64,000 bases of DNA from Natrinema salinisoli (GTDB lineage Archaea; Halobacteriota; Halobacteria; Halobacteriales; Natrialbaceae), in contig NZ_CP084469.1 in the NCBI RefSeq assembly GCF_020405205.1, positions 868,001 through 932,000 on the forward strand, given 5' to 3'. The notes under the pieces are model-generated. The model was not told where the DNA came from and searched no databases. It was given only the letters and a program-made list of their open reading frames with translations. Positions 1 through 64,000 of the stretch are shown piece after piece (position 1 is the first letter of the stretch; each line of letters starts with the position of its first letter). Position numbers and translations under genes: made by a program.

Positions 1-882
1 GAGCAGTTTCCCTGGTACGCGTCGTCCCTGACGGATGCGATCGAGGACGCCGTCGCGAACGAGGACCAGGCCGTAGCGGACGTCGACGTCCCCGGCTTCG
101 AACGCGTCGATCCGACCGCGCTTCGCCAACCGTTGACCGAGCGGGACCGAGAGCGGTATCGCGAACTCGGCGAGCAGACGGCATCGGCCGTCGAGGCTGT
201 CTGCCGGGAGCTCCAATCGGGGGATACGGAACACGAAGTGGCGTCCGCCCTGCGGATCGCCCTCTCGGCGCGGGACATCGAAGCCCCCGTCGTGCTCGTC
301 GGCGGGTCGGAACGCGCACAGCAGTACCGCCACTACACGCCGACCGAGGCCGAACTCGGCGACTACGCGCTCGTCTCCGTGACCGCCCAGCGGGCCGGGC
401 TTCACGCGAGCTGTACTCGAACCGTCGCTTTCGATCCGCCGTCGTGGCTCGCTGAGCGCCACGAGGCCGCCGCTCGCGTCGAGGCGACGGCGCTAGCAGC
501 GACCCAGGCGGAGGCGACGAACGAACGGCGTGGGGACGGGAGCGACGGCACCGCAGGCGACGTCTTCGCTGCCATTCAGAACGCCTACGACGCCGTCGGC
601 TACGAAGGCGAGTGGGAGCACCACCATCAGGGCGGGGCCGCCGGCTTCGCCGGTCGGGAGTGGATCGCCACCCCAGATCACGATGCGACCGTCGAAACGC
701 CGATGGCCTACGCGTGGAACCCGACGGTTCAGGGCGCGAAAAGCGAGGATACGGTCCTCGTCACCGACGACGAACTCGAGATTCTGACGGCGACGGACCG
801 CTGGCCGACGACGACCGTCGAGGCGGTCGATCGGGAGCTCGAACTCGAGCGACCCGAGATCCTCGATCTCGAGGCGGAGTGA
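1..882 (+). CDS. M24 (creatinase/aminopeptidase-fold) family protein, 5'-partial
   Basis: The reading frame is open from base 1, so the start lies upstream; the TTG at 133 is an internal codon. About 293 residues are visible. The C-terminal half carries HHHQGGAAGF (around nt 619-648) and ends with KSEDTVLV, the layout of the pita-bread catalytic domain of M24 Xaa-Pro peptidases. The usual metal ligands look eroded: the first Asp position reads ALVSVTAQ, the second reads ASCTRT instead of SDITRT, and the first Glu position reads AWNPTV; only the His and the last Glu remain. Either the enzyme is a metal-independent member or it has lost peptidase activity. The fold call is firm, the activity uncertain. 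It converges with the regulator gene on the opposite strand, with a 16-bp gap. Confidence 0.8.
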   Translation, partial: EQFPWYASSLTDAIEDAVANEDQAVADVDVPGFERVDPTALRQPLTERDRERYRELGEQTASAVEAVCRELQSGDTEHEVASALRIALSARDIEAPVVLVGGSERAQQYRHYTPTEAELGDYALVSVTAQRAGLHASCTRTVAFDPPSWLAERHEAAARVEATALAATQAEATNERRGDGSDGTAGDVFAAIQNAYDAVGYEGEWEHHHQGGAAGFAGREWIATPDHDATVETPMAYAWNPTVQGAKSEDTVLVTDDELEILTATDRWPTTTVEAVDRELELERPEILDLEAE

Positions 883-898
883 CGATTCGAACGACGGC

Positions 899-1537
899 CT
901 AGTCGTCTTCGCCGTCGTCGATGTCGTCGTCTTCGAACTCGACGACGTCGGTGCCGGCCCCGGCGTCGGAATCGTCGTCAAGTTCCGATTCGTCGGGCGG
1001 CATCGGCGCCGTGTCGTCGACGGTGATCGTCACCGGTTCGACATCGTCTCCGGGGTCAATGCTGGGCTCGCGTTCCTCCTCCCGGTCGAGGACTCGATCG
1101 AGGGTGAAGATGGTATTCAGCTCCCGCTGGACCTGATCGACGACGCCGCCGACGAGGTCGCTCGGCTGGATCGCCGTGTACTCGTAGGGGTTGTTCCCGG
1201 CCCCCTCGTTGGCGCGTTTCTCTCGCGTGACGCGCTCTTCGTCGTGGAGCTCCGCCAGCGCTTCGCGGACGGTACTGGGATAGAGCCCGGTCCCCTTCGC
1301 GACCTCCTCGGAGGTGCTTCCGGGGTTAGCCAACAGGAACACGTAGATCTTCGCGCGCGTTTCCGTGTCCAGGATCCACGACAGCAAGTCGACGATTCGC
1401 TGATCGAGTTCCTCGACCGTGGGGTTTCGGCCGAATTCCTCCCCCTCGTGGTCGACGACGTCGGTTGACCGCTCGAGCGATTCGTCTCCGTCGTTCGCAC
1501 CGTCGACCGGGTGCTCGTCAGTGTCGTCGGAACTCAT
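899..1537 (-). CDS. Winged-helix transcriptional regulator with acidic C-terminal tail
   Basis: 212-residue protein, probably cytoplasmic and DNA-binding. Residues about 45-125 form a winged helix: ETRAKIYVFLLANPGST leads into a recognition-helix segment (GLYPSTVREALAEL) and a wing ending NNPYEYTAIQ. This resembles the ArsR/TrmB-like regulators common in haloarchaea. Residues 130-150 may be a dimerisation helix, and the last 50 residues are almost all Asp/Glu. The start is ATG 1537 (MSSDDTDEH); the frame continues upstream to 1750, but that extension has a basic, frame-shadow composition and was left out. Target genes cannot be inferred. It converges with the M24-family gene. Confidence 0.8.
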   Translation of the reverse strand: MSSDDTDEHPVDGANDGDESLERSTDVVDHEGEEFGRNPTVEELDQRIVDLLSWILDTETRAKIYVFLLANPGSTSEEVAKGTGLYPSTVREALAELHDEERVTREKRANEGAGNNPYEYTAIQPSDLVGGVVDQVQRELNTIFTLDRVLDREEEREPSIDPGDDVEPVTITVDDTAPMPPDESELDDDSDAGAGTDVVEFEDDDIDDGEDD

Positions 1538-1780
1538 GTGTCTGCTCGTACAGGATGAGGCTTCGCGCGGAGTTAAACCTTTGCGGGGGCCGAGGGTATC
1601 GCGGTGGCGGACCGAAGCGGGTGGCTCAACGCCGCCGTTTCGAGTAACGGTTCCGATCGAACTATCCATCGGAGAGCCCGCGCGTCGACGTATCCGGGCG
1701 GGAAGCGGTGGTTTTCCGGGAACCGGAACCGAAACGCGCTCCGCCTCCACCTATCGCCCGGGACCGATCGACTGGCGGGA

Positions 1781-2866
1781 CTACACCTCGTCTCGCAGGA
1801 ACAGCGATTCGCACAGCGCGTCCGCCCCTTCCTCCTCGAGCAACCGGCGCTGTCGATCCGCGCCGCTCTCGCGCTCGTAGACGCGCTTGATGCCGTCGAT
1901 TCCCAGCCGCTCGCACTCGCGGTCGACGAGTTCGCCCAGGTCGACGGTTCCTTCGAGCTCGCGGTCGATGAAGGAGGCGTCCTGTCCGTAGCGGATGGCC
2001 CGCCACTTGTTCTCGTCGAGCAGTTCCCGGCGGTGACGGTGCCCGCTCGTGCCGTCCTCGTAGGCCTCGGCCAGCGCCTCGACGAGCGCGTGGGCGTACT
2101 CGACGAACGCCAGCACGATTTCGGGATCGGCCTGTCCGTCCGGCGTTCGGAGTTCGACCGTACCGTGGGCCGTGTGGGGACGCACGTCGTACCAGAGTTC
2201 GCCCCGGTCGTTGATCGACTCGGTCTCGAGCATCCGGCGTTCGAACCGGTCGAACGCCTCGAAATCTTCGAAGTGGGTGGGCATCCCGGTGTTGGGCAGC
2301 GCCTCGAAAATTTTCGCGCGGGCGGACTGGAGGCCCGTGTCGAATCCGTTCCAGTACGGCGAGTTCGCCGACAGCGCGAGCATGATCGGCACGTACCAGC
2401 GCAGTTCGTTGGCGATCCAGACCGCCTTGTCCGCGTCGTCGACGCCGACGTGAACGTGGACGCCCGCCGTCGTGTTCCGATGTTGTGGATACTGAATGCG
2501 GTCGAGTTGCGAGCGATAGCGGGGTTTCTCCGCGTGCTCGAGTTCTTGCCACTTCGCGAGCGGGTGGAGGCCGGCGGCGGCGATTCGGAAGCCGTGGTTT
2601 TCGGCGTGGTCGACTAATGCCCGGCGGATCGCCAGCAGCGAGTCGCGGGCGTCGCCGGGCTCCTCGATCAGCGGCGTCTGGGTTTCGATCACGAACTTGA
2701 ACAGCTCGTGGTCCAGCCGTCCCTCGAGGATCTCCGGCGGATCGTGTTCGTAGACGAGTTCGTCGGTCCCGCTGGTGGGGCGGCCGTCCTCGTCGACGAC
2801 GAAGCACTCCTCCTCGATCCCCAACGTACCCATGCGCGTAAACGATTCTCGGGACCCGCGTTCCAT
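1781..2866 (-). CDS. gshA: Glutamate--cysteine ligase (GCS2/YbdK-type)
   Basis: 361 residues, full length for the haloarchaeal enzyme. It should ligate glutamate and cysteine with ATP to gamma-glutamylcysteine, the main low-molecular-weight thiol of haloarchaea, in the cytoplasm. The N-terminal signature [11 protein letters not shown] (residues 14-24) and the mid-protein segment [10 protein letters not shown] (about 131-140) match the GCS2 family; [14 protein letters not shown] lies near residue 240. The start ATG 2866 has a TATA-like TATTTACT about 27 bp upstream, so the mRNA is probably leaderless. It runs in the same direction as the upstream acyl-CoA synthetase but across a 75-bp gap with its own promoter. 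The YbdK-like carboxylate-amine ligase label is the alternative. Confidence 0.9.
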
Positions 2867-2941
2867 CGTGCCCAGCTTTCGGCCCCGATAGTAAATACGG
2901 TTTGGAGTCGGAGCGTCGGGCCGGTATCCCGGCAGTGATAC

Positions 2942-4537
2942 TCAGGACGTGACGGTTTCGGCCTCGGGCTCGAGCCCCGCCTCGTCCTCGCGGAGTTTGA
3001 ACTTCTGGATCTTGCCGCTGGGATTCTTGGGGAGGTCGTCGACGAAGTAGTACGCCCGCGGTCGCTTGAAATCGGCGAGCCGGTCGCTCTCGAGGAGGAA
3101 CGAGTCGAGCGCGGCCGCGTCGACGCCCTCGTCGGCGACGACGTAGGCGGTGACGAGCTCCCCCCACTCGTCGTCGGGCTCGCCGACGACGGCCGCTTCG
3201 TCGACCCCGTCGTGTGCGAACAGCACGTCCTCGACCTCGGCGGGATAGATGTTCTCGCCGCCGGAGACGATCATGTCGTCCTTCCGGTCGACGACGGTGA
3301 GGTAGCCGTCGTCGTCGCGGTATCCCAGGTCGCCGGTGTAGTACCACGTCGTGCCGTCGGCCTCGCGCAGCGACCGCTCGGTCGCCTCGGGCCGGTTCCA
3401 GTACTCGCGCATCGTACACGGGCTGGCGATCAGAATTTCGCCGATCTCGCCCCGGTCGACTTTCCGATCCGGAGGGGCGTCGGGCTCGACGATGCGCAGT
3501 TCGTGATTGAGCGCGGGCAGGCCGGCCGTCCCCTGTTTGGAGAGCTGGTCCTCCGGTGGTTGAAAGACGCCGGCGGGGCCGATCTCGGTCATCCCGTAGG
3601 CCTGCAGGTAGTCCTCGCAGAGGTGATTCATGCAGTTCTCGAGCACCTGTTCCGGCATCGGGGCCGCGCCGTACAGTCCCAGCCGGAGCGAGGACGTGTC
3701 GACGTCCAGTTCGGCGGCGGTCATCGACAGCGCGTTCCACGCGGTCGGTGCCGCGAAGACCAGCGTGACGTCGTGATCCTCGATCGCCTCGAGGGCAGCC
3801 TGGGGTTCGAACTCGTGGTGGATGACACTGGTCGCGCCGCGGTGAACCCGCGGGAAGAGGTTGCAGTGGAGTTCGGCGCAGTGATACAGCGGCATCATCG
3901 ACAGCCCGACGTCGTCGCGGGTCATTTTCCCCTCAGCGATACACAGGAGGTTGTGTTCGACCATGTTCCGGTGCTCGTGGACGACCCCCTTCGGACGCCC
4001 CGTCGTCCCCGACGTGTAGATGAAGGCGTAGACGTCGTCTTCCGCGACGCGGACGTCGGGTCGGGCAACGGACCCCGACTCGAGCAGGTCGTAGAACCCG
4101 CTCGCGTATTCGGGGATGCCCTCGCGGTCGTCGTCGATGAAGACGTAGTCGTCGACGGTCTCGAGGTTCGGTCGCGCGCCCTCGACCGCCTCCCGCGTCG
4201 CGGACTCGAAGAGTACCATCTCGGCCGCCGCATCGTCGACGATGTACTCGATCTCGCCCGCCGGCAGCCGGAAGTTTAGCGGCGTGAAGACGGCCCCGAT
4301 TTTGGCGCACGCGTAGACGGTAAGCGCCATCTCCGACCCGTTGTACAACACCGTCGCGACCCGATCTCCCTTTTCGATTCCGACCTCGAGAAAGGCGTTC
4401 GCCAGCCGATTGACTCGTTTGTCGAACTCGGCGTAGGTCCATCGCTGGTCCTTCCGCGGATAGACGATCGCGTCGCGCTCGGGGTGGCGATCGACCGTCT
4501 GCTCGAGCGTGTCTCCTATCGTGGGATGTTCTGACAT
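2942..4537 (-). CDS. Acyl-CoA synthetase (AMP-forming), fatty-acid--CoA ligase type
   Basis: 531 residues, complete ANL-superfamily enzyme. It activates a carboxylic acid (probably a medium- or long-chain fatty acid) to its CoA thioester through an acyl-adenylate. The P-loop YTSGTTGRPKG is at residues 174-184, AYGMTEIGPAG near 311, YYTGDLGYRDDDG near 402, and the catalytic lysine lies in PKNPSGKIQKF near the C-terminus. No signal peptide or membrane segment, so it is cytoplasmic. The ATG at 4537 sits about 27 bp from an AT-rich TATA box. Substrate chain length cannot be read from the motifs. The promoter carries a short element shared with the amidase gene far downstream in the window. Confidence 0.92.
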   Translation of the reverse strand: MSEHPTIGDTLEQTVDRHPERDAIVYPRKDQRWTYAEFDKRVNRLANAFLEVGIEKGDRVATVLYNGSEMALTVYACAKIGAVFTPLNFRLPAGEIEYIVDDAAAEMVLFESATREAVEGARPNLETVDDYVFIDDDREGIPEYASGFYDLLESGSVARPDVRVAEDDVYAFIYTSGTTGRPKGVVHEHRNMVEHNLLCIAEGKMTRDDVGLSMMPLYHCAELHCNLFPRVHRGATSVIHHEFEPQAALEAIEDHDVTLVFAAPTAWNALSMTAAELDVDTSSLRLGLYGAAPMPEQVLENCMNHLCEDYLQAYGMTEIGPAGVFQPPEDQLSKQGTAGLPALNHELRIVEPDAPPDRKVDRGEIGEILIASPCTMREYWNRPEATERSLREADGTTWYYTGDLGYRDDDGYLTVVDRKDDMIVSGGENIYPAEVEDVLFAHDGVDEAAVVGEPDDEWGELVTAYVVADEGVDAAALDSFLLESDRLADFKRPRAYYFVDDLPKNPSGKIQKFKLREDEAGLEPEAETVTS

Positions 4538-4553
4538 ACCATGGCTCTGTACG

Positions 4554-4575
4554 ACGAAGTACCTTATATTTTTTA
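4554..4575 (-). promoter_or_regulatory. Promoter and shared element of the acyl-CoA synthetase gene
   Basis: Read on the minus strand, a TATA box (TAAAAAATATAAG, about 4563-4575) lies 26-38 bp before the ATG at 4537, consistent with leaderless transcription. Directly after it comes GTACTTCGT (4554-4562). The same nine bases follow the TATA box of the amidase gene (31520-31528), and both genes then read ATGGTATGTC at the start codon. Confidence 0.55.
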
Positions 4576-4719
4576 TCCGATACGATTGTCGTCCGTCATC
4601 GCGACCGGACTAGCGCGCTCGAGCGGTCGCCGACAGCGTCTCCTCCCGTGGGTGGCGATCTGCCGGAGTCGGTACTACGGCGACTGACCGATTTCCGTGT
4701 AATCGCCCGATCGATCTGC

Positions 4720-4839
4720 TCACGGGCTCGATTTCTCGGGGCTAAACAGGGCGCAGTTCGGACACCAGATCGATCCGTCGGCCCGCGCGATCTGCTTTCC
4801 GTTGCATTCCGGGCACTGTCGATCCGCATATCGGTCCAT
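4720..4839 (-). CDS. Zinc-finger microprotein (39 aa)
   Basis: A 39-residue ORF on the minus strand, MDRYADRQCPECNG then a second knuckle IWCPNCALF, ending EKSSP before TGA. Two CPxC pairs (C9/C12 and C26/C29) spaced 13 residues apart make a rubredoxin-knuckle zinc ribbon. It matches the style of the haloarchaeal one-domain zinc-finger microproteins. A TATA-like CATAAGAG about 25-30 bp upstream of the ATG supports a leaderless transcript. Function is unknown; RNA, DNA or protein binding are all possible. Its length hides it from ordinary gene finders, but the paired cysteine motifs make chance unlikely. Confidence 0.78.
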   Translation of the reverse strand: MDRYADRQCPECNGKQIARADGSIWCPNCALFSPEKSSP

Positions 4840-5296
4840 AGTGATGTCGGGGTGAGGGGCCGACTCTTATGAGCCTTCCGGGCCCCGAAGTAGCGAGCGG
4901 CGCCAGCTACTCCGTCGTCGGCCGGGAACCCCCAGTCGTCGGGCCTCGAGACCAGTTCGGACGGGGTTCGGTCGCGTCGCACAGTGATTTCGAGGCGTTC
5001 CGACGACACCCCGTATCGACCACGACGGGACCGATCGACGGGCTGCGGGTGTGATCGAACGAAAGAGCAGTCGGTCGAGGCTCGACGGATCTCCCGCACC
5101 GCTACTGCGAGTTCGGACGTCTCTGTAGACGATTTCACCACAGAAAATGATATTACGAATATGATTTCGACACTAACAATCGGAATAACTCGATTACCTC
5201 GCTCGCGCCCGCTACCGAATGAGAGGGTTTCTGGCCCCGAAACGGTCGAACGAATCTTCTGATTTTTGCCGAGCTACGGCAGTTCTACGTGACGCA
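4840..5296. other. Intergenic region, 457 bp
   Basis: Between the minus-strand microprotein and the plus-strand secreted protein. It holds the microprotein promoter at its left end and an AT-rich stretch (about 5138-5195) ahead of the secreted-protein gene. Open frames here have no recognisable motif and I see no further gene. Confidence 0.5.
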
Positions 5297-5929
5297 ATGT
5301 ACCGCGCAAGATCCATCGGTGTCGCAGTCGTCGCGACGCTCGTTCTCCTCTCAGGGGCGAGCTTCGCGTTCGCCGCGACCGACGCCGGCGTCGCGACACA
5401 GGAGAACGAGACCGAGAACGAAACGGCCAACGAAACAGCCAACGTAACGTTCGAGAACCAGACCTCGAACGGGACCGCGGTCATGGTCAACAACACGACG
5501 CTGCCCGAGGGTGGCTTCATCGCCATCCACGCGGCCGCGCTCACAGACAACGCCTCTGAGAACGAGACCGCGACGAACATGTCCGAGGAGTACGAGGCGG
5601 GCGAAGTCCTGGGTAACTCCACCTACCTCGACCCCGGCGAGCACGAGAACGTGACCGTCGAGCTCAACGAGTCCTTCCAGGAGAGCCTCGAGTTCAACGA
5701 GTCCGGTGAGGTGGCCCACGTCCTGATCGCGATGGCCCATCAGGACACGAACGGCAACGAGACGTACGACTTCCCCGAGGCCGACGATCCCTACGTCACT
5801 GACGGCGAGCCGGTGACCGACGACGCGCTGATCACGTTCGAGGAGGAGATGAACGAGACGACAGATAACGAGACGATGGACGACGATATGATGGACAACG
5901 AGACGATGGACGACGATACGATGGACTAG
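5297..5929 (+). CDS. Secreted DUF7282-like glycoprotein
   Basis: 210 residues. A Sec signal peptide covers about residues 1-27 (RARSIGVAVVATLVLLSGAS, then AFAATD), so the protein is exported. The mature part has a very high density of N-glycosylation sequons (N-x-T/S), starting with a NET-rich linker and continuing through VNNTTLPEGGFIAIH, GNSTYLDPGEHENVTVEL and NGNETYDFPEADDPYV. The core pattern (value, gain statement, LDPGEH, then DTNGNETYDF) is typical of the haloarchaeal DUF7282 domain found in surface proteins. The C-terminus repeats DNETMDDD twice with variations. No C-terminal anchor or PGF motif is visible, so it is probably released or held by a partner. The start is ATG 5297. It stands alone, followed by a T-tract. 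Confidence 0.8.
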   Translation: MYRARSIGVAVVATLVLLSGASFAFAATDAGVATQENETENETANETANVTFENQTSNGTAVMVNNTTLPEGGFIAIHAAALTDNASENETATNMSEEYEAGEVLGNSTYLDPGEHENVTVELNESFQESLEFNESGEVAHVLIAMAHQDTNGNETYDFPEADDPYVTDGEPVTDDALITFEEEMNETTDNETMDDDMMDNETMDDDTMD

Positions 5930-5954
5930 TCGGAGCCGTAGCGACCGCCGTCCG

Positions 5955-5960
5955 TTTTTT
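5955..5960 (+). terminator. T-tract terminator after the secreted glycoprotein gene
   Basis: A run of six T residues lies 25 bp after the TAG stop, following a GC-rich stretch. Archaeal transcription commonly ends at such T-tracts without a hairpin. Confidence 0.5.
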
Positions 5961-5990
5961 GCGCCAGTTCGTACGTCTCGAGCGATCGCC

Positions 5991-6131
5991 TCAGGTGACC
6001 CGCGTCCCGTCGTCGGCGACCGCGAGCCCGCAGTCGTCACAGAGCCACCAGCCGATCAGCGGGTCGCGTTCGGAAATCGTTGCGCCGCAGTCGGGGCAGC
6101 GTATCGGATCCTCGGGTCGAGCCCTCATCAT
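5991..6131 (-). CDS. Zinc-finger microprotein (46 aa), overlapping the upstream regulator gene
   Basis: Minus-strand ORF reading MMRARPEDPIRCPDCGATI, then ISERDPLIGWWLCDDCGLAV, ending TRVT before TGA. Two cysteine pairs (CPDC and CDDC) 17 residues apart form a zinc ribbon. The start is ATGATG: the TGA stop of the upstream regulator gene (6128-6130) lies inside these six bases, so the two genes are translationally coupled and form an operon. The second ATG (6128) is an alternative start. Function is unknown; the coupling suggests it works with the regulator or tunes it. Confidence 0.78.
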   Translation of the reverse strand: MMRARPEDPIRCPDCGATISERDPLIGWWLCDDCGLAVADDGTRVT

Positions 6132-6637
6132 CCGTCCCGTTCGCATTTCGGTGGGGCGGCTGCGTCCTCGAGCGCCTCGAGGTCCGCGGCGGAGCGGTCC
6201 TCGATCACGACGCCGCAGGCGGCCGCGAGCTGGGTGGCACGTCGTGCCAGCAGCGCGCGCCCCGCATCAGTGGGGGTGTACTCGCTCGTCCCTTCGTCGA
6301 CCCGCCGGCTGGTGACCAGCTCGTGTGCGACGAGCGTGGCCAGATTCGATTGGAGCTGGGCGTAGTCGATGTAGGGATAGGCGTACTCGAGGGCATACGT
6401 GATCGCCCGTTCGTCCGTGGTGTCGCTGGTGTGCTCGCAGCGCGCGACTGCCTCGAGACAGTCGCGCTGGAAGGCGGTGAGGCCGATCCAGGTGGTGCTC
6501 CCGTCAGCACGGAGGTCTGACGCGGATCGGTTCGTTTCGCTCGGATCTCTGCCGTCAGACCGGGGCCAGTCGGTGGTTGGGGGTGATTCGTCTGCTCGAG
6601 CGGGGTTTTGAAGGCCCCGCGAATCGTTGTCGGACAT
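6128..6637 (-). CDS. PadR-like winged-helix regulator
   Basis: 169 residues from ATG 6637 (MSDNDSRG). Residues 1-60 are polar and probably disordered. Residues about 62-150 read as a winged helix: GLTAFQRDCLEAVARCE, then YIDYAQLQSNLATLVAHELV and a wing EGTSEYTPTDAGRALLARR, in the manner of haloarchaeal PadR-like regulators. An upstream in-frame ATG (6727) would add 30 residues without recognisable character. The stop overlaps the start of the zinc microprotein gene, so both come from one mRNA. It is divergent from the small repressor-like gene at 6858, with an AT-rich spacer that probably holds both promoters. Confidence 0.72.
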   Translation of the reverse strand: MSDNDSRGLQNPARADESPPTTDWPRSDGRDPSETNRSASDLRADGSTTWIGLTAFQRDCLEAVARCEHTSDTTDERAITYALEYAYPYIDYAQLQSNLATLVAHELVTSRRVDEGTSEYTPTDAGRALLARRATQLAAACGVVIEDRSAADLEALEDAAAPPKCERDG

Positions 6638-6857
6638 GGCTTCCGGGGTGAGTTTCGGAGGCTGCTTGCGGTCCGGTGTCTGCAGCACCGGGCCGCTGAT
6701 TTCAGACTGTGAGAGTCGAATCTGCACGCAGCCCCTATCAAATATTTAGTGACCTTCAACTACTAATAGTTTGTTCAAACTACTATCACAGTAGGTCATA
6801 TTAAACAAAAGGTGACTAATCGAGGGATATAGGCCATTTTGAACGGTATTTGGGTTA

Positions 6858-7124
6858 ATGAGACTGGATGCGGACTGGATGGTCAGAGCTGACGACCGGA
6901 TCTTGGAATTTCTCAGCGAAGAAGGTCCTCACCCCCCCTCTAAGATGGAGAACGACGAGAGAATCAAATTCGGTGCAGAATATATCGGCAGAAGATGTCG
7001 AGACTACCTCGGTCCGCATGGTCTTGTGAAAAACCTCGGAAATGGCGTGTATGCGATCACTGAGGACGGAGCTTCGTACTTGGACGGGGAATTGGATGTA
7101 AGCAAAATACGGACTCGAACATGA
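6858..7124 (+). CDS. Small winged-helix protein, phiH1-repressor-like
   Basis: 88 residues. The pattern WMVRADDRILEFLSEEG, then YIGRRCRDYLGPHGLVKNL and GNGVYAITEDGASYLDGEL is the one-domain winged helix of the haloarchaeal phage phiH1 repressor family: a first helix after the ADDRILEFL segment, a recognition helix around RRCRDYL, and a wing around GNGVYAIT. It should bind DNA as a dimer. Codon use is AT-rich relative to neighbours. It is divergent from the PadR-like gene. Such genes mark plasmid or provirus DNA as well as ordinary chromosome, so its role (immunity, autoregulation or relic) is open. Confidence 0.75.
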   Translation: MRLDADWMVRADDRILEFLSEEGPHPPSKMENDERIKFGAEYIGRRCRDYLGPHGLVKNLGNGVYAITEDGASYLDGELDVSKIRTRT

Positions 7125-7348
7125 ACTACAATTTCCAACTAAACAAACTACATTCTGGTGTTCATCAGGAAGTCATCGTCAATTCGGATTCATATACACA
7201 CGAATCATGTCTTGGTTCATATTATAAATAAATGTCTTAGACTACTAGTGGGTCCACGTCGGTCTAACGTTCTGTGTCGAAGTGGGTTAGCCAAAATAGA
7301 TCTCGTTTCAGATAATATTCAACCATCAATTCTTATGAATAAAAATAC

Positions 7349-8023
7349 CTATTTTGTCGTCATTAAGTCGGCGGACGGGTGATCTTGTTCTGCGTTGGTA
7401 CAATATGACCGTATTTTCGATATTTCCATTCTTCGTGGATTTTGACTTTCATCCTTAAGCAGTTGGAGTATATCTTCATCATCTCTGATTTCTTTAACAT
7501 TTAGTGCTTCTGGTTCTCGCATTCCTGTTGAGGATACGTAACTATAGTAGAGATCTATCATCTCATCTGACTTTACTTCGGTATTTTCGATATCACTGAT
7601 CAGGTTAACAAATTCGTCATTATCTATTCTCTCATTAGAAAGAAACCCAATAAATTCCTCTTCAGACAAATGTATGGGTGGATCACGCGGCCCAATAGTA
7701 AGAATTGATCTCCCAGTACTGGCGATCGTTACTTCAAGCTGAAGGTAAAGCGCAGGTCCAGGTCCATAATTCTGCAGACCAAAATCTGTAGAACCTGATC
7801 CATTAGTAGTAAACGATTGTCTCACAGACGGTCGTGTAGTCTTGTCTGGTCGACGTAGCTGATAGATTGCTACAGACGCAGTAACAGCACTAACTAACGC
7901 GATCGCAGCCGACCCATTCAGCAGAAGAGTTCCTGAAATTGCGAGAACGAATACTAAAATGGCAAAAATGATACTATATCGATCTAAGTTTGGCGCAACA
8001 TCAGAAATCAATTCTGAGGACAT
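7349..8023 (-). CDS. Orphan membrane protein in AT-rich patch
   Basis: 224 residues. Two hydrophobic segments lie at about 16-38 (YSIIFAILVFVLAISGTLLL) and 40-56 (AAIALVSAVTASVAIYQL), making a membrane hairpin. The rest is a soluble domain with a beta-rich start (GSTDFGLQNYGPGPALYLQL) and an acidic helical end. The order of a short hairpin followed by a domain containing an NYGPGPAL-type motif is seen in proteins that sense or scaffold at membranes, but I do not recognise the family. The frame ends in the opposite direction to the repressor-like gene. AT-rich codon use suggests horizontal transfer. No partner gene is visible. Confidence 0.6.
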   Translation of the reverse strand: MSSELISDVAPNLDRYSIIFAILVFVLAISGTLLLNGSAAIALVSAVTASVAIYQLRRPDKTTRPSVRQSFTTNGSGSTDFGLQNYGPGPALYLQLEVTIASTGRSILTIGPRDPPIHLSEEEFIGFLSNERIDNDEFVNLISDIENTEVKSDEMIDLYYSYVSSTGMREPEALNVKEIRDDEDILQLLKDESQNPRRMEISKIRSYCTNAEQDHPSADLMTTK

Positions 8024-8240
8024 TAGTGTCGTTGAAACATGTAGGATAAATATGCGTTGTGGCTCTCTTTTCTCTCACTCTGATGCAGAAGCACGCGTTA
8101 GTTCGACAGTTTGACCTTAGGATAATTATTTCAACTGGAAGACTGCATCAGTGACTGTAAATCCGCACATTCTTTGGATGAGTCTATTTCCTGTTTTTGG
8201 CGCAGTCACGGAGACCAATATGCTAGTTATTCTACCAAAC

Positions 8241-8876
8241 TCACCGCGGCCGCGCAACAATCCCCAGATGATCCGCGTGATACTCCTCGAGCCCCCGCGC
8301 CTCTAGAACCTCGTACCCCTCCGACAGATCCTCGCGAACGTCCTCGAACACGGCCGCAGGCTCTCGAATCACGTCTTCACTCCGCGCCTTCACCGCCAAC
8401 AACAACCGCCCGTCGTCGGCCAGGAACTGCCGGTTCTCGAGCGCGACCCGCGCCTGCCCCCGCGTCGCCACGTCCTGCACGATCACGTCCACGTCCGACT
8501 CGACGACGTGGGCGTAAGTCTCTGGCTTCCGGGCGTCCTTCAGGAGCGGAAAGAGCCGCTCGCGCGAGTCCGCGGCCTCGAGCAGGTCCCGGACCGGCCG
8601 CGGGGCGAACTCCACCGCGTAGGTCGGCCCGGCGAAATCCGCGACGTGGCTCACGGTCGTCCCGCTCGCCGCACCCAGATAGAGGACCGTTTCGCCCCCC
8701 GAGAGGGCGGTGTCCATCCCCAGCTCGAGCATGGCACCCAACTTCGACCGGTGAGGGTTCCACGCCCGCCACTCGCCGTCGGTGGGCTCGCCGTAGACCG
8801 GCTCCCCTCGAGTTGCAAGTCGCTCGGTCCCGTCGAATTCGCGGCGCTGGACTCCCGCCGGAAGCCCCTCACTCAT
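8241..8876 (-). CDS. flpA: Fibrillarin-like rRNA/tRNA 2'-O-methyltransferase
   Basis: 211 residues. Catalytic subunit of the archaeal box C/D RNP, which transfers a methyl group from SAM to 2'-OH sites selected by guide RNAs. The SAM-binding glycine loop ETVLYLGAASGTTVSHVAD follows the fibrillarin segment EWRAWNPHRSKLGAMLE; an acidic strand end VDVIVQDVA and LLLAVKARSED complete the Rossmann fold. ATG 8876 is chosen because GGAGGTG lies six bases before it; the GTG at 8885 is part of that ribosome-binding site. The gene overlaps the end of the NOP5 gene by eight bases, and the two are certainly one operon. Confidence 0.95.
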   Translation of the reverse strand: MSEGLPAGVQRREFDGTERLATRGEPVYGEPTDGEWRAWNPHRSKLGAMLELGMDTALSGGETVLYLGAASGTTVSHVADFAGPTYAVEFAPRPVRDLLEAADSRERLFPLLKDARKPETYAHVVESDVDVIVQDVATRGQARVALENRQFLADDGRLLLAVKARSEDVIREPAAVFEDVREDLSEGYEVLEARGLEEYHADHLGIVARPR

Positions 8877-9753
8877 CGTCCGCACCTCCGTCGGTCCCGG
8901 CGTCTTCGTCCGTCGTCCGGGCCTGAATCGTCTCGATTCGTTCGGCCAGTTCGGCCTCGAGTTCGGGCTTCAACTCGCCCGAGTAGTGATCGACGCGGGC
9001 CGCGATCGAGAGTTTCCCGGCCACCGCACGCGCCGCCGAGCCCCGATTCTCGGGGTGGGTCCCCCGTACCGCGTCGTGCGTGTAGATGATCCCGTGCTTG
9101 GGCGACGGCGCGTGTCCGCGCAGGTGGGCGAACAGCGCGTCCTCCGCGCCGAGCACCTGCACGGTCCCGCTTGGCTTCTTCGCGAGCGCCTCGAGCCCCC
9201 CGGCGAGGGAGATCAGCCGCGCCGCGAGGACCGGCTCCGCCAGCGCCGAGAGGTTCGGCGCGACGGCCGGCGTCTGACGCTCGACGAACTCCCGGAGCTC
9301 GTCGGCCTCGTCCGCGAGGCCGGCCACCCGTTCGGCGAGCGAGCGGATCGCGGGCTCCTCGAGTCCGTCCTCGCTCTCGCCGCGAGCCAGCGTTCGCGCG
9401 TACTCGACGCCGGTCCCGGCGTCGGGATCGACGGTGCCGGCCCACTCCGCCAGGCGCTCGGCGAGTTCGTTCGCCGTCCGACTGCAGTCGTCCATCGCCC
9501 TGATCGCGTGAACCAGCTGCTGATCGTCCGCCCGCTCGCGCTCGCGCACCTCCGCTCGAGTCGCGGCCATCGTCGCCTCGTGCAGTCGGTCGTAGTAGTC
9601 GTCTTTGTCGTCCGCGAAGCCAGCATCAACCGCTTGCGCGGGCCAGTCTGCCGGTCGGTTCGCGTTTCCCTGGTCGATGGCGTCGCGGGCTGCATCTCTG
9701 TCACCGGGATCGACGTCGCGGAACCAGGCGGAGTCCGACGGTTCGGTAGTCAT
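8869..9753 (-). CDS. NOP5/NOP56 family box C/D RNP core protein
   Basis: 294 residues. Scaffold of the archaeal box C/D RNP: its N-terminal part binds fibrillarin, a coiled coil dimerises it, and the C-terminal Nop domain binds L7Ae and guide RNA. Visible segments are NLSALAEPVLAARLISLAG (start of the Nop domain), LEALAKKPSGTVQVLGAEDA and LRGHAPSPKHGIIYTH, the Nop signature. The C-terminus is an acidic tail instead of a basic KKx tail, as usual in haloarchaea. The ATG at 9753 is preceded by TTTATAAG about 20-27 bp upstream, so the operon is probably leaderless. Confidence 0.95.
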   Translation of the reverse strand: MTTEPSDSAWFRDVDPGDRDAARDAIDQGNANRPADWPAQAVDAGFADDKDDYYDRLHEATMAATRAEVRERERADDQQLVHAIRAMDDCSRTANELAERLAEWAGTVDPDAGTGVEYARTLARGESEDGLEEPAIRSLAERVAGLADEADELREFVERQTPAVAPNLSALAEPVLAARLISLAGGLEALAKKPSGTVQVLGAEDALFAHLRGHAPSPKHGIIYTHDAVRGTHPENRGSAARAVAGKLSIAARVDHYSGELKPELEAELAERIETIQARTTDEDAGTDGGADDE

Positions 9754-10146
9754 CTATCGACGTTAGACGCCCGGCTTATAAATGAGCTTTCGAATATCGA
9801 CCGATCATTCGAGGATTTCAGCGTCGAACCGTCGTGTCCGCCCTTTGCAGGGGGCCGCGAATACAGTTCGTTCGGTCGATCGCTTCGCTCCGAATCGTGT
9901 TTCGTTCTACCCATCAAGAAACTTACCTACCTGATAGGGTTAGATAAACCGAATACGCCGTCTAAAACCAGACAAAAACTTATAATTTGGCAATTGCTGA
10001 CATTACCTGGGGGTATCACGAATAACCGTGATAAAGCGAACGAACTATCGAGATGGTACCGGGAACGAGCCCTGCCCGAAACCGGTGATGGGGCCGCGAT
10101 TGCAACGAGACGCAATCGGTATTACACACGTCGAAGGGAGGGAGAA
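9754..10146. promoter_or_regulatory. Divergent promoter region between nop5 and the four-gene cluster
   Basis: 393 bp without a gene. The left end holds the minus-strand TATA box of the nop5-flpA operon (about 9770-9780). On the plus strand ACTTATAATTTGG (about 9978-9990) is the best TATA box for the four-gene cluster, predicting a leader of roughly 130 bases, unusual here where most genes are leaderless. A small inverted pair GGGTATCACG / CGTGATAAAG (about 10012-10037) lies in that leader. A purine-rich AGGGAGGGAG immediately precedes the ATG at 10147 and acts as ribosome-binding site. Confidence 0.5.
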
Positions 10147-11403
10147 ATGTACTTCACCCTGAAAATCGTTCGATTCCTGTTCGGGCTCGTATTCAAAGTC
10201 GTCCTGTTTCCGTTCAAGCTGGTTTGGAGGGCTGCCGGGAAACAGTTCTCCTCGACGGATCGGCTCGAGGACGGCCTCCGCGCCGAGACGGACTCATCGC
10301 CAGCAGGAGAGAGCGGAGAGAAACCGACCGGCGTATCGGCAGACGATGCCGGGACAGCCTCGGAGGGAAGGAGCAGAAGCGAACGGAATATCCGCTGGTT
10401 CCGGAAGGGGCTGATCGCTATCGGTGCACTCCAACTCGGGTTGGGAACACTTAGCGTGTTCGCGGCGTTCAGTAGGCCAGCCGGATTGGGCTTTCCCCAA
10501 CTGGCTGTATTCCTGTTAGTACTTGTCATCGTGGCGCTCGTCCCCTTGATCGCCGGTATCGGGTTATCCCGGCTAGCAACGCCGTCGTGGTACCTGGGAA
10601 TGCTCGTTTGCGGGTTCAATACCGTTGTCTCGCTGTTCGCCTTCCCGGCAGGGCTCGTGACAGTGATCCTGTTTGGGGGACTGTGCTATCTCGGTTACAC
10701 CGGACGGCCCGCACTCTCGCGGGTCTACGGCGCCGGGTTGACGACCGATTCAGAAACGCCCCGAACCGAGGAACAAGCGGAACTCGACCCGAAGCAGGGC
10801 GTCGCCGTCGCAGACTCGACTGCCGAGTCGAGGACCGATGCCACGACATCGCCACTCGACCAGTCGTCGAATTCTGAGAGTACCGGTGGTGGCCCGTCAG
10901 CCGCTGCCGATACCGAACCGGAGCCGACTGCTCCCTCATCGTCGGTGACAGCCAATACGCAGCAAACCGTCGCGTCCGCGGATGATGACGGAGCTACCTC
11001 GACGACCGATTCGCCAGTGGCCGACGAGGACGTCCGGGCGGTAGCAGCAGACGCCGCCGAACGAGAGGACAGCGTGGACACCGAGCCGGGCTCTCACGGT
11101 GGCACTCCGGATGCGCTCGATGGTCTCGAGGCGAAGCTCAACGACGACCAGCCGTCGACTCGGAAGGCTGCCGTCGAGGAACTCGCGGACGGCGTCAGTG
11201 AAAACGCCATTCCAACCGGACCCGCAGCTGACGCGATAACCGCTCGTCTCGACGACCCGGACGCGGACGTCCGCGTCGCCGCCTGTGACGCGATCGGACG
11301 GCTCGAGATTAGCCAGGCGAAATCGTCCCTCCGTGATCTCCGTATCGATCCCGACAGAGAGGTGAGTCGTGCAGCAAGCCGCGCACTTCGTCAATTGAAA
11401 TGA
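10147..11403 (+). CDS. Membrane protein with C-terminal HEAT repeats (cluster gene 1)
   Basis: 418 residues. The start ATG 10147 directly follows a strong purine-rich ribosome-binding site; the frame stays open much further upstream, but that extension is the shadow of the nop5 gene. Residues 5-27 are amphipathic or membrane-embedded (FTLKIVRFLFGLVFKVVLF). Residues 86-108, 117-140 and 147-186 form three to four membrane helices. A 120-residue acidic Ser/Thr-rich linker follows (about 198-318). Residues 322-418 are HEAT-type repeats: AVEELADGVSENAIP, ARLDDPDADVRVAACDAIG and DREVSRAASRALRQLK. It looks like a membrane anchor with a cytoplasmic protein-binding arm. It leads a four-gene cluster; the next gene starts 90 bp downstream. 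No known family function. Confidence 0.75.
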   Translation: MYFTLKIVRFLFGLVFKVVLFPFKLVWRAAGKQFSSTDRLEDGLRAETDSSPAGESGEKPTGVSADDAGTASEGRSRSERNIRWFRKGLIAIGALQLGLGTLSVFAAFSRPAGLGFPQLAVFLLVLVIVALVPLIAGIGLSRLATPSWYLGMLVCGFNTVVSLFAFPAGLVTVILFGGLCYLGYTGRPALSRVYGAGLTTDSETPRTEEQAELDPKQGVAVADSTAESRTDATTSPLDQSSNSESTGGGPSAAADTEPEPTAPSSSVTANTQQTVASADDDGATSTTDSPVADEDVRAVAADAAEREDSVDTEPGSHGGTPDALDGLEAKLNDDQPSTRKAAVEELADGVSENAIPTGPAADAITARLDDPDADVRVAACDAIGRLEISQAKSSLRDLRIDPDREVSRAASRALRQLK

Positions 11404-11493
11404 CTCGATCAATCAGAACCGTTTCCACACCAGTGGTATCGGACGGGAAATCCCGAGAACACGTGTCGTTCCGGCTCGACGGGGGTGACACCT

Positions 11494-13176
11494 GTGCGCG
11501 TCAGTAGTGTTCTCTACGAAGGAGACGACGGCGTCGATCAAACGGATGCACAGGCACTCGCAATTAACGAGGTGCTGCGAGAACCCCTCTCGGAGCAACT
11601 CGAGCAACAACGAACCCGGCTGCGGTACGTGGTCGGAGTGAGCGCTGCCGCAGTAGTGGCGGGTATCGGAGCGTTCCTCGCGAGTGTGGGGGCCGCTATC
11701 GGCGGTGGGCTCGTGATCGCCGGGATCGCAATCGGTGGCGGTGGCTACAAATATCTCACCTCTCAGGACCCCGATATCACCGTCAAGTCGGTCCAGAAGG
11801 GGTATTGGACGGGGCACTGTCTCCCAGTTCAGGATGGCACGGTCGTCTACGATGCGACGAACTCGCTGGAGACAACCGCCTTCGAACTCGAGAGTCTTCG
11901 CGACGAAAGCGCCGTTACCGATGCGTATGAACAGCTGACGGACATCGAGGACCTCCCGGTGGTAATGAATCGGGACGACCCGATCGAGGTGACAGTTACG
12001 AATACGCTCGATCACGTCCAATCACAGATCGAGAACGCCGAACAATACACCGTCGAAGCGCCGATCGTTGCGGGGTCAGACCCGGAAGCTGATGCCGTTG
12101 AGACGTTTGCTTCGATGGCCAACGCTGGGGACAGTGTCTCGGCTCCCGTCGACGTAAGCGTCGAGAAAGCGGAGTCGGCTATCGAAGAGTTAGATGAGTT
12201 AGAGCAGATGGCCACGGAAGACGGTGCTGAGGCTGATCTGGAGTCGCTTTCCGATACGAGCCGCGAGTTGGCCGGCGAGTTGTCGGGACTACAGGACACG
12301 GCGATCGACCTCCTCAACGACCACATCAGCATGGCTGCCGACGCATTCGGGATGGTGAGCTACAACTTCTACTGCCCGGACTGCCAGACGGACGATATCG
12401 AATCCACGGTCGAACTTTCGGATCCACAGGCCGGTGACTGGTACTGTGAAACCTGTCGGACTACCCACGGAACGGACGCGGTCGTCCCCCGCCATCGGAT
12501 CAAAGACGATATCGTCAATCCCGTCTGGGACCAGTTGTGGGTCGAGAAGGACGATCAACGGCGTGAACTGTACGAGAACATCGAGGACCAGAAGTCCGAA
12601 CTCCACGAGCGCGAGTTCGAGCAACGCAGTGAGGAAATACGGACGACCACCGACCGAATCCGCGATCTCCGGTCCCGGATACGTGACCTGAAGACGGAAG
12701 CAAAGGCGGCAGAGGGCAAAGTTTCGGAAATTGGCGATCTGATGGTCAAATACGAGCGACTCAACGAACAGCGCAAAAGCGAGTTCGAGCAGGAAGTGGA
12801 AGCGTCGTTCTCCGAAATCGACGCGAAGACGGACCGCATCCTGGAGGAAACGCGCAACGAGGAGCAAGAACGCATCGAGAACGCCGAACAGGCTGCAAAA
12901 GAGAAGGCGGAGATCATGCGCGAAGAAAAACGACGCCGCGAGGTCGAGAAATTCGTCGCCGCGCAAGAGCGGGAGGACGCGCGCGTTGCGGCTCAGATGG
13001 AACACGAACAGCGCCTTCACGACGACGAAATCGCGGTCGAGAAGCAACACCACCGCGAGGATTGGATGCTGGAAACACGCGGTCGGACATCGTTCTCCGG
13101 TGCCGTCAACAGGTATCGGATGAAGAAGGATCGGCTGTTGGGTGCCTCCGCCCGCACCCACGGGGGTGAGAAGTAA
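11494..13176 (+). CDS. Membrane hairpin / zinc-ribbon / coiled-coil protein (cluster gene 2)
   Basis: 560 residues. Start: GTG 11494 has GGGGGTGA seven bases upstream, better than the GTG at 11485, which lies inside that site. Residues 44-85 form a glycine-rich membrane hairpin (VVGVSAAAVVAGIGAFLASV and GGGLVIAGIAIGGGG). A soluble region (95-285) is followed by a zinc ribbon with CPDC at 294-297 and CETC at 318-321. Residues about 350-530 form a long, highly charged coiled coil rich in Glu, Arg and Lys. The tail is basic (NRYRMKKDRL). The TAA stop overlaps the ATG of the next gene by one base. I do not recognise the family. The design suggests a membrane-tethered rod or a scaffold that bundles with the coiled-coil product of the next gene. 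Confidence 0.75.
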   Translation: MRVSSVLYEGDDGVDQTDAQALAINEVLREPLSEQLEQQRTRLRYVVGVSAAAVVAGIGAFLASVGAAIGGGLVIAGIAIGGGGYKYLTSQDPDITVKSVQKGYWTGHCLPVQDGTVVYDATNSLETTAFELESLRDESAVTDAYEQLTDIEDLPVVMNRDDPIEVTVTNTLDHVQSQIENAEQYTVEAPIVAGSDPEADAVETFASMANAGDSVSAPVDVSVEKAESAIEELDELEQMATEDGAEADLESLSDTSRELAGELSGLQDTAIDLLNDHISMAADAFGMVSYNFYCPDCQTDDIESTVELSDPQAGDWYCETCRTTHGTDAVVPRHRIKDDIVNPVWDQLWVEKDDQRRELYENIEDQKSELHEREFEQRSEEIRTTTDRIRDLRSRIRDLKTEAKAAEGKVSEIGDLMVKYERLNEQRKSEFEQEVEASFSEIDAKTDRILEETRNEEQERIENAEQAAKEKAEIMREEKRRREVEKFVAAQEREDARVAAQMEHEQRLHDDEIAVEKQHHREDWMLETRGRTSFSGAVNRYRMKKDRLLGASARTHGGEK

Positions 13177-14120
13177 TGCCGAACGAGGACCTTCTCAAGC
13201 CGCTCAAAGCGATCAACCAGACCATAGCTCGGCTTCGGGAAGATGTCCAGAAGCTGACTGGAGAAGTCGAGAAAATCAAAACGGCGGTGACTGAAGCTGC
13301 ACAGAGCATTCGGGACGCGATACACGAGAATATTCAGGCACAGGCGGAACTGAAGCTGATGGAATACGTAATGGAGGTAAAGTCCGTGAAACCGCAAATC
13401 GAGGCGGAGCACGAACAGATCCGTACCGAACGCTCCGAGTTGGACGAACGGCTACAGGCGATCAACGACCGCTACGCCGAAAAACATCGAGATCTCGACG
13501 AGACCGCTCAGGAGCGGATTCGCAATCTTGGCTCGCACATTTTCGAGATTGACGAAGAGCAGTTCGAGGAGGGTATCGAGCGCCCGTTCACGAAACAAGT
13601 CACCACCTCTTGGCAGGTACTGCAAGGTCACAATGCCGCGGTGGGTGAAGAGCGTTCGACGGCCGTCAGGGAGACAACGAGCGAGACCGTTCAAACGATT
13701 CACGATTATATCGATCGACAGGATCAACTGCTGGAACAGATCGATGATCACCGACTCGATCCATTGGACCGGTCGCTGCCGAGCGAAGAAGCCACGCCAT
13801 TGCAGGTACCGTACTACGTAATCGAATACGAGCACGACGGTGTGCAGACACGGAAGACGATCGTTCCGTCGCGACTGTCCGATGGCGGCACCGACTGGTG
13901 TTCCGTCTCGCTGGAGTCGATCCCCGGAAGCGACGAACTAATCGCTGGCGCCGGTCGTGTGAGCGATCCGGAGCGGAAGGAGAGGCTCTCGAGAGAGCAG
14001 GTTCGCGACTCACTCGAGGAGTACGGTGAGCAGTCACCGCTCGGGATCTCCTATACCGATGCAGTAGCCGAAACGATTCCGAAAGAAGACGTCACCGTCG
14101 AACACGAGGTGGACGACTGA
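13176..14120 (+). CDS. Coiled-coil protein of unknown function (cluster gene 3)
   Basis: 314 residues, soluble, no signal or membrane segment. Residues about 8-145 are a coiled coil in two blocks (NQTIARLREDVQKLTGEVEK and AEHEQIRTERSELDERLQAI), followed by a helical region to 195. Residues 205-250 look like a small beta domain (VPYYVIEYEHDGVQTRKTIV) and the end is acidic. The start ATG 13176 shares its A with the TAA stop of gene 2, and its own TGA (14118-14120) overlaps the ATG of gene 4, so all three are translationally coupled. The coiled coil probably pairs with that of gene 2. No family recognised. Confidence 0.75.
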   Translation: MPNEDLLKPLKAINQTIARLREDVQKLTGEVEKIKTAVTEAAQSIRDAIHENIQAQAELKLMEYVMEVKSVKPQIEAEHEQIRTERSELDERLQAINDRYAEKHRDLDETAQERIRNLGSHIFEIDEEQFEEGIERPFTKQVTTSWQVLQGHNAAVGEERSTAVRETTSETVQTIHDYIDRQDQLLEQIDDHRLDPLDRSLPSEEATPLQVPYYVIEYEHDGVQTRKTIVPSRLSDGGTDWCSVSLESIPGSDELIAGAGRVSDPERKERLSREQVRDSLEEYGEQSPLGISYTDAVAETIPKEDVTVEHEVDD

Positions 14121-14926
14121 TGGCAGACATGGAAGCTACGCGGGCAGTCGTAGAGGCATCGGAGACGTATGATGGTCGAATCTTCCCGACTGAGAAGGCG
14201 GAGATCGACCGTCCAGTACGGATACGCGAATCCGCGACGGTCAAGGGGAGTATCTATGGAGGGACAGTTGAAGGAGATCCGAACGCTTCGGTCCAGGGAT
14301 CCGTGATGGCGGCCGAGTCCGCTGAACTCGATGAGAGCCATATCGGAGGCGAACTCGGCAGTCCCGGTAAGATCGTTGCGACCGGCTCCCGGATCGACGG
14401 CACCGTTACTGGGAAGCGCGTCCGGTTAATCGATTGTGTCGTCAGGGGGAACGTCGTCGGAAGCGAGGTTATTCTCGAGAATTGCATCGTCCTCGGCATT
14501 GCGACTGCTGAGCGCTCACTCACTGTCGAGGATTCGCTCTGTTACACCGTCCGTGGCCAAGGAGAGACTCGTCTCGACAGGACTACACTGGTGCTCCCAC
14601 AGGCGATTGTTGACGGGACGCTCGAGCTCCCAACGCCCGTTGAGGTAGCCGCGCTGGGAGAAATCGAAGTCGAAGACGACTCTGAAGGCCGGTTACCGAA
14701 AATGACCAGTGACGACCTCTACGAACAAAACGGGACGACGTATCTCACGCTTGCCCCCCGGATTCTCAATTTGGAAAAAGTCACGGACCGACTCGAGGAA
14801 CTCGAAACGGGAGTTATGTCGGCTGTCGACGATACGAGCGGCGACGAAGGAACCGACATGAGTGTTGACGACGTGTTCGACCTGCTCGACATCAGCCACG
14901 ATTCGGCGGTCGACTCGGACGGATAG
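14120..14926 (+). CDS. Bactofilin/halofilin-like beta-solenoid protein (cluster gene 4)
   Basis: 268 residues. Residues about 25-180 consist of short repeated rungs with small and charged side chains and regularly spaced Gly/Val/Ile: ATVKGSIYGGTVEGDPNASV, GSVMAAESAELDESHIGGEL, GKIVATGSRIDGTVTGKRV and VVRGNVVGSEVILENCIV. This is the signature of a polymer-forming right-handed beta-helix such as bactofilins and the haloarchaeal halofilins, which self-assemble into filaments at the membrane. After the helix comes a linker and a predicted short coiled coil (ILNLEKVTDRLEELETGV) with an acidic tail. Its start overlaps the stop of gene 3. Bactofilins shape bacterial cells and halofilins affect haloarchaeal cell shape; a like role here is inference. 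Hexapeptide-type acyltransferases are the main alternative, but catalytic residues are not evident. Confidence 0.68.
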   Translation: MADMEATRAVVEASETYDGRIFPTEKAEIDRPVRIRESATVKGSIYGGTVEGDPNASVQGSVMAAESAELDESHIGGELGSPGKIVATGSRIDGTVTGKRVRLIDCVVRGNVVGSEVILENCIVLGIATAERSLTVEDSLCYTVRGQGETRLDRTTLVLPQAIVDGTLELPTPVEVAALGEIEVEDDSEGRLPKMTSDDLYEQNGTTYLTLAPRILNLEKVTDRLEELETGVMSAVDDTSGDEGTDMSVDDVFDLLDISHDSAVDSDG

Positions 14927-15366
14927 ACGGGGGAGACACCAACCGCTGGCGATCGAACGCTATTCGAGAAACGGCGGATCACTGTGGTCTACCTCGGGTA
15001 ACCGCGGACGCCGTGCCAACCGAAACGCGTCGGAAACGACCACACCTCGGGAGGACGGTGCAACAGTTCGGTCGACACGAACGGCACTTTCGAGCGCGAG
15101 AACGGGTCAGGTTCGGCGCTCGTGGTCTCTCGAGTCCCTCAACTGCCTTCGAGACGTCTTCGGCATTGGGGCCGACTGTTCGGTACGATCGTATCACCGA
15201 CGACAACATTGTGGCCGACGACCTGTAACGGTCGGTCGTCGGTGAATCGACCGACGCCGCGATATTCTCGAACGTACATTCGTTTCGACGGTTCGTCAGC
15301 TTCGAGACGATCGAACTCGGTAGTGGTTACAGGGACTGAACCGCCGAAAAAACCGAACCGAGCCGA
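14927..15366. other. Intergenic region, 440 bp
   Basis: Between the convergent cluster and the DUF63 gene. It is GC-rich with several short open frames of arginine-rich, shadow-like composition. I see no gene, RNA or repeat in it. Confidence 0.5.
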
Positions 15367-16497
15367 TCAGACGCCGAACGTCGCCCGCAGCATGTCGCGG
15401 GTTCCCGGACCGAGGCCGACGGCGACGACGGTGATCATGAGCAAGATCGCGTAGCGCGGACTGTCCTCGAAGACCGTCTCGTCGAAGATCCAGATGATGA
15501 AGACGGCCGCGGCGATCTTCACGAGCAGGAACGGCCAGGCCGACCCCGTGAGCGAGACGATATCGGCGGGGAGCACGTCGGCGGTCGTCTCGGCGATCGC
15601 CCTGTTGATCGGGTGCTTCGGGACGAGGTTGGCCGGGAGCCCGAGCGAGGTCGCCCAGTCGAGACCGATGACGTTCGCGACCCCGTCCACCGCGTGGGCC
15701 CAGATGACGACGATCCCCATCGACTCGGTGCCGCGGTTCAGTTCGGGAGCGTAGCGACCGATCGCGGCCCACGTGATCGCCGTCGTCAGGGTCGCGCCCA
15801 CGAGGATGACCAGCGGAATGAGGGGATAGAACTGTGCGTACGGCTCCGTTGCCGCGACGTAGGCGAGATACGCGATTGTGAGCGTCAACAGGGCCGTCCC
15901 GAATCCAGCCAGCGGATACTCGTACCCCGAGACGTAGCCCTTGCGATCGAGCCAGATGGAAGCGACGAGCGCGAAGAGGGCGATGAAGAAGACGGTGAAG
16001 TAGATCAGCGGGCTGATGATGAGCCCCGACCACGGGAGCTGGATCGCCATCTCGCCGGTCGTCGCGAAGGCGGCGGCGTTGGCGTCCTCGACGACCCGCA
16101 GCGCCCCGCCGAAGAGCATGAACGGGAACAGGGCGAAGAAGGCTCTCCGGAACCGTTCGATCCCGAGACGCCGGAGGAGGAAGATGATCCCGACCAGCAA
16201 CAGGACCAGCGTCGGGACGTATCCGGCGTAGGAGACGAACGTGTAGCCGGGCTCGGCCGTCGGGCCGACTCCAGTGGTGCCAACCTCCTCGCAGGATAGT
16301 TGCTGCCCGTCGGCCCAGGCGACGCAGTTCCAGCTGTGGGCGTCGGCGACGACCGGCCCCCAGTAGTACTGCCAGATGAACTCGACGTACACCTGCTGGG
16401 GGAAGAGGAGCGCGCCGAGTCCGACGATGGCGACGAGCGTCGCGACGGTCGCGGCCCATACCCGCTCGGCCCCGAACCGCTCGATGAAGTCGTCCAT
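15367..16497 (-). CDS. DUF63 family multi-pass membrane protein
   Basis: 376 residues with about nine membrane helices, for example [20 protein letters not shown] (14-33), [17 protein letters not shown] and [20 protein letters not shown]. The [13 protein letters not shown] segment, [18 protein letters not shown] and KHPINRA are hallmarks of DUF63, an archaeal membrane family whose function is not established. The length and the conserved polar residues within helices suggest a transporter or membrane enzyme. The start is ATG 16497. It runs in the same direction as the inositol monophosphatase gene, separated by 87 bp. Confidence 0.88.
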
Positions 16498-16584
16498 ACC
16501 CGAATCGGGTAGTGGGGGCCGCTTACCGTTTCCGGTTTCAATGCGACAGACTGTCCGGCTGGGTGACCGCGAACGCGTGTCGGC

Positions 16585-17388
16585 TCACGCCTCGATCTCG
16601 CGGGCAGCCGCGAGCAATTCGTCGTGGATCCGCCCATTCGAGGCCACCAGCCCCGTACTGTCGTGTCGCCAGCGGTCACCCTCGAGGTCGGTCACGACGC
16701 CGCCGGCCTCGCGGATCAGCCCGACGCCGGCGACGGTGTCCCACGGGTTCACTCGCAGGTTCGTCATCGTCCCCTCGAGCGCACCCGAGGCGACCATCGC
16801 GAGCTCGAGTTGCGCGCAGCCGTACCGGCGCATGTCGCCGAATCGCTCGACGACTGCGCGGGTGGCCGCGGCGTACTGGTCGCGCTGGTCGAAATCCCAC
16901 CAGAAGGTCGGACAGACGGTGGCGGCTTCCGGGTCGCTGCAGTCGCTGACCGACAGCGGGTCGTCGTTCCGAGACGCGCCCTCGGGACCGACGCTGTACG
17001 TATCCGAGAGCGCGGGACAGTCGAACGCCGCGCCGACCGGTTCGCCGTCAACGACGGCCGCGACGGCTGTCCCGAACGCGCGCGAGCCGTTGACGTAGTT
17101 GTTCGTTCCGTCGATGGGATCGACGATCCAGGCCGGGCCCGTCTCGGGGACCTCCTTGAGCGCGTCGGCTTCCTCGCCGACGATCGGATCGTCGGGGAAC
17201 TCCTCGCGGATGGTCTCGATGACGGCCTCCTGTGCTTCGCGATCGACCTGCGTCACGACGTCCGTCTTTCCGTCTTTCTCCTCGACTGCGAGATCGGTCC
17301 GAAACGAGCCCGCCGCGACGGCGGCACCGTCGGCGGCGGCGCGAGCCGCGACGATCGCGCGATTCGAGTTCGCTGTGACATCACTCAT
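16585..17388 (-). CDS. Inositol monophosphatase family protein
   Basis: 267 residues, full length for the family. Mg-dependent phosphatase of inositol-1-phosphate or a sugar phosphate (some archaeal members also cleave fructose-1,6-bisphosphate or NADP). Motifs in order: PIVGEEADAL (69-78), AWIVDPIDGTNNYVNG (86-101) with the metal-binding DPIDGT, and NPWDTVAGVGLIREAGG near residue 216. Cytoplasmic. In haloarchaea such enzymes can serve inositol-lipid precursor synthesis; the exact substrate is not readable. It may be co-transcribed with the DUF63 gene downstream. Confidence 0.9.
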   Translation of the reverse strand: MSDVTANSNRAIVAARAAADGAAVAAGSFRTDLAVEEKDGKTDVVTQVDREAQEAVIETIREEFPDDPIVGEEADALKEVPETGPAWIVDPIDGTNNYVNGSRAFGTAVAAVVDGEPVGAAFDCPALSDTYSVGPEGASRNDDPLSVSDCSDPEAATVCPTFWWDFDQRDQYAAATRAVVERFGDMRRYGCAQLELAMVASGALEGTMTNLRVNPWDTVAGVGLIREAGGVVTDLEGDRWRHDSTGLVASNGRIHDELLAAAREIEA

Positions 17389-17663
17389 CGTCCTCCCTCG
17401 GTGATCCGTGCTGAAAAGTGGTCGTAGTCAGTGCGGTCCGGTTCCGGTGCCAGAGCGCCCTTCTGTACTCGAGAAATCGAGCGCCGTCTGTATCCTCTCT
17501 GAGTGCGACTATTCGATCGAACGTAGACCGTTCGCGATCGACTCGGAGAACGTCTCTCATCTGGTATCGAACTGGTACCGGAAGAAGCCATCGGCCACGT
17601 AGCTCGTAATTTCATGTCTAATGTGGGAAGTATATTACCGCCGATCCCAAACAGAAGAATACT

Positions 17664-18535
17664 GTGGCTGCGCTTCGCGAACTCCGGGCTGAGGTGAGTG
17701 ACGATTCGTTCCGGTTTGCGATCCTCGCCGGGTTGGCTACGATTCCGTTCACCGTCGCCCTCTCCTGGGATTCGGTGTCGGTGTCGAGCGAGGGGATGGT
17801 CCTCGGAGGATCCATTTCGGGAGAAGCCCTGCTTCTTGCCGGTGCGATCGTCGGCTATCGCTACAGCGGGCGGGAGACGGAGACTTCCCGCGCCGGGATG
17901 TGGACGGGACTCGTCGGCGCGATCGGGATGGCGATCGTAACCGTCGCCAACACGGTCGCGACGATCGGGACCGTGTCGTCGCGACTGGCCGTGATTGCCG
18001 TCGTCTCGACGTCGATTCTGCTTGCCATCGGCGTCGGACTCACGGTCCTGGTCGTGATGGCCACTGCCGCGGTCACCGGGTGGGTGACGGAGCGACTCGA
18101 TCGGGAGCGTCGAGTCTCGAGCCCACGGGACGTCGTCAGTCAGAACACCGCCGAGTCGAAGTGGTGGAAACCCGTCGGCGTCTACGTACTGGCGACGCCG
18201 ATAGTACTGGGCACCGCGTTTTGCGACCCGACAGCGGTATCGGTCTGGGCGTCTCCGCAGTCTCGATGATCGGGGTAGTACTGCTCTCGTACGTTACGGT
18301 CGTCGCGCTTTTCGTCGACGTGACCGCTCCCCGCGATGCGGAGACGGACTGGGTCCCGCGAGTGTGGTTCTACGTCGGCGTCCCGCTCGCCGCGTACGGG
18401 CTCGTCTATCTGGCGGTCACGCTGCGGTCGTCGGCGCCTCCCTCCGCGGTCGGCGCGTACGGATTCGCGATCGCACTCTGTTTCACGTCGGGTATCTACC
18501 TGTTCAACAGGCAGCGGTACGTCGGTATGCTGTAG
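17664..18535 (+). pseudogene. Frameshifted multi-pass membrane protein gene
   Basis: The first frame (GTG 17664 to the stop ending 18269) encodes four to five membrane helices: FAILAGLATIPFTVALSW, GEALLLAGAIVGYRYSG, GLVGAIGMAIVTVANTVA, AVIAVVSTSILLAIGVGL and VYVLATPIVLGTAF. After about 18215-18240 the hydrophobic coding continues in another frame (SAVSMIGVVLLSYVTVVALF, then WVPRVWFYVGVPLAAYGLVY) to the stop at 18535. One indel in that interval would join both parts into a single protein of about 290 residues. The GYRYSG-x-ETETSRAGMWTGL segment resembles the haloarchaeal DUF5518 membrane family, but I am not sure. Either a true inactivation or a sequence error. Confidence 0.65.
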
Positions 18536-18682
18536 CACCGACCCTCGGCGTCTCGAGTTCCTCGCTCCCGCGCACGAGCGAGCGCGCAACGTGTCCGTTC
18601 GTCGAGCGCGGACGGAAACCCACCACGTATCGACGAACCAGTCGCTGTTCTCCTATATCAGTCGTCGGCAGAAGTTTGCGAG

Positions 18683-18703
18683 GGCAAGACGCTCCGTCTT
18701 GCC
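18683..18703. repeat. Perfect 9-bp stem-loop beside tRNA-Leu
   Basis: GGCAAGACG, a three-base loop, and CGTCTTGCC form a perfect hairpin that ends 15 bp past the 3' end of the tRNA-Leu gene on the minus strand. It may mark the end of the tRNA precursor, though no T-run follows it on that strand. Confidence 0.5.
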
Positions 18704-18718
18704 GCGCACTATGGTGAG

Positions 18719-18801
18719 TGCGAGGGGAGGGGATCGAACCCACGAACTCCTACGAGAGCGGATCTTGAGTCCGCCGCCGTTGACCGCTTGGCTACCCTCG
18801 C
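18719..18801 (-). tRNA. tRNA-Leu (anticodon CAA)
   Basis: Read on the minus strand, the acceptor GCGAGGG pairs with CCCTCGC before discriminator A. The anticodon stem GCGGA/TCCGC holds the loop CTCAAGA, giving anticodon CAA (codon TTG). A long variable arm (CTCGTAGGAG region) identifies a class II tRNA, as expected for leucine. The T arm contains GTTCGATC, with one apparent T-T mismatch in the stem. CCA is not encoded and no intron is visible. Confidence 0.9.
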
Positions 18802-18895
18802 ACGCAGTCGTAACTCGACTCTCATCGCGGTTAAATCGTGCGATTCACCGCTCGAGCGGACGCCGCCACACCGCTCGACCGCGTCGGCAAGGAAC

Positions 18896-19324
18896 TCACG
18901 AGGTCGACCCGTCTGCGGGATCGTATCGGCGAACCAGTTCGGCGACGAACCACAGTTTCAGCCCCATCGTCGCCGCGGTCGTGACGACCGTCGCGACGGG
19001 TCGTCGTCTGTACACTGCGTACATATTAGACGCGAAGACCGGAAGCTGGAGCAGGTTCAGTATCTGCGGAAATCCGACCCCGATGAACGGCCGTCCGCGA
19101 TCGCTCCACTGCTGTTCGGCGCGGACGACGGTGTGCATCCAGTCGTCGGACTCGGAATCAGGTTCGGGAAACAGGAACGGATTGCAGACGAGAAACACCA
19201 CCGTCAGCCCGAGTAGCCGCCATCGCCGTGTGAAGCCGGCGGCGATCAATACGGGATACGCGAGCAGGCGGGTCCACCCGCTTTTCGGGTTCGAGTGGCG
19301 GTCCCAGACGAAATCCGGTAGCAT
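18896..19324 (-). CDS. Small membrane protein, DUF6653-like
   Basis: 142 residues. Starts MLPDFVWDRHSNPKSGWTRL, followed by membrane segments at about 20-50 (LLAYPVLIAAGF and LLGLTVVFLVCNPFLFPEP) and 85-135 (FPQILNLLQLPVFASNMYAV and VATVVTTAATMGLKLWFVAE). The order of an N-terminal W-x-RH-NP-SGWTR box, a NPFLFPEP turn and paired hydrophobic segments looks like the haloarchaeal DUF6653 family; function unknown. It lies between the tRNA gene and the tnpB element on the strand opposite tnpB. Confidence 0.7.
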   Translation of the reverse strand: MLPDFVWDRHSNPKSGWTRLLAYPVLIAAGFTRRWRLLGLTVVFLVCNPFLFPEPDSESDDWMHTVVRAEQQWSDRGRPFIGVGFPQILNLLQLPVFASNMYAVYRRRPVATVVTTAATMGLKLWFVAELVRRYDPADGSTS

Positions 19325-19453
19325 ATCTCTGCCTCAGTGCGCGGCCTCCTAAGCGTTCCCCGGGCCGGACTCGAGGGATCGCCGGGAGCGGCCGAGAACC
19401 GGACCGGTCGGGACGGCCGATCCCCACCGGATTACACGAAGGCAAGGAGAAAG

Positions 19454-19473
19454 CCCACGACTTTAGTCGTGGG
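19454..19473. repeat. Left-end hairpin of the tnpB element
   Basis: CCCACGAC-TTTA-GTCGTGGG, a perfect 8-bp stem that matches the right-end hairpin except for one loop base. Confidence 0.8.
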
Positions 19474-19573
19474 ATGAATCCGACGAAGGACGACACAATC
19501 CACGAGAGACAGAAGGCTGAGTCTCCCACGTCAAACAATAATTTTACATATACTCGTCCCGGATCCAAATGTG

Positions 19574-20908
<1,335 letters not shown>

Positions 20909-20926
20909 GACTCCCGCGAGAGGAAT

Positions 20927-20946
20927 CCCACGACTTCAGTCGTGGG
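20927..20946. repeat. Right-end hairpin of the tnpB element
   Basis: CCCACGAC-TTCA-GTCGTGGG, 18 bases after the tnpB stop. The zone around it is where the guide RNA scaffold of a TnpB element normally ends. Confidence 0.8.
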
Positions 20947-20952
20947 CGGATG

Positions 20953-21081
20953 TCAAGCCATTCGTTCGTCGAGCTCCGCCTCGGTGTACCGCCGATCGCA
21001 GTTCAGACACTGGTAGCCCCCCTCGATGTGGGCGTAGAGGCGCTCACCACAGTGAGGGCACCGGCCATACGGTTGAGCCAT
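20953..21081 (-). CDS. Zinc-finger microprotein (42 aa)
   Basis: Minus-strand ORF reading [18 protein letters not shown], then [20 protein letters not shown] and ending ERMA. Two pairs, CPHC (8-11) and CLNC (25-28), make a zinc ribbon with a 13-residue spacing, as in the microprotein at 4720. Its stop lies only six bases beyond the right-end hairpin of the tnpB element. Because the element faces it, read-through from tnpB would be antisense to this gene. Function unknown. Confidence 0.78.
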
Positions 21082-21182
21082 CTGGTTCATGTATCGGGCG
21101 GAGTGAAATAAAACCGGTGCCTCCGCGCGATCGGGGGCACGGAACCGACGAAATTACCCGCTCGGCGCTCCTCCGTACGATC

Positions 21183-21668
21183 ATGGACGACCATACCCGC
21201 GACTCCACCGTCGAGGCTCCCGCCGGCAACCCGACGGGGTGGCAGCCGTCCGCGGGTCGGTGGGAGCACGCGACGCTCCGCCGTGCGACGGGACACGGCG
21301 TTCGACTGTTCAACGACGGTGCGTTCCACGAGTCACACGACTGCTTCGAAGACGAGTGGTACAACTACGGCAACGGCTCCACCGAGAGCAAGTACTGCCA
21401 CGGAATGGTGCAGGTCGCGGCAGGTGCCTACAAACACGTCGACTTCGAGAACGACGACGGAATGCGGAGCCTCTTCGAGACCGCACTCCAGTACCTGCAC
21501 GGCGTCCCGAACGACTACTACGGTGTCGACGTGCTCGCGGTCCGAACCGCACTTACCAACGCGCTCGAGGACCCCGCGCAAATCGACGGCTGGCGGATCC
21601 AGTTCGACGGCGAGCGGCCGATCGCCAGCGCCGCGGACTACGAGTACGCCGAGTCGCTCGAGGACTGA
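21183..21668 (+). CDS. DUF309 family protein
   Basis: 161 residues. The core [20 protein letters not shown] followed by W and [20 protein letters not shown] is the DUF309 helical bundle, in which conserved His, Glu and Trp residues line one face and may bind a ligand or metal. Function of the family is not established. ATG 21183 is preferred because upstream frame has shadow-like composition. It stands alone between the microprotein gene and the aspartoacylase-like gene. Confidence 0.88.
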
Positions 21669-21839
21669 TCGACTGCCGTCGTCGATCGTCGCACGTGACA
21701 GGTCGACCCCGATCGGATCGGGAAGCAGGTGATTAATGAGTGACGTTGGCACGGTATCCGTCGATCGTTCGCGACGGTTGACCGGTTCGGGTTGTGAGAG
21801 ACCGAATCGCCTTTCCCGTCTCAGCCCAAGTAATAGGTA

Positions 21840-22637
21840 ATGAAAGTCGCACAGATTGGGTCGGGGACGCCGGAAGTCGCAGTCGTCGCGGGCGTTCATG
21901 GGGACGAACCCTGTGGCGTCCGGGCCGTCGAGCGACTGCTCGACGAACGCCCGACCGTCAAACGGCCCGTCAAACTCATCATCGCCAACGAAGAGGCGCT
22001 GGAACGACGGGTTCGCTTCATCGACGAAGACCTCAACCGTGCGTTCCCCGGCGATCCGAACGCGAAGACACACGAGGGTAGGCTCGCGAACGAACTCGTC
22101 GCGGAACTCGAGGGGTGTCTGACCTTCTCGATGCACTCGACACAGAGTCACGCCGATCCGTTCGCGATCGTCAACGGCGTCAGCGAGACGGCCAAAGAGA
22201 TCGTCCCACAACTCCCCGTGACGGCGATGGTCGAGACGAGCAACTTCGCGGAGGGGCGGCTCTTCTCGGCTGTCGACACCGTCGAAGTCGAGTGCGGACT
22301 GCAGGGTTCGGAGACGGCCGCGCAGAACGCCGATCGGCTGACTCGCGCGTTTCTCACCGCAGTCGACGCCTTGCCGGGCGATACGATCTACAACGACCTG
22401 CCGGTCTACCGGCTCACCGACGTCATCGACAAGGGCGACGCCGACAGCTACGAAGTTTTCGTCGAGAACTTCACCGAAGTCGAAGCGGGCGCGCCCTTCG
22501 CTGCCGCCGACGGCGACGAGCAGATCGCCGACGAACCGTTCTACCCGGTTCTCATGTCGTCGAACGGCTATCGGAACGTCTTCGGCTACGCCGCGGAGAA
22601 ACTCGAGGTCCTCGAGACGCCGACCGCGGCGGACTGA
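21840..22637 (+). CDS. Succinylglutamate desuccinylase/aspartoacylase family protein
   Basis: 265 residues, zinc carboxypeptidase-like fold. The Zn ligands are visible as VAGVHGDEPCG (His20, Glu23) and FSMHSTQS (His99). Arg in EDLNRAFPGD (about 67) should bind the substrate carboxylate, and Glu in TVEVECGLQG (about 152) is the catalytic base position. It should hydrolyse an N-acyl amino acid. Cytoplasmic; substrate not determinable. It is followed by a T-tract at 22658-22662. Confidence 0.88.
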   Translation: MKVAQIGSGTPEVAVVAGVHGDEPCGVRAVERLLDERPTVKRPVKLIIANEEALERRVRFIDEDLNRAFPGDPNAKTHEGRLANELVAELEGCLTFSMHSTQSHADPFAIVNGVSETAKEIVPQLPVTAMVETSNFAEGRLFSAVDTVEVECGLQGSETAAQNADRLTRAFLTAVDALPGDTIYNDLPVYRLTDVIDKGDADSYEVFVENFTEVEAGAPFAAADGDEQIADEPFYPVLMSSNGYRNVFGYAAEKLEVLETPTAAD

Positions 22638-22657
22638 CGGATCCACCGGGTCCAGTA

Positions 22658-22662
22658 TTTTT
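22658..22662 (+). terminator. T-tract terminator after the aspartoacylase-like gene
   Basis: Five T residues beginning 20 bp after the stop codon, in GC-rich surroundings. Confidence 0.4.
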
Positions 22663-22783
22663 CCGGCATTCTTCCAGCAGTAGCCCCCTCTCGTTTCGGA
22701 CCCAGCGTCGGCCGGGATTCGAGTCTGGCTTCCCGAGTGCCGATGACGCAAGGCATATGCCCGTCACGGCCGTATCGGTGGAT

Positions 22784-23128
22784 ATGGAGTTCCCACCGAA
22801 CCAGGGTCTCGACCAGGACGAAGTCGACGAACAGGTCGCCGAAGCCATCGAGGAGAACGAGGTCGTTCTCTTCATGAAGGGGACGGAACTGATGCCGCAG
22901 TGTGGCTACTCCCGCAAGGCGCTCGGCCTGATCGACCAGTATCGCGACGACTACGAGACCGTCGACGTCCTCGAGTCGCTCGACGAGTTCCGAGCGGCGC
23001 TGTCGGACCGAAGCGACTGGGAGACGATCCCTCAGACGTTCGTCGACGGCGAGTTCGTCGGCGGCTCCGACGTGCTCGAGGAACTCGACGAACGCGGCGA
23101 GCTCGAGGAGACGCTCACGAGCGCATAA
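22784..23128 (+). CDS. Monothiol glutaredoxin (Grx4-type)
   Basis: 114 residues. The motif LMPQCGYSRKAL (Cys40, CGYS) is that of monothiol Grx4-like glutaredoxins, which in bacteria and eukaryotes bind and deliver [2Fe-2S] clusters. The glutathione-binding elements follow as IPQTFVDGEFVGGSD near residue 86. ATG 22784 (MEFPPNQGLDQDEV) is preferred; ATG 22757 is in frame but adds only nine residues. Haloarchaea use gamma-glutamylcysteine rather than glutathione, which the gshA gene in this window would make. Confidence 0.9.
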   Translation: MEFPPNQGLDQDEVDEQVAEAIEENEVVLFMKGTELMPQCGYSRKALGLIDQYRDDYETVDVLESLDEFRAALSDRSDWETIPQTFVDGEFVGGSDVLEELDERGELEETLTSA

Positions 23129-23247
23129 TTGTCGCGACCGCTGCGTTGATTTATCTGTCCCGAAACGTCACGGATCTAATAGCAGGTCATATAAGTCACG
23201 CGCTCGTACTAGCATATCACGAGTATCGCCGTACACACCTTCCCACA

Positions 23248-23832
23248 ATGTCAACAGAGGAATCCAGACACGTTTATCGGCTCCATTCGACGCTCGAATT
23301 GCCCCTCGAAGACCTTCGCGAGCATATCGACGATGCGACCTTTCCCGAAGGAATCACCGACGTCGAGATCACGCGGCGGAACAACACGCTGATTCTGAAG
23401 GCCGTCGCCGAGGATCAGTCGGTCAGCAAGTACACCCCGACGGCCCAGCTCAAGGCCAGCGTCACGGAAAACCGGGTCTACGAGGAAGACCCCGACGAGC
23501 GCCGACAGAAGTCCTTCAGCTGGGACGAGGAAGAGGAAGAGGAGATCGAGTCGGAACTCGTCGAGTTCGCCGCGTTCAAGGGCGACCGCGAGACCGTCCT
23601 CCAGAACTCGCTGTTGCAGTACCAGATGTTCCTCGTCCTCTGTGGGATCGCCGAAGCCGCCGAGAAAGGGACCCTGACGGCGATCTCGGAACGCGACGGC
23701 GATCTCGAGGCGACCCGCATCGTCGACGGCGAACCGCGACCGGCCGACATCGAGGTCGTCGAAGGGCCACGCGACCACGGCTCGGGACAGGGCGGCGTCA
23801 ACTGGCGAGATAACAAGTTCATCACTGACTGA
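23248..23832 (+). CDS. Conserved haloarchaeal protein (DUF7110-like)
   Basis: 194 residues, soluble, no signal. Begins MSTEESRHVYRLHSTLELPL and continues with an EGITDVEITRRNNTLILKAV strand pair, then an acidic run DEEEEEEIESELVEFAAFKG and a helical region that starts with RETVLQNSLLQYQMFLVLCG. I have seen this style in conserved haloarchaeal proteins; the DUF label is unconfirmed. Function unknown. A promoter lies in the AT-richer region before it. Confidence 0.7.
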   Translation: MSTEESRHVYRLHSTLELPLEDLREHIDDATFPEGITDVEITRRNNTLILKAVAEDQSVSKYTPTAQLKASVTENRVYEEDPDERRQKSFSWDEEEEEEIESELVEFAAFKGDRETVLQNSLLQYQMFLVLCGIAEAAEKGTLTAISERDGDLEATRIVDGEPRPADIEVVEGPRDHGSGQGGVNWRDNKFITD

Positions 23833-23932
23833 ACTCCATCGGGGACGTTCAGTTGGGACGCGTCGTCTTCCGACAGCGGCCGCTCTCGATCCCACACGGC
23901 TATTTGCATCTCGAAGTCGTACGACGAGCGCT

Positions 23933-25201
23933 ATGGTATCTCCCACTGGCCGACGGCGCTTCCTGTCGATGGCAGCCGTCGGTGCGACGGGACTCGTCGG
24001 GTCATCGATCGGATCGTCCATCACTGACCCCGAGTCGCCCGCGAGTATCGACCGGCTGCCGGAGACGGTGGGCCTCGAGAGAGTCATCGGCGGACTGGAG
24101 GCGCCCGTGGCCGTCGAATTCGCGGCCGATGGCGATCGACGATACGTCGCGGAACGGGACGGCCGTATCTACGCTCACGAGTCGGACGGCCGGCGCGACG
24201 AACCGTTTCTGGACCTGCGCGAAACGGTCGTGACCGGTGGCGAACGAGGCCTGCTGGGACTCGCCCTGCATCCCGATTTCGCCGAGAACCGCCGCCTGTT
24301 CGTCCACTACAGTTCGCCGTCTCGATCCGGAACGCCGGCGGACTTCGATCACACGGGCGTCCTCGCCGCGTTCGAGGCCACTGACGACGGCAGGCGGGCG
24401 AAACCGGGCTCCGAGCGAGTGATCCTCGAGATTCCGCAACCGAAGAACTACCACAACGGCGGCGATATCGCGTTCGGGCCGGACGGCTATTGCTACGTCG
24501 CCGTCGGAGCCGGCGGGGGCGGCGGCGGGGGCGGACAGGACGTGACCACGGATTTCCTGGGCAGCATCTTGCGTCTCGACGTCGACGAACGACAGGGGGA
24601 GAAGGGGTACGCGGTGCCTGACGACAATCCGCTGGTGGGTCGCCCGGGACTCGACGAGTACTACGCGTGGGGCTTTCGGAACCCGTGGCGGCTGTCGTTC
24701 GACGACGACGACCTCTTCGTCGCAGACGTCGGCGAGAACGACTACGAGGAAGTCAACCTCGTGGAGAAGGGCGGGAACTACGGCTGGAACATCAAGGAGG
24801 GGACTCACTGCTACAACGCCGACGAGTGTCCGGACGAGACGCCGGCAGACGTCCGCGGTGGCGAGCCGCTGCGCGATCCGATTATCGAATATCCGCGTGA
24901 GGATTCGGAAACGGGCGTGGCGGGCGTCTCGGTCATCGGCGGCTACGTATACGACGGTGAAATAGTACCGTCACTGGCGGACGCGTACGTCTTCGGCGAC
25001 TTCCTGGCGTCGGGACGGTTGTTCGCTGCCACCCGCCCCGAAAACGAGAACGACCTGTGGCCGACCACCGTCATCGAGGTCGCGAACGGGAAGCGACTCG
25101 AGCGACTCCTCTCGTTCGGCCGCGACGAGGAGGGAGAGCTCTACGTACTCGGGACCGGTGTCGACGGCGGTGGGGTCTATCGCGTGGTCCCCGCCGCGTG
25201 A
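23933..25201 (+). CDS. PQQ-dependent sugar dehydrogenase family protein, Tat-exported
   Basis: 422 residues. The N-terminus TGRRRFLSMAAVGATGLVGS is a twin-arginine signal, so the folded protein crosses the membrane. The rest is the six-bladed beta-propeller of soluble glucose/sorbosone dehydrogenases: LGLALHPDFAENRRLFVHYS, NHGGDIAFGPD-like NGGDIAFGPDGYCYVAVG, LRLDVDERQGEKGYAVPDDN and YAWGFRNPWRLSFDDDDLFV, then GENDYEEVNLVEKGGNYGWN. It would oxidise an aldose with PQQ in or outside the cell envelope. No electron-carrier domain is fused. A second family member with an added copper domain lies at the right end of the window. Confidence 0.88.
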   Translation: MVSPTGRRRFLSMAAVGATGLVGSSIGSSITDPESPASIDRLPETVGLERVIGGLEAPVAVEFAADGDRRYVAERDGRIYAHESDGRRDEPFLDLRETVVTGGERGLLGLALHPDFAENRRLFVHYSSPSRSGTPADFDHTGVLAAFEATDDGRRAKPGSERVILEIPQPKNYHNGGDIAFGPDGYCYVAVGAGGGGGGGGQDVTTDFLGSILRLDVDERQGEKGYAVPDDNPLVGRPGLDEYYAWGFRNPWRLSFDDDDLFVADVGENDYEEVNLVEKGGNYGWNIKEGTHCYNADECPDETPADVRGGEPLRDPIIEYPREDSETGVAGVSVIGGYVYDGEIVPSLADAYVFGDFLASGRLFAATRPENENDLWPTTVIEVANGKRLERLLSFGRDEEGELYVLGTGVDGGGVYRVVPAA

Positions 25202-25304
25202 CTGCTGCCGTTGGCGCACGCGAAAATCGGTCCCCGTACTCGAGCACGGCGACGACCGACCTGTCGGCGGTAAACGTTTGTACTCCTCGCGGCGAACCGT
25301 GCCT

Positions 25305-25622
25305 ATGAACGACCTGGGCACGTTCGAACTCCTCGGCCGGCTCGCCGTGGCTGCCTTCGTGATGATTGCCCCGACGCTTTGCTTTCTTGGACTGGTCAGG
25401 GGACTCGAGCGGTTACGCGACGACGATCTGATCAACGAGTGGGCGCGGACTCGTGGGGCCGACGACGTTACCGAACAGGACGATGTGCTCGCAGTACTGG
25501 CAAGCGGGATCGGAATCCAGACCAACGAGTCGTCGACCGTCCGCTGTCCGGCGTGTGGAACGCACAATCGGGCGGATGTGAGGTTTTGTCACGGGTGCCA
25601 GGGGCGGCTCGGATCGCCCTGA
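25305..25622 (+). CDS. Membrane-anchored zinc-ribbon protein
   Basis: 105 residues. One membrane segment lies at about 9-33 (LLGRLAVAAFVMIAPTLCFL), followed by a short soluble region and a C-terminal zinc ribbon, VRCPACGTHNRADVRFCHGC, with CPAC and CHGC pairs. Haloarchaea have many proteins with such C-terminal zinc ribbons attached to a membrane helix. Function unknown. It lies between the sugar dehydrogenase and the convergent SDR gene. Confidence 0.75.
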   Translation: MNDLGTFELLGRLAVAAFVMIAPTLCFLGLVRGLERLRDDDLINEWARTRGADDVTEQDDVLAVLASGIGIQTNESSTVRCPACGTHNRADVRFCHGCQGRLGSP

Positions 25623-25699
25623 CGGCTCGCGCGTTCAGCGGCCCGGCTCGATTGACGCGATCGACGTCCGCTCCCCGCTCGAGTCCGACGGCGGTGCCG

Positions 25700-26440
25700 T
25701 CACTCGAAGTGCGCTTCCCACTCCTCGGTGGTCTTCGATTCGCCGGTCACGCCGTCGGCTCCCTGTGCTGCGAGCGACGCAGCGGCGTCGTCCATCACGT
25801 CGGGCTGGAGGATCTCCGCGCGTTCGTCCTCGGGCAGGTGCTCCCAGATCTGCGTGTTGACCCGGCCGCCGGGATCGATCGCGTTGACGTTGATCCCGTC
25901 GTCTTCGACCTCGAGCGCGATCGCCCGAGTGAATCCCTCGAGTCCCCATTTGGACGTAATGTAGGGCGACGCGTTGGGGACCGCGTATCTCCCGAGGCCC
26001 GAGGAGACGTTGAGGACGTTCCCCGACTCCTGGCCGGTCTCGAGCATCGCCTCGAGGACGCGCTTCGTGAACAGGTAGACCCCCTTGAGGTTGACCGCCA
26101 TGATGCGATCCCACTCGTCTTCGTCCGTATTGAGGAGGGACCCGCGCTCGTCGCCGAAGTGCTCGCCCGGGATCCCGGCGTTGTTGATCAGCGTGTCGAC
26201 GCCATCGAACCGATCGATCGTCGACCGGACGACCCGGTCGACCGCATCGGAATCGCGAACGTCAGCCGGCGCGACCAGCGTCTCGCCCTCCGCTTCCGCA
26301 GCGACGGCCTCGAGTTCGTCTTCGCTTCGGGCTACGAGGACGACGTTCGCACCGAGCTCGGAGAGGTGAAGCGCCATCGACCGACCCAGTCCCTTACTCG
26401 CACCGGTGACGATGATCGTCTCGTCGTCTAGATTCGTCAT
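25700..26440 (-). CDS. Short-chain dehydrogenase/reductase (SDR)
   Basis: 246 residues. Rossmann motif IIVTGASKGLGRSMALHL (9-26), NNAGIPGEHFG near 85, NVLNVSSGLGR (catalytic Ser) and SPYITSKWGLEGF with Tyr and Lys of YxxxK. NAD(P)H-dependent alcohol/ketone oxidoreductase, substrate unknown. ATG 26440 (MTNLDDETII) is chosen; the frame continues upstream without family similarity. It is divergent from the CysD-like gene across 333 bp. Confidence 0.9.
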   Translation of the reverse strand: MTNLDDETIIVTGASKGLGRSMALHLSELGANVVLVARSEDELEAVAAEAEGETLVAPADVRDSDAVDRVVRSTIDRFDGVDTLINNAGIPGEHFGDERGSLLNTDEDEWDRIMAVNLKGVYLFTKRVLEAMLETGQESGNVLNVSSGLGRYAVPNASPYITSKWGLEGFTRAIALEVEDDGINVNAIDPGGRVNTQIWEHLPEDERAEILQPDVMDDAAASLAAQGADGVTGESKTTEEWEAHFE

Positions 26441-26773
26441 GTGGTGACAGTCGTGACGCAGGAAGTAATACGTTCGTTTGTCGCCCCTGGAATCGGGGTT
26501 CCCCTCCCAGTTCACAGACAGTCCGCCTGCTGCTCGAAATATTTGCCGACACCGTCGACGCTGCCCGTTCCACGCGCCCCTGTCGTGGGATCAGAGAGGA
26601 GACTCGAGCAACTCGAATGTAGCCGCTCACTCGGTACCGTCGCCAGCGACGCTGCAGGGTGGGGCCACGGGGGAGACGCAGGTCCGAAGACGGACGCTGA
26701 GCGGTCGGAGATGCCGACAGGCCTTTCCGCCGACCCAAAGGATTTACAGCTCCTAATTAGATATAATTACGAG
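26441..26773. other. Divergent intergenic region, 333 bp
   Basis: Promoter space for the SDR and the CysD-like genes. The right end is AT-rich with TAATTAGATATAATTACG just before the ATG at 26774, containing an inverted repeat TAATT/AATTA around the TATA-like core. I see no gene in the rest. Confidence 0.45.
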
Positions 26774-27745
26774 ATGACCGAGAACTTCCCAGAGTACGTC
26801 GACGTCGACTACGACGACGGTACCGGTGAAGACCCCGTCGATTACCAGCACATTCAGGACAAGATCGAGAAGGCGATCGAGGTCACCCGCGAGGGCCTAG
26901 AGGAGTACGAGAACCCGGCGGTCATGTGGACCGGCGGCAAGGACTCGACGCTCACGCTGTACTTCATCAAGGAGGTCGCCGACCGCTTCGATCTCGAGGT
27001 GCCCCCCGCAGTGTTCATCGACCACTACCAGCACTTCGACGAGATCCACGACTTCGTCGACCACTGGGCCGACGAGTGGGACCTCGAGGTAATCTACGCG
27101 CGCAACGAGGACGTCGGCGAATACGTCGACGAACACGGCCTCGAGCCCGGCGACGACATCGACATCTCGGAGCTCTCCGAGCACAATCAGCACCACGTCC
27201 GCGAGATCCTCGAGTACGAGGAGGACACGTTCCCGTTCCTGCTCGACACCTACGTCGGCAACCACCTGCTGAAGACCGTCGCGCTCAACGACGCGCTCGA
27301 AGAGTACGACATCGACGGCGTCATCTCCGGCGTCCGCTGGGACGAGCAGGAAGCTCGCGCCGACGAGACGTTCTTCTCGCCGCGCCACGACCCCGACATC
27401 TACCCACCCCACGACCGCATCCAGCCCATCCTGCAGTTCGACGAGGCCGCAGTGTGGGAGGCCTTTTGGAACTTCGTGGTGCCGGACACCGTCGAGAACT
27501 TCCCCGAAGAGGGCTACGTCCCCGAAGCCGACGACGACCTCCCCGAGGGCGTCGAACAGGACGACGTCCCGATCTCGCCGAAGTACTTCGCCGGCTTCCG
27601 CTCGCTCGGCAGTGAGATCAGCACCGAAAAGAACACCGAGGATCCCGCCTGGCTGCAGGACCTCGAGGGAACCACCGAACGCGCGGGCCGCGCCCAGGAC
27701 AAGGAAGACCTGATGGAGCGTCTGCGCGACCTCGGTTACATGTAG
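26774..27745 (+). CDS. Phosphoadenosine phosphosulfate reductase / CysD family protein
   Basis: 323 residues. The PP-loop AVMWTGGKDSTLTLYFIKE (49-67) is the ATP pyrophosphatase motif of PAPS reductase and CysD, here TGGKDS. Further family segments: VFIDHYQHFDEIHDFVDHWA, GVISGVRWDEQEARADETFF and HDRIQPILQFDEAAVWEAFW. It probably adenylates or reduces a sulfur or sulfated nucleotide substrate, cytoplasmic. No cysteine pair for an Fe-S cluster is visible, so a sulfate-activating or nucleotidyl-transfer role is more likely than APS reduction. ATG 26774 chosen over the upstream ATG 26711 because of the TATA-like sequence between them. Confidence 0.85.
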   Translation: MTENFPEYVDVDYDDGTGEDPVDYQHIQDKIEKAIEVTREGLEEYENPAVMWTGGKDSTLTLYFIKEVADRFDLEVPPAVFIDHYQHFDEIHDFVDHWADEWDLEVIYARNEDVGEYVDEHGLEPGDDIDISELSEHNQHHVREILEYEEDTFPFLLDTYVGNHLLKTVALNDALEEYDIDGVISGVRWDEQEARADETFFSPRHDPDIYPPHDRIQPILQFDEAAVWEAFWNFVVPDTVENFPEEGYVPEADDDLPEGVEQDDVPISPKYFAGFRSLGSEISTEKNTEDPAWLQDLEGTTERAGRAQDKEDLMERLRDLGYM

Positions 27746-27888
27746 GAAGGCCGCGGTCGAGGACTGTTCGAGACGCTCAGTAGCGATTTTCTCTTCCGTT
27801 CGCTCAAAGAAGCGGCAGTGCTGACGCGATCGTCACGATCCCAGCGGTTCGAAATCAGTTAACTTAGAGAGCCGGTACCTGCCCGTTA

Positions 27889-28083
27889 CTACCGGCCCGC
27901 TGCGCGATACTCGCCGTGTTTGACGCCGAGTGCGAGCATGAGCAGCCCGAAGGCGATCATCGACGGCGCGACCATCATCAGGACGGTACTCATCCCCATC
28001 ATCGGTGCGGCCAGCAATCCGCCGACGCCGAGGGCGATTACGACGACGAACACGGCTGCCGTCTTCGGAAGGTCGAACTCCAT
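27889..28083 (-). CDS. Small two-helix membrane protein
   Basis: 64 residues with two membrane helices (KTAAVFVVVIALGVGGLLAA and TVLMMVAPSMIAFGLLMLAL) joined by a short PMMGMS loop; N-terminus MEFDLP. Looks like a conserved haloarchaeal membrane peptide of unknown function. Same strand as the membrane protein at 28174, separated by 90 bp. Confidence 0.7.
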   Translation of the reverse strand: MEFDLPKTAAVFVVVIALGVGGLLAAPMMGMSTVLMMVAPSMIAFGLLMLALGVKHGEYRAAGR

Positions 28084-28173
28084 ATGCGGCCGTTAGGAAG
28101 GAGGCTCCTAATGGTATCGGGAATCGGCAGTCCGTTCACGAGCCTTGACCGAAAGGGAAACGCAGCGACGGGA

Positions 28174-28941
28174 TTACTCCGAGGGTCGAACGAGATTCGC
28201 CAGCGTGACGACGCCTCCGAGGAACCAGCCAAGCGGGAAGGAGATACCCACCCACATCCCGGCATAGGCGACTCCCTCGAGGGTGTAGTTCGACCGGAGA
28301 TACTCGCTGACGCCGCCGACGAACAAGACGTTGTCGAGAACCCAGACGGCGAACTCGTAGCTGGGGTCGAGGACGTAGGGATGCAGCGACGGGGTGACGA
28401 GCGCGGCGACGACGGGTGGCAGGAACAGCGCCGTCATCGCGAACGGGTAGGCGAAACCAACTGTCGTGCCGCGGCCGCCGACCTTCGCAGTCGTCGCGGC
28501 GAGTGCGGTCGATACCGTCGCGACGCCGCTCGCCGCTGCGACTGCGAGGACGGAATCGGTGGGGATGGCGACCTGCTCCATGTACGACATCGCGCCCCAG
28601 GCGAGCGTTAACAGTCCCCAGCCGAGTAGCGCGACGCCCGTGACGCCGACGATCCCCAGTCTGGTTCTGGTCGAGTCGAGTTTCGCCGCGTAGTAGCGGG
28701 TACCGAGGCCGAGGACGGTAAGCGGATAGAGGGCGAACAGGCCGATGATCCCGAGGACGCTCCAGCCGTGATAGCCGATCTTCTGCGGAAGCGTCTCGGG
28801 TTTCCACTTGCCCATGACGGAGTGGCCGCGGCCGCGTTGCCGGGGGAAGACGATCTCCATCCAGGCCCCGTGGAGCCGCTGAATGTCGGCTCTGACCGCG
28901 CCGACGAACCCACCGCCACCGCTTCGTGAGCGGGTAGACAT
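28174..28941 (-). CDS. Multi-pass membrane protein, conserved haloarchaeal
   Basis: 255 residues. The first 55 are soluble and basic (RADIQRLHGAWMEIVFPRQ), then four to six membrane helices: WSVLGIIGLFALYPLTVLGL, RLGIVGVTGVALLGWGLLTL, VLAVAAASGVATVSTALAAT, AMTALFLPPVVAALVTPSLH and FPLGWFLGGVVTLANLV. No catalytic motif recognised; function unknown. It is transcribed in the direction of the small membrane protein gene. Confidence 0.75.
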   Translation of the reverse strand: MSTRSRSGGGGFVGAVRADIQRLHGAWMEIVFPRQRGRGHSVMGKWKPETLPQKIGYHGWSVLGIIGLFALYPLTVLGLGTRYYAAKLDSTRTRLGIVGVTGVALLGWGLLTLAWGAMSYMEQVAIPTDSVLAVAAASGVATVSTALAATTAKVGGRGTTVGFAYPFAMTALFLPPVVAALVTPSLHPYVLDPSYEFAVWVLDNVLFVGGVSEYLRSNYTLEGVAYAGMWVGISFPLGWFLGGVVTLANLVRPSE

Positions 28942-29109
28942 ACGCGAGCCAAAAAGCCGATGTACCGTAAACTTTCCTGCTTTTTCTTCCGCGGTGATAC
29001 GTCGACAGCGAGTCGGTAGCGTCTCCGATCTCGGACACCGAATAGCAGGGACGATAACCGAAGGGACGATCCCGATAGAATCGGACGGAAACCGCAGTCG
29101 CCGCGCCGA

Positions 29110-29952
29110 TCAGTTCCAGGGCGCGAAGTCGGGGTCGACCGCGCGATTCGTCTCGTCGATCGCGTCGATCGTATTGAGGTCCTCCCGATCGAGGTCGACC
29201 GTCAGCGATTCCCAGTTGTCACCGATGTGGTCTTCGCCCGTCGCCTTCGGAATCGTCGTGACGCCCTTCTCGCGCGCCCAGGCGAGGCTAACCTGTGCCT
29301 CGCTGGCGTCGTGTTTCGCGGCGACCTCCTTGATCTCGGGCTGGTTGAACACCTGTCCGCGGGCCAGCGGCGAGTAGCCGACGACCTCGACGTCGTAGTT
29401 GTCGCAGGCCTCCCGAATCGCTTCCTGAGGAAGCAGCGGATGCAGTTCGACCTGATTCGCGAAGATCGGCGCGTCGCAGACGTCGACGGCGACCTCGAGG
29501 TCTTCGGGCCGGAAGTTACTGACGCCGACGTTCTCGATCAGCCCCTCCTCGTACAGTTCCGAGAGGGCCGAGAGGGTCCCCTCGGCGTCGTACTCCCCAG
29601 CCGGCCAGTGGACGTACAGCAGGTCGACGTAGTCGACGCCGAGCCGATCCAGGCTCGCGCGAGCCGTCTCGAGGATGTCGTCGTGTGCGAGGTTCGAGAT
29701 CCAGATCTTGGTCGCCAGGAAGATCTCGTCGCGGTCGATGTCGGCGGCCGCGATGCCCTCGCCGACGGCTTCCTCGTTGTCGTAGGCCTGAGCCGTGTCG
29801 ATGTGTCGGTACCCCATCTCGAGAGCCGTCCGGACGCTCTCGGCGCACTGCTCGGGATCGTCGTTCTGCCAGGTGCCGAGGCCGAGCATCGGCATGCCGT
29901 TCGCGGTCGGACACGTCTCCGGTGCGATCGCTTCGGCGTCGTGAGTTCCCAT
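29110..29952 (-). CDS. Aldo/keto reductase
   Basis: 280 residues. AKR barrel with GLGTWQNDDPEQ, MGYRHIDTAQAYDNEEAVGE (Asp and Tyr of the tetrad), FLATKIWISNL (Lys) and YVDLLYVHWPAGEYD (His), then ENVGVSNFRPEDLEVAVDVC and GEDHIGDNW near the C-terminus. NAD(P)H-dependent reduction of aldehydes or ketones. The start ATG 29952 (MGTHDAEAIAPETC) is chosen; upstream frame is shadow. Same strand as the amidase gene 128 bp away. Confidence 0.92.
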   Translation of the reverse strand: MGTHDAEAIAPETCPTANGMPMLGLGTWQNDDPEQCAESVRTALEMGYRHIDTAQAYDNEEAVGEGIAAADIDRDEIFLATKIWISNLAHDDILETARASLDRLGVDYVDLLYVHWPAGEYDAEGTLSALSELYEEGLIENVGVSNFRPEDLEVAVDVCDAPIFANQVELHPLLPQEAIREACDNYDVEVVGYSPLARGQVFNQPEIKEVAAKHDASEAQVSLAWAREKGVTTIPKATGEDHIGDNWESLTVDLDREDLNTIDAIDETNRAVDPDFAPWN

Positions 29953-30080
29953 GCCCGACCGAACGCCCAGGACGCGAAAATGGGTTTGGGTACCGGTCAT
30001 CGGTTCGCCTTGCGACAGCGGAATACCCCGCGAAACGGCCGAACGAGGGCTGTGAACGGTAACCGTGATTCGATCGACCG

Positions 30081-31505
30081 CTACTCGTAGAGGTGGTTCC
30101 AGGGCCGCTCGCGCTCGAGCGCCGCGCTCGCCGCGAGGATATCGTCGTCCGCGAACCGACGGCCGACGAGCTGGAGACCGACGGGGTGACCGCGGTCGGT
30201 CAGTCCGGCCGGTGCGGACGCGACGGGGTGACCGGTCCAGTTGAAGGGCCAGGTCAGCGGCCACTCCCAGGCTTCGGCGCCGAGGTCGGCGTGGAGGCCG
30301 AGATCGGCCCGCGAGAGCGTCGGTGCCACGAGCAGGTCGTAGTCGGTGAACAGGTCCTGAACCGCGTCGTAGACTCCCGTCCGGACGATGCCGGACCGAG
30401 CGACGTCTTCGGGGCCGTACTCCTCCCCGACGTGCAACATTGCGAGGAGACTGTCGGAGACCTCGTCGGACCGCTCCAGAAAGTCGACGCCGTGTGCCTC
30501 CTCGATGACCGTCGCGCTCTCGAGGACGGAGGTCGTGTACGCCGGCATCGCGGCCTCGCTCAGCTCGGCCATCGAATAGCCGTGGTCGAGCGTAACCGTG
30601 TCGACCGTCGCACCCGCATCCGCGAACGCGGTGACCGCGTCGTCGACGACCGCACGCACCTCGTCGTCGATCGGGAAGGCGTCGAGGTCGGGACTGTACG
30701 CGATCCGGTAGTCGTCGATCGACCGCTCGACCGCGTCGCGGTAGTCGATATCGACGGGGACGCTGTTCGGATCGTCGGGGTGGGGCCCGTCCATCAGCGA
30801 AAGCAAGAGCGCGGCGTCCTCGACGGTTCGGGTCATGGGCCCCTTCGTGGTGTGCTGGAGTTCCCGGCCGAAGGCGCTCGGCCTGCCGTCGTCCGGTATC
30901 AGGCCGAAGGTCGGTTTGAATCCGTAGACGCCGCAGGCGGCGGCCGGAATGCGCAGCGAGCCGCCCGCGTCGCTGCCCGTCGCGATGGGCGTCATACCCG
31001 CTGCGAGCGCCGCGGCCGAGCCGCCGGAGGAGCCGCCCGCGTTCAGGTCGGTGTCGATCGGCGACGCCGTCGCCCCGATCAGTTCGTTATCCGTCGTCCC
31101 CTTGTGGCCCAACTCCGGCGTGTTCGTCTTCCCGATCACGATCGCGCCGGCGTCCTCGAGTCGCTCGACGATCGCCGAGGTCCGATCGGCGACGTGGTCC
31201 GCGAAGAGCGCGGAGCCGTACGTGTGGCGGACGCCCTCCTTCAACGAACCGAGGTCCTTCAGTGCGAGGGGGACGCCGTGGAGCGGACCGACGTCTGCTC
31301 CGTCTTCCAGTGCCCGGTCTGCCTCGGCTGCGGCCTCGAGCGCTTCGTCCTCGCAGACGGTGACGAACGCGTTGATCTCGCCGTCTCTGGAGTCGATTCG
31401 CTCGAGGTGAGCCTCGACGGCTTCGGTCGCCGTGACGTCGCCGGTTCGGATCCGGGCCGCGAGGTCCGTCGCGGAAAGCCCCGTGAGTTCCGTCTCGCGT
31501 GACAT
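30081..31505 (-). CDS. Amidase (amidase-signature family)
   Basis: 474 residues. Ser-cisSer-Lys triad: Lys83 in VPLALKDLG, cis-Ser159 in LNAGGSSGGSAAALAAG and nucleophile Ser183 in TGSDAGGSLRIPAAACG. The length and the C-terminal MHVGEEYG-like ALLHVGEEYG region fit a stand-alone amidase rather than GatA, since no gatB or gatC is nearby. It hydrolyses an amide, substrate not readable. Promoter: TATA box ACATATATCG, about 20-30 bp before the ATG, and a shared element GTACTTCGT (see the acyl-CoA synthetase promoter). Confidence 0.9.
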   Translation of the reverse strand: MSRETELTGLSATDLAARIRTGDVTATEAVEAHLERIDSRDGEINAFVTVCEDEALEAAAEADRALEDGADVGPLHGVPLALKDLGSLKEGVRHTYGSALFADHVADRTSAIVERLEDAGAIVIGKTNTPELGHKGTTDNELIGATASPIDTDLNAGGSSGGSAAALAAGMTPIATGSDAGGSLRIPAAACGVYGFKPTFGLIPDDGRPSAFGRELQHTTKGPMTRTVEDAALLLSLMDGPHPDDPNSVPVDIDYRDAVERSIDDYRIAYSPDLDAFPIDDEVRAVVDDAVTAFADAGATVDTVTLDHGYSMAELSEAAMPAYTTSVLESATVIEEAHGVDFLERSDEVSDSLLAMLHVGEEYGPEDVARSGIVRTGVYDAVQDLFTDYDLLVAPTLSRADLGLHADLGAEAWEWPLTWPFNWTGHPVASAPAGLTDRGHPVGLQLVGRRFADDDILAASAALERERPWNHLYE

Positions 31506-31519
31506 ACCATAACTCCCAC

Positions 31520-31538
31520 ACGAAGTACGATATATGTT
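31520..31538 (-). promoter_or_regulatory. Promoter and shared element of the amidase gene
   Basis: On the minus strand AACATATATC (TATA, 31529-31538) is followed by GTACTTCGT (31520-31528), nine bases and ATGGTATGTC with the start codon. The GTACTTCGT and the ATGGTATGTC end are identical in the acyl-CoA synthetase promoter. Confidence 0.55.
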
Positions 31539-31653
31539 AGCTCGATTTTCGACGCTATCGGGCGTGAATCCGGCCGTCGGTCGGACGGAGAAATCGCCGG
31601 GACCGATACCGATCCGAATCGCTCGAAAACGGCTGCAAAACCGTCCGAATCCG

Positions 31654-32400
31654 TTACTGGTACATCCGTAGCGGCTGGGCCTGCGAACTCTCGTCCTGTC
31701 CGATCGCCTGCATCTGCTGGGCTAACTCCTCGCGTTTCGCGCGGATCTCCTCCGCGCGGTCGACGAGCTCCTGGACGTCCACCTCGATATCCGCGACCTG
31801 CCCGATCCCGTCCTCGAGCAGGACGCTCGCGGCCTCGGGATCCGGGAACTGGTGGTCGCACTCGACGACGAGGCCGACGCTCCCGTAGTTCTCGTGTGCG
31901 GCGCGGTTGATGAGCGCCCCCGTCGGCCCGGTGATGACGCCGTCCTCGGGCGGAACCGGGATGTCGGTCGCCTCGAGCCGGTCGCCGGCGTCCCCGGTCG
32001 CGATCCCGTAGATGTCGGGTCGGTCCTCGGTCTCGCGTTCTGCAGGGAGCCCGCTGAGATAGAGCGGCGTCGCGTTCTGGTCGACGATCCACCCAGTCAG
32101 ACAGTCGGCGACGCTGTCGACGGCGCTGGAACTGATCGGCGCGTCGCTCTGGAGCGCGAGCAGGTCGTGCTCCTCGCTGACGTAGAGTCGGACCGGCGGG
32201 CGCGCCGTCCGATCACCGCTACGGTAGACGCCGATTCTGGGGAGCCCCTCGCAGTGAACGCTGGCGTAGTACCGCATGTCGAGCCGGTCGACGAGGTGGT
32301 CGGTCGCGATCTTCCCGACGAGGCCGACGCCCGGAAACCCCTCGACGAGGGTCGGATTCTCGAGTTCGGCTTCCGGTCCCTGAACGCGGATTCCTGTCAT
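31654..32400 (-). CDS. Proteasome assembly chaperone (PAC2) family protein
   Basis: 248 residues. Archaeal PAC2 homologue: NPTLVEGFPGVGLVGKIATD (17-36), YASVHCEGLPRIGVYRSG, and GVITGPTGALINRAAHENYG follow the PAC2 layout. C-terminus is a coiled region (VDVQELVDRAEEIRAKREEL). Archaeal PAC2 relatives are thought to help 20S proteasome assembly, but direct proof in haloarchaea is limited. The ATG is 32400 (MTGIRVQGPEAEL). Divergent from the RNA methyltransferase gene 121 bp away. Confidence 0.85.
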   Translation of the reverse strand: MTGIRVQGPEAELENPTLVEGFPGVGLVGKIATDHLVDRLDMRYYASVHCEGLPRIGVYRSGDRTARPPVRLYVSEEHDLLALQSDAPISSSAVDSVADCLTGWIVDQNATPLYLSGLPAERETEDRPDIYGIATGDAGDRLEATDIPVPPEDGVITGPTGALINRAAHENYGSVGLVVECDHQFPDPEAASVLLEDGIGQVADIEVDVQELVDRAEEIRAKREELAQQMQAIGQDESSQAQPLRMYQ

Positions 32401-32521
32401 ATTCCGATATCCACCGTCAACGGCATAAAATCGAGGGCGGCGGACGCGCGGCGGATCGACGTCCCGTCTGCTCCCGTACGCTTCGAAAGCCACAAGCGCT
32501 ACCCGCTCGAATCCGCGCTCG

Positions 32522-33433
32522 ATGGAGCCACTCGAGCGGTATCGACCGATTATCGACGATTTCGACGCGTTTCTGGCGGCCTGCGAGCGATCGCTGGGCA
32601 ACGCCGTCCGCGTGAACACGATCAAGGCCTCGGTCGAGCGAACGCTCGCGGCCCTCGCGGAGGAGGGCGTCGCCTACGAGCAGGCCGACTGGAACCCGCG
32701 CGTGCTGCGCCTCGAGACTGACTCGCCGGGATCGACGTGGACCTCGTTCCACGGCTTTACCACCGGCCAGGAGGAGGTCTCGGCGGTGCCGCCGATCGTT
32801 CTCGACCCCGAACCCGGCGAGCGAGTCTGGGACTGCTGTGCCGCCCCCGGGAGCAAGGCGACCCAGATCGCGGCGCTGATGGACGACCGCGGGACGGTCG
32901 TCGCGAACGACAACAACCTCGGCCGTATCTCGGCGCTGCGGTTCAACGCCGAGCGCCTCGGCGCGACCAGTCTCGCGGTGACCAACGACGACGCGCGCAA
33001 CTACTCGCTCGAGCGGTTCGACTTCGACCGCTTCGATCGGACCCTCGTCGACGCCCCCTGTTCCTGCGAGGGGACGATCCGGAAGAACCCCGACGCGCTG
33101 GACAACTGGTCCGAGGGGCACATCTCCTCCGTCGCGGGCATCCAGAAGGGGATCATCCGCCGGGCGATCCAGGCCACTCGCGAGGGCGGCACGGTGGTCT
33201 ACTCGACGTGTACCTTCGCGCCCGAGGAGAACGAGGCCGTCGTCCAGCACGCGCTGGACGAGGAGGGCTGCCGCGTCGTCGACTTCGATCTCGCCCTCGA
33301 GCACTCGCCGGGACTGACAGCGTGGGACGGCGACGCGTTCGACTCGAGTCTCGAGAACGCCGCCCGAATCTACCCGCATCAGAACGACACCGGCGGCTTC
33401 TTCGTCGCGAAACTGGAGGTGACCGCCGAATGA
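32522..33433 (+). CDS. RNA m5C methyltransferase (NOL1/NOP2/RsmF family)
   Basis: 303 residues. SAM motif VWDCCAAPGSKATQIA (103-118), the motif IV cysteine in LVDAPCSCEGT (Cys180) and the motif VI cysteine in VVYSTCTFAPEENEA (Cys230), the two conserved catalytic cysteines of RNA m5C methyltransferases. It lacks a C-terminal PUA-like domain, and the next gene supplies one. The stop TGA overlaps that gene's ATG (ATGA), so the two are translationally coupled. The RNA target (tRNA or rRNA) cannot be told. Confidence 0.9.
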   Translation: MEPLERYRPIIDDFDAFLAACERSLGNAVRVNTIKASVERTLAALAEEGVAYEQADWNPRVLRLETDSPGSTWTSFHGFTTGQEEVSAVPPIVLDPEPGERVWDCCAAPGSKATQIAALMDDRGTVVANDNNLGRISALRFNAERLGATSLAVTNDDARNYSLERFDFDRFDRTLVDAPCSCEGTIRKNPDALDNWSEGHISSVAGIQKGIIRRAIQATREGGTVVYSTCTFAPEENEAVVQHALDEEGCRVVDFDLALEHSPGLTAWDGDAFDSSLENAARIYPHQNDTGGFFVAKLEVTAE

Positions 33434-34017
33434 GCGACGGACGCGAGAGCGACGAGCGCGAGACGAACGACGGCCAGCGGTTCGATCGGTTGCCGGCGAC
33501 CGACGCCGAACGCACGGTCGATGGTCGGGCGACGCGCGAGGAGGTCGTCGACCTCTTCGCGGACCGGTTCGGGATTCCGCCCGAGACCTTCGACGACTAC
33601 ACGTTCTGGGAGAAGGGCGCGGGCAAGATCTGGATCTACGGCGGCGAGGCACCGACGCCGCTCCGGATCGAAGCGATCGGGATGACTTGCCTGCGCACTC
33701 GGCAGGAACACTGGAAGCCCACGACGGACTTCGTCCAGCGATTCGGGCACCACGCGACCGAGTGCGTGATCGAGCTCGATCGCGAGCAGGCGCGGCGCTT
33801 TGCGACCGGTGAGGATCAGGAACTCGAGTGGTGGGACGGCGACTGGGGGTATCTCATCGCCGCTCACGAGGTCGGGGTCGGGCCGGAGGGCCGACCGGTA
33901 CGAGACGGCGACGCCGTCGATGGAAGCGAGCTCGTACCGCTCGGCGTCGGCCTCTACGTCCACGGCGAACTCCGTTCGATGGTACCGAAGGGGCGACAGC
34001 GGGACCTCGAGTCGTAG
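33430..34017 (+). CDS. PUA-like/NIP7-like RNA-binding protein coupled to the methyltransferase
   Basis: 195 residues. FGIPPETFDDYTFWEKGAG (about 48-66) plus KIWIYGGEA resemble the pre-PUA/RsmF C-terminal (methyltransf_PUA) domain, followed by LRIEAIGMTCLRTRQEHWKP and VPLGVGLYVHGELRSMVPKG, the PUA-like barrel with its Gly-rich end. The ATGA overlap with the methyltransferase gene suggests the two subunits form one modification enzyme from split parts. The first 30 residues are polar and disordered. Confidence 0.75.
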   Translation: MSDGRESDERETNDGQRFDRLPATDAERTVDGRATREEVVDLFADRFGIPPETFDDYTFWEKGAGKIWIYGGEAPTPLRIEAIGMTCLRTRQEHWKPTTDFVQRFGHHATECVIELDREQARRFATGEDQELEWWDGDWGYLIAAHEVGVGPEGRPVRDGDAVDGSELVPLGVGLYVHGELRSMVPKGRQRDLES

Positions 34018-34079
34018 CGTGACTCCGTCGCACTCCTGCTGAACGACCTGGCCCCACTGTCCTCGATGAGGGGCCGATC

Positions 34080-34526
34080 TTACGGTGAGAGCGGCGGCAG
34101 CGTCGCCTCGTCGATCCAGAACGCTTCGACCGCCCGACCGATATCGGCGAACTCGTCCGGATCGGTCGGCTTGGTGAGATAGGCGTTCGCGCACAGTTCG
34201 TAACTCTTGACGACGTCCTCGGTCGCCGCCGAACTCGTGAGGACGAGCACCGGCACCGACGGCAGTTTCGGATCGTCCCTGACCCCCTCGAGGACCTCGA
34301 ACCCGCTCGTTTTCGGGAGGTTCAGGTCCAAAAGTATCAGGTCGGGGCCTATTTCGGTCGCCGCGCGCTCTCGAAGGAACTCGAGCGCGGCATCGCCGTC
34401 GGAGACCGTGTGAAACGTCGTCGCGAACCCGGCGGATTTGAAGGCTTCCTTTATGAGCCGGACGTCGCCGGGGTTGTCCTCGACGAGGAGGAGAGAGACG
34501 GGGTCGTTGGAGGAGGACTGGGGCAC
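34080..34526 (-). CDS. Stand-alone response regulator receiver
   Basis: 148 residues, a single receiver domain. Acidic pocket VEDNPGD (Asp17), phosphoacceptor Asp67 in DLILLDLNLPKTSGFEVLE, Thr/Ser in LVLTSSAATED and Lys in AYLTKPTDPDEF. No output domain, so it works through protein contacts, as haloarchaeal receiver-only proteins often do. No histidine kinase is in the window. It converges with the PUA-like gene and precedes the DUF790 gene on the same strand, but 100 bp apart. Confidence 0.88.
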   Translation of the reverse strand: MPQSSSNDPVSLLLVEDNPGDVRLIKEAFKSAGFATTFHTVSDGDAALEFLRERAATEIGPDLILLDLNLPKTSGFEVLEGVRDDPKLPSVPVLVLTSSAATEDVVKSYELCANAYLTKPTDPDEFADIGRAVEAFWIDEATLPPLSP

Positions 34527-34631
34527 TACCCAATATCTGGGGCTTTACGTTCTTAAGAGTAAGTACAACGTACGTTGGTACCCAGTTCGTCGTCCGGTTA
34601 CCCGGGCCGTGCCGGCCGTTCCCCGCATCGA

Positions 34632-36263
34632 CTACTCCCGGTCGGCGAGAACACCGCCAGCCAGCCCGTCCCATTCGACTCGATAGCCGAGCCGGGAGAG
34701 TACCGCACTCGAGTCGGCGATATCGTACTCCTCGAGCACCGCCTCGGCCTCCGCGAGATCCATTCCCGGCTCGATCTCCTCGGCGAGCGATTCGATGACT
34801 GTCGGGCGAATCAGCGTCCGCCCGACCCGTTCGTGCTCGGGCGTGGCCGCGTCCGCGAGGGCGTCCGTGCTCACGCCGTGGGTCGCGGCGAGCGTCTCGA
34901 GCGAGATCACGGCCTCGTCCGGGCGTAACTCGTCGGGGAGTCGGGCCGCGCTCTCGGCAACCAGCTGGCGTTCGTACTCCCGAAGGACGTCGGCGACGTC
35001 TTTCACTCGAACCGTTTCCGAGTAGGGAATCGCCCGGTGGTCGCGGGCCGCGATCTCCTCGCCGACGCCCAGCGATTCGTCGACGGCGACGAGCATGTCG
35101 ACGTCCTCGAGGTCGCCGAGCTGGGAGAGCTTCTTCGCGACGTACTCGGGCGTCCAAAAGCCCATGATCTCGAAGTAGAGGCGGAAGTCGCCGTGACCGT
35201 CCGCTCCCGAGTCGCTACGGGCGGTTCCGGTCGGATCGTACTCGAAGGCGAAATCCGGGATCATCACCCGCGTTCCCGTCGCGAGGGGCTCCGGTTCGCG
35301 GACGAGGGTCCAGTCGAGGTCCAGATTCGAGAACCGGGCGGCGAAATCGGCTTCGACGCTGCTATCGAACGTCACGTCCGCGATCGGCTCGGCGTCGGGG
35401 ACTCGAATCGGATCCTCGTCGGAGAGCGAGAGCGTGCGTTCGGTCCCCCGATCGTCGATCGTCGCCTCGAGAGACCACCGCTCGCTCTTCGCGACGGTCC
35501 GCAACAGGCGCGCGAACCGCGTTCCGTACCGCCGGGTCGCCCGAAAGAGGCGCGACGGTCCGGTCACGACGACCTCGCGTTCGGAGACGGCCGACCTTCC
35601 GTCCGCGGACTCGGTGGACTCGCCGTCGAGTCGTCGAATCTCGTACATCAGTCGCAGGCGCTTGATCGTCGAAATCAGGGCCTTCGGATCGCTCGAGCGC
35701 ACCCGAACCTCGGTCGCGTCGAACAGCGCCGTCTGTGCGAGCGAGAGGTTGTACTGGGCGATCAGCTCGTCTGGTTCCCAGCGCGGCTCGACCGCGGTCA
35801 GGATCTGCCGCTCCTCGAGGTCCGCGTAGAGGGCGGTCTCGAGTTCGTCCGCCGAGACGTCGAGCGAGTCACTCGCCCGAACGAGCGCCGTCGTGCGTTC
35901 GTCTTCTGTGACGACGCCGACCGCTTCGGCCGCCTCGAATGCGGCTCTGCGGGCCCGTTCGGGCTCGATCTCGGCATCCGTCTCGAAGGTCGCCTCCCGC
36001 TCGAGGAGCGCCGAGAGGCCGCGCACGAGTTTGAAATCGTCGACCTCTCGCTCTCGCGGTGACCCGCTCGAGGTATCCGGGACGGCCTGCGTCCCGCGTT
36101 CGAGCGCAGTGAGCGCGGCCTCGAGCTCCGCGCGCGATTCGCCGACGTGACCCTGATAGGTGCCGATCACGCGAGCGGCGAGCGGGCGGTGCTCGCGGTC
36201 GGCGAACTGGGGATGGTAGCCGCCCCCGGCTCGCGAGACGCGGAGCAGGTTCTTCGTCAGCAT
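34632..36263 (-). CDS. DUF790 family nuclease, Bax1-like
   Basis: 543 residues. Starts MLTKNLLRVSRAGGGYHPQF (1-20), typical of DUF790, with later family segments AALTALERG, LVRGLSALLEREATFE, LFRATRRYGTRFARLLRTVA and PDFAFEYDPTGTARSD, then YFEIMGFWTPEYVAKKLSQL. The PDF/DF..YFEIMGFW segment forms a PD-(D/E)XK-like nuclease centre. In archaea this is Bax1, the nuclease that partners XPB helicase in nucleotide excision repair. The XPB gene is about 4 kb away on the same strand, with unrelated genes between. Confidence 0.88.
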   Translation of the reverse strand: MLTKNLLRVSRAGGGYHPQFADREHRPLAARVIGTYQGHVGESRAELEAALTALERGTQAVPDTSSGSPREREVDDFKLVRGLSALLEREATFETDAEIEPERARRAAFEAAEAVGVVTEDERTTALVRASDSLDVSADELETALYADLEERQILTAVEPRWEPDELIAQYNLSLAQTALFDATEVRVRSSDPKALISTIKRLRLMYEIRRLDGESTESADGRSAVSEREVVVTGPSRLFRATRRYGTRFARLLRTVAKSERWSLEATIDDRGTERTLSLSDEDPIRVPDAEPIADVTFDSSVEADFAARFSNLDLDWTLVREPEPLATGTRVMIPDFAFEYDPTGTARSDSGADGHGDFRLYFEIMGFWTPEYVAKKLSQLGDLEDVDMLVAVDESLGVGEEIAARDHRAIPYSETVRVKDVADVLREYERQLVAESAARLPDELRPDEAVISLETLAATHGVSTDALADAATPEHERVGRTLIRPTVIESLAEEIEPGMDLAEAEAVLEEYDIADSSAVLSRLGYRVEWDGLAGGVLADRE

Positions 36264-36581
36264 CCACTCTCACTCGGCGCGTCGGGGTCAAAAGTCGCCC
36301 GGACGCGTCGATCCGCGACCGGAACGGCGGACAGTCGGATAACTCACGACGGGTGCGCCTGTCAGGCGCACTCGAAGCTGAACTGCTCGACGGCCAGTAC
36401 GTTGCCGCCAGCGTCCTGAACCTCGAACCGCAACTTACCGGTGGGAGGTGTCGGATCGACGGCCTGAGTCCGTCTCGTCTACCGCGCTCCCCGTTCGAAC
36501 GAGTCAGCGACCAGGGACCCGCTCGCGCCCGTTGCAATTGCACGCGATACTATTAGCCGCGGGAACGGCCTACGACCGATC
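36264..36581. other. Intergenic region, 318 bp, with possible gene relic
   Basis: Between the divergent DUF790 and permease genes. On the minus strand 36362-36481 encodes PPTGKLRFEVQDAGGNVLAV then EQFSFECA and a stop, a plausible C-terminal end of a secreted protein, but the frame is closed upstream by TAG and has no start. The rest is permease promoter space. Confidence 0.4.
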
Positions 36582-37952
36582 ATGGGCGACGGCAGCTTCG
36601 GCCTCACCGAAGCCGTATCGATGGCACTCGGTGGAATGATCGGCGGTGGAATCTACGCCGTCCTCGGCGTCGTGACCGGAATCGCGCGCGCCGCGACGTG
36701 GTTCGCGTTCCTCCTCGCCGGCATCTTCGCTATTTGCGCTGCCTATTCCTACGTCGGGTTGAACGAACTTGCGACGGACGACGGCGACGACGATAGCGGC
36801 GGCGGATCGGTGACGTTCGTCCAGTCGTTTACCGGCAACTCGACGCTGGCCGGGATGATCGGTTGGACGCTGCTGTTCGGGTACGTCGGATCGATGGCGA
36901 TGTACGCCTTCGCGTTCGCGGAATTCACCATCTCACTTCCGGGGGTCCCGTCGTCGATCGGCGGGCTCCCGCTGCGGCCGGGTATCTCCGTCCTCGTGAT
37001 CGCCGGGTTCGTCGGGCTGAACCTGCTCGGCACCCGTGCGACCGGCTCGGCGGAGAACGTCCTCACCTCAGTGAAGGTCCTCGTCCTCGTCGCCTTCGGC
37101 CTCGCGGGGGTCGTCTATGCACTGTTCGTCTCGTCCGAATCCGTCGCGTTCGGAACGTCCAGGCTCACGTCGTTCAGCCCGATCATGGCGGCCGCCGTCT
37201 CGTTCGTGGCCTTCCAGGGGTGGCAGTTGCTGTTCTACGATCAGGAGAGTATCGCCGACCCGCTCGAGACGATCCCGAAGGCGATCTACCTCTCCATCCC
37301 GGTTGCGGTGGTGATCTACATGCTGGTGGCGCTGGTGACCTACAACCTCGCGCCGAGTGCCATTCAGCACAACCCCCACACCGCGCTGGTCAACGCCGCC
37401 TCGACGATCGGTGGCGCGGTCGGGCTGGCGAGTGCGGCTGGGATCGTCATCTCGCTGTCGGCGCTGTTCTCGACGGGGAGCGCGATCAACGCGACGCTGT
37501 TCTCGGCGGGGTACTTCGCCAAGGGAATGCTCACCGACGATCTGTTGCCCGACCGCGCGGGCGACGCGAGCGTCAGCGGCGTCCCCACTCGCACGCTTCT
37601 CATCCTGGGGGTCGTGACGGCGGCGTTCACCGCCTACGGGAGCCTCTCGGCGATCACCGCGTTCGCCTCGCTCTCCTTTATCATCGTTTTCGGTGCGATG
37701 TGCGCGCTCGCGCTCGGCCAGCGGGACACCGACCGGATCGCCGCGGCCCCGCCGGCCGTCGGCGCGCTCGGCGGCGGACTCTCGTTCGTCCTCATGTTCT
37801 ATCACCTCTACACCGCCGAACGAGGGACGTTCTACGCCGTGTTGCTCATCGCGGTCGCGGTGTTCGCGGCGGAACTGCTCTACTTCGAGCGCGACGTCCT
37901 CGAGGAGGAGATCCCGTACGTCGATCACGACGCCGAGACCGCCGCCGATTGA
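36582..37952 (+). CDS. APC family amino acid permease
   Basis: 456 residues, about eleven or twelve membrane helices. The first helix carries the family's substrate-binding signature GLTEAVSMALGGMIGGGIYA (residues 6-25), helix 2 is TWFAFLLAGIFAICAAYSYV, and helix 6 includes SPIMAAAVSFVAFQGWQLLF. A Na+ or H+ coupled importer of amino acids or amines, substrate unknown. Charged C-terminus (FERDVLEEEIPYVDHDAE). It is divergent from the DUF790 gene and converges with the lipid kinase gene. Confidence 0.9.
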   Translation: MGDGSFGLTEAVSMALGGMIGGGIYAVLGVVTGIARAATWFAFLLAGIFAICAAYSYVGLNELATDDGDDDSGGGSVTFVQSFTGNSTLAGMIGWTLLFGYVGSMAMYAFAFAEFTISLPGVPSSIGGLPLRPGISVLVIAGFVGLNLLGTRATGSAENVLTSVKVLVLVAFGLAGVVYALFVSSESVAFGTSRLTSFSPIMAAAVSFVAFQGWQLLFYDQESIADPLETIPKAIYLSIPVAVVIYMLVALVTYNLAPSAIQHNPHTALVNAASTIGGAVGLASAAGIVISLSALFSTGSAINATLFSAGYFAKGMLTDDLLPDRAGDASVSGVPTRTLLILGVVTAAFTAYGSLSAITAFASLSFIIVFGAMCALALGQRDTDRIAAAPPAVGALGGGLSFVLMFYHLYTAERGTFYAVLLIAVAVFAAELLYFERDVLEEEIPYVDHDAETAAD

Positions 37953-37973
37953 GCGGGCGAGCGGCGCGAATCC

Positions 37974-38909
37974 TCACGCTCGCGTCGCGTACTCCGCCCC
38001 CACGCAGACCCGGAGCGCTCGCGGTCGAACGCCGATTTCGACTCGATCGTACTCCCGGCGCTCGCCGTCGAGGCTAAACTGCACCGGCTCGCCCTCGAGG
38101 GCGACGACCTCGAGTGCGGACGTCTCGATCGTCGTGACGTGGGGTGTCTCCCGGTCGAAGAACCGTCGTTCGACGGCCTCGGCTATCGCGTCCGTCGGCG
38201 GAACTCGATCGACGACCGTCACCTCGAGGCGGCCGTCTTCAGCGTTCGACGGTTCGTTTTCGGCGACGAACCGACGGAGCGTGCCGATCAGCAGACACAG
38301 CGCTTCGCCCCGCCATGCGTGATCCTCGTCGCCCGCGCCGGCGTCGACCGCGACCTCGAGGCCGTCGAACTCCCGGGCCGTCTGCAGGCCTTCGATCACG
38401 AACGCGAACGTACCGAGCCGTTCCTTGAGATTGCCGGAGGTGGCCGTACTCGCTACCGCCGGGAGCCCCGCGATGGCCGACAGCACGAACGGTTCGCCGT
38501 CGGCCGTCCCCAGATCGAGTCGCTTCGTCTCGCCCAGCATCGCGGCCGTGAACCCCTCCTCGAGGCCGTCGATTCCCAGCGCCGACGCGGCGATGTTCGC
38601 CGTTCCCGCCGGGACGATACAGAGGGTCACGTCCTCGAGCGCGTCGACCGCGACGAGCCCCCGGACGACTTCGTGGACGGTTCCGTCCCCGCCGCAGGCC
38701 GCGAGCTGGTCGACGCCGTCGACCGCGGCCTGCCTCGCGAGGTCGACCGCGTGGCCCGCGCGTTCGGTCTCGACTGTCCGAAAGCCGTAGTCTGCGGCCA
38801 GCCGACGAACTCGTTCGACGTGATCCTCGTCCCCGCTCGTCGGATTGAGGATCAGTCGACGTGCGTTCTCGCCCGGCCCGTCTCCCGGATTCGCGTCGCC
38901 ACCAGTCAT
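37974..38909 (-). CDS. Diacylglycerol kinase family lipid kinase
   Basis: 311 residues. The kinase motif LAACGGDGTVHEVVRGL (69-85) with GGDGT, after RRLILNPTSGDED (17-29), and LCIVPAGTANIAASALG (GT-A segment) define the DAGK/YegS catalytic fold; the C-terminal beta domain runs from FAFVIEGLQTAR on. Phosphorylates a lipid, glycerol or sphingoid-like substrate from ATP; haloarchaeal substrate unknown. The start ATG 38909 (MTGGDANPG) is chosen; the frame upstream is shadow. Confidence 0.9.
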   Translation of the reverse strand: MTGGDANPGDGPGENARRLILNPTSGDEDHVERVRRLAADYGFRTVETERAGHAVDLARQAAVDGVDQLAACGGDGTVHEVVRGLVAVDALEDVTLCIVPAGTANIAASALGIDGLEEGFTAAMLGETKRLDLGTADGEPFVLSAIAGLPAVASTATSGNLKERLGTFAFVIEGLQTAREFDGLEVAVDAGAGDEDHAWRGEALCLLIGTLRRFVAENEPSNAEDGRLEVTVVDRVPPTDAIAEAVERRFFDRETPHVTTIETSALEVVALEGEPVQFSLDGERREYDRVEIGVRPRALRVCVGAEYATRA

Positions 38910-39249
38910 CAGGGGATCGAACGAGGCGGATTCCCAAGTACACCGGGCCGGACGTGGCCGGGTGCCGACTCTCGGTCGCGTCGATTGCCACGAGTTTTCG
39001 AATCCATCTCCTCCCACCTTCACCGTCGATCTGTTGTAGCGCCATCGCTCGAGGATGTCGGCGATTGCAGGGTAAAACGGCGACTAACACGTGCAATCCG
39101 TCGCGGTGATCCCTCGGCGGGTTCGAGAGCGGTCGTACAGACGCCTTCGCCGCCTTTCGCTATCAGATCACTGTGCGCTACGGCAATCCGGACCATCTGC
39201 CGAAGACGACCACAGCCACCGCCACTGCTCTGAGCCGGCAGGCGACGAG
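38910..39249. other. Intergenic region, 340 bp, with a glycosyltransferase relic
   Basis: Between the two minus-strand genes for the lipid kinase and the isomerase. The main content is a truncated gene start at 39020-39196, listed separately. The remainder (38910-39019) has no gene I can see. Confidence 0.5.
39020..39196 (-). pseudogene. Glycosyltransferase (GT4-like) N-terminal relic
   Basis: Reads MVRIAVAHSDLIAKGGEGVC followed by TTALEPAEGS, which looks like the first beta-alpha unit of family 4 glycosyltransferases (pattern IAxxHSDLxxxGGxExVxxxxLE). After about 30 residues the similarity ends and the frame closes after 58 residues, so the catalytic part is missing. Probably the left-over start of a deleted gene; a chance match cannot be excluded. 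Confidence 0.4.
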
Positions 39250-39987
39250 TCAGTCCCGGAGCGTTTCGAGCACCCCCGCGCCGTGTTCGAGCGAAGCGGC
39301 GGAATCCGCCGGGTCGTCGTGCTCGTAGACGAGCCACTCGGCACCAGAACCGCGAGCGGCCGCGGCGCACGCGTCGATATCCACCTCACCGTCGCCGAGC
39401 TCGACCGGCCGGCCGTCGGCCACGTCTTTGAGGTGAACGAGCGGGACGCGCCCCTCGAGTCGTTCGAGCAGCGCGACGGGATCGTGCCCCGCGGCAGCCG
39501 TCCATCCGACGTCGAGTTCGATCAGCAGGGCGTCGTCGGTTTCGTCGATCAGCAACTCGAACGCGCTCCGATCGTCGTCGGGGAGGTCGACGAACTCGTG
39601 ATCGTGGTTGTGGTAGCCGAGTTCGAGGCCGCGGTCCGCGAGCCGGGCGGCGAGGTCCGAAAGTCGGGTCGCCGTTTCCCGGATGTCCTGTGCGGTTTCG
39701 AAGTGGCCCTCGTCGAGGTACGGAACGACGACGCGCTCGCAGTCGAGTGCGTCACACGTATCACACACGTCGTCGAGATCGTCCTCGAGCGCGTCGATTC
39801 CGACGTGGGCGCTCGCAGCGTCCAGTCCGACAGTCTCGAGCACGTCGGCGGCTTCCCGCGGCGACGTCTCCCCGAACCCGGCGAATTCGACGCCGTCGAA
39901 CGCGGTCTCGCCGACGCGACGGAGGTGCGTCGGTACCCCACCGTCGAGGTCGCGTAGCGTATACAACTGAATCGCGGTTCGTACCAT
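39250..39987 (-). CDS. Sugar phosphate isomerase/epimerase (xylose isomerase-like TIM barrel)
   Basis: 245 residues. TIM barrel with GVEFAGFGETSPREAADVLE near 30, LELGYHNHDHEFVDLPDDD (His metal ligands), LLIELDVGWTAAAGHDPVAL (Glu, Asp) and VPLVHLKDVADG, the classical metal-binding residues of the AP-endonuclease 2/xylose isomerase-like superfamily. Substrate may be a sugar or inositol derivative. The start ATG 39987 (MVRTAIQLYTLRDL) matches the family's N-terminus. Confidence 0.88.
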   Translation of the reverse strand: MVRTAIQLYTLRDLDGGVPTHLRRVGETAFDGVEFAGFGETSPREAADVLETVGLDAASAHVGIDALEDDLDDVCDTCDALDCERVVVPYLDEGHFETAQDIRETATRLSDLAARLADRGLELGYHNHDHEFVDLPDDDRSAFELLIDETDDALLIELDVGWTAAAGHDPVALLERLEGRVPLVHLKDVADGRPVELGDGEVDIDACAAAARGSGAEWLVYEHDDPADSAASLEHGAGVLETLRD

Positions 39988-40271
39988 CTCCGCGGTGCTA
40001 CGATGCGCGGGCAGAAATTCCCTTCTTCCTCGAGATCGCGCCTCGTCGGTGATCGCGTGGTCGGGAACCCGGGACTGCATCGACCGATCCGTCGACCAGC
40101 CGAACGGCGGCGCTTCACGTTCGCGTAGTAGTACCGATGGCGTCTCCGTAGTTTTCGGCCGTCCACTCCCCCCGTCTGCTGTGGTGGATCGTCGCGGCTC
40201 TCGGCCGAGCACTCGAGGTCGCAGTCGACCCAGAATACGTCTACTATTCGTCGGACTGCGCCCCCAGTGGA

Positions 40272-41705
40272 TTAGTCACGACGACGACCCGCGATCCGTT
40301 CCTCGCTGGTATCGTCGGATATGACCTCGTAGAGAATCGCTCGCCCGCCGTCCGCTTTCGGACGGAGGATCCGCCCGAGTCGCTGGACGAACTCCCGTTC
40401 GCTGCCGCTGCCGGACAACACTACTGCGACGGACGCGTCGGGGACGTCGACCCCCTCGTCGAGGACGTTCGAGGTCGCGATCCGGGTGTAGGTCCCCTCC
40501 CGGAACCGCTCCAAGATCTCCCGTCGCTCCGCGGCACCGGTCTGGTGTGTGATCGTCGGGATCAGGAATCGCTCGCTGACGTCGTACGCGAGGTCGTTGT
40601 GGGCGGTGAACACGATCGTGCGCTCGCCCCGGTGATCGTCCAGAATCTCCGCGAGGGCCTCGAGTTTGGCCTCGCTGCCGAACATGATCTCTCGAGCCCG
40701 CTGGCGTGCGAGCAGGGCCTTGCGCGCTTCGGGATCGGTGCCGGAGCGCTTGACGAGTTCCTGATAGTCCGAGCCGCTTCGCATGTCGATGGTCGACTTT
40801 GCGAGGTAGTCCGTGAAGACCTCCTGATTCCGCTCGTATTCCTCGCGCTCGTCGGGGGTGAGCGGGACCGCGAGTCGCTTGACGTCGTAGTTCGCGAGGT
40901 GGTCACCGGCGAGTTCGTCCACGTCGACGCGGTGGACGAGCGGTCCGACGACGTCTTTGATGACCTCGTGTGCGCCGTCGGGTCGCTCGAATGTGGCCGT
41001 CAGGCCGAGTCGCGCGGGGGCGGCCAACAGCCGCGCGATCTCCCGATACCCCTCGCCGCCGAGGTGATGGGCCTCGTCGAAGACGACGAACCCGAATCGG
41101 TCGCCCACCGAATCGGCTTTCAGGTACGCAGAGTCGTACGTCGAAACCGTGATCGGCTCGAGTCGCTGCTCGCCCCCGCCGAATCGACCGATCGGACTCC
41201 CGAACTCCCGTTCGAGTTCCCGCACCCACTGCTCGAGCAGATCGATGGTCGGAACGACGACGAGCGTCGGCACCGAGAGCCGTTCGATCGCCTTCAGGGC
41301 GATGACCGTTTTCCCGCTCCCGGTCGGCAGTTCGAGGACACCGGCGGGCGCTCCGGGGACCGTCTCGAGGCCCGTTTCGGCCCAGCGGTCGGTTTCGAGC
41401 CAGGCCTCGAGTGCCGTTTCCTGATAGTCGCGGAGTTCGTACGCCGAGTGGAGGTCCGAGACGGACGCGAGATCGAGGACGCGATCGTCGACTCCCGCGT
41501 CCGTTCGCGCCAGCGCCGCTCGGAGGTCGGCGTATCTGCCAGCTGGGACCCGCCAACAGCCCGTCCGCTGATCGGACTCGAAGTCGGGAACGGCCGTCCG
41601 GATCGACGAGGGGGACACTGACGACTCCTCGAGGCCGTCGATTCGGATCGTGCCGTCCTCGTACCGGAGTTCGATCACGGTCGGTTCGGCTGCACTCCGC
41701 GTCAC
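40272..41705 (-). CDS. rad25: XPB/Rad25 DEAD/DEAH-box DNA helicase
   Basis: 477 residues. Helicase motifs: ELPTGSGKTVIALKAI (Walker A 127-133), FVVFDEAHHLGGEGY (DEAH 210-213), GLTATFERPDGAHE (RED-like RPD), FTAHNDLAYDVSERF, TSNVLDEGVDVPDASVAVVL and VQRLGRILRP. XPB opens DNA in nucleotide excision repair and partners Bax1. GTG 41705 (VTRSAAEPTVIELRY) is preferred over ATG 41732: an ATATGTAC TATA-like box lies about 25-30 bp before 41705, consistent with a leaderless mRNA. A longer upstream frame is shadow of grpE. Its C-terminus is short, so an extra thumb or zinc domain is missing. Confidence 0.9.
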   Translation of the reverse strand: MTRSAAEPTVIELRYEDGTIRIDGLEESSVSPSSIRTAVPDFESDQRTGCWRVPAGRYADLRAALARTDAGVDDRVLDLASVSDLHSAYELRDYQETALEAWLETDRWAETGLETVPGAPAGVLELPTGSGKTVIALKAIERLSVPTLVVVPTIDLLEQWVRELEREFGSPIGRFGGGEQRLEPITVSTYDSAYLKADSVGDRFGFVVFDEAHHLGGEGYREIARLLAAPARLGLTATFERPDGAHEVIKDVVGPLVHRVDVDELAGDHLANYDVKRLAVPLTPDEREEYERNQEVFTDYLAKSTIDMRSGSDYQELVKRSGTDPEARKALLARQRAREIMFGSEAKLEALAEILDDHRGERTIVFTAHNDLAYDVSERFLIPTITHQTGAAERREILERFREGTYTRIATSNVLDEGVDVPDASVAVVLSGSGSEREFVQRLGRILRPKADGGRAILYEVISDDTSEERIAGRRRD

Positions 41706-41728
41706 AGAACACAATCGGGGAAGAGCGT

Positions 41729-41738
41729 ACATATACGG
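41729..41738 (-). promoter_or_regulatory. TATA-like box of the XPB helicase gene
   Basis: Minus strand CGTATATGTA, about 25-32 bp before the GTG at 41705. The position favours leaderless translation from that GTG and makes the in-frame ATG at 41732, which overlaps the box, unlikely. Confidence 0.5.
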
Positions 41739-41831
41739 TCGGGTGTTCGACCCCCTCGAAATCGCTGTCGTCCTACGCACGTTACCAGCGACTCCATTTC
41801 GGTTCGCCGCCGACGAGCCGGGTACCTCAAC

Positions 41832-41841
41832 CCTTTTATTA
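41832..41841 (+). promoter_or_regulatory. TATA box of grpE
   Basis: CCTTTTATTA, about 22-31 bp before the grpE ATG at 41863. It predicts a leaderless or nearly leaderless transcript. Confidence 0.55.
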
Positions 41842-41862
41842 CCGGTGTTCGTTGACTGGGAC

Positions 41863-42978
41863 ATGAGCGAAGACGAGGGCACGAATTCGTCCGCCCAGGG
41901 TGTCCCGTCCGAGGAGGAATCCGACGACGGTGAGACGGCCGACGTGGAGTCTGGGGCGTCGTCGGATGGGGAAGCGGAACCGACTCCCGACTCGGAATCG
42001 GACCCTGCGGCTGCAGACGCCGACTCGAGTGGCGAAGCGACCGACAGTGAGATCGACGCAGCCGCCGGGACCGAGACAAGTACGGACGCGGACGACGCGT
42101 CCGCGGACGGACCCGAGACGAGCACGGACGTCCAGGAAATCCTCGATCAGGCGTCCGAGTACGACGAGGACCTCGCGCGCAAGGTCAAGGCCATCGTCGA
42201 AGAGGCTCGCGATCTCAACGGAACCGTCAAACACCAGCGCGAGGAACTCGAGGATCTCACCGAACGGATCGACTCCCAGGCCGAGACCATCGGCGAGTTA
42301 CAGGACGAACTCGAGTCGTCCGAGGAAGAAATCGAGGATTTGAAGAGTCGACTGAAGCGCAAGCAAGCCGACTTCCAGAACTACAAGAAACGAGCGAAAA
42401 AGCGCCAACAGCAGATCAAAGACCGCGCCGCCGAAGACCTCGTCGAGCGGCTCATCGGCGTCCGCGACAACCTCAAGCGCGCGCTCGAGGAGGACAGCGG
42501 CGACGCGGAGAGCCTCCGGGACGGCGTCGAGATGACGCTGCGCGAGTTCGACCGCATCCTCGAGGACGAAAACGTCGCGGAGATCGATCCCGAGCCGGGG
42601 ACGGACACCGATCCGCAGCGCCACGAGGTCATGATGCGAGTCGACAGCGATCAGCCCGAGGGGACCGTCGCCGACGTGTACACGCCCGGCTACGAGATGG
42701 GCGACAAGGTCATTCAGAACGCTCAGGTGACCGTTTCGAACGGGGAACTCGCTGACGACGGTGGCGACGCTGAGATAGTGGACGGGTCCGACGAGAAATC
42801 CAGCGACGGCGACGGTGCCGAGGCGGTCGATGGCGAGTCTTCGGACGCCGACGATTTAGCCGAGACTGAGAGCGAAGACGGTTCCGAACCCAACGACGGG
42901 GACGATGCAATCGAACTCGGCGGCGAAGTCGCCGCGGACGACAGCGACGATACGAGCGCCGACGCGGACGAGTCGTGA
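41863..42978 (+). CDS. grpE: Nucleotide exchange factor GrpE
   Basis: 371 residues, longer than the usual 170-200. A 90-residue acidic Ser/Asp/Glu-rich N-terminal region is followed by the GrpE coiled coil (about 120-210, with RLKRKQADFQNYKKRAKKRQ) and the beta-sheet domain with GVRDNLKRALEEDSGDAESL, GVEMTLREFDRILEDENVAE and PEGTVADVYTPGYEMGDKVI, then a further 90-residue acidic tail (GSDEKSSDGDGAEAVDGESS and onward). It releases ADP from DnaK. The extra acidic ends are presumably salt adaptation. It starts from its own promoter and precedes dnaK by 256 bp. Confidence 0.92.
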   Translation: MSEDEGTNSSAQGVPSEEESDDGETADVESGASSDGEAEPTPDSESDPAAADADSSGEATDSEIDAAAGTETSTDADDASADGPETSTDVQEILDQASEYDEDLARKVKAIVEEARDLNGTVKHQREELEDLTERIDSQAETIGELQDELESSEEEIEDLKSRLKRKQADFQNYKKRAKKRQQQIKDRAAEDLVERLIGVRDNLKRALEEDSGDAESLRDGVEMTLREFDRILEDENVAEIDPEPGTDTDPQRHEVMMRVDSDQPEGTVADVYTPGYEMGDKVIQNAQVTVSNGELADDGGDAEIVDGSDEKSSDGDGAEAVDGESSDADDLAETESEDGSEPNDGDDAIELGGEVAADDSDDTSADADES

Positions 42979-43003
42979 GCGAAGACGGCGCTGACTATCG
43001 TCA

Positions 43004-43076
43004 CCACTGAAGCTAGTTACACACTACTCCAGTGTAGTCGTCCGATTCGGTGTACAGTGACTGTCAGTGGCTACTA
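43004..43076. repeat. Palindromic spacer after grpE
   Basis: The spacer contains CACTGAAGCTAGTTACACACT, CTCCAGTGTAG and ACAGTGACTGTCAGTGGCTACTA, several short inverted pairs around the words ACACTACTCC/AGTGTAG and ACAGTGACTGT. The last word, CAGTGGCTACTA (43065-43076), recurs in an inverted pair at 46828-46894. The T-rich sequence after it could end the grpE transcript. Confidence 0.45.
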
Positions 43077-43198
43077 TATTTCTCGATCGATCGGGGCGCG
43101 CCGGCTGTTACAGCCGTTTTTACTGCGGCCAAAGTACGAACATTAGCGGTTTGAACCCACTCAGACGCGTTTAATTCGGACCCCGCTCGTTCCTAGTA

Positions 43199-43208
43199 AC
43201 CTTTAAAA
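43199..43208 (+). promoter_or_regulatory. TATA box of dnaK
   Basis: ACCTTTAAAAC, about 27-36 bp before the ATG at 43235, in an AT-richer context; dnaK has its own promoter. Confidence 0.55.
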
Positions 43209-43234
43209 CAAAGTGCGCACAATACCCGCCCACG

Positions 43235-45169
43235 ATGGCCAGCAACAAGATTCTCGGAATCGACCTCGGGACGACGAACAGCGCGTTCGCGGTGATGGAA
43301 GGCGGCGACCCGGAAATCATCGTCAACGCGGAAGGCGAGCGAACGACGCCCTCCGTCGTCGCCTTTACCGACGACGAACGACTCGTCGGCAAACCGGCGA
43401 AGAACCAGGCGATCCAGAATCCGGAGAAGACGATCGCGTCGATCAAGCGCCATATCGGCGAAGAGGACTACACAGTAGAGATCGAGGGCGAGGAGTATAC
43501 GCCCGAGGAGATCTCGGCGATGATCCTCCAGAAGATCAAACGCGACGCCGAGGACTACCTCGGCGACGACGTCGAGAAAGCCGTCATCACGGTCCCCGCG
43601 TACTTCTCCGATCGACAGCGCCAGGCGACCAAAGACGCCGGCGAGATCGCCGGCTTCGAGGTCGAACGAATCATCAACGAGCCGACGGCCGCGTCCATGG
43701 CCTACGGCCTCGAGGACGATCAGGATCAGACCGTCCTCGTCTACGACCTCGGTGGCGGCACCTTCGACGTCTCTATTCTCGATCTCGGCGGCGGCGTCTA
43801 CGAAGTCGTCGCGACCAACGGTGACAACGACCTCGGTGGCGACGACTGGGACGAGGCGATCATCGACTGGCTCGCAGACGAGTTCGAGGACGAACACGGC
43901 ATCGACCTGCGCGACGACCGGCAGGCCCTCCAGCGGCTCAAGGACGCCGCCGAGGAGGCCAAGATCGAACTCTCCTCGCGCAAGGAGACCGAAATCAACC
44001 TGCCCTTCATTACGGCGACCGACGACGGACCGATCCACCTCGAGGAGTCGATGACTCGCGCCAAGTTCGAGTCGCTCACGCAGGATCTGATCGACCGCAC
44101 CGTCGAGCCGACCGAGCAGGCGCTCGAGGACGCGGGCTACGACGAGGACGAGATCGACGAAGTCCTGCTGGTCGGTGGCTCGACCCGGATGCCGCAGGTC
44201 GCGGAGAAGGTCGAGGAGCTGACCGGCAAGGAACCCCAGAAGAACGTCAACCCCGACGAGGCCGTCGCGCTGGGCGCAGCGATTCAGGGCGGCGTGCTCG
44301 GCGGCGAGGTCGACGACATCGTGCTGCTCGACGTGACGCCGCTCTCGCTCGGGATCGAGGTCAAGGGCGGCCTCTTCGAGCGACTCATCGAGAAGAATAC
44401 GACGATTCCGACCGAGGAGTCGAAGATCTTCACGACCGCGGCGGACAACCAGACCACGGTACAGGTCCGGGTCTTCCAGGGTGAGCGCGAGCTGGCCGAA
44501 GAAAACGAGATGCTCGGCGAGTTCCACCTGACCGGCATCCCGCCGGCCCCCGCTGGAACCCCCCAGATCGAAGTCACGTTCTCGATCGACGAGAACGGCA
44601 TCGTCAACGTCTCGGCCGAGGACAAAGGCAGCGGCACCACCGAGGAGATCACCATCGAGGGCGGTGCTGGCCTCTCCGACGAGCAGATCGAGAAGATGCA
44701 GCGCGAGGCCGAGAAACACGCCGAGGAGGACCAGCAAAAGCGCCAGCGTATCGAGGCCCGCAACACGGCGGAAGCCACGATCCAGCGCGCCGAAACGCTG
44801 CTCGAGGAGAACGACGAGCAGGTCGACGACGACCTCCGCGCCGACATCGAGGGCGCGATCGAGGACCTCGAGGAGACGATCGACGACGACGACGCCGACG
44901 CGGACGATATCGAGTCCGCAACCGAAGCCCTGAGCGAGGAGCTGCAGGAGATCGGCAAGCAGATCTACCAGGAAGCCGACGCCGGCGCTGCTGGCGGTGC
45001 CGCGGGTGGCGCAGCGGGCGCTGGCGGTGCCGCAGGCGCAGGTCCCGGCGGCATGGGCGGCGGCCCGAACCCCGGCCCCGAATCCGGCGCTGCCGGCGGA
45101 GAGGACGAGGAGTTCGTCGACGCGGACTTCGAGGACGTCGACTTCGACGACGACGAAGACGACGAGTAA
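43235..45169 (+). CDS. dnaK: Molecular chaperone DnaK (Hsp70)
   Basis: 644 residues, full length. ATPase signatures: [20 protein letters not shown] near the start, [20 protein letters not shown] (about 169-188) and [20 protein letters not shown] (about 309-328). Linker and substrate domain: [20 protein letters not shown] and [20 protein letters not shown]. The C-terminus is a Gly/Ala-rich stretch (AGGAAGGAAGAGGAAG) and an acidic tail [11 protein letters not shown]. It folds proteins with GrpE and DnaJ encoded on either side. Confidence 0.97.
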
Positions 45170-45494
45170 CGAGCCTTCATCAGTCCGTCAGACACAGTTT
45201 TATCTTCGCTGTTGACAAGGACGAGTTGTTTTCAGAGACTATTAGACGAACGAGGTGTATGTACCGGCGTTTCGAAACGTGAAGAGCGAAGGAAGACTTA
45301 CCGCGAGCGAACGGAGTGAGCGAGCGGGCCAAGGAACCCTCGAAGCCGCGCCGTTGGCGCGGCTGAGGGGGTGACGCCGTGCTTTTGATCAACCTTTTGC
45401 CGAGCGACCGAGCGAATGCGAGGGAGCGTAGAGCAAAAGGTTATGCTGGAACGTTCGTTTCAAGTGTCTCAACCGAGTAACGGTGGAACAACCA
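45170..45494. repeat. Repeat-rich spacer between dnaK and dnaJ
   Basis: 325 bp without a gene. It contains an 8-bp stem GCCGCGCC/GGCGCGGC (45345-45352 with 45356-45363) and a perfect 10-bp inverted pair AACCTTTTGC (45391-45400) and GCAAAAGGTT (45433-45442) enclosing GAGCG-rich bases. The word CGAGCGAACGGAGTGAGCGAGCG also occurs. Such palindromic GC-rich inserts are scattered in haloarchaeal genomes. They could form hairpins in the leader of dnaJ or mark a mobile palindrome. Confidence 0.6.
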
Positions 45495-46679
45495 ATGAGC
45501 GAGGACTTCTACGATGTTCTCGGCGTGAGCTCCGACGCGTCTACCGAGGAGATCAAACAGGCGTATCGGTCGAAGGCAACCGAGTACCATCCGGACGTCA
45601 GCGACGACCCCGATGCCGAGGAGAAATTCAAGAAAATCCAGAAGGCGAAGCAGGTTCTGACCGACGAGGAGAAGCGCGAGGCCTACGATCAGATGGGCCA
45701 CGAGCGCTACGAACAGGCCGAGAAGCACGGCTTCGATGCCAGCGAGTCCGGCGGTGCCGGCGGCATGGGCGGCGGCCCGTTCGGCGGCATGGGCGGTGGC
45801 GGAATGGGCGGCGGTGGCATGGGTGGCGGCGGCCTCGGCGACCTCTTCGAACAGGTCTTCGGCGGCGGTGGTGGCGGCGGTCGCGGCCGCCGTCGACCGC
45901 GCAAAGGCCGAGACCTTCGAACTGAACTCGAGATCGACCTCGAGGAGGCCTACGAGGGCGCGGAAAAGCAGTTCACTGTCGAGCGGCCGGAGGAGTGCGA
46001 CGTCTGCGAGGGCGAGGGGCATCCGGCCGAGGCCGACGCGGAAACCTGTTCGCAGTGTCAGGGTCGCGGGCAGGTGACGCAAGTCCAGCAGACGCCCCTG
46101 GGCCGGGTCCAGCAGACGACCACCTGTCCCCGCTGTGAAGGCGAGGGGACGCTGTACTCCGAAACCTGCGACGAGTGTCGCGGCGAGGGCTACGTCCGCA
46201 ACGAGGCGACGCTGACCGTCGAGGTGCCGGCCGGGATTCAGGAGGGCCAGACCCTCCGAATGGAAGGTGAGGGCGCGCCGAGCCCCGAAGGCGGCCCCCA
46301 TGGCGACCTGCTGATCGACGTGTCGGTTCGGGAGCACGAGGAGTTCGAACGCGAGGGCGACGACCTGCGCTACCGGCTCCCGATTTCGTTCCCGCAGGCC
46401 ACCTTCGGCGACACCGTCAACGTCCCCACGCTCGAGGGCGGTGCCGAGTTCGAGATCCCGGATGGCACCCAGAGCGGCGAGACGTTCCGCCTCGAGGGGA
46501 AGGGCATGCCGCGCCTGCGCGGCCGCGGACAGGGCGATCTCTACGTGAAAGTCCAGGTCGTCACCCCCGAGAGCCTCAACGAGGATCAGCGCGAGGCGCT
46601 CGAGGAGTTCGCGGAAGCCGGCGGCGACGAGATCGAAGTGAAGGAAGGCTTCTTCGAGAAGATCAAGCGGGCGTTCTAG
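45495..46679 (+). CDS. dnaJ: Molecular chaperone DnaJ (Hsp40)
   Basis: 394 residues, type A J-protein. J domain FYDVLGVSSDASTEEIKQAY with HPD at 32-34; G/F region rich in Gly and Met (GGMGGGPFGGMGGGGMGGGG); zinc centre with four CxxCxGxG motifs, CDVCEGEGHP, CSQCQGRGQV, CPRCEGEGTL and CDECRGEGYV; C-terminal substrate domains with GRGQGDLYVKVQVVTPESLN. Stimulates DnaK and brings it substrates. Start ATG 45495 (MSEDFYDVLGV). Confidence 0.97.
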   Translation: MSEDFYDVLGVSSDASTEEIKQAYRSKATEYHPDVSDDPDAEEKFKKIQKAKQVLTDEEKREAYDQMGHERYEQAEKHGFDASESGGAGGMGGGPFGGMGGGGMGGGGMGGGGLGDLFEQVFGGGGGGGRGRRRPRKGRDLRTELEIDLEEAYEGAEKQFTVERPEECDVCEGEGHPAEADAETCSQCQGRGQVTQVQQTPLGRVQQTTTCPRCEGEGTLYSETCDECRGEGYVRNEATLTVEVPAGIQEGQTLRMEGEGAPSPEGGPHGDLLIDVSVREHEEFEREGDDLRYRLPISFPQATFGDTVNVPTLEGGAEFEIPDGTQSGETFRLEGKGMPRLRGRGQGDLYVKVQVVTPESLNEDQREALEEFAEAGGDEIEVKEGFFEKIKRAF

Positions 46680-47449
46680 GCCGGGGCATGTATCCGGTCC
46701 CGTTTCCCGGATTACAGTATTTAGCGGACGAACCCAGTATGGACCCGAGTCGCGAGGTTCGGTATCCGTTCGTTCGTTGGGGCAGCTGACCGCGAGTTGC
46801 TACGAGCCCGTAGCTAACTGTGGACTGTAGTGGCCACTGGAACCTCTCGACGCAACCGTGCGATTAGATGTGCGTTGACTTCCGGTGGCTACTATCGGTC
46901 TCTGCCGTCGGTACGAACACTGAGTTCGGCCGACGGCGGTGAGGAAATCATTACCGTGCCGGTTCGTACCGAGTGGTTCGGTTGCTCCAGAGACGTATCG
47001 TTGCTACGGAGAAACGCTGACGGGGAGGGCCAGCGTTGGCGCCCCCTGCCAATGGGTGTTCGGTGGGGGCGAGTGGTCCGAAACCGGTGGCAATATGGCA
47101 ATTGACTTCGGTGGATCGATTCCGGATGGCGAGAGTCTGATGATGTCTCGGAGCGGATCTGAGAGCGACTATGCGATCAGGTCCGTCGTTTCTCGCCACT
47201 ACACTCTCGGGTTCGTTGATATCTAACTCTGTTCCCCACATAGTGTGGTAACACGACTGTTATCGCCTCCGATTGCTGTAATGTACTCGGTGATATTCAT
47301 CTCCGTTACGATACCGGTTACATAATCTTCTCGGATACGATACTGCCGTCTGTATAGGGATTCGTGTACCAACGACGATACCGGTGCCAAAACGACTCGC
47401 GTTCGAGGGCGTCGGAATAGTGATCTCCGTACGCCTTCTGCGAGCGGTT
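46680..47449. other. Long intergenic region, 770 bp
   Basis: Between the convergent dnaJ and msrA genes. It contains an imperfect inverted pair TAGTGGCCACTGGAA (46828-46842) and TTCCGGTGGCTACTA (46880-46894), 13 of 15 bases matching, which resembles the word near 43065. Several open frames of 70-96 codons exist on both strands, with shadow-like composition and no motifs. Base composition is lower in GC than the chaperone genes. No gene identified; it may be decayed mobile DNA. Confidence 0.5.
46828..46894. repeat. Imperfect inverted repeat TAGTGGCCACTGGAA / TTCCGGTGGCTACTA
   Basis: Two 15-base arms (46828-46842 and 46880-46894) with 13 matching pairs around a 37-base loop. The related word CAGTGGCTACTA is also seen near grpE (43065-43076). 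Confidence 0.5.
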
Positions 47450-48076
47450 CTAACTCCTCTCTTCCTTTCGCTTCGGGTCACGTGACTGTTCGATGAACGG
47501 AACATCGACCTCGTGGCCTGCGACGTGGGCGTTCAGTTTCGCCGCTGCTGGGGACTCTCTGATCGCCTCGTTGTCGTAGTCCGCTTCGGCGAACGCATCG
47601 GTGATCCATCGTTTTCCGCGAAGGGAGAACTTCTGATGATAGTCTTCCGCGACGTGAAATCGGTCGAGCTCTTCGAGGCGCGTGGTGATTCTCTCCGGAT
47701 CGAACTCGCTTTCGTCTAGATACGATCGCAACCGTCCGTGTTGCTCGGCCGTCTCGGTGAAGAGTATATTCTGGTACTGGCGTTTCCCGGGCTGCTGGTA
47801 CGGGTCGTGTTCCTCGAACGCCCGATCGAGCAACTCGTCGAACGAGAGCTGCTCGGGATCGTACTCGAGTTGCACGACTTCGGAATGATCCCCGATGACC
47901 TCGTAGGAAGGGTCGGGCTTCGTCCCACCGGCGTACCCGACCCGCGTCCGCACGACACCGTCCATCGCACCGAACGTTGCGTCGGGGCCCCAGAAACAGC
48001 CGAGCCCGAACGTCGCTGTCGCTGTATTCGGCGGCACTTGCCTGTCGAACTCCGTGATTACTGTCGGGGTGAGCAT
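47450..48076 (-). CDS. msrA: Peptide-methionine (S)-S-oxide reductase
   Basis: 208 residues. Active-site Cys27 lies in FGLGCFWGPDATFGAMDGVV, followed by RTRVGYAGGTKPDPSYEVIG, then DHSEVVQLEYDP and HDPYQQPGKRQYQNILFT. Repairs oxidised methionine in proteins, S isomer. Start ATG 48076 (MLTPTVITEF); the frame upstream is shadow. No fused MsrB. Resolving cysteine is not obvious in the C-terminus, so thioredoxin/glutaredoxin could reduce it directly. Confidence 0.92.
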   Translation of the reverse strand: MLTPTVITEFDRQVPPNTATATFGLGCFWGPDATFGAMDGVVRTRVGYAGGTKPDPSYEVIGDHSEVVQLEYDPEQLSFDELLDRAFEEHDPYQQPGKRQYQNILFTETAEQHGRLRSYLDESEFDPERITTRLEELDRFHVAEDYHQKFSLRGKRWITDAFAEADYDNEAIRESPAAAKLNAHVAGHEVDVPFIEQSRDPKRKEERS

Positions 48077-48299
48077 TATTGGGATCCGCCGAGGTGTTGT
48101 CAGCGTACGTCGAGACTCGTGGTGCATTCAATTAACCTTGTCTCAGCACCCGGTTTTCTCGCTTCACGAATTCCAGCCCGTTCTAGACGATAATGCGGCC
48201 TGAGTACAACAGTGTAGTACAGAACGCGTCGATAGGTGACTACCGATCCGGACCCTAACATCTCGTCGGTCGTCGTTGCTCTCTTCGAATGGTAACTGA

Positions 48300-48566
48300 C
48301 TACCCCTTCGTGCTCACCACGTCGATCCCGTCGTCCGTCGTGCGGACGTACAGGAGAATATCGTCGGGACCGCTATCGACCACGTCATCGAGTTCGGGCG
48401 CACATCCCATCAATCCGATCTCGCTGAATCCACACGCCTCACAGACCGCCCCGTCGGCCAGCGGTTCGTATCCGTCGTCGCGTTCGGTGGCCGGTAGGTA
48501 GCCGGTATCTTCGATCTGGTCGCCACACGCCGAACATTCCAACGTCGGTGTCGAGACGAGTTCCAT
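48300..48566 (-). CDS. Zinc-finger small protein (88 aa)
   Basis: 88 residues from ATG 48566 (MELVSTPTLECSACGDQIED). Cysteine pairs CSAC (near residue 11) and CEAC (near 44) suggest a zinc ribbon spaced 29 residues, with a further Cys at CAPEL. The rest is acidic (ELDDVVDSGPDDILLYVRTT). Function unknown. An in-frame ATG at 48593 would add nine residues. Confidence 0.68.
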   Translation of the reverse strand: MELVSTPTLECSACGDQIEDTGYLPATERDDGYEPLADGAVCEACGFSEIGLMGCAPELDDVVDSGPDDILLYVRTTDDGIDVVSTKG

Positions 48567-48714
48567 GTGATACGCAAGGAGCACCGGGCACATAGAACGC
48601 TCGCCCGATAGCCGCGGGACGCGACCCTGTTGACTGGTATCCGTCCTCCGAGGAGAGTGTCACGGTATCATTCACCATGGATTATGGTCGGTGCGACCGA
48701 AGTACCGAACGCAC

Positions 48715-49308
48715 ATGTCATCACAACGAATCCTGCTTCTCGCCGGCGATTTCGTCGAGGACTACGAGGTAATGGTGCCGTTTCAGGCGCTCGAGATGGT
48801 CGGCCACGAAGTCCACGCCGTCTGTCCGGACAAGGAGAGCGGTGATACCTGTCCGACGGCGATCCACGACTTCGAGGGCGACCAGACCTATACCGAGAAG
48901 CCGGGCCATCAGTTCGAACTGAATCACGACTTCGACGCCGTCGAGCCGTCCGAGTACGACGCGCTGGTCGTCCCCGGCGGCCGCGCACCCGAATACCTCC
49001 GGACCTACGACGCGGTCCTCGAGCACGTCCGACACTTCTTCGAGGCGGACAAACCCGTCGCCTGCCTGTGTCACGGCGTTCAGCTCCTCGCCGCGGCGGA
49101 CGTCCTCGACGGCCGGACCTGTACCGGCTATCCGGCGCTCGAGACGGACGTCCGAACCGCCGGCGGCGACTGGGCTGAGGGCGTGACGCGAGACGGGAAT
49201 CTCGTGACGGGGCAGGCGTGGCCGGACCATCCCGAGTGGCTCGCCCAATTCCTCGAGTGTCTCGGAACCGATATCGATCACGCCGAGCCGGCTGCTGCAG
49301 ACGACTGA
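48715..49308 (+). CDS. DJ-1/PfpI family protein
   Basis: 197 residues. Flavodoxin-like fold with nucleophile Cys119 in [16 protein letters not shown], Glu15 in [16 protein letters not shown] and [16 protein letters not shown] before the elbow. Family members are proteases/deglycases or chaperones that respond to stress. The C-terminal [20 protein letters not shown] segment belongs to the PfpI group. The start ATG 48715 is chosen; the frame also reads GTG 48691. Confidence 0.88.
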
Positions 49309-49420
49309 GTAACGCCGGCACCAGGCGTTGCCGACGAGTCCCGTCGTATGGGGGTATAAAACGGGGCTGCCGTCATAGTGAGTCGGCGCGCTTTTTCCGC
49401 CCCGGTACAGAGAGTTCGGT

Positions 49421-50161
49421 ATGAACGCTGGGACGGTCGACGACTTGCTCACCCGCGAGCTCCGCGACGACACCATCGCGCTCGTCGACGCGACGGGCCG
49501 GGAGTACGACTACCACTGGCTGTGTACGACCTCGTGGAAGGCCGGCAACTTCCTGCGGCACGCGGGGGTTCGCGACGGGGTCTCCGTCGGCGTCGTCGGC
49601 AACGGTCCCCTCGCACTGCTGGCCTTTTTCGGAACGACGCTGCTCGAGGGAACCACCCGGTTCGACCCACCGAGAGATCTCACGGACGAGGACGACTTCC
49701 GAACGCTCGTCGCGCCCGTCGACCGGCTCGCGGACTACGAGCTCCCCCGCGGCGCGCAGCGAGTCGGCTACGGTGACGAACCCGACGCACCGGGCGTCCA
49801 CCACTTCGACGCGGGCCTCTGGAGCGAGAACCCATCGTTCCCGCCGCTCTCGATCGATCCCGAGACAACCATCTTGACCGACGGCGAACGGACCGTCACT
49901 CACGGGCAGGTACTCGAGGCCGTACGCGAAATTCTCGAGGAATACGACCTCGGGGCGGACGATCGTGTCGTCGTCCGTGCGCCGCTGTCGGATCCCCGGA
50001 CCGTCGTGGCCGGCGTGATCGCGCCGCTGCTGGCCAAGGGTGTCATCGTGCTTCCGGGCGACGAGACTGGGACTGCGGACGAGCGGGGGAGCTACGCCGT
50101 CTCGAGCGAGTCAGTTCCGGAGCCGAACCGGATCGATCTCGAGGCGGTCTCCTTCCGATAG
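49421..50161 (+). CDS. Acyl-CoA-synthetase-like stand-alone fragment
   Basis: 246 residues. N-terminal part reads like the first section of an ANL enzyme (TVDDLLTRELRDDTIALVDA, FLRHAGVRDGVSVGVVGNGP, LALLAFFGTTLLEGTTRFDP), including the ALLAFFGT strand-helix unit. But the central P-loop and the catalytic Lys domain are absent, and the C-terminal 100 residues restart a similar unit (TILTDGERTVTHGQVLEAV, RTVVAGVIAPLLAKGVIVLP). A duplicated N-terminal unit is possible. So it probably is not a working ligase; it may be a regulator or a family of its own. It has a TATA-like GTATAAAAC about 60 bp upstream. Confidence 0.7.
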   Translation: MNAGTVDDLLTRELRDDTIALVDATGREYDYHWLCTTSWKAGNFLRHAGVRDGVSVGVVGNGPLALLAFFGTTLLEGTTRFDPPRDLTDEDDFRTLVAPVDRLADYELPRGAQRVGYGDEPDAPGVHHFDAGLWSENPSFPPLSIDPETTILTDGERTVTHGQVLEAVREILEEYDLGADDRVVVRAPLSDPRTVVAGVIAPLLAKGVIVLPGDETGTADERGSYAVSSESVPEPNRIDLEAVSFR

Positions 50162-50185
50162 GTGCGAGCGGCTCTCACAGCCCGC

Positions 50186-51769
50186 TTACAGTTCTCGGTA
50201 CAGCAATCCCTCGACGGCTGGTCCGGACAGGACCTCGCCCTCGTGAGTGAACCGCGAGCCGTGACAGGGACAGTCCCAGGTCCGCTCGGCGTCGTTCCAC
50301 CGGACCAGACACCCCATGTGGGGACAGGTCGCCGAAACGGCGTGCGTCGTCCCCGAGTCGTCGCGGTAGAGTCCGACGGGCTGGCTCGTCCGCCGAACGA
50401 CGCGGGCGTCGCCGGGCGGAATGTCGGCCGCGCCGTCGGCTCCGAGCGACGCGAGCAGCGACTTGATTCGGTCGCCCACGAAACTGCCGCCGACTTTCGC
50501 GTTCTCCTCGAGGAAGCGCTTCGCGGAGGCTCCGGGCGTCAGTCGCTGCGGGTCGAACACGTCGGCCCAGGGGTTCGATCCCTCGGTGATCAGATCGGCG
50601 AGGATCATCCCCGCGGCGGTGCCGTTCGTCATTCCCCAGCCTTTGAACCCCGTTCCGACGTAGACGTGCTCCGACAGCGGATCGATCGGTCCGATGAAGG
50701 GCACCTGATCGACCGGGTAGTAGTCCATCGTCGACCAGCGGTACTCGACCGACTCGACGTCGAAATGCTCGCGGGCGAAGGCTTCGCAGCGCCGGTACCG
50801 CTCGGACGTCGGCGGTCCGTCGAGCCCCGGCTTGTGGCTCTGGCCGCCGACGATCAGGAGCTCACTGGTCTCGTCACCCGCGGGTTCCGCATCGTCGGCG
50901 ACCGAATACGGCCGCATCGTCGCCGGCGGCGATGCGGTGTTGTAGAACATCCCCTCGGGCGGCGTTCCGTCGATTCGAACCGCGAGCAGATACGCGCGGT
51001 GAGGGTGCATCCGCGCGAAGTACCCGGCGCGATCGACGACCGGATAGTGCGTCGCGACGACCACGTCGCCGGCGACGACGTCACCGTGCTCCGTCTCGAC
51101 GCGGCACGGCGTTCCGGGATCGATATCGAGCGCCCGTGTCTCCTCGAAGACGTAGCTGCCGTCCCCGTGGACCTGTTCGGCGATGGCGAGCAGATACTTC
51201 CGCGGGTGGAACTGGGCCTGGTCGTCGAAGCGGACCGCCCCGTCGACGTCGAACGGGAGCGGCGTCTCCTCGACGTACGAGGCCGGCAGGCCCAGCCGCT
51301 GGGCCGCGTCGACCTCGTCGCGAACCTGCTCGAGATCGTCGGCCGAGGCCGCGTAGGTGTACGCGTCCGTTCGCTGAAAGTCACAGTCGATGTCCCCGTC
51401 GTCGACTCGGCGTTCGACTTCCTCGATCGCCGCCTCGTTGGCGTTCGCGTACTGCCTGGCTTTCTCCTCACCGAACCGAGAAACGAGCGTCTCGTAGTAC
51501 AGCCCGTGCTGGGAGGTCAGCTTCGCCGTCGTGTGGCCGGTGGTACTCTCGACGATTCGATCCGACTCGAGGACCGCGACGCTTCGACCGGTCTCTTTCA
51601 GGTTGATCGCCGCGCTCAACCCGGTGATGCCGCCGCCGACGACTGCCACGTCGACGTCGAGGTCGCCCTCGAAGGGGTCGTAGTCGGTCGTCGGGGTCGT
51701 GGCCAACCAGAGCGACTCCGGTCGCGGGGCTTCGGATGCGGGTTCGATATCGTCCGACACTGGGATCAC
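50186..51769 (-). CDS. FAD-dependent oxidoreductase with C-terminal Rieske domain
   Basis: 527 residues. N-terminal FAD-binding DAO-type fold: VDVAVVGGGITGLSAAINLK near residue 40, with an Arg-rich HTTAKLTSQHGLYYETLVSR and WSTMDYYPVDQVPFIGPIDP near the catalytic end, then VYVGTGFKGWGMTNGTAAGM. The last 80 residues are a Rieske [2Fe-2S] domain: AVSATCPHMGCLVRWND and WDCPCHGSRFTHEGEV (C-x-H and C-x2-H). Oxidises an amine or amino acid-like substrate, with the Rieske centre passing electrons. The start ATG 51769 (MIPVSDDIEPA) is the best but later ones are possible. It lies upstream of the MFS gene's stop, same strand. Confidence 0.88.
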   Translation of the reverse strand: MIPVSDDIEPASEAPRPESLWLATTPTTDYDPFEGDLDVDVAVVGGGITGLSAAINLKETGRSVAVLESDRIVESTTGHTTAKLTSQHGLYYETLVSRFGEEKARQYANANEAAIEEVERRVDDGDIDCDFQRTDAYTYAASADDLEQVRDEVDAAQRLGLPASYVEETPLPFDVDGAVRFDDQAQFHPRKYLLAIAEQVHGDGSYVFEETRALDIDPGTPCRVETEHGDVVAGDVVVATHYPVVDRAGYFARMHPHRAYLLAVRIDGTPPEGMFYNTASPPATMRPYSVADDAEPAGDETSELLIVGGQSHKPGLDGPPTSERYRRCEAFAREHFDVESVEYRWSTMDYYPVDQVPFIGPIDPLSEHVYVGTGFKGWGMTNGTAAGMILADLITEGSNPWADVFDPQRLTPGASAKRFLEENAKVGGSFVGDRIKSLLASLGADGAADIPPGDARVVRRTSQPVGLYRDDSGTTHAVSATCPHMGCLVRWNDAERTWDCPCHGSRFTHEGEVLSGPAVEGLLYREL

Positions 51770-51864
51770 CGACTCGTGCTATCCACACCCGGTGAAAAAG
51801 GGATCAGGGGTGAGAGTGCTCGCTCGAGCGCTGGTCCACCCTACGGGAGGCGTCGATTCGGATT

Positions 51865-53067
51865 CTAGCCGCTGTGGAATCGCCGTGTCCCGAGCCCGAC
51901 TGCGGCGATGCCGGCGACGACAGCGGCGGCGACGAACACGTCCCCGACGCCCGCGATCGGAACGAGCGCGCCGAACAGTACCGGCGAGAGGAACTGTCCC
52001 GTGTAGCCGAACGAGGCGACGTAGGAGCTGAACTGGCCCTGTCGATCCGGCGGTGCGAACGCTTCGATCCACGCGAACGTCGACGGGAACACCAGCCCGA
52101 GACCGAGGCCGAACAGTATCACCGGGAGCGCTGCACCGACGGCGGTTCCCACCACCGTCGCAATCCCGAATCCGGCCGTCCAGAGGACGAACGCCACACT
52201 CACGAGCGTCGAGCGGTCGACGTACCGAAGCAGCCGATCGTACGCGAGAGCCGAGACGCCGCCCGCGGCACCGTTCGCCGCCAGATAGAGGCTGATATCC
52301 AGGGATGCAGTCACGCCGATCCCGGCGAGAAATTGCGGGTAAAAGACGACGATCACGTACAGCAGCGCGTTCGCACCGAAGTACAGCACGTACACGAGCG
52401 GAAGCGCGGGCCGATCGCGGAACACGGCGAGGATCTCGGTGATACCGCCGGGAGTCTCGTCGCTCCTCCCGCTCCCATCTGCGGCTGCATTGTCAGCGTC
52501 GCTCGAGGAACGCGTTTCGGGGATCGTCGCCGAGGCGAGGGCGCCCAGCGGGAGCGCGACGAGATAGACGCCGAACGGGGCGTTCCACGCGAGGGCACCG
52601 GCGGCGCCGCCGATCAGCGGCCACACCGCGGCACCGGCGCTGTTCGCGCTGCTCCGATAGCCGAGCGCGCGTTCCATCGCCTGCCCCTCGTAGAGCTCGT
52701 AGATGAGCACCGTGACCGACGTGTACACCGCGGCGGTACCGAGCCCGAGGACGACTCGAGAGGCCAGGAGCGGATAGAACGAGTCGACGACCAGTCCCGC
52801 GCCACCGCCCAGGCCGTAGACGAGCAGGCCGACGACGAAGGGGCGGCGCGGACCGATTCGATCGACGAGCGATCCCACGAGCGGGCTCGCGAGCACGATT
52901 ACGCCGCCGTGGGTCGTGATGATGAGGCCGGCCGCGGAGCCGGAGACGCCGAGTTCGCGCTGGATCTGCGGGACGATCGGTCCGAGGATCGCCCCCGCCA
53001 TGACCGTCAGCGTCGCTGCCCCGACCAGCACCCAGAGGGACCGCCGAAGCTCCGTCGCGGTTGCCAC
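51865..53067 (-). CDS. MFS transporter
   Basis: 400 residues, twelve membrane helices. Begins SLWVLVGAATLTVMAGAILG, continues VIVLASPLVGSLVDRIGPRR (the helix 2-3 motif A-like GSLVDRIGPRRPFV) and VLGLGTAAVYTSVTVLIYEL. The linker between halves is at SSSDADNAAADGSGRSDETP. Substrate unknown; a drug or sugar exporter is possible. It is divergent from the TrxR-like gene over 188 bp holding a perfect inverted repeat. Confidence 0.88.
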   Translation of the reverse strand: MATATELRRSLWVLVGAATLTVMAGAILGPIVPQIQRELGVSGSAAGLIITTHGGVIVLASPLVGSLVDRIGPRRPFVVGLLVYGLGGGAGLVVDSFYPLLASRVVLGLGTAAVYTSVTVLIYELYEGQAMERALGYRSSANSAGAAVWPLIGGAAGALAWNAPFGVYLVALPLGALASATIPETRSSSDADNAAADGSGRSDETPGGITEILAVFRDRPALPLVYVLYFGANALLYVIVVFYPQFLAGIGVTASLDISLYLAANGAAGGVSALAYDRLLRYVDRSTLVSVAFVLWTAGFGIATVVGTAVGAALPVILFGLGLGLVFPSTFAWIEAFAPPDRQGQFSSYVASFGYTGQFLSPVLFGALVPIAGVGDVFVAAAVVAGIAAVGLGTRRFHSG

Positions 53068-53134
53068 TGGGTTCGCCTCGGGCGAGGAATATCAACAGGA
53101 TTGCGGTCGCGGCGGATCGGTCGTTCTCCTGGAG

Positions 53135-53165
53135 GTCTCCGCTCGAGACTGCAGCGAGCGGAGAC
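53135..53165. promoter_or_regulatory. Perfect 10-bp inverted repeat between divergent genes
   Basis: GTCTCCGCTC (53135-53144) and GAGCGGAGAC (53156-53165), 11-base loop, about 70 bp before the MFS start and 90 bp before the TrxR-like start. It could be an operator for a dimeric regulator or the base of a stem-loop. Confidence 0.5.
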
Positions 53166-53255
53166 GGACGGTGTCGGCGTCGGGTATGCCAGCGCTCGTG
53201 ACAGTCACGCAGGCCGGTGAAATCGTTTATTTTGCCGTTCGTGGTCGGATCGGCC

Positions 53256-53813
53256 ATGCCAGACGTTGTAATCGTCGGCGGTGGCCCCGCCGGCCTGAGC
53301 GCAGCGCTCTTCACCGCGAAGAACGGGCTCGAGACCGTCGTCTTCGATACCGACGAGACGTGGATGCACAAGGCCCACCTGTTCAACTATCCAGGCATTC
53401 GGAGCATCAGCGGCGATGAATTCATGGAACTCACGCGCGGCCAGGTCCGAGATCGCGGTGCGGACGTCCGTGTCGGCGAGGAAGTCGCCGACGTCGACCC
53501 CGGCGACGGCGGCTTCCGGGTCGACACCGAAGACGGCGAGTACGACGCCGACTACCTCGTGTTGGCGACCGGCGCGGATCGCTCGATGGCGAAGGAGCTG
53601 GGGGTCGAGTTCGACGACGATGGCACCGTCGACGTCGACCTCGATACGGAGACGAGCATCGACGACCTGTACGCGACGGGCGCGATGGTCCGGGACGAGG
53701 AGTGGCAGGCTGTCATCGCCGCGGGCGACGGCGCGTCGGCGGCGCTCGATATCCTCAGCAAGGAGAAAGGGGAGCACTTCCACGATTTCGACGTGCCGGA
53801 CGACGTCCCGTAA
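53256..53813 (+). CDS. TrxR-like FAD protein (partial fold)
   Basis: 185 residues. Begins MPDVVIVGGGPAGLSAALFT with the GGGPAG dinucleotide-binding motif, ETVVFDTDETWMHKAHLFNY and LVLATGADRSMAKELGVEFD, then ends DLYATGAMVRDEEWQAVIAA and GDGASAALDILSKEKGEHF. So it has the FAD domain of thioredoxin reductase-like flavoproteins but not the separate NADPH domain or the CxxC disulfide. Members of this short group may act as single-domain oxidoreductases or partners of another subunit. TATA-like TTTATTTTG is about 25 bp before the ATG. Confidence 0.82.
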   Translation: MPDVVIVGGGPAGLSAALFTAKNGLETVVFDTDETWMHKAHLFNYPGIRSISGDEFMELTRGQVRDRGADVRVGEEVADVDPGDGGFRVDTEDGEYDADYLVLATGADRSMAKELGVEFDDDGTVDVDLDTETSIDDLYATGAMVRDEEWQAVIAAGDGASAALDILSKEKGEHFHDFDVPDDVP

Positions 53814-53934
53814 CTCGTGGGACGGAGCACTGTCGAGGCTCAGTATCCGACAGCAGCGACCGGACTCCTGACGGTGGTCCGCACGGGTGCGTCAGGCCGT
53901 CGGCTACAAGGGCTCTCGCGACGAACATCACGCC

Positions 53935-54210
53935 GTGCAACTCGAGTGCGTCTTCTTCGGCCCCTTTCGCGACGCGGTCGGCGAGAAGACCGTTCGTTTC
54001 GAAACGGACGCCGAAACCGTCGGCGAACTACTTGTCGATCTCGAGGCGACGCACCCGGGACTCGAGGGCGAACTCGTGGCCGACGGCGGGCTGGCGGGGG
54101 ACACAGTCGTTACCCGAGACGGAAAGAACGTCGTCCACATCGATGGCCTCGAGACGGATCTCGATGAGGACGCGGTGATCCGGCTGGTGCCGTCGGTCTA
54201 CGGGGGCTGA
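53935..54210 (+). CDS. MoaD/ThiS-family ubiquitin-like protein (SAMP-type)
   Basis: 91 residues, beta-grasp fold. GTG 53935 starts VQLECVFFGPFRDAVGEKTV, and the protein ends RLVPSVYGG with the diglycine needed for adenylation/thiocarboxylation or for conjugation. It could supply sulfur for molybdopterin synthesis or act as a protein modifier (SAMP). The tungsten-type AOR gene lies just after it on the other strand. Upstream in-frame ATG 53887 is not supported. Confidence 0.85.
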   Translation: MQLECVFFGPFRDAVGEKTVRFETDAETVGELLVDLEATHPGLEGELVADGGLAGDTVVTRDGKNVVHIDGLETDLDEDAVIRLVPSVYGG

Positions 54211-54240
54211 CCGGTCGCGACGAGTCGACGCCCGGAATCC

Positions 54241-55914
54241 TCAATCCGCCGACGGCGCGGGTGCGATCGACTCGAGCGCCGCGTCCGGGACGATCCCGTC
54301 GTCGGTCCAGCCCCGCGTCGCGTAATATTCGTCGATCGCGGTCTCGAGGTCGGGAATCTCGTAGGGTAATCCGTCGTCGCTTCGGTCGAACCCGCGGCGG
54401 TTGTTGAAGTGGCGCTCGAGACGAACGGTTCGGGCCCCGATCTCCATGAGATCCTCGTAGTCGGCGTCGAACAGGGTTTCCAGCCGGTCTTCAGTGACGT
54501 AATCGCTGCCGAACGCGCAGACGATACCCGTATCCCGGAACGCCGCGGCGTTCTCCTCGTGCACGAGCCGCTCGGCCTTTCCAAGGGTGCCCTCCGGATC
54601 CAGTTCGCCGCTGTACTCGAGTGTCAACATCCCGGCGTACATGTGGTCCGCACCCCGGTTCGCGAGCGCGTAGGAGAGCCCCTGGCCGTGGAGGACGCGT
54701 CCGTCGTGGGCGGCGAACTCCATTCCCTTGACGGTGTAGTCGTCGACGCCGAGGTCGTCGTGACAGCGGGCGACGCCCTCCGCGAGCGCGTCGCCGATCC
54801 CCTCGCGGCGCGCTATTTTCTCGGTGATCTCCCGTGCGAGTTCCGCGTTTCCGAACTCGTCTTCGCTCGCGAGGTAGGCCGCGACGGTGACGCCCGCGGA
54901 GATCGTGTCCATGCCGAGGCTGTCACAGAGCTCGTTCGCCCGCATGACGTCGACGATGTCGCCCACGCCCTGGCTCGAACCGAAGGCGTAGACGGTCTCG
55001 AACTCCGGCCCTTCGGTTTCGACGCCGGTTTCTTCGTCTCGAGTCGGAAGTTTGCACGCGTAGGCGCAGGCCGAACAGGCGCCTTTCTTGTACTTTTTCT
55101 CCTCGACGGCGTTGCCGCCGATCCGATCGGCGTGCTCGAATCCGTACTCGTTGAAATAGCGCGTCGGAAGCGAGAAGTTGTCGTTGATGAACTCGGTGCC
55201 GCCCGTCGTTCCCTGCCGTCGCATCCGGTCGTCCGACTGGGCCGCTTCCCGGTGGACGTCCGTTTCCGGCGGGTCCGGAATCTCGACGGTCGGTGCATTG
55301 TCCCCCTCGAAGGTGACGCACTTGACGTTCTTCGATCCCAGGACGGCCCCGAGCCCGCCGCGACCGAACGCTCGTGAGTCGAAGGTCATCACCGAGGCGA
55401 ACCGTACTTCGTTCTCGCCGGCCGGCCCGATCGCGACGCAGTTTTCCGGGCCGAGGTCGTGGTGCTCGGCCGCGTAGTCGGAGGTCTCGGGCACCGTGGC
55501 CCCTTCGAGTTCGGGCACTTCCTCGAACTCGACACCCTGATCGGTGACGTGGACGGCCAGCAACTCGTCGCTCTCGCCGGCGACCTCGAGGACGCTGATC
55601 CCCGTCTCGACGAAATTCCGGGAGAGATAGCCGCCGGCGTTGGTCGAGACCAGGCCGTCTGTCAGGGGCGAGAGAGCTGTCATGTTCATCCGACCGGTAA
55701 ATGACATCTGGGACTGCTGGAGTGGTCCGGTGGCGAGGTACGCCCGGTTCTCGGGGCCGAACGGGTCCGCGTCGAACGGGATCCGTTCGTGGGCGAGGGC
55801 GGTCGCGACTGCCCGCCCGCCGACGGCCGCCTCGAGCGTTTCGTCGATGGTCGTCTCGGTCGCAGTTCGCTCACCGACGTCGACGGTGAGTAGTGGCCCG
55901 TCCGCGTGAAGCAT
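54241..55914 (-). CDS. Aldehyde:ferredoxin oxidoreductase (tungsten-type)
   Basis: 557 residues. Oxidises aldehydes with a bis-tungstopterin and a [4Fe-4S] cluster, electrons to ferredoxin. Visible: TALSPLTDGLVSTNAGGYLS and FGRGGLGAVLGSKNVKCVTF (pterin loop), KKGACSACAYACKLPT (cluster C-x2-C-x3-C), RANELCDSLGMDTISAGVTV and HMYAGMLTLEYSGEL. No signal peptide, so cytoplasmic. ATG 55914 is the start. It converges with the MoaD-like gene, 30 bp apart. Which aldehyde is used cannot be told. Confidence 0.92.
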   Translation of the reverse strand: MLHADGPLLTVDVGERTATETTIDETLEAAVGGRAVATALAHERIPFDADPFGPENRAYLATGPLQQSQMSFTGRMNMTALSPLTDGLVSTNAGGYLSRNFVETGISVLEVAGESDELLAVHVTDQGVEFEEVPELEGATVPETSDYAAEHHDLGPENCVAIGPAGENEVRFASVMTFDSRAFGRGGLGAVLGSKNVKCVTFEGDNAPTVEIPDPPETDVHREAAQSDDRMRRQGTTGGTEFINDNFSLPTRYFNEYGFEHADRIGGNAVEEKKYKKGACSACAYACKLPTRDEETGVETEGPEFETVYAFGSSQGVGDIVDVMRANELCDSLGMDTISAGVTVAAYLASEDEFGNAELAREITEKIARREGIGDALAEGVARCHDDLGVDDYTVKGMEFAAHDGRVLHGQGLSYALANRGADHMYAGMLTLEYSGELDPEGTLGKAERLVHEENAAAFRDTGIVCAFGSDYVTEDRLETLFDADYEDLMEIGARTVRLERHFNNRRGFDRSDDGLPYEIPDLETAIDEYYATRGWTDDGIVPDAALESIAPAPSAD

Positions 55915-56039
55915 GAGTCACACTACCATTCCAAGGGTCTTAGCTTTCCGTTTCGTCGACACCATGAACGAAACGTGATAACTCGGCCCATACATATCAG
56001 ATACAATTATTGTTCCGGAAACCAAACGTCCAGCTGACA

Positions 56040-56696
56040 ATGCAATACGACGCGGTCCTGTTCGACTTCGACGGGGTCGTGGTCGAAACACCCCCGCCCG
56101 AGCGGCTCTCCGACGCCCTCGGACGGACGTACGAGAAACTCGGTCGGTCCGGGCCGGCGGCCGAGACGCTCCAGGAACTCGTGCGCGGGGACTTCGAATC
56201 CATCGCCAGGCGGTGCCACACCCTCGGCATCGAGACCGACGTCTTCTGTGCGCAGGCCGCCCGCGAGATGGTTCGGACCCAGCGCGAGGAGGTCGAGCGC
56301 GGACTGCGCTCGGCCTACGACGACGTCGCTGTTGTGCGGTCGCTCGAGCACCCGCTCGGAATCGTCAGCGACAACCATCCGACCGTCGTCTCGACGCTGC
56401 TCGATCGGTTCGGGCTCCGATCGCTGTTCGAGACCGTTTACGGCTGTCCGCTGACTCCCGACGGGCTCGATCGGCGCAAACCCGATTCGACGAATATCGA
56501 GGCCGCGATGGATTCTCTCGAGGCTGAATCCGCGCTGTACGTCGGCGATCGGCCGGTCGACGTGCAGGCGGCGGACAACGCCGGGATCGATTCGGCGTTG
56601 CTCTCGCGGTCCGCAGAGAGCGGCCGAGACGAGACCGACGTGACGCCGACCTATCACATCCCGTCCCTCTCGAAACTCCCCTCGATTCTCCAGTAG
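56040..56696 (+). CDS. HAD-superfamily phosphatase
   Basis: 218 residues. HAD motif I FDFDGVVVETPPP (Asp9, Asp11), motif II GIVSDNHPTVV, motif IV GCPLTPDGLDRRKPDSTNIE (Lys) and YVGDRPVDVQAADNAGIDSA. A phosphoglycolate phosphatase-like hydrolase. ATG 56040 (MQYDAVLFDFDG) is chosen. Divergent from the AOR gene. Confidence 0.9.
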   Translation: MQYDAVLFDFDGVVVETPPPERLSDALGRTYEKLGRSGPAAETLQELVRGDFESIARRCHTLGIETDVFCAQAAREMVRTQREEVERGLRSAYDDVAVVRSLEHPLGIVSDNHPTVVSTLLDRFGLRSLFETVYGCPLTPDGLDRRKPDSTNIEAAMDSLEAESALYVGDRPVDVQAADNAGIDSALLSRSAESGRDETDVTPTYHIPSLSKLPSILQ

Positions 56697-56840
56697 TCGG
56701 ACGCCTCTCACGGTCGGCGGTGAGCACCCGCTCGAGCCGCCCGCTCGACCGGAATTTTGACGACGCCACCGTCCGGCGAGCGAGACTGTGGTGGCAGATT
56801 CGTGGCCGCGCTTTTTGCGCTCGCTCGTCGTACTCAGGCT

Positions 56841-57767
56841 ATGGAACCCGACGACACCTGGACGACCCTCCGAACGCACTGCGAGGACCTCGAGCCGGGT
56901 GCCGAACTCGTGACCCCGGTCTCCGGCCGTCCGTTCGAGATCGAACGGACCGACGACGACCGGATCGTCGTCCGCTTCGGCGACAGCGGCGAGACCCGCC
57001 CGCTCTGGCGCGAGCAGTTCGTCGTCTTCCTCGAGCAACTCGACGAAGGAACGGTCTCGGTCGAACACCTCCAACCGGGGGTCGAGCCCTACGCCAGCAT
57101 CGTGACGATCGGAGACGAGTACAGCGTTTCCGACGACGAGATCAGCTACGATCCCGACGGCGTCGGCGGGGAGAGCCCGTTTCTCGTTTCGGCGGCGGAC
57201 GCGCGGGAGCCGCCCGAGCGGGTCCACGACGACGCGATGGTGCTCGCGGCACTGCTCGAGCGCCTCGACGCCGACGATCCCTCGGCGCTCGATACCGACT
57301 CGCTGACGGACCTCTACGTGCTCGCGTCCGACGTGCAACACGGTGCCGATCGGTTGCGCCGGTCCGCGAGGGACCCCCTGCTCGAGCGACTCGGCCCCGA
57401 GCAGGAACTCCACGGACGGTACGGGACCGTCCGACGGACGACCAGGGAGCGCCAGCGACCCAAAGACGAGGAGACGGTCTTCGACGCGCTCGACGAACAC
57501 GGCATCCCGCGCGAGTGGGTCACGGGCATCGATCGGGACAAGCTGGACGTCGTCCTTGCCGTCACCGCGCTCGAGGACGAGGCAGTTTACGACGTCGACG
57601 AGGACGTCTACGTCCAGAAGACCGGCGTCGACGAGGGCGAAAAGTACTCGCGACTGCAGGGGATCGCCGACCGCATCGACGACCTCGAGGGGGAGGAGGG
57701 CGAGGCCCTGCGCGAGGAACTGGACGCCATCGAGGACCGGCTCGAGGAGTCACTGTCCACCGGGTGA
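56841..57767 (+). CDS. Conserved haloarchaeal protein of unknown function
   Basis: 308 residues from ATG 56841 (MEPDDTWTTL). The N-terminus looks like a small beta barrel (AELVTPVSGRPFEIERTDDD, then IVVRFGDSGETRPLWREQFV). The middle is helical (FLVSAADAREPPERVHDDAM) and residues near 210-245 are basic (VRRTTRERQRPKDEETVFDA). The C-terminal is an acidic coiled region (IADRIDDLEGEEGEALREEL). No catalytic motif recognised. Confidence 0.72.
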   Translation: MEPDDTWTTLRTHCEDLEPGAELVTPVSGRPFEIERTDDDRIVVRFGDSGETRPLWREQFVVFLEQLDEGTVSVEHLQPGVEPYASIVTIGDEYSVSDDEISYDPDGVGGESPFLVSAADAREPPERVHDDAMVLAALLERLDADDPSALDTDSLTDLYVLASDVQHGADRLRRSARDPLLERLGPEQELHGRYGTVRRTTRERQRPKDEETVFDALDEHGIPREWVTGIDRDKLDVVLAVTALEDEAVYDVDEDVYVQKTGVDEGEKYSRLQGIADRIDDLEGEEGEALREELDAIEDRLEESLSTG

Positions 57768-57938
57768 TCGCTCGAGAGGTGTGTCAACTGCGCGATCGTT
57801 CGAGGAGGCGCTGACAGTCGAGGATTCCCCGCGAATAGAGCGATCGGTGTTCCGTCGAAACCCGCGTTCGGTCGCCGTTATAGTACATGGATCGGTGCAG
57901 GGGTACGCATACGGGGTCTCCGGCGAAGCAACGCATTC

Positions 57939-58283
57939 ATGGCCACAGTCGAGACTGTCTTATCGTCGATTTTTAGCACGATTCCCGAGCTTCACTCCGG
58001 TCAACTCGGATTGCTCTCGGGCGTGCTCGTGGGGATCCTCTACTGGCACGGCTACCGCCGGTCTTCGCTCGCGCTCCTCACCGCGTTCTACCTGCTGGCG
58101 CTCGGCGTCGTACCCGCTCCCGCGAAGGGACTGGTCGTGGTTCAGTCGAAGCCGTGGTACTTCTGCTCGTTTCTGCTCCTCACCTCGCTCGGTGCGATCG
58201 GCGGATATGCCCTCTGGGCGCGAGTGGCGCGTTTGAGTCGACTCCGAACCCGGCTCTCGGACGTCGGGCCGTCGGACTGGTAG
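57939..58283 (+). CDS. Small membrane protein, three helices
   Basis: 114 residues. Hydrophobic segments at about 22-40 (LGLLSGVLVGILYWHG), 44-65 (LALLTAFYLLALGVVPAPAK) and 75-95 (FCSFLLLTSLGAIGGYALWA). Ends with a basic-polar tail. Function unknown; no neighbour in the same operon. Confidence 0.7.
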   Translation: MATVETVLSSIFSTIPELHSGQLGLLSGVLVGILYWHGYRRSSLALLTAFYLLALGVVPAPAKGLVVVQSKPWYFCSFLLLTSLGAIGGYALWARVARLSRLRTRLSDVGPSDW

Positions 58284-58326
58284 TCGCTGGGAGTCCGCCT
58301 CGGCAGTGATCGAGCCGCGACGCGAC

Positions 58327-59049
58327 TCAGGCGAGGAATTCCATGCGAGCGATGACGTCGTCGACGACGGCCGGTCGTTCGGTCCAGAACCCGTAGAACT
58401 GGTTGGGACCTCGTTCCTGTGCGAGGAGGACGACTTTTTCCTCGTCATCGCCGTTCCCGTCGTAGGCGACCCACCAGTGACGGCGGAGTTCCTCGCTCTC
58501 ACCCCCGTGAACCGTCAGCTCGAGTTCCGGGAGCGGCTCTCGGTCGGGTTCGCCGTAGACGTGGGTGTCGACGCTCGACGACGCGAGGTTTCGGTAGACT
58601 TCGGGCTGATGGTCGAGTTTGGATAACTGTTGGAAGCCCGCGTGGAGCTCGCCCCCACCGACGTTCCAGGCCCTGAATTCGACGATCCGCGAGGCCATGA
58701 TCATCCGCTGTTTGTCGTACGATTCGAAGTAGTTGTCCGCCAACTCGGTGACCACTGCCGGCCGGTCGGCCCGCAGCCCGACGGTCATCGACTCTTCCCA
58801 GGCCCGGGCGTAGCGTCGAACGTCGTCGAGCGGACTCGAGGCGATGCGCCGACCGTCCGCGCGGAGATCGACGACGCTCGCCGGGCGACCGGGCGCGTCG
58901 ACGATTTCGACGTCGACGTCGTGCGGGTCGAAAAACGACTCGAGGAGCGATACGTCCGCGTCGTCGGCGGGGTTGCACACCCGGATCGTCTTCCGGTCGG
59001 TTTCGATTCGGTCGATGCAGTCGGCCAGCGACTCGGTGGTGACGTTCAT
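58327..59049 (-). CDS. DICT sensory domain protein
   Basis: 240 residues. The sequence from RKTIRVCNPADDADVSLLES to EMSM-like WEESMTVGLRADRPAVVTEL has the DICT (diguanylate cyclase and two-component) sensor domain layout: SPLDDVRRYARAWEESMTV, LADNYFESYDKQRMIMASRI and FRAWNVGGGELHAGFQQLSK, followed by RRHWWVAYDGNGDDEEKVVL and FYGFWTERPAVVDDVI. DICT domains sense light or redox cues through linked outputs. No output domain is fused here. Function: probably a signal or transcription-modulating protein. Confidence 0.8.
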   Translation of the reverse strand: MNVTTESLADCIDRIETDRKTIRVCNPADDADVSLLESFFDPHDVDVEIVDAPGRPASVVDLRADGRRIASSPLDDVRRYARAWEESMTVGLRADRPAVVTELADNYFESYDKQRMIMASRIVEFRAWNVGGGELHAGFQQLSKLDHQPEVYRNLASSSVDTHVYGEPDREPLPELELTVHGGESEELRRHWWVAYDGNGDDEEKVVLLAQERGPNQFYGFWTERPAVVDDVIARMEFLA

Positions 59050-59310
59050 TATCAGTGATTAGTCAGCTACCCGATTGTGTGCCCGGGCTACGCTGTTAGG
59101 GACGGGTTCGAATCGACGCCGTCAGCCGACGGAACGGCTCGGCTCGCGGTCGAGCCATCTGATTAGTTGACAGGTAGTGGCTTCCAACTCCTAGTTATAG
59201 TAGGTTGATCATTAGGGATGACGAGTCGGAACGGGGGAACCGCGAAACGGTGACTGCGCGATACTGGCAGCCCACAAACGCTTTTGGCTGCACACCTCCT
59301 ACGTCGAATC

Positions 59311-59901
59311 ATGTACGTGCGGGACGCGAAAAACAGGGAGGAGGTCTGGCTGCTGGATCACATCGAGTCGATGGGGCTCGACGAGACGGCGTTTCGCTCC
59401 CGTGACTACGTCGTCGCGATCGACGAGGAATCCGGTGAAAAAGCCGGATTCGGCCGCATTCGTATCCACAAGACCGACGAGGACTCGGACGGCGCCGTCT
59501 GTGAACTGACCAGTATCGGCGTCCTCGAGGGCTGGCGGGAACAGGGCGTCGGCGCACACGTCGTCGAACGACTCGTGGAGTACGCCAGCGACGAGGGGTT
59601 CGACACGGTCTACGTCCTGACCGGCGAGGGTTCCTATCTCGCCCAGTTCGGGTTCCAGCGGATCGGTGAGTCCGATCTGCCGGCCGTCCTGCAGGAGCGA
59701 CTCGAGGACAAACGCGAGGGGTCCGATCCCGAGGCGGTGCCGTTGACGATCGACGTCGGTGAGTTTCGGATGCCAGAGGCCCTCCGAGAAGCGTTCAAGC
59801 GGGCTCCGGAAGGGCGCGGGGAGGTGGACGACGACGACTCCCCGGAGGACTTCGGTATCGATCCGGAGTCGGCGACGTACAAGTACGATACCGGTCGGTA
59901 G
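59311..59901 (+). CDS. GNAT family N-acetyltransferase
   Basis: 196 residues. GNAT fold with acetyl-CoA loop ELTSIGVLEGWREQGVGAHV (Q/R-x-x-G-x-G/A pattern REQGVGAHVV), and VYVLTGEGSYLAQFGFQRIG for motif B. It acetylates an amine, substrate unknown. ATG 59311 (MYVRDAKNREEVWLL) chosen. C-terminus polar/acidic. Confidence 0.85.
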   Translation: MYVRDAKNREEVWLLDHIESMGLDETAFRSRDYVVAIDEESGEKAGFGRIRIHKTDEDSDGAVCELTSIGVLEGWREQGVGAHVVERLVEYASDEGFDTVYVLTGEGSYLAQFGFQRIGESDLPAVLQERLEDKREGSDPEAVPLTIDVGEFRMPEALREAFKRAPEGRGEVDDDDSPEDFGIDPESATYKYDTGR

Positions 59902-59935
59902 AGGGGTGGTAGTGGTGGCACCGACTCGATGCGTC

Positions 59936-60184
59936 TCATCGGTTCGATTTCGAGCCGGCGGGTCGCTCGTCGAAGCCGTATCGAAACGCGATCCAGCCGA
60001 TACCGGAGAGGAACGCCATCGGCGGCAGGATAGCGAACGCCCAGAGCGGGTCCAGACCCCACCGGAGCAAGAGCGCGAGGTTCGCGACGCCGATCACGAG
60101 GAGCGGCAGCACGTACCGGGCAGCGCGACGGCGGTCGCCCGCGTCGTCGGTCGGCATCGACGGCCCGGCCGGGTCCTTGGACAT
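59936..60184 (-). CDS. Small membrane protein
   Basis: About 82 residues from ATG 60184 (MSKDPAGPSMPTDD); ATG 60211 is an alternative. Two hydrophobic segments, YVLPLLVIGVANLALLLRWG and LWAFAILPPMAFLSGIGWIA, with basic ends. Function unknown; divergent from the small protein gene at 60241. Confidence 0.65.
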   Translation of the reverse strand: MSKDPAGPSMPTDDAGDRRRAARYVLPLLVIGVANLALLLRWGLDPLWAFAILPPMAFLSGIGWIAFRYGFDERPAGSKSNR

Positions 60185-60240
60185 GCGCGGTGTATCGATG
60201 CCTCGAGACATAAGCGGCCGTGCCGATACGAACGACAGTC

Positions 60241-60567
60241 ATGAACGCGAAGGATTCCGATTCGACGACCGGGAGCACCGATTCCGAGACCGAGCGCGAC
60301 GAGACCCGCGTCTGGCTCGTCGAGCGAACGTACGGGGACGACGAACTCAACATCGTCATCCTCGTGTACGCGACCGATGACGGCCGGCGGTACCACCGCC
60401 GAGAGCGGGCGCTCACGAGTTTCACCGGCCCCGCTCGAGAGACGAAAGCCGGATTGCTCGTCTCGCCCGACGCGCTCGGGACCGTCGACGACCCCGCGAC
60501 GCGGGAGCGGTACGCCGAGGAAGCGTCGCGAATGGCGGCCCGACACGACCCGGACGACAGCGTCTAG
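60241..60567 (+). CDS. Conserved small acidic protein
   Basis: 108 residues. The core DETRVWLVERTYGDDELNIV and ILVYATDDGRRYHRRERALT looks like a compact alpha/beta domain, preceded by a polar leader. Soluble; function unknown. Its start ATG 60241 lies 57 bp from the divergent small membrane protein. It precedes the methylmalonyl-CoA mutase gene by 88 bp on the same strand. Confidence 0.7.
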   Translation: MNAKDSDSTTGSTDSETERDETRVWLVERTYGDDELNIVILVYATDDGRRYHRRERALTSFTGPARETKAGLLVSPDALGTVDDPATRERYAEEASRMAARHDPDDSV

Positions 60568-60655
60568 GAGGACTGGCGTCCCGGGCCGCGACCGCGGCGC
60601 GGAAACTTGACGTGTTCATCAAAGTTCAAGCCCCGCCGTACCCACGATAATCATA

Positions 60656-62338
<1,683 letters not shown>

Positions 62339-62514
62339 CCGGTTGAATATCGAATTGGAGCCGAGTAATGCCGGAGATGTGTCTCGAGTAATACCGTTTT
62401 ACACCCGCTCCCGTCCGGCGGTTCGAAGATAACCCCCAGTTGAGCGGGGAATTCGGGGGAACGGTCGGTTCTGTTTATCCTCATATCGGGCGACGGCGCT
62501 GTCGTGAGCGCAAC

Positions 62515-64000
62515 ATGAGCGAGCAACCCGACGAGCGATCGACCCCTGTAACGGAGTCCGCTGACAACTATCCGTCCCGCCGCCGCGTGCTGCGAGCGGC
62601 AGCGGCCGCAGGTGGCGTCGCCGCGCTGGGCGGCGTCGCCGTCGGTCAGGACACCGAGACGATCGAACTCGGTGGCGAGACGAGCGGCTGGATAGGACGG
62701 TCTCCTTCGGATATCGAGGATGAGACGAACCCGACCCTCGAGTTAGAGGAGGGAACGACCTACGAGATCACCTGGGAGAACGTCGACGGCGCGGCCCACA
62801 ACATCGCCATCCTCGACTCCGAGGGGAACGAACTCGAGAGCACCGAGATCATCTCCGGCGAGGGAGAAACGCAGACACTCGAGTTCGAGGCGACGAGCGA
62901 AATGGCCGAGTACTACTGTGTCGTCCACCCCAACACGATGCGGGGGAGCATCGAACTCAGTAGCGGCGGCGGTGGCCAGCAGGAGGCGGCCGGCCAGATG
63001 GAGGGCTTCTTCCAGTCGGGAACCGAGATCGGCGTCCAGACGATCGCGGAGGGCATGACCGCGCCGACGGACATGGCGGTCGCCGACGAGGGCCGCTATT
63101 TCGTCACCGACCAGACCGGCGAACTCTGGGTCGTCACCGACGACGGACTGCAGGACGAGCCGTTCCTCGACGTGAGCGATCGGATGGTCGAGCTGGGAAC
63201 TTTCCAGGGCGACTACGCGGATCCGAACTCGGAGTACGACGAACGAGGGCTGCTCGGCGTGGACCCCCATCCCGACTTCTCGGAGAACGGGCGCTTGTTC
63301 GTCCACTACAGTGCGCCGCCGAACGACGAGACGCCGGACGGCTGGAGCCACGTCGAGGTCGTTTCCGAGTTCCAGGCCAACGATGACATGACCGCGGCGG
63401 ATCCCGAGTCGGAGCGGGTAATCATGGAGTTCCAGAAGCCCCAGTACAATCACAACTCGGGACCGATGGCGTTCGGGCCAGACGGCTACCTGTACGTCCC
63501 GATGGGCGACGGCGGTGGTGCCAACGACGCCATGCTGGGTCACGTCGACGACTGGTACAGCGACAACGAGGGCGGGAACGGGCAGGACGTCAGCGAGAAC
63601 CTGCTCGGCAGCGTCCTCCGGATCGACGTGGACACTGAGGGCGACGATCGACCGTACGGTATTCCGGACGACAACCCGCTGGTCGACGCCGAGAACGCCC
63701 TCCCCGAACACTACGCCTGGGGCCTCCGGAACCCGTTCGGCATCTCGTTCGACAGCGACGACCGGCTGTTCGTCGCCGACCTCGGGCAGGACCTCTTCGA
63801 GGAAATCGACATCATCGAGTCGGGCGGGAACTACGGCTGGAACGTCAAGGAGGGGACCCACTGCTTCAGCCCGGAGACGCCCGGCCAGCCGCCGGAGGAG
63901 TGTCCGGACTCGGCCCCCGATGAGCCGCCGTACGACGGGCAGGAGTTCCAGGACCCGATCGTCGAGTACCCCCACGTCTATCAGGAGCAAGTCGTCGGCA
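62515..64000 (+). CDS. Type-1 copper (halocyanin-like) / PQQ sugar dehydrogenase fusion, 3'-partial
   Basis: 495 residues in the window; the gene runs off the right edge. Residues 20-45: Tat signal SRRRVLRAAAAAGGVAALGG, so it is exported folded. Residues about 50-155 form a cupredoxin: NVDGAAHNIAILDSEGNELE (His), EYYCVVHPNTMRGSIEL (Cys, His, Met), the four type-1 copper ligands. Residues from 175 on are the PQQ-type beta-propeller: LLGVDPHPDFSENGRLFVHY, GPMAFGPDGYLYVPMGDGGG and LRIDVDTEGDDRPYGIPDDN, then HYAWGLRNPFGISFDSDD, GGNYGWNVKEGTHC. So a sugar-oxidising propeller with its own blue-copper electron acceptor. ATG 62515 (MSEQPDERSTPVTE) starts the Tat signal. Confidence 0.92.
   Translation, partial: MSEQPDERSTPVTESADNYPSRRRVLRAAAAAGGVAALGGVAVGQDTETIELGGETSGWIGRSPSDIEDETNPTLELEEGTTYEITWENVDGAAHNIAILDSEGNELESTEIISGEGETQTLEFEATSEMAEYYCVVHPNTMRGSIELSSGGGGQQEAAGQMEGFFQSGTEIGVQTIAEGMTAPTDMAVADEGRYFVTDQTGELWVVTDDGLQDEPFLDVSDRMVELGTFQGDYADPNSEYDERGLLGVDPHPDFSENGRLFVHYSAPPNDETPDGWSHVEVVSEFQANDDMTAADPESERVIMEFQKPQYNHNSGPMAFGPDGYLYVPMGDGGGANDAMLGHVDDWYSDNEGGNGQDVSENLLGSVLRIDVDTEGDDRPYGIPDDNPLVDAENALPEHYAWGLRNPFGISFDSDDRLFVADLGQDLFEEIDIIESGGNYGWNVKEGTHCFSPETPGQPPEECPDSAPDEPPYDGQEFQDPIVEYPHVYQEQVVG

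Follow-up and report, generated by a model that had tools for sequence, protein, structure and literature searches.

A conserved three-gene unit of Natrinema salinisoli that adjoins kinase and ESCRT genes in other archaea and may encode a membrane-anchored scaffold

Three consecutive genes of Natrinema salinisoli, here termed g2, g3 and g4, form a conserved unit that in some other archaeal genomes lies beside a Ser/Thr kinase (STK) gene and genes of an ESCRT system, an adjacency newly found in this work. The original prediction had grouped them with an upstream gene, g1, as a four-gene membrane-bound scaffold for shape, division or envelope patterning, an interpretation that our analysis partly supports. 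We give about equal weight for and against the view that g2–g4 constitute a scaffold, anchored in the membrane, that serves kinase-regulated ESCRT loci in some archaea and acts alone in others. What the prediction missed is that g1 is optional, that the cassette is mobile and that the core is connected with kinase and ESCRT genes in other genomes.

Layout of the operon and features of its products

We analysed a stretch of 64,000 nucleotides (the window), in whose ORF list all four ORFs occur with the order and coordinates originally described, g1 and g2 being 90 bp apart and the one-base overlaps occurring at g2/g3 (TAATG) and g3/g4 (TGATG). The GTG start of g2 is supported by relatives, which have ATG at the equivalent position. 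The only match above cut-off of any of the four products to the family libraries was that of the g1 HEAT repeats to Pfam HEAT_2 (39.6 bits versus a cut-off of 27.7). For g2, g3 and g4, Pfam and NCBIfam yielded no match above cut-off and PADLOC only weak ones, and the matches of the block's proteins in PDB sequence searches were at chance level or to coiled coils and were discarded. Since the order of g2–g4 recurs in other genera, their arrangement is not due to chance.

Table 1. Coordinates of the operon, its insertion site and the features of its products in the window
Feature	Position	Strand	Remarks
Cassette absent from congeners	9697..15348		Between nop5/fibrillarin flank (8339-9696) and DUF gene (15349 on)
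g1	10147..11403	+	418 aa; membrane protein with HEAT arm
g1 N-terminal amphipathic helix	~10153-10239	+	
g1 four hydrophobic segments	~10399-10716	+	
g1 long acidic linker		+	Between hydrophobic segments and HEAT repeats
g1 C-terminal HEAT repeats	~11116-11397	+	Pfam HEAT_2 above cut-off
g2	11494..13176	+	560 aa; TM hairpin, zinc ribbon, long coiled coil
g2 TM hairpin	~11629-11751	+	
g2 uncharacterised domain		+	Between TM hairpin and zinc ribbon
g2 zinc ribbon CxxC..CxxC	~12373-12456	+	Cysteines invariant in 15-sequence alignment
g2 long coiled coil	~12499-13140	+	Model helix, residues 336-549
g3	13176..14120	+	314 aa; soluble coiled coil and small C-terminal domain
g3 small C-terminal domain	~13788-14117	+	16-sequence alignment
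g4	14120..14926	+	268 aa; beta-solenoid, bactofilin-like
g4 beta-solenoid, bactofilin-like	~14216-14629	+	AF2 model; beta-helix structural matches
g4 C-terminal helix	~14771-14830	+	AF2 model

The AF2 model of g2, built from three sequences, was poor (pLDDT 52, with values of 84–91 only over about residues 431–510) and unsuited to fold searching. A match of g2 to a designed tendon repeat protein in the PDB search covered a helical stretch of 45 residues, and we regard it as compositional. The coiled coil of g3 gave weak matches of LemA and LiaX type, below cut-offs.

For g4, in turn, a model likewise built from three sequences has a confident beta-solenoid core (pLDDT 82–97 over about residues 31–150), whose best structural matches are beta-helices, with no Foldseek match at E below 0.001. 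That a membrane anchor, a coiled-coil rod and a putative bactofilin-like polymer together make up a membrane scaffold, as originally proposed, is compatible with these features and is the best reading of them, the exception being that g4 scores below the cut-off of Pfam Bactofilin (PF04519; 19.2 versus 27.9 bits), and we therefore call it bactofilin-like rather than a bactofilin. Its homologue in G432, a genome of another class of the phylum, scored 19.6 bits, and that at locus L058 gave no match. Structural comparison with VIA-align included no bactofilin entry among the matches listed, which does not exclude one. The window's genome has three other matches above the Bactofilin cut-off, and alignment of g4 to a bactofilin-family protein of its own genome gave an hhalign probability of 76 over only 52 columns. 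In its predicted small beta-solenoid of comparable repeat character and its weak Pfam similarity, g4 resembles bactofilins and halofilins, but it differs from them in falling below the family cut-off, in having a C-terminal helix and in being always encoded with g2 and g3.

Distribution, joint inheritance and the insertion site

A scan of the class found g2 in 15 of 391 genomes, belonging to 12 genera, and g4 in those same 15, further g4 matches being one remnant (G152) and others that were weak, among them a second match in G150. With Halorarius and G432, this makes 17 loci at which g2, g3 and g4 are co-linear in the same order and orientation, the exception to an intact core being G153, where the N-terminus of g2 is displaced; a conserved neighbourhood is thereby supported by synteny. 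In a scan centred on G432, this genome was the only carrier among three of its class. No relatives of g2 were found in plasmids or in the viral contigs searched, nor any of g4 in those viral contigs.

The three core genes are under strong purifying selection, with dN/dS values, from computed dN and dS against Halorubellus, of ~0.15 for g2, 0.20 for g3 and 0.13 for g4. Moreover, their pairwise distances correlate (r 0.92–0.95), and trees of the three genes show concordant main clades, with the ESCRT-linked clade recovered in each, so that g2, g3 and g4 travel together. The conserved unit is g2-g3-g4, and of the four genes first grouped together this part holds as a unit, but g1 is an optional partner. 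It lies next to the core but not at every locus: in the window's relatives it precedes the core, in another clade it follows it, and some g2–g4 loci lack it. Its homologues, sought with the window's g1 in twelve carriers, are confined to sites beside g2–g4, and its dN/dS against Halorubellus, computed likewise, is ~0.49. Two genomes (G108 and G194) have after g4 a gene for a small protein of 81 aa and about three hydrophobic segments (L009:1740-1985 and L050:11415-11660), which overlaps the g4 stop in L009; no such gene appeared at the remaining loci listed.

Eight congeners have the empty site, with nothing between the nop5/fibrillarin genes and the DUF gene found downstream of the operon in the window. 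It follows that the operon is an inserted segment of ~5.6 kb, a cassette that was gained in, or kept only by, the window's species. Its borders have no long repeats, putative target-site repeats being only 10-base matches at chance level, and the ORF list shows no transposase between them. For the window's clade, the best reading is a solo cassette that has spread by horizontal transfer. The Fibrillarin/Nop5-like pair immediately upstream, identified by reading, occupies window positions 8241-9753 on the opposite strand.

Kinase and ESCRT genes beside g2–g4 in other genomes

In all five g2-positive genomes with an ESCRT locus of the Main type, an STK gene is, or in one case formerly was, beside g2–g4. 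It adjoins g2 in G324, G177 and G174 (Pkinase above cut-off) and lies about 1.9 kb from it in G432. In G153, the ESCRT strip contains the kinase gene and, after it, a transposase-like ORF followed by a fragment for the first 55 residues of g2; the remaining g2, with g3, g4 and g1, lies about 0.6 Mb away from this displaced N-terminus, a layout that looks like a rearrangement of the kinase–g2 ESCRT arrangement. The remaining g2 of G153 is itself split over two frames (L059; N-terminal piece in L071, G153:C1:1488000-1505000).

An ESCRT core, comprising genes for a Vps4-like AAA protein, an ESCRT-III-like protein and arCOG09748-like and arCOG08177-like proteins, occurs within about 10 kb of g2–g4 in G324, G177 and G432. 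The strip in the first two encodes a zinc-ribbon protein, the arCOG09748-like and arCOG08177-like proteins, a small TM protein, the ESCRT-III-like protein and an ATPase with a helical N-terminus and a single AAA domain. In G432 the same set lies upstream of the g2–g4 core, from which it is separated by the kinase gene, a TM/coiled-coil gene and a gene whose 664-aa product reads as helical repeats. Two ATPase and ESCRT-III-like pairs are side by side in G432 (L070/L072), where a CetZ-like ORF, identified by reading, is also present about 10 kb upstream of the arCOG08177-like gene. Another seven loci, distributed over six genomes, contain the ESCRT core, and one of these genomes (G174) also has g2–g4; at six of the seven the ATPase gene adjoins the ESCRT-III-like gene, and in the strip fetched from the seventh (G211) only the arCOG08177-like and arCOG09748-like pair and a PP2C gene were seen.

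This composition matches that of the Main archaeal ESCRT, given in the main text of its description as Vps4, ESCRT-III, arCOG09748 and arCOG08177, often with STK and STP (PMC10936438); our arCOG labels follow that description and not the arCOG database, and the arCOG09748-like proteins of the two taxonomic classes, of 665 and 718 aa, are 35% identical over their length. The module thus lies in or beside a Main-type locus, next to the STK gene, in G324, G177 and G432, and G153 has a displaced remnant of this arrangement, but the main text of that paper does not name g2–g4 as components, and a Main-type locus is missing from most g2–g4 carriers, the window's genome included. Like the SPFH/zinc-ribbon/coiled-coil proteins described there for the Meth_adaptin ESCRT, g2 contains both a zinc ribbon and a long coiled coil, but it has a TM hairpin, no SPFH match and another domain order.

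Gene position and locus composition, but not sequence, support the identification of the ESCRT-III-like proteins (among them L073:3657-4331 and L072:17894 on): they gave no significant Snf7 match, a test made uninformative by a Sulfolobus control in which Pfam Snf7 also stayed below cut-off, and no match was obtained between the two ESCRT-III-like types. Among NCBIfam models, the Vps4-like AAA protein of G324 is closest to CdvC (NF041006), and one of the two G432 ATPases to CDC48 and then CdvC, in each case far below cut-off.

A Vps4-clade ATPase (439–489 bits) was found in five of 16 g2-positive genomes tested. The other 11, including the window's, had AAA matches of at most 294 bits and no arCOG09748-like gene, and thus ESCRT is not needed for the g2–g4 module. 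In the window's genome, where no arCOG09748-like match was found, the best AAA match reached 279 bits versus the 439–489 of ESCRT carriers. The STK type of the ESCRT-linked loci scored at most 154 bits in genomes with a solo module versus 668 in G174, with none at threshold in the window's genome. The latter encodes a 907-aa protein with two AAA domains, within which G000:C1:4026020-4027555 matches the Vps4-type profile at 279 and 263 bits; it outscores most other AAA proteins of that genome, and similar ORFs occur in G191 and G249.

Within the class, g2 and an arCOG09748-like gene co-occur in four genomes versus 0.77 expected (hypergeometric P 0.005), a value that overstates independence because the four ESCRT-linked haloarchaea form one clade. 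G432 is the independent case: belonging to another class, it likewise has the module next to STK and ESCRT genes, so that the link extends beyond a single clade.

Alternative readings and a proposed role

The three main rivals to the kinase-linked scaffold are, in descending order, a scaffold for shape alone, a module for membrane stress and a system of defence. According to the first, g2–g4 would be a halofilin- or bactofilin-type scaffold for shape or division with no ESCRT function, its adjacency to ESCRT genes being a late neighbourhood of one clade. Most carriers are indeed ESCRT-free, g4 weakly resembles bactofilin and halofilins control shape in Haloferax (PMC12186497), but the independent occurrence of the module beside STK and ESCRT genes in G432 runs against a single-clade neighbourhood, so sporadic a presence would be odd for a core shape system and g4 fails the family cut-off, all of which leaves this reading rather improbable in our judgement. 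The kinase and ESCRT connection elsewhere speaks for a part in membrane remodelling and not in cell shape only. We consider it unlikely that the operon acts instead in membrane stress or envelope integrity by a logic akin to that of LemA, PspA or LiaX, with g2 and g3 sensing or sealing damaged membrane and g4 and g1 as accessories: the TM hairpin with coiled coils, the patchy distribution, the kinase and PP2C genes of the linked loci and the g3 matches would all suit it, but the g3 matches do not reach cut-offs and are of a kind that any coiled coil gives, and the operon has no stress regulator.

Sporadic occurrence across genera, insertion as a cassette and STK neighbours are also what a mobile, patchy and undescribed anti-virus system with HEAT, coiled-coil and kinase partners might present. 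This is very unlikely, however, given that PADLOC-DB matches are weak and fall mostly on coiled-coil regions, that the core has no nuclease, NTPase or other effector, that no defence gene was recognised among the selected flank proteins scanned and that viral contigs yielded no relative. Least credible of all is that g4 is an enzyme, a hexapeptide acyltransferase or similar, with the other genes in support. Some family members do give weak LbH-type matches, but a 16-sequence alignment of g4 has no invariant or nearly invariant His and no invariant Cys, and LbH acyltransferases superpose poorly on the model, at about 10–11 A rmsd, in contrast to the beta-helices noted above. An acyltransferase is unlikely because there is no conserved His, and the result goes against the one outcome for g4 that the original prediction had named as fatal to itself, a catalytic acyltransferase.

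We thus favour the membrane-anchored scaffold, which the anatomy of anchor, adaptor and solenoid supports. The short TM hairpin of g2 would sit in the membrane, with its zinc ribbon and long coiled coil projecting into the cytoplasm; g3 would act as a soluble coiled-coil adaptor, most likely pairing with g2, and g4 would probably assemble on g2/g3 as a bactofilin-like structural element, the whole forming a cytoplasmic scaffold with its anchor in the archaeal membrane; to this scaffold g1 may contribute, as an optional fourth part, a second membrane component with a HEAT binding arm. Because g2–g4 are part of kinase-containing Main-type loci in the ESCRT-linked clade and in the distant class, the module there probably organises, or recruits to, membrane sites remodelled by ESCRT-III/Vps4, and its action at these loci may be under the control of Ser/Thr phosphorylation. 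In the window's clade, the solo module might pattern or bend the membrane without ESCRT.

More tentatively, and with doubts that outweigh our confidence, g2–g4 might represent an undescribed archaeal scaffold family, serving as a phosphorylation-controlled ESCRT-III/Vps4 platform in some archaea and reused elsewhere as an independent membrane-shaping device that spread horizontally; if so, they would constitute a prokaryotic adaptor that links the ESCRT machinery to a bactofilin-like solenoid. Knowledge of euryarchaeal ESCRT systems consists largely of lists of genes. The presence of g2–g4 beside the kinase of ESCRT loci in two classes provides a concrete, testable candidate for their anchoring or targeting to the membrane, and the stand-alone haloarchaeal copies would allow the scaffold to be studied apart from the rest of the machine.
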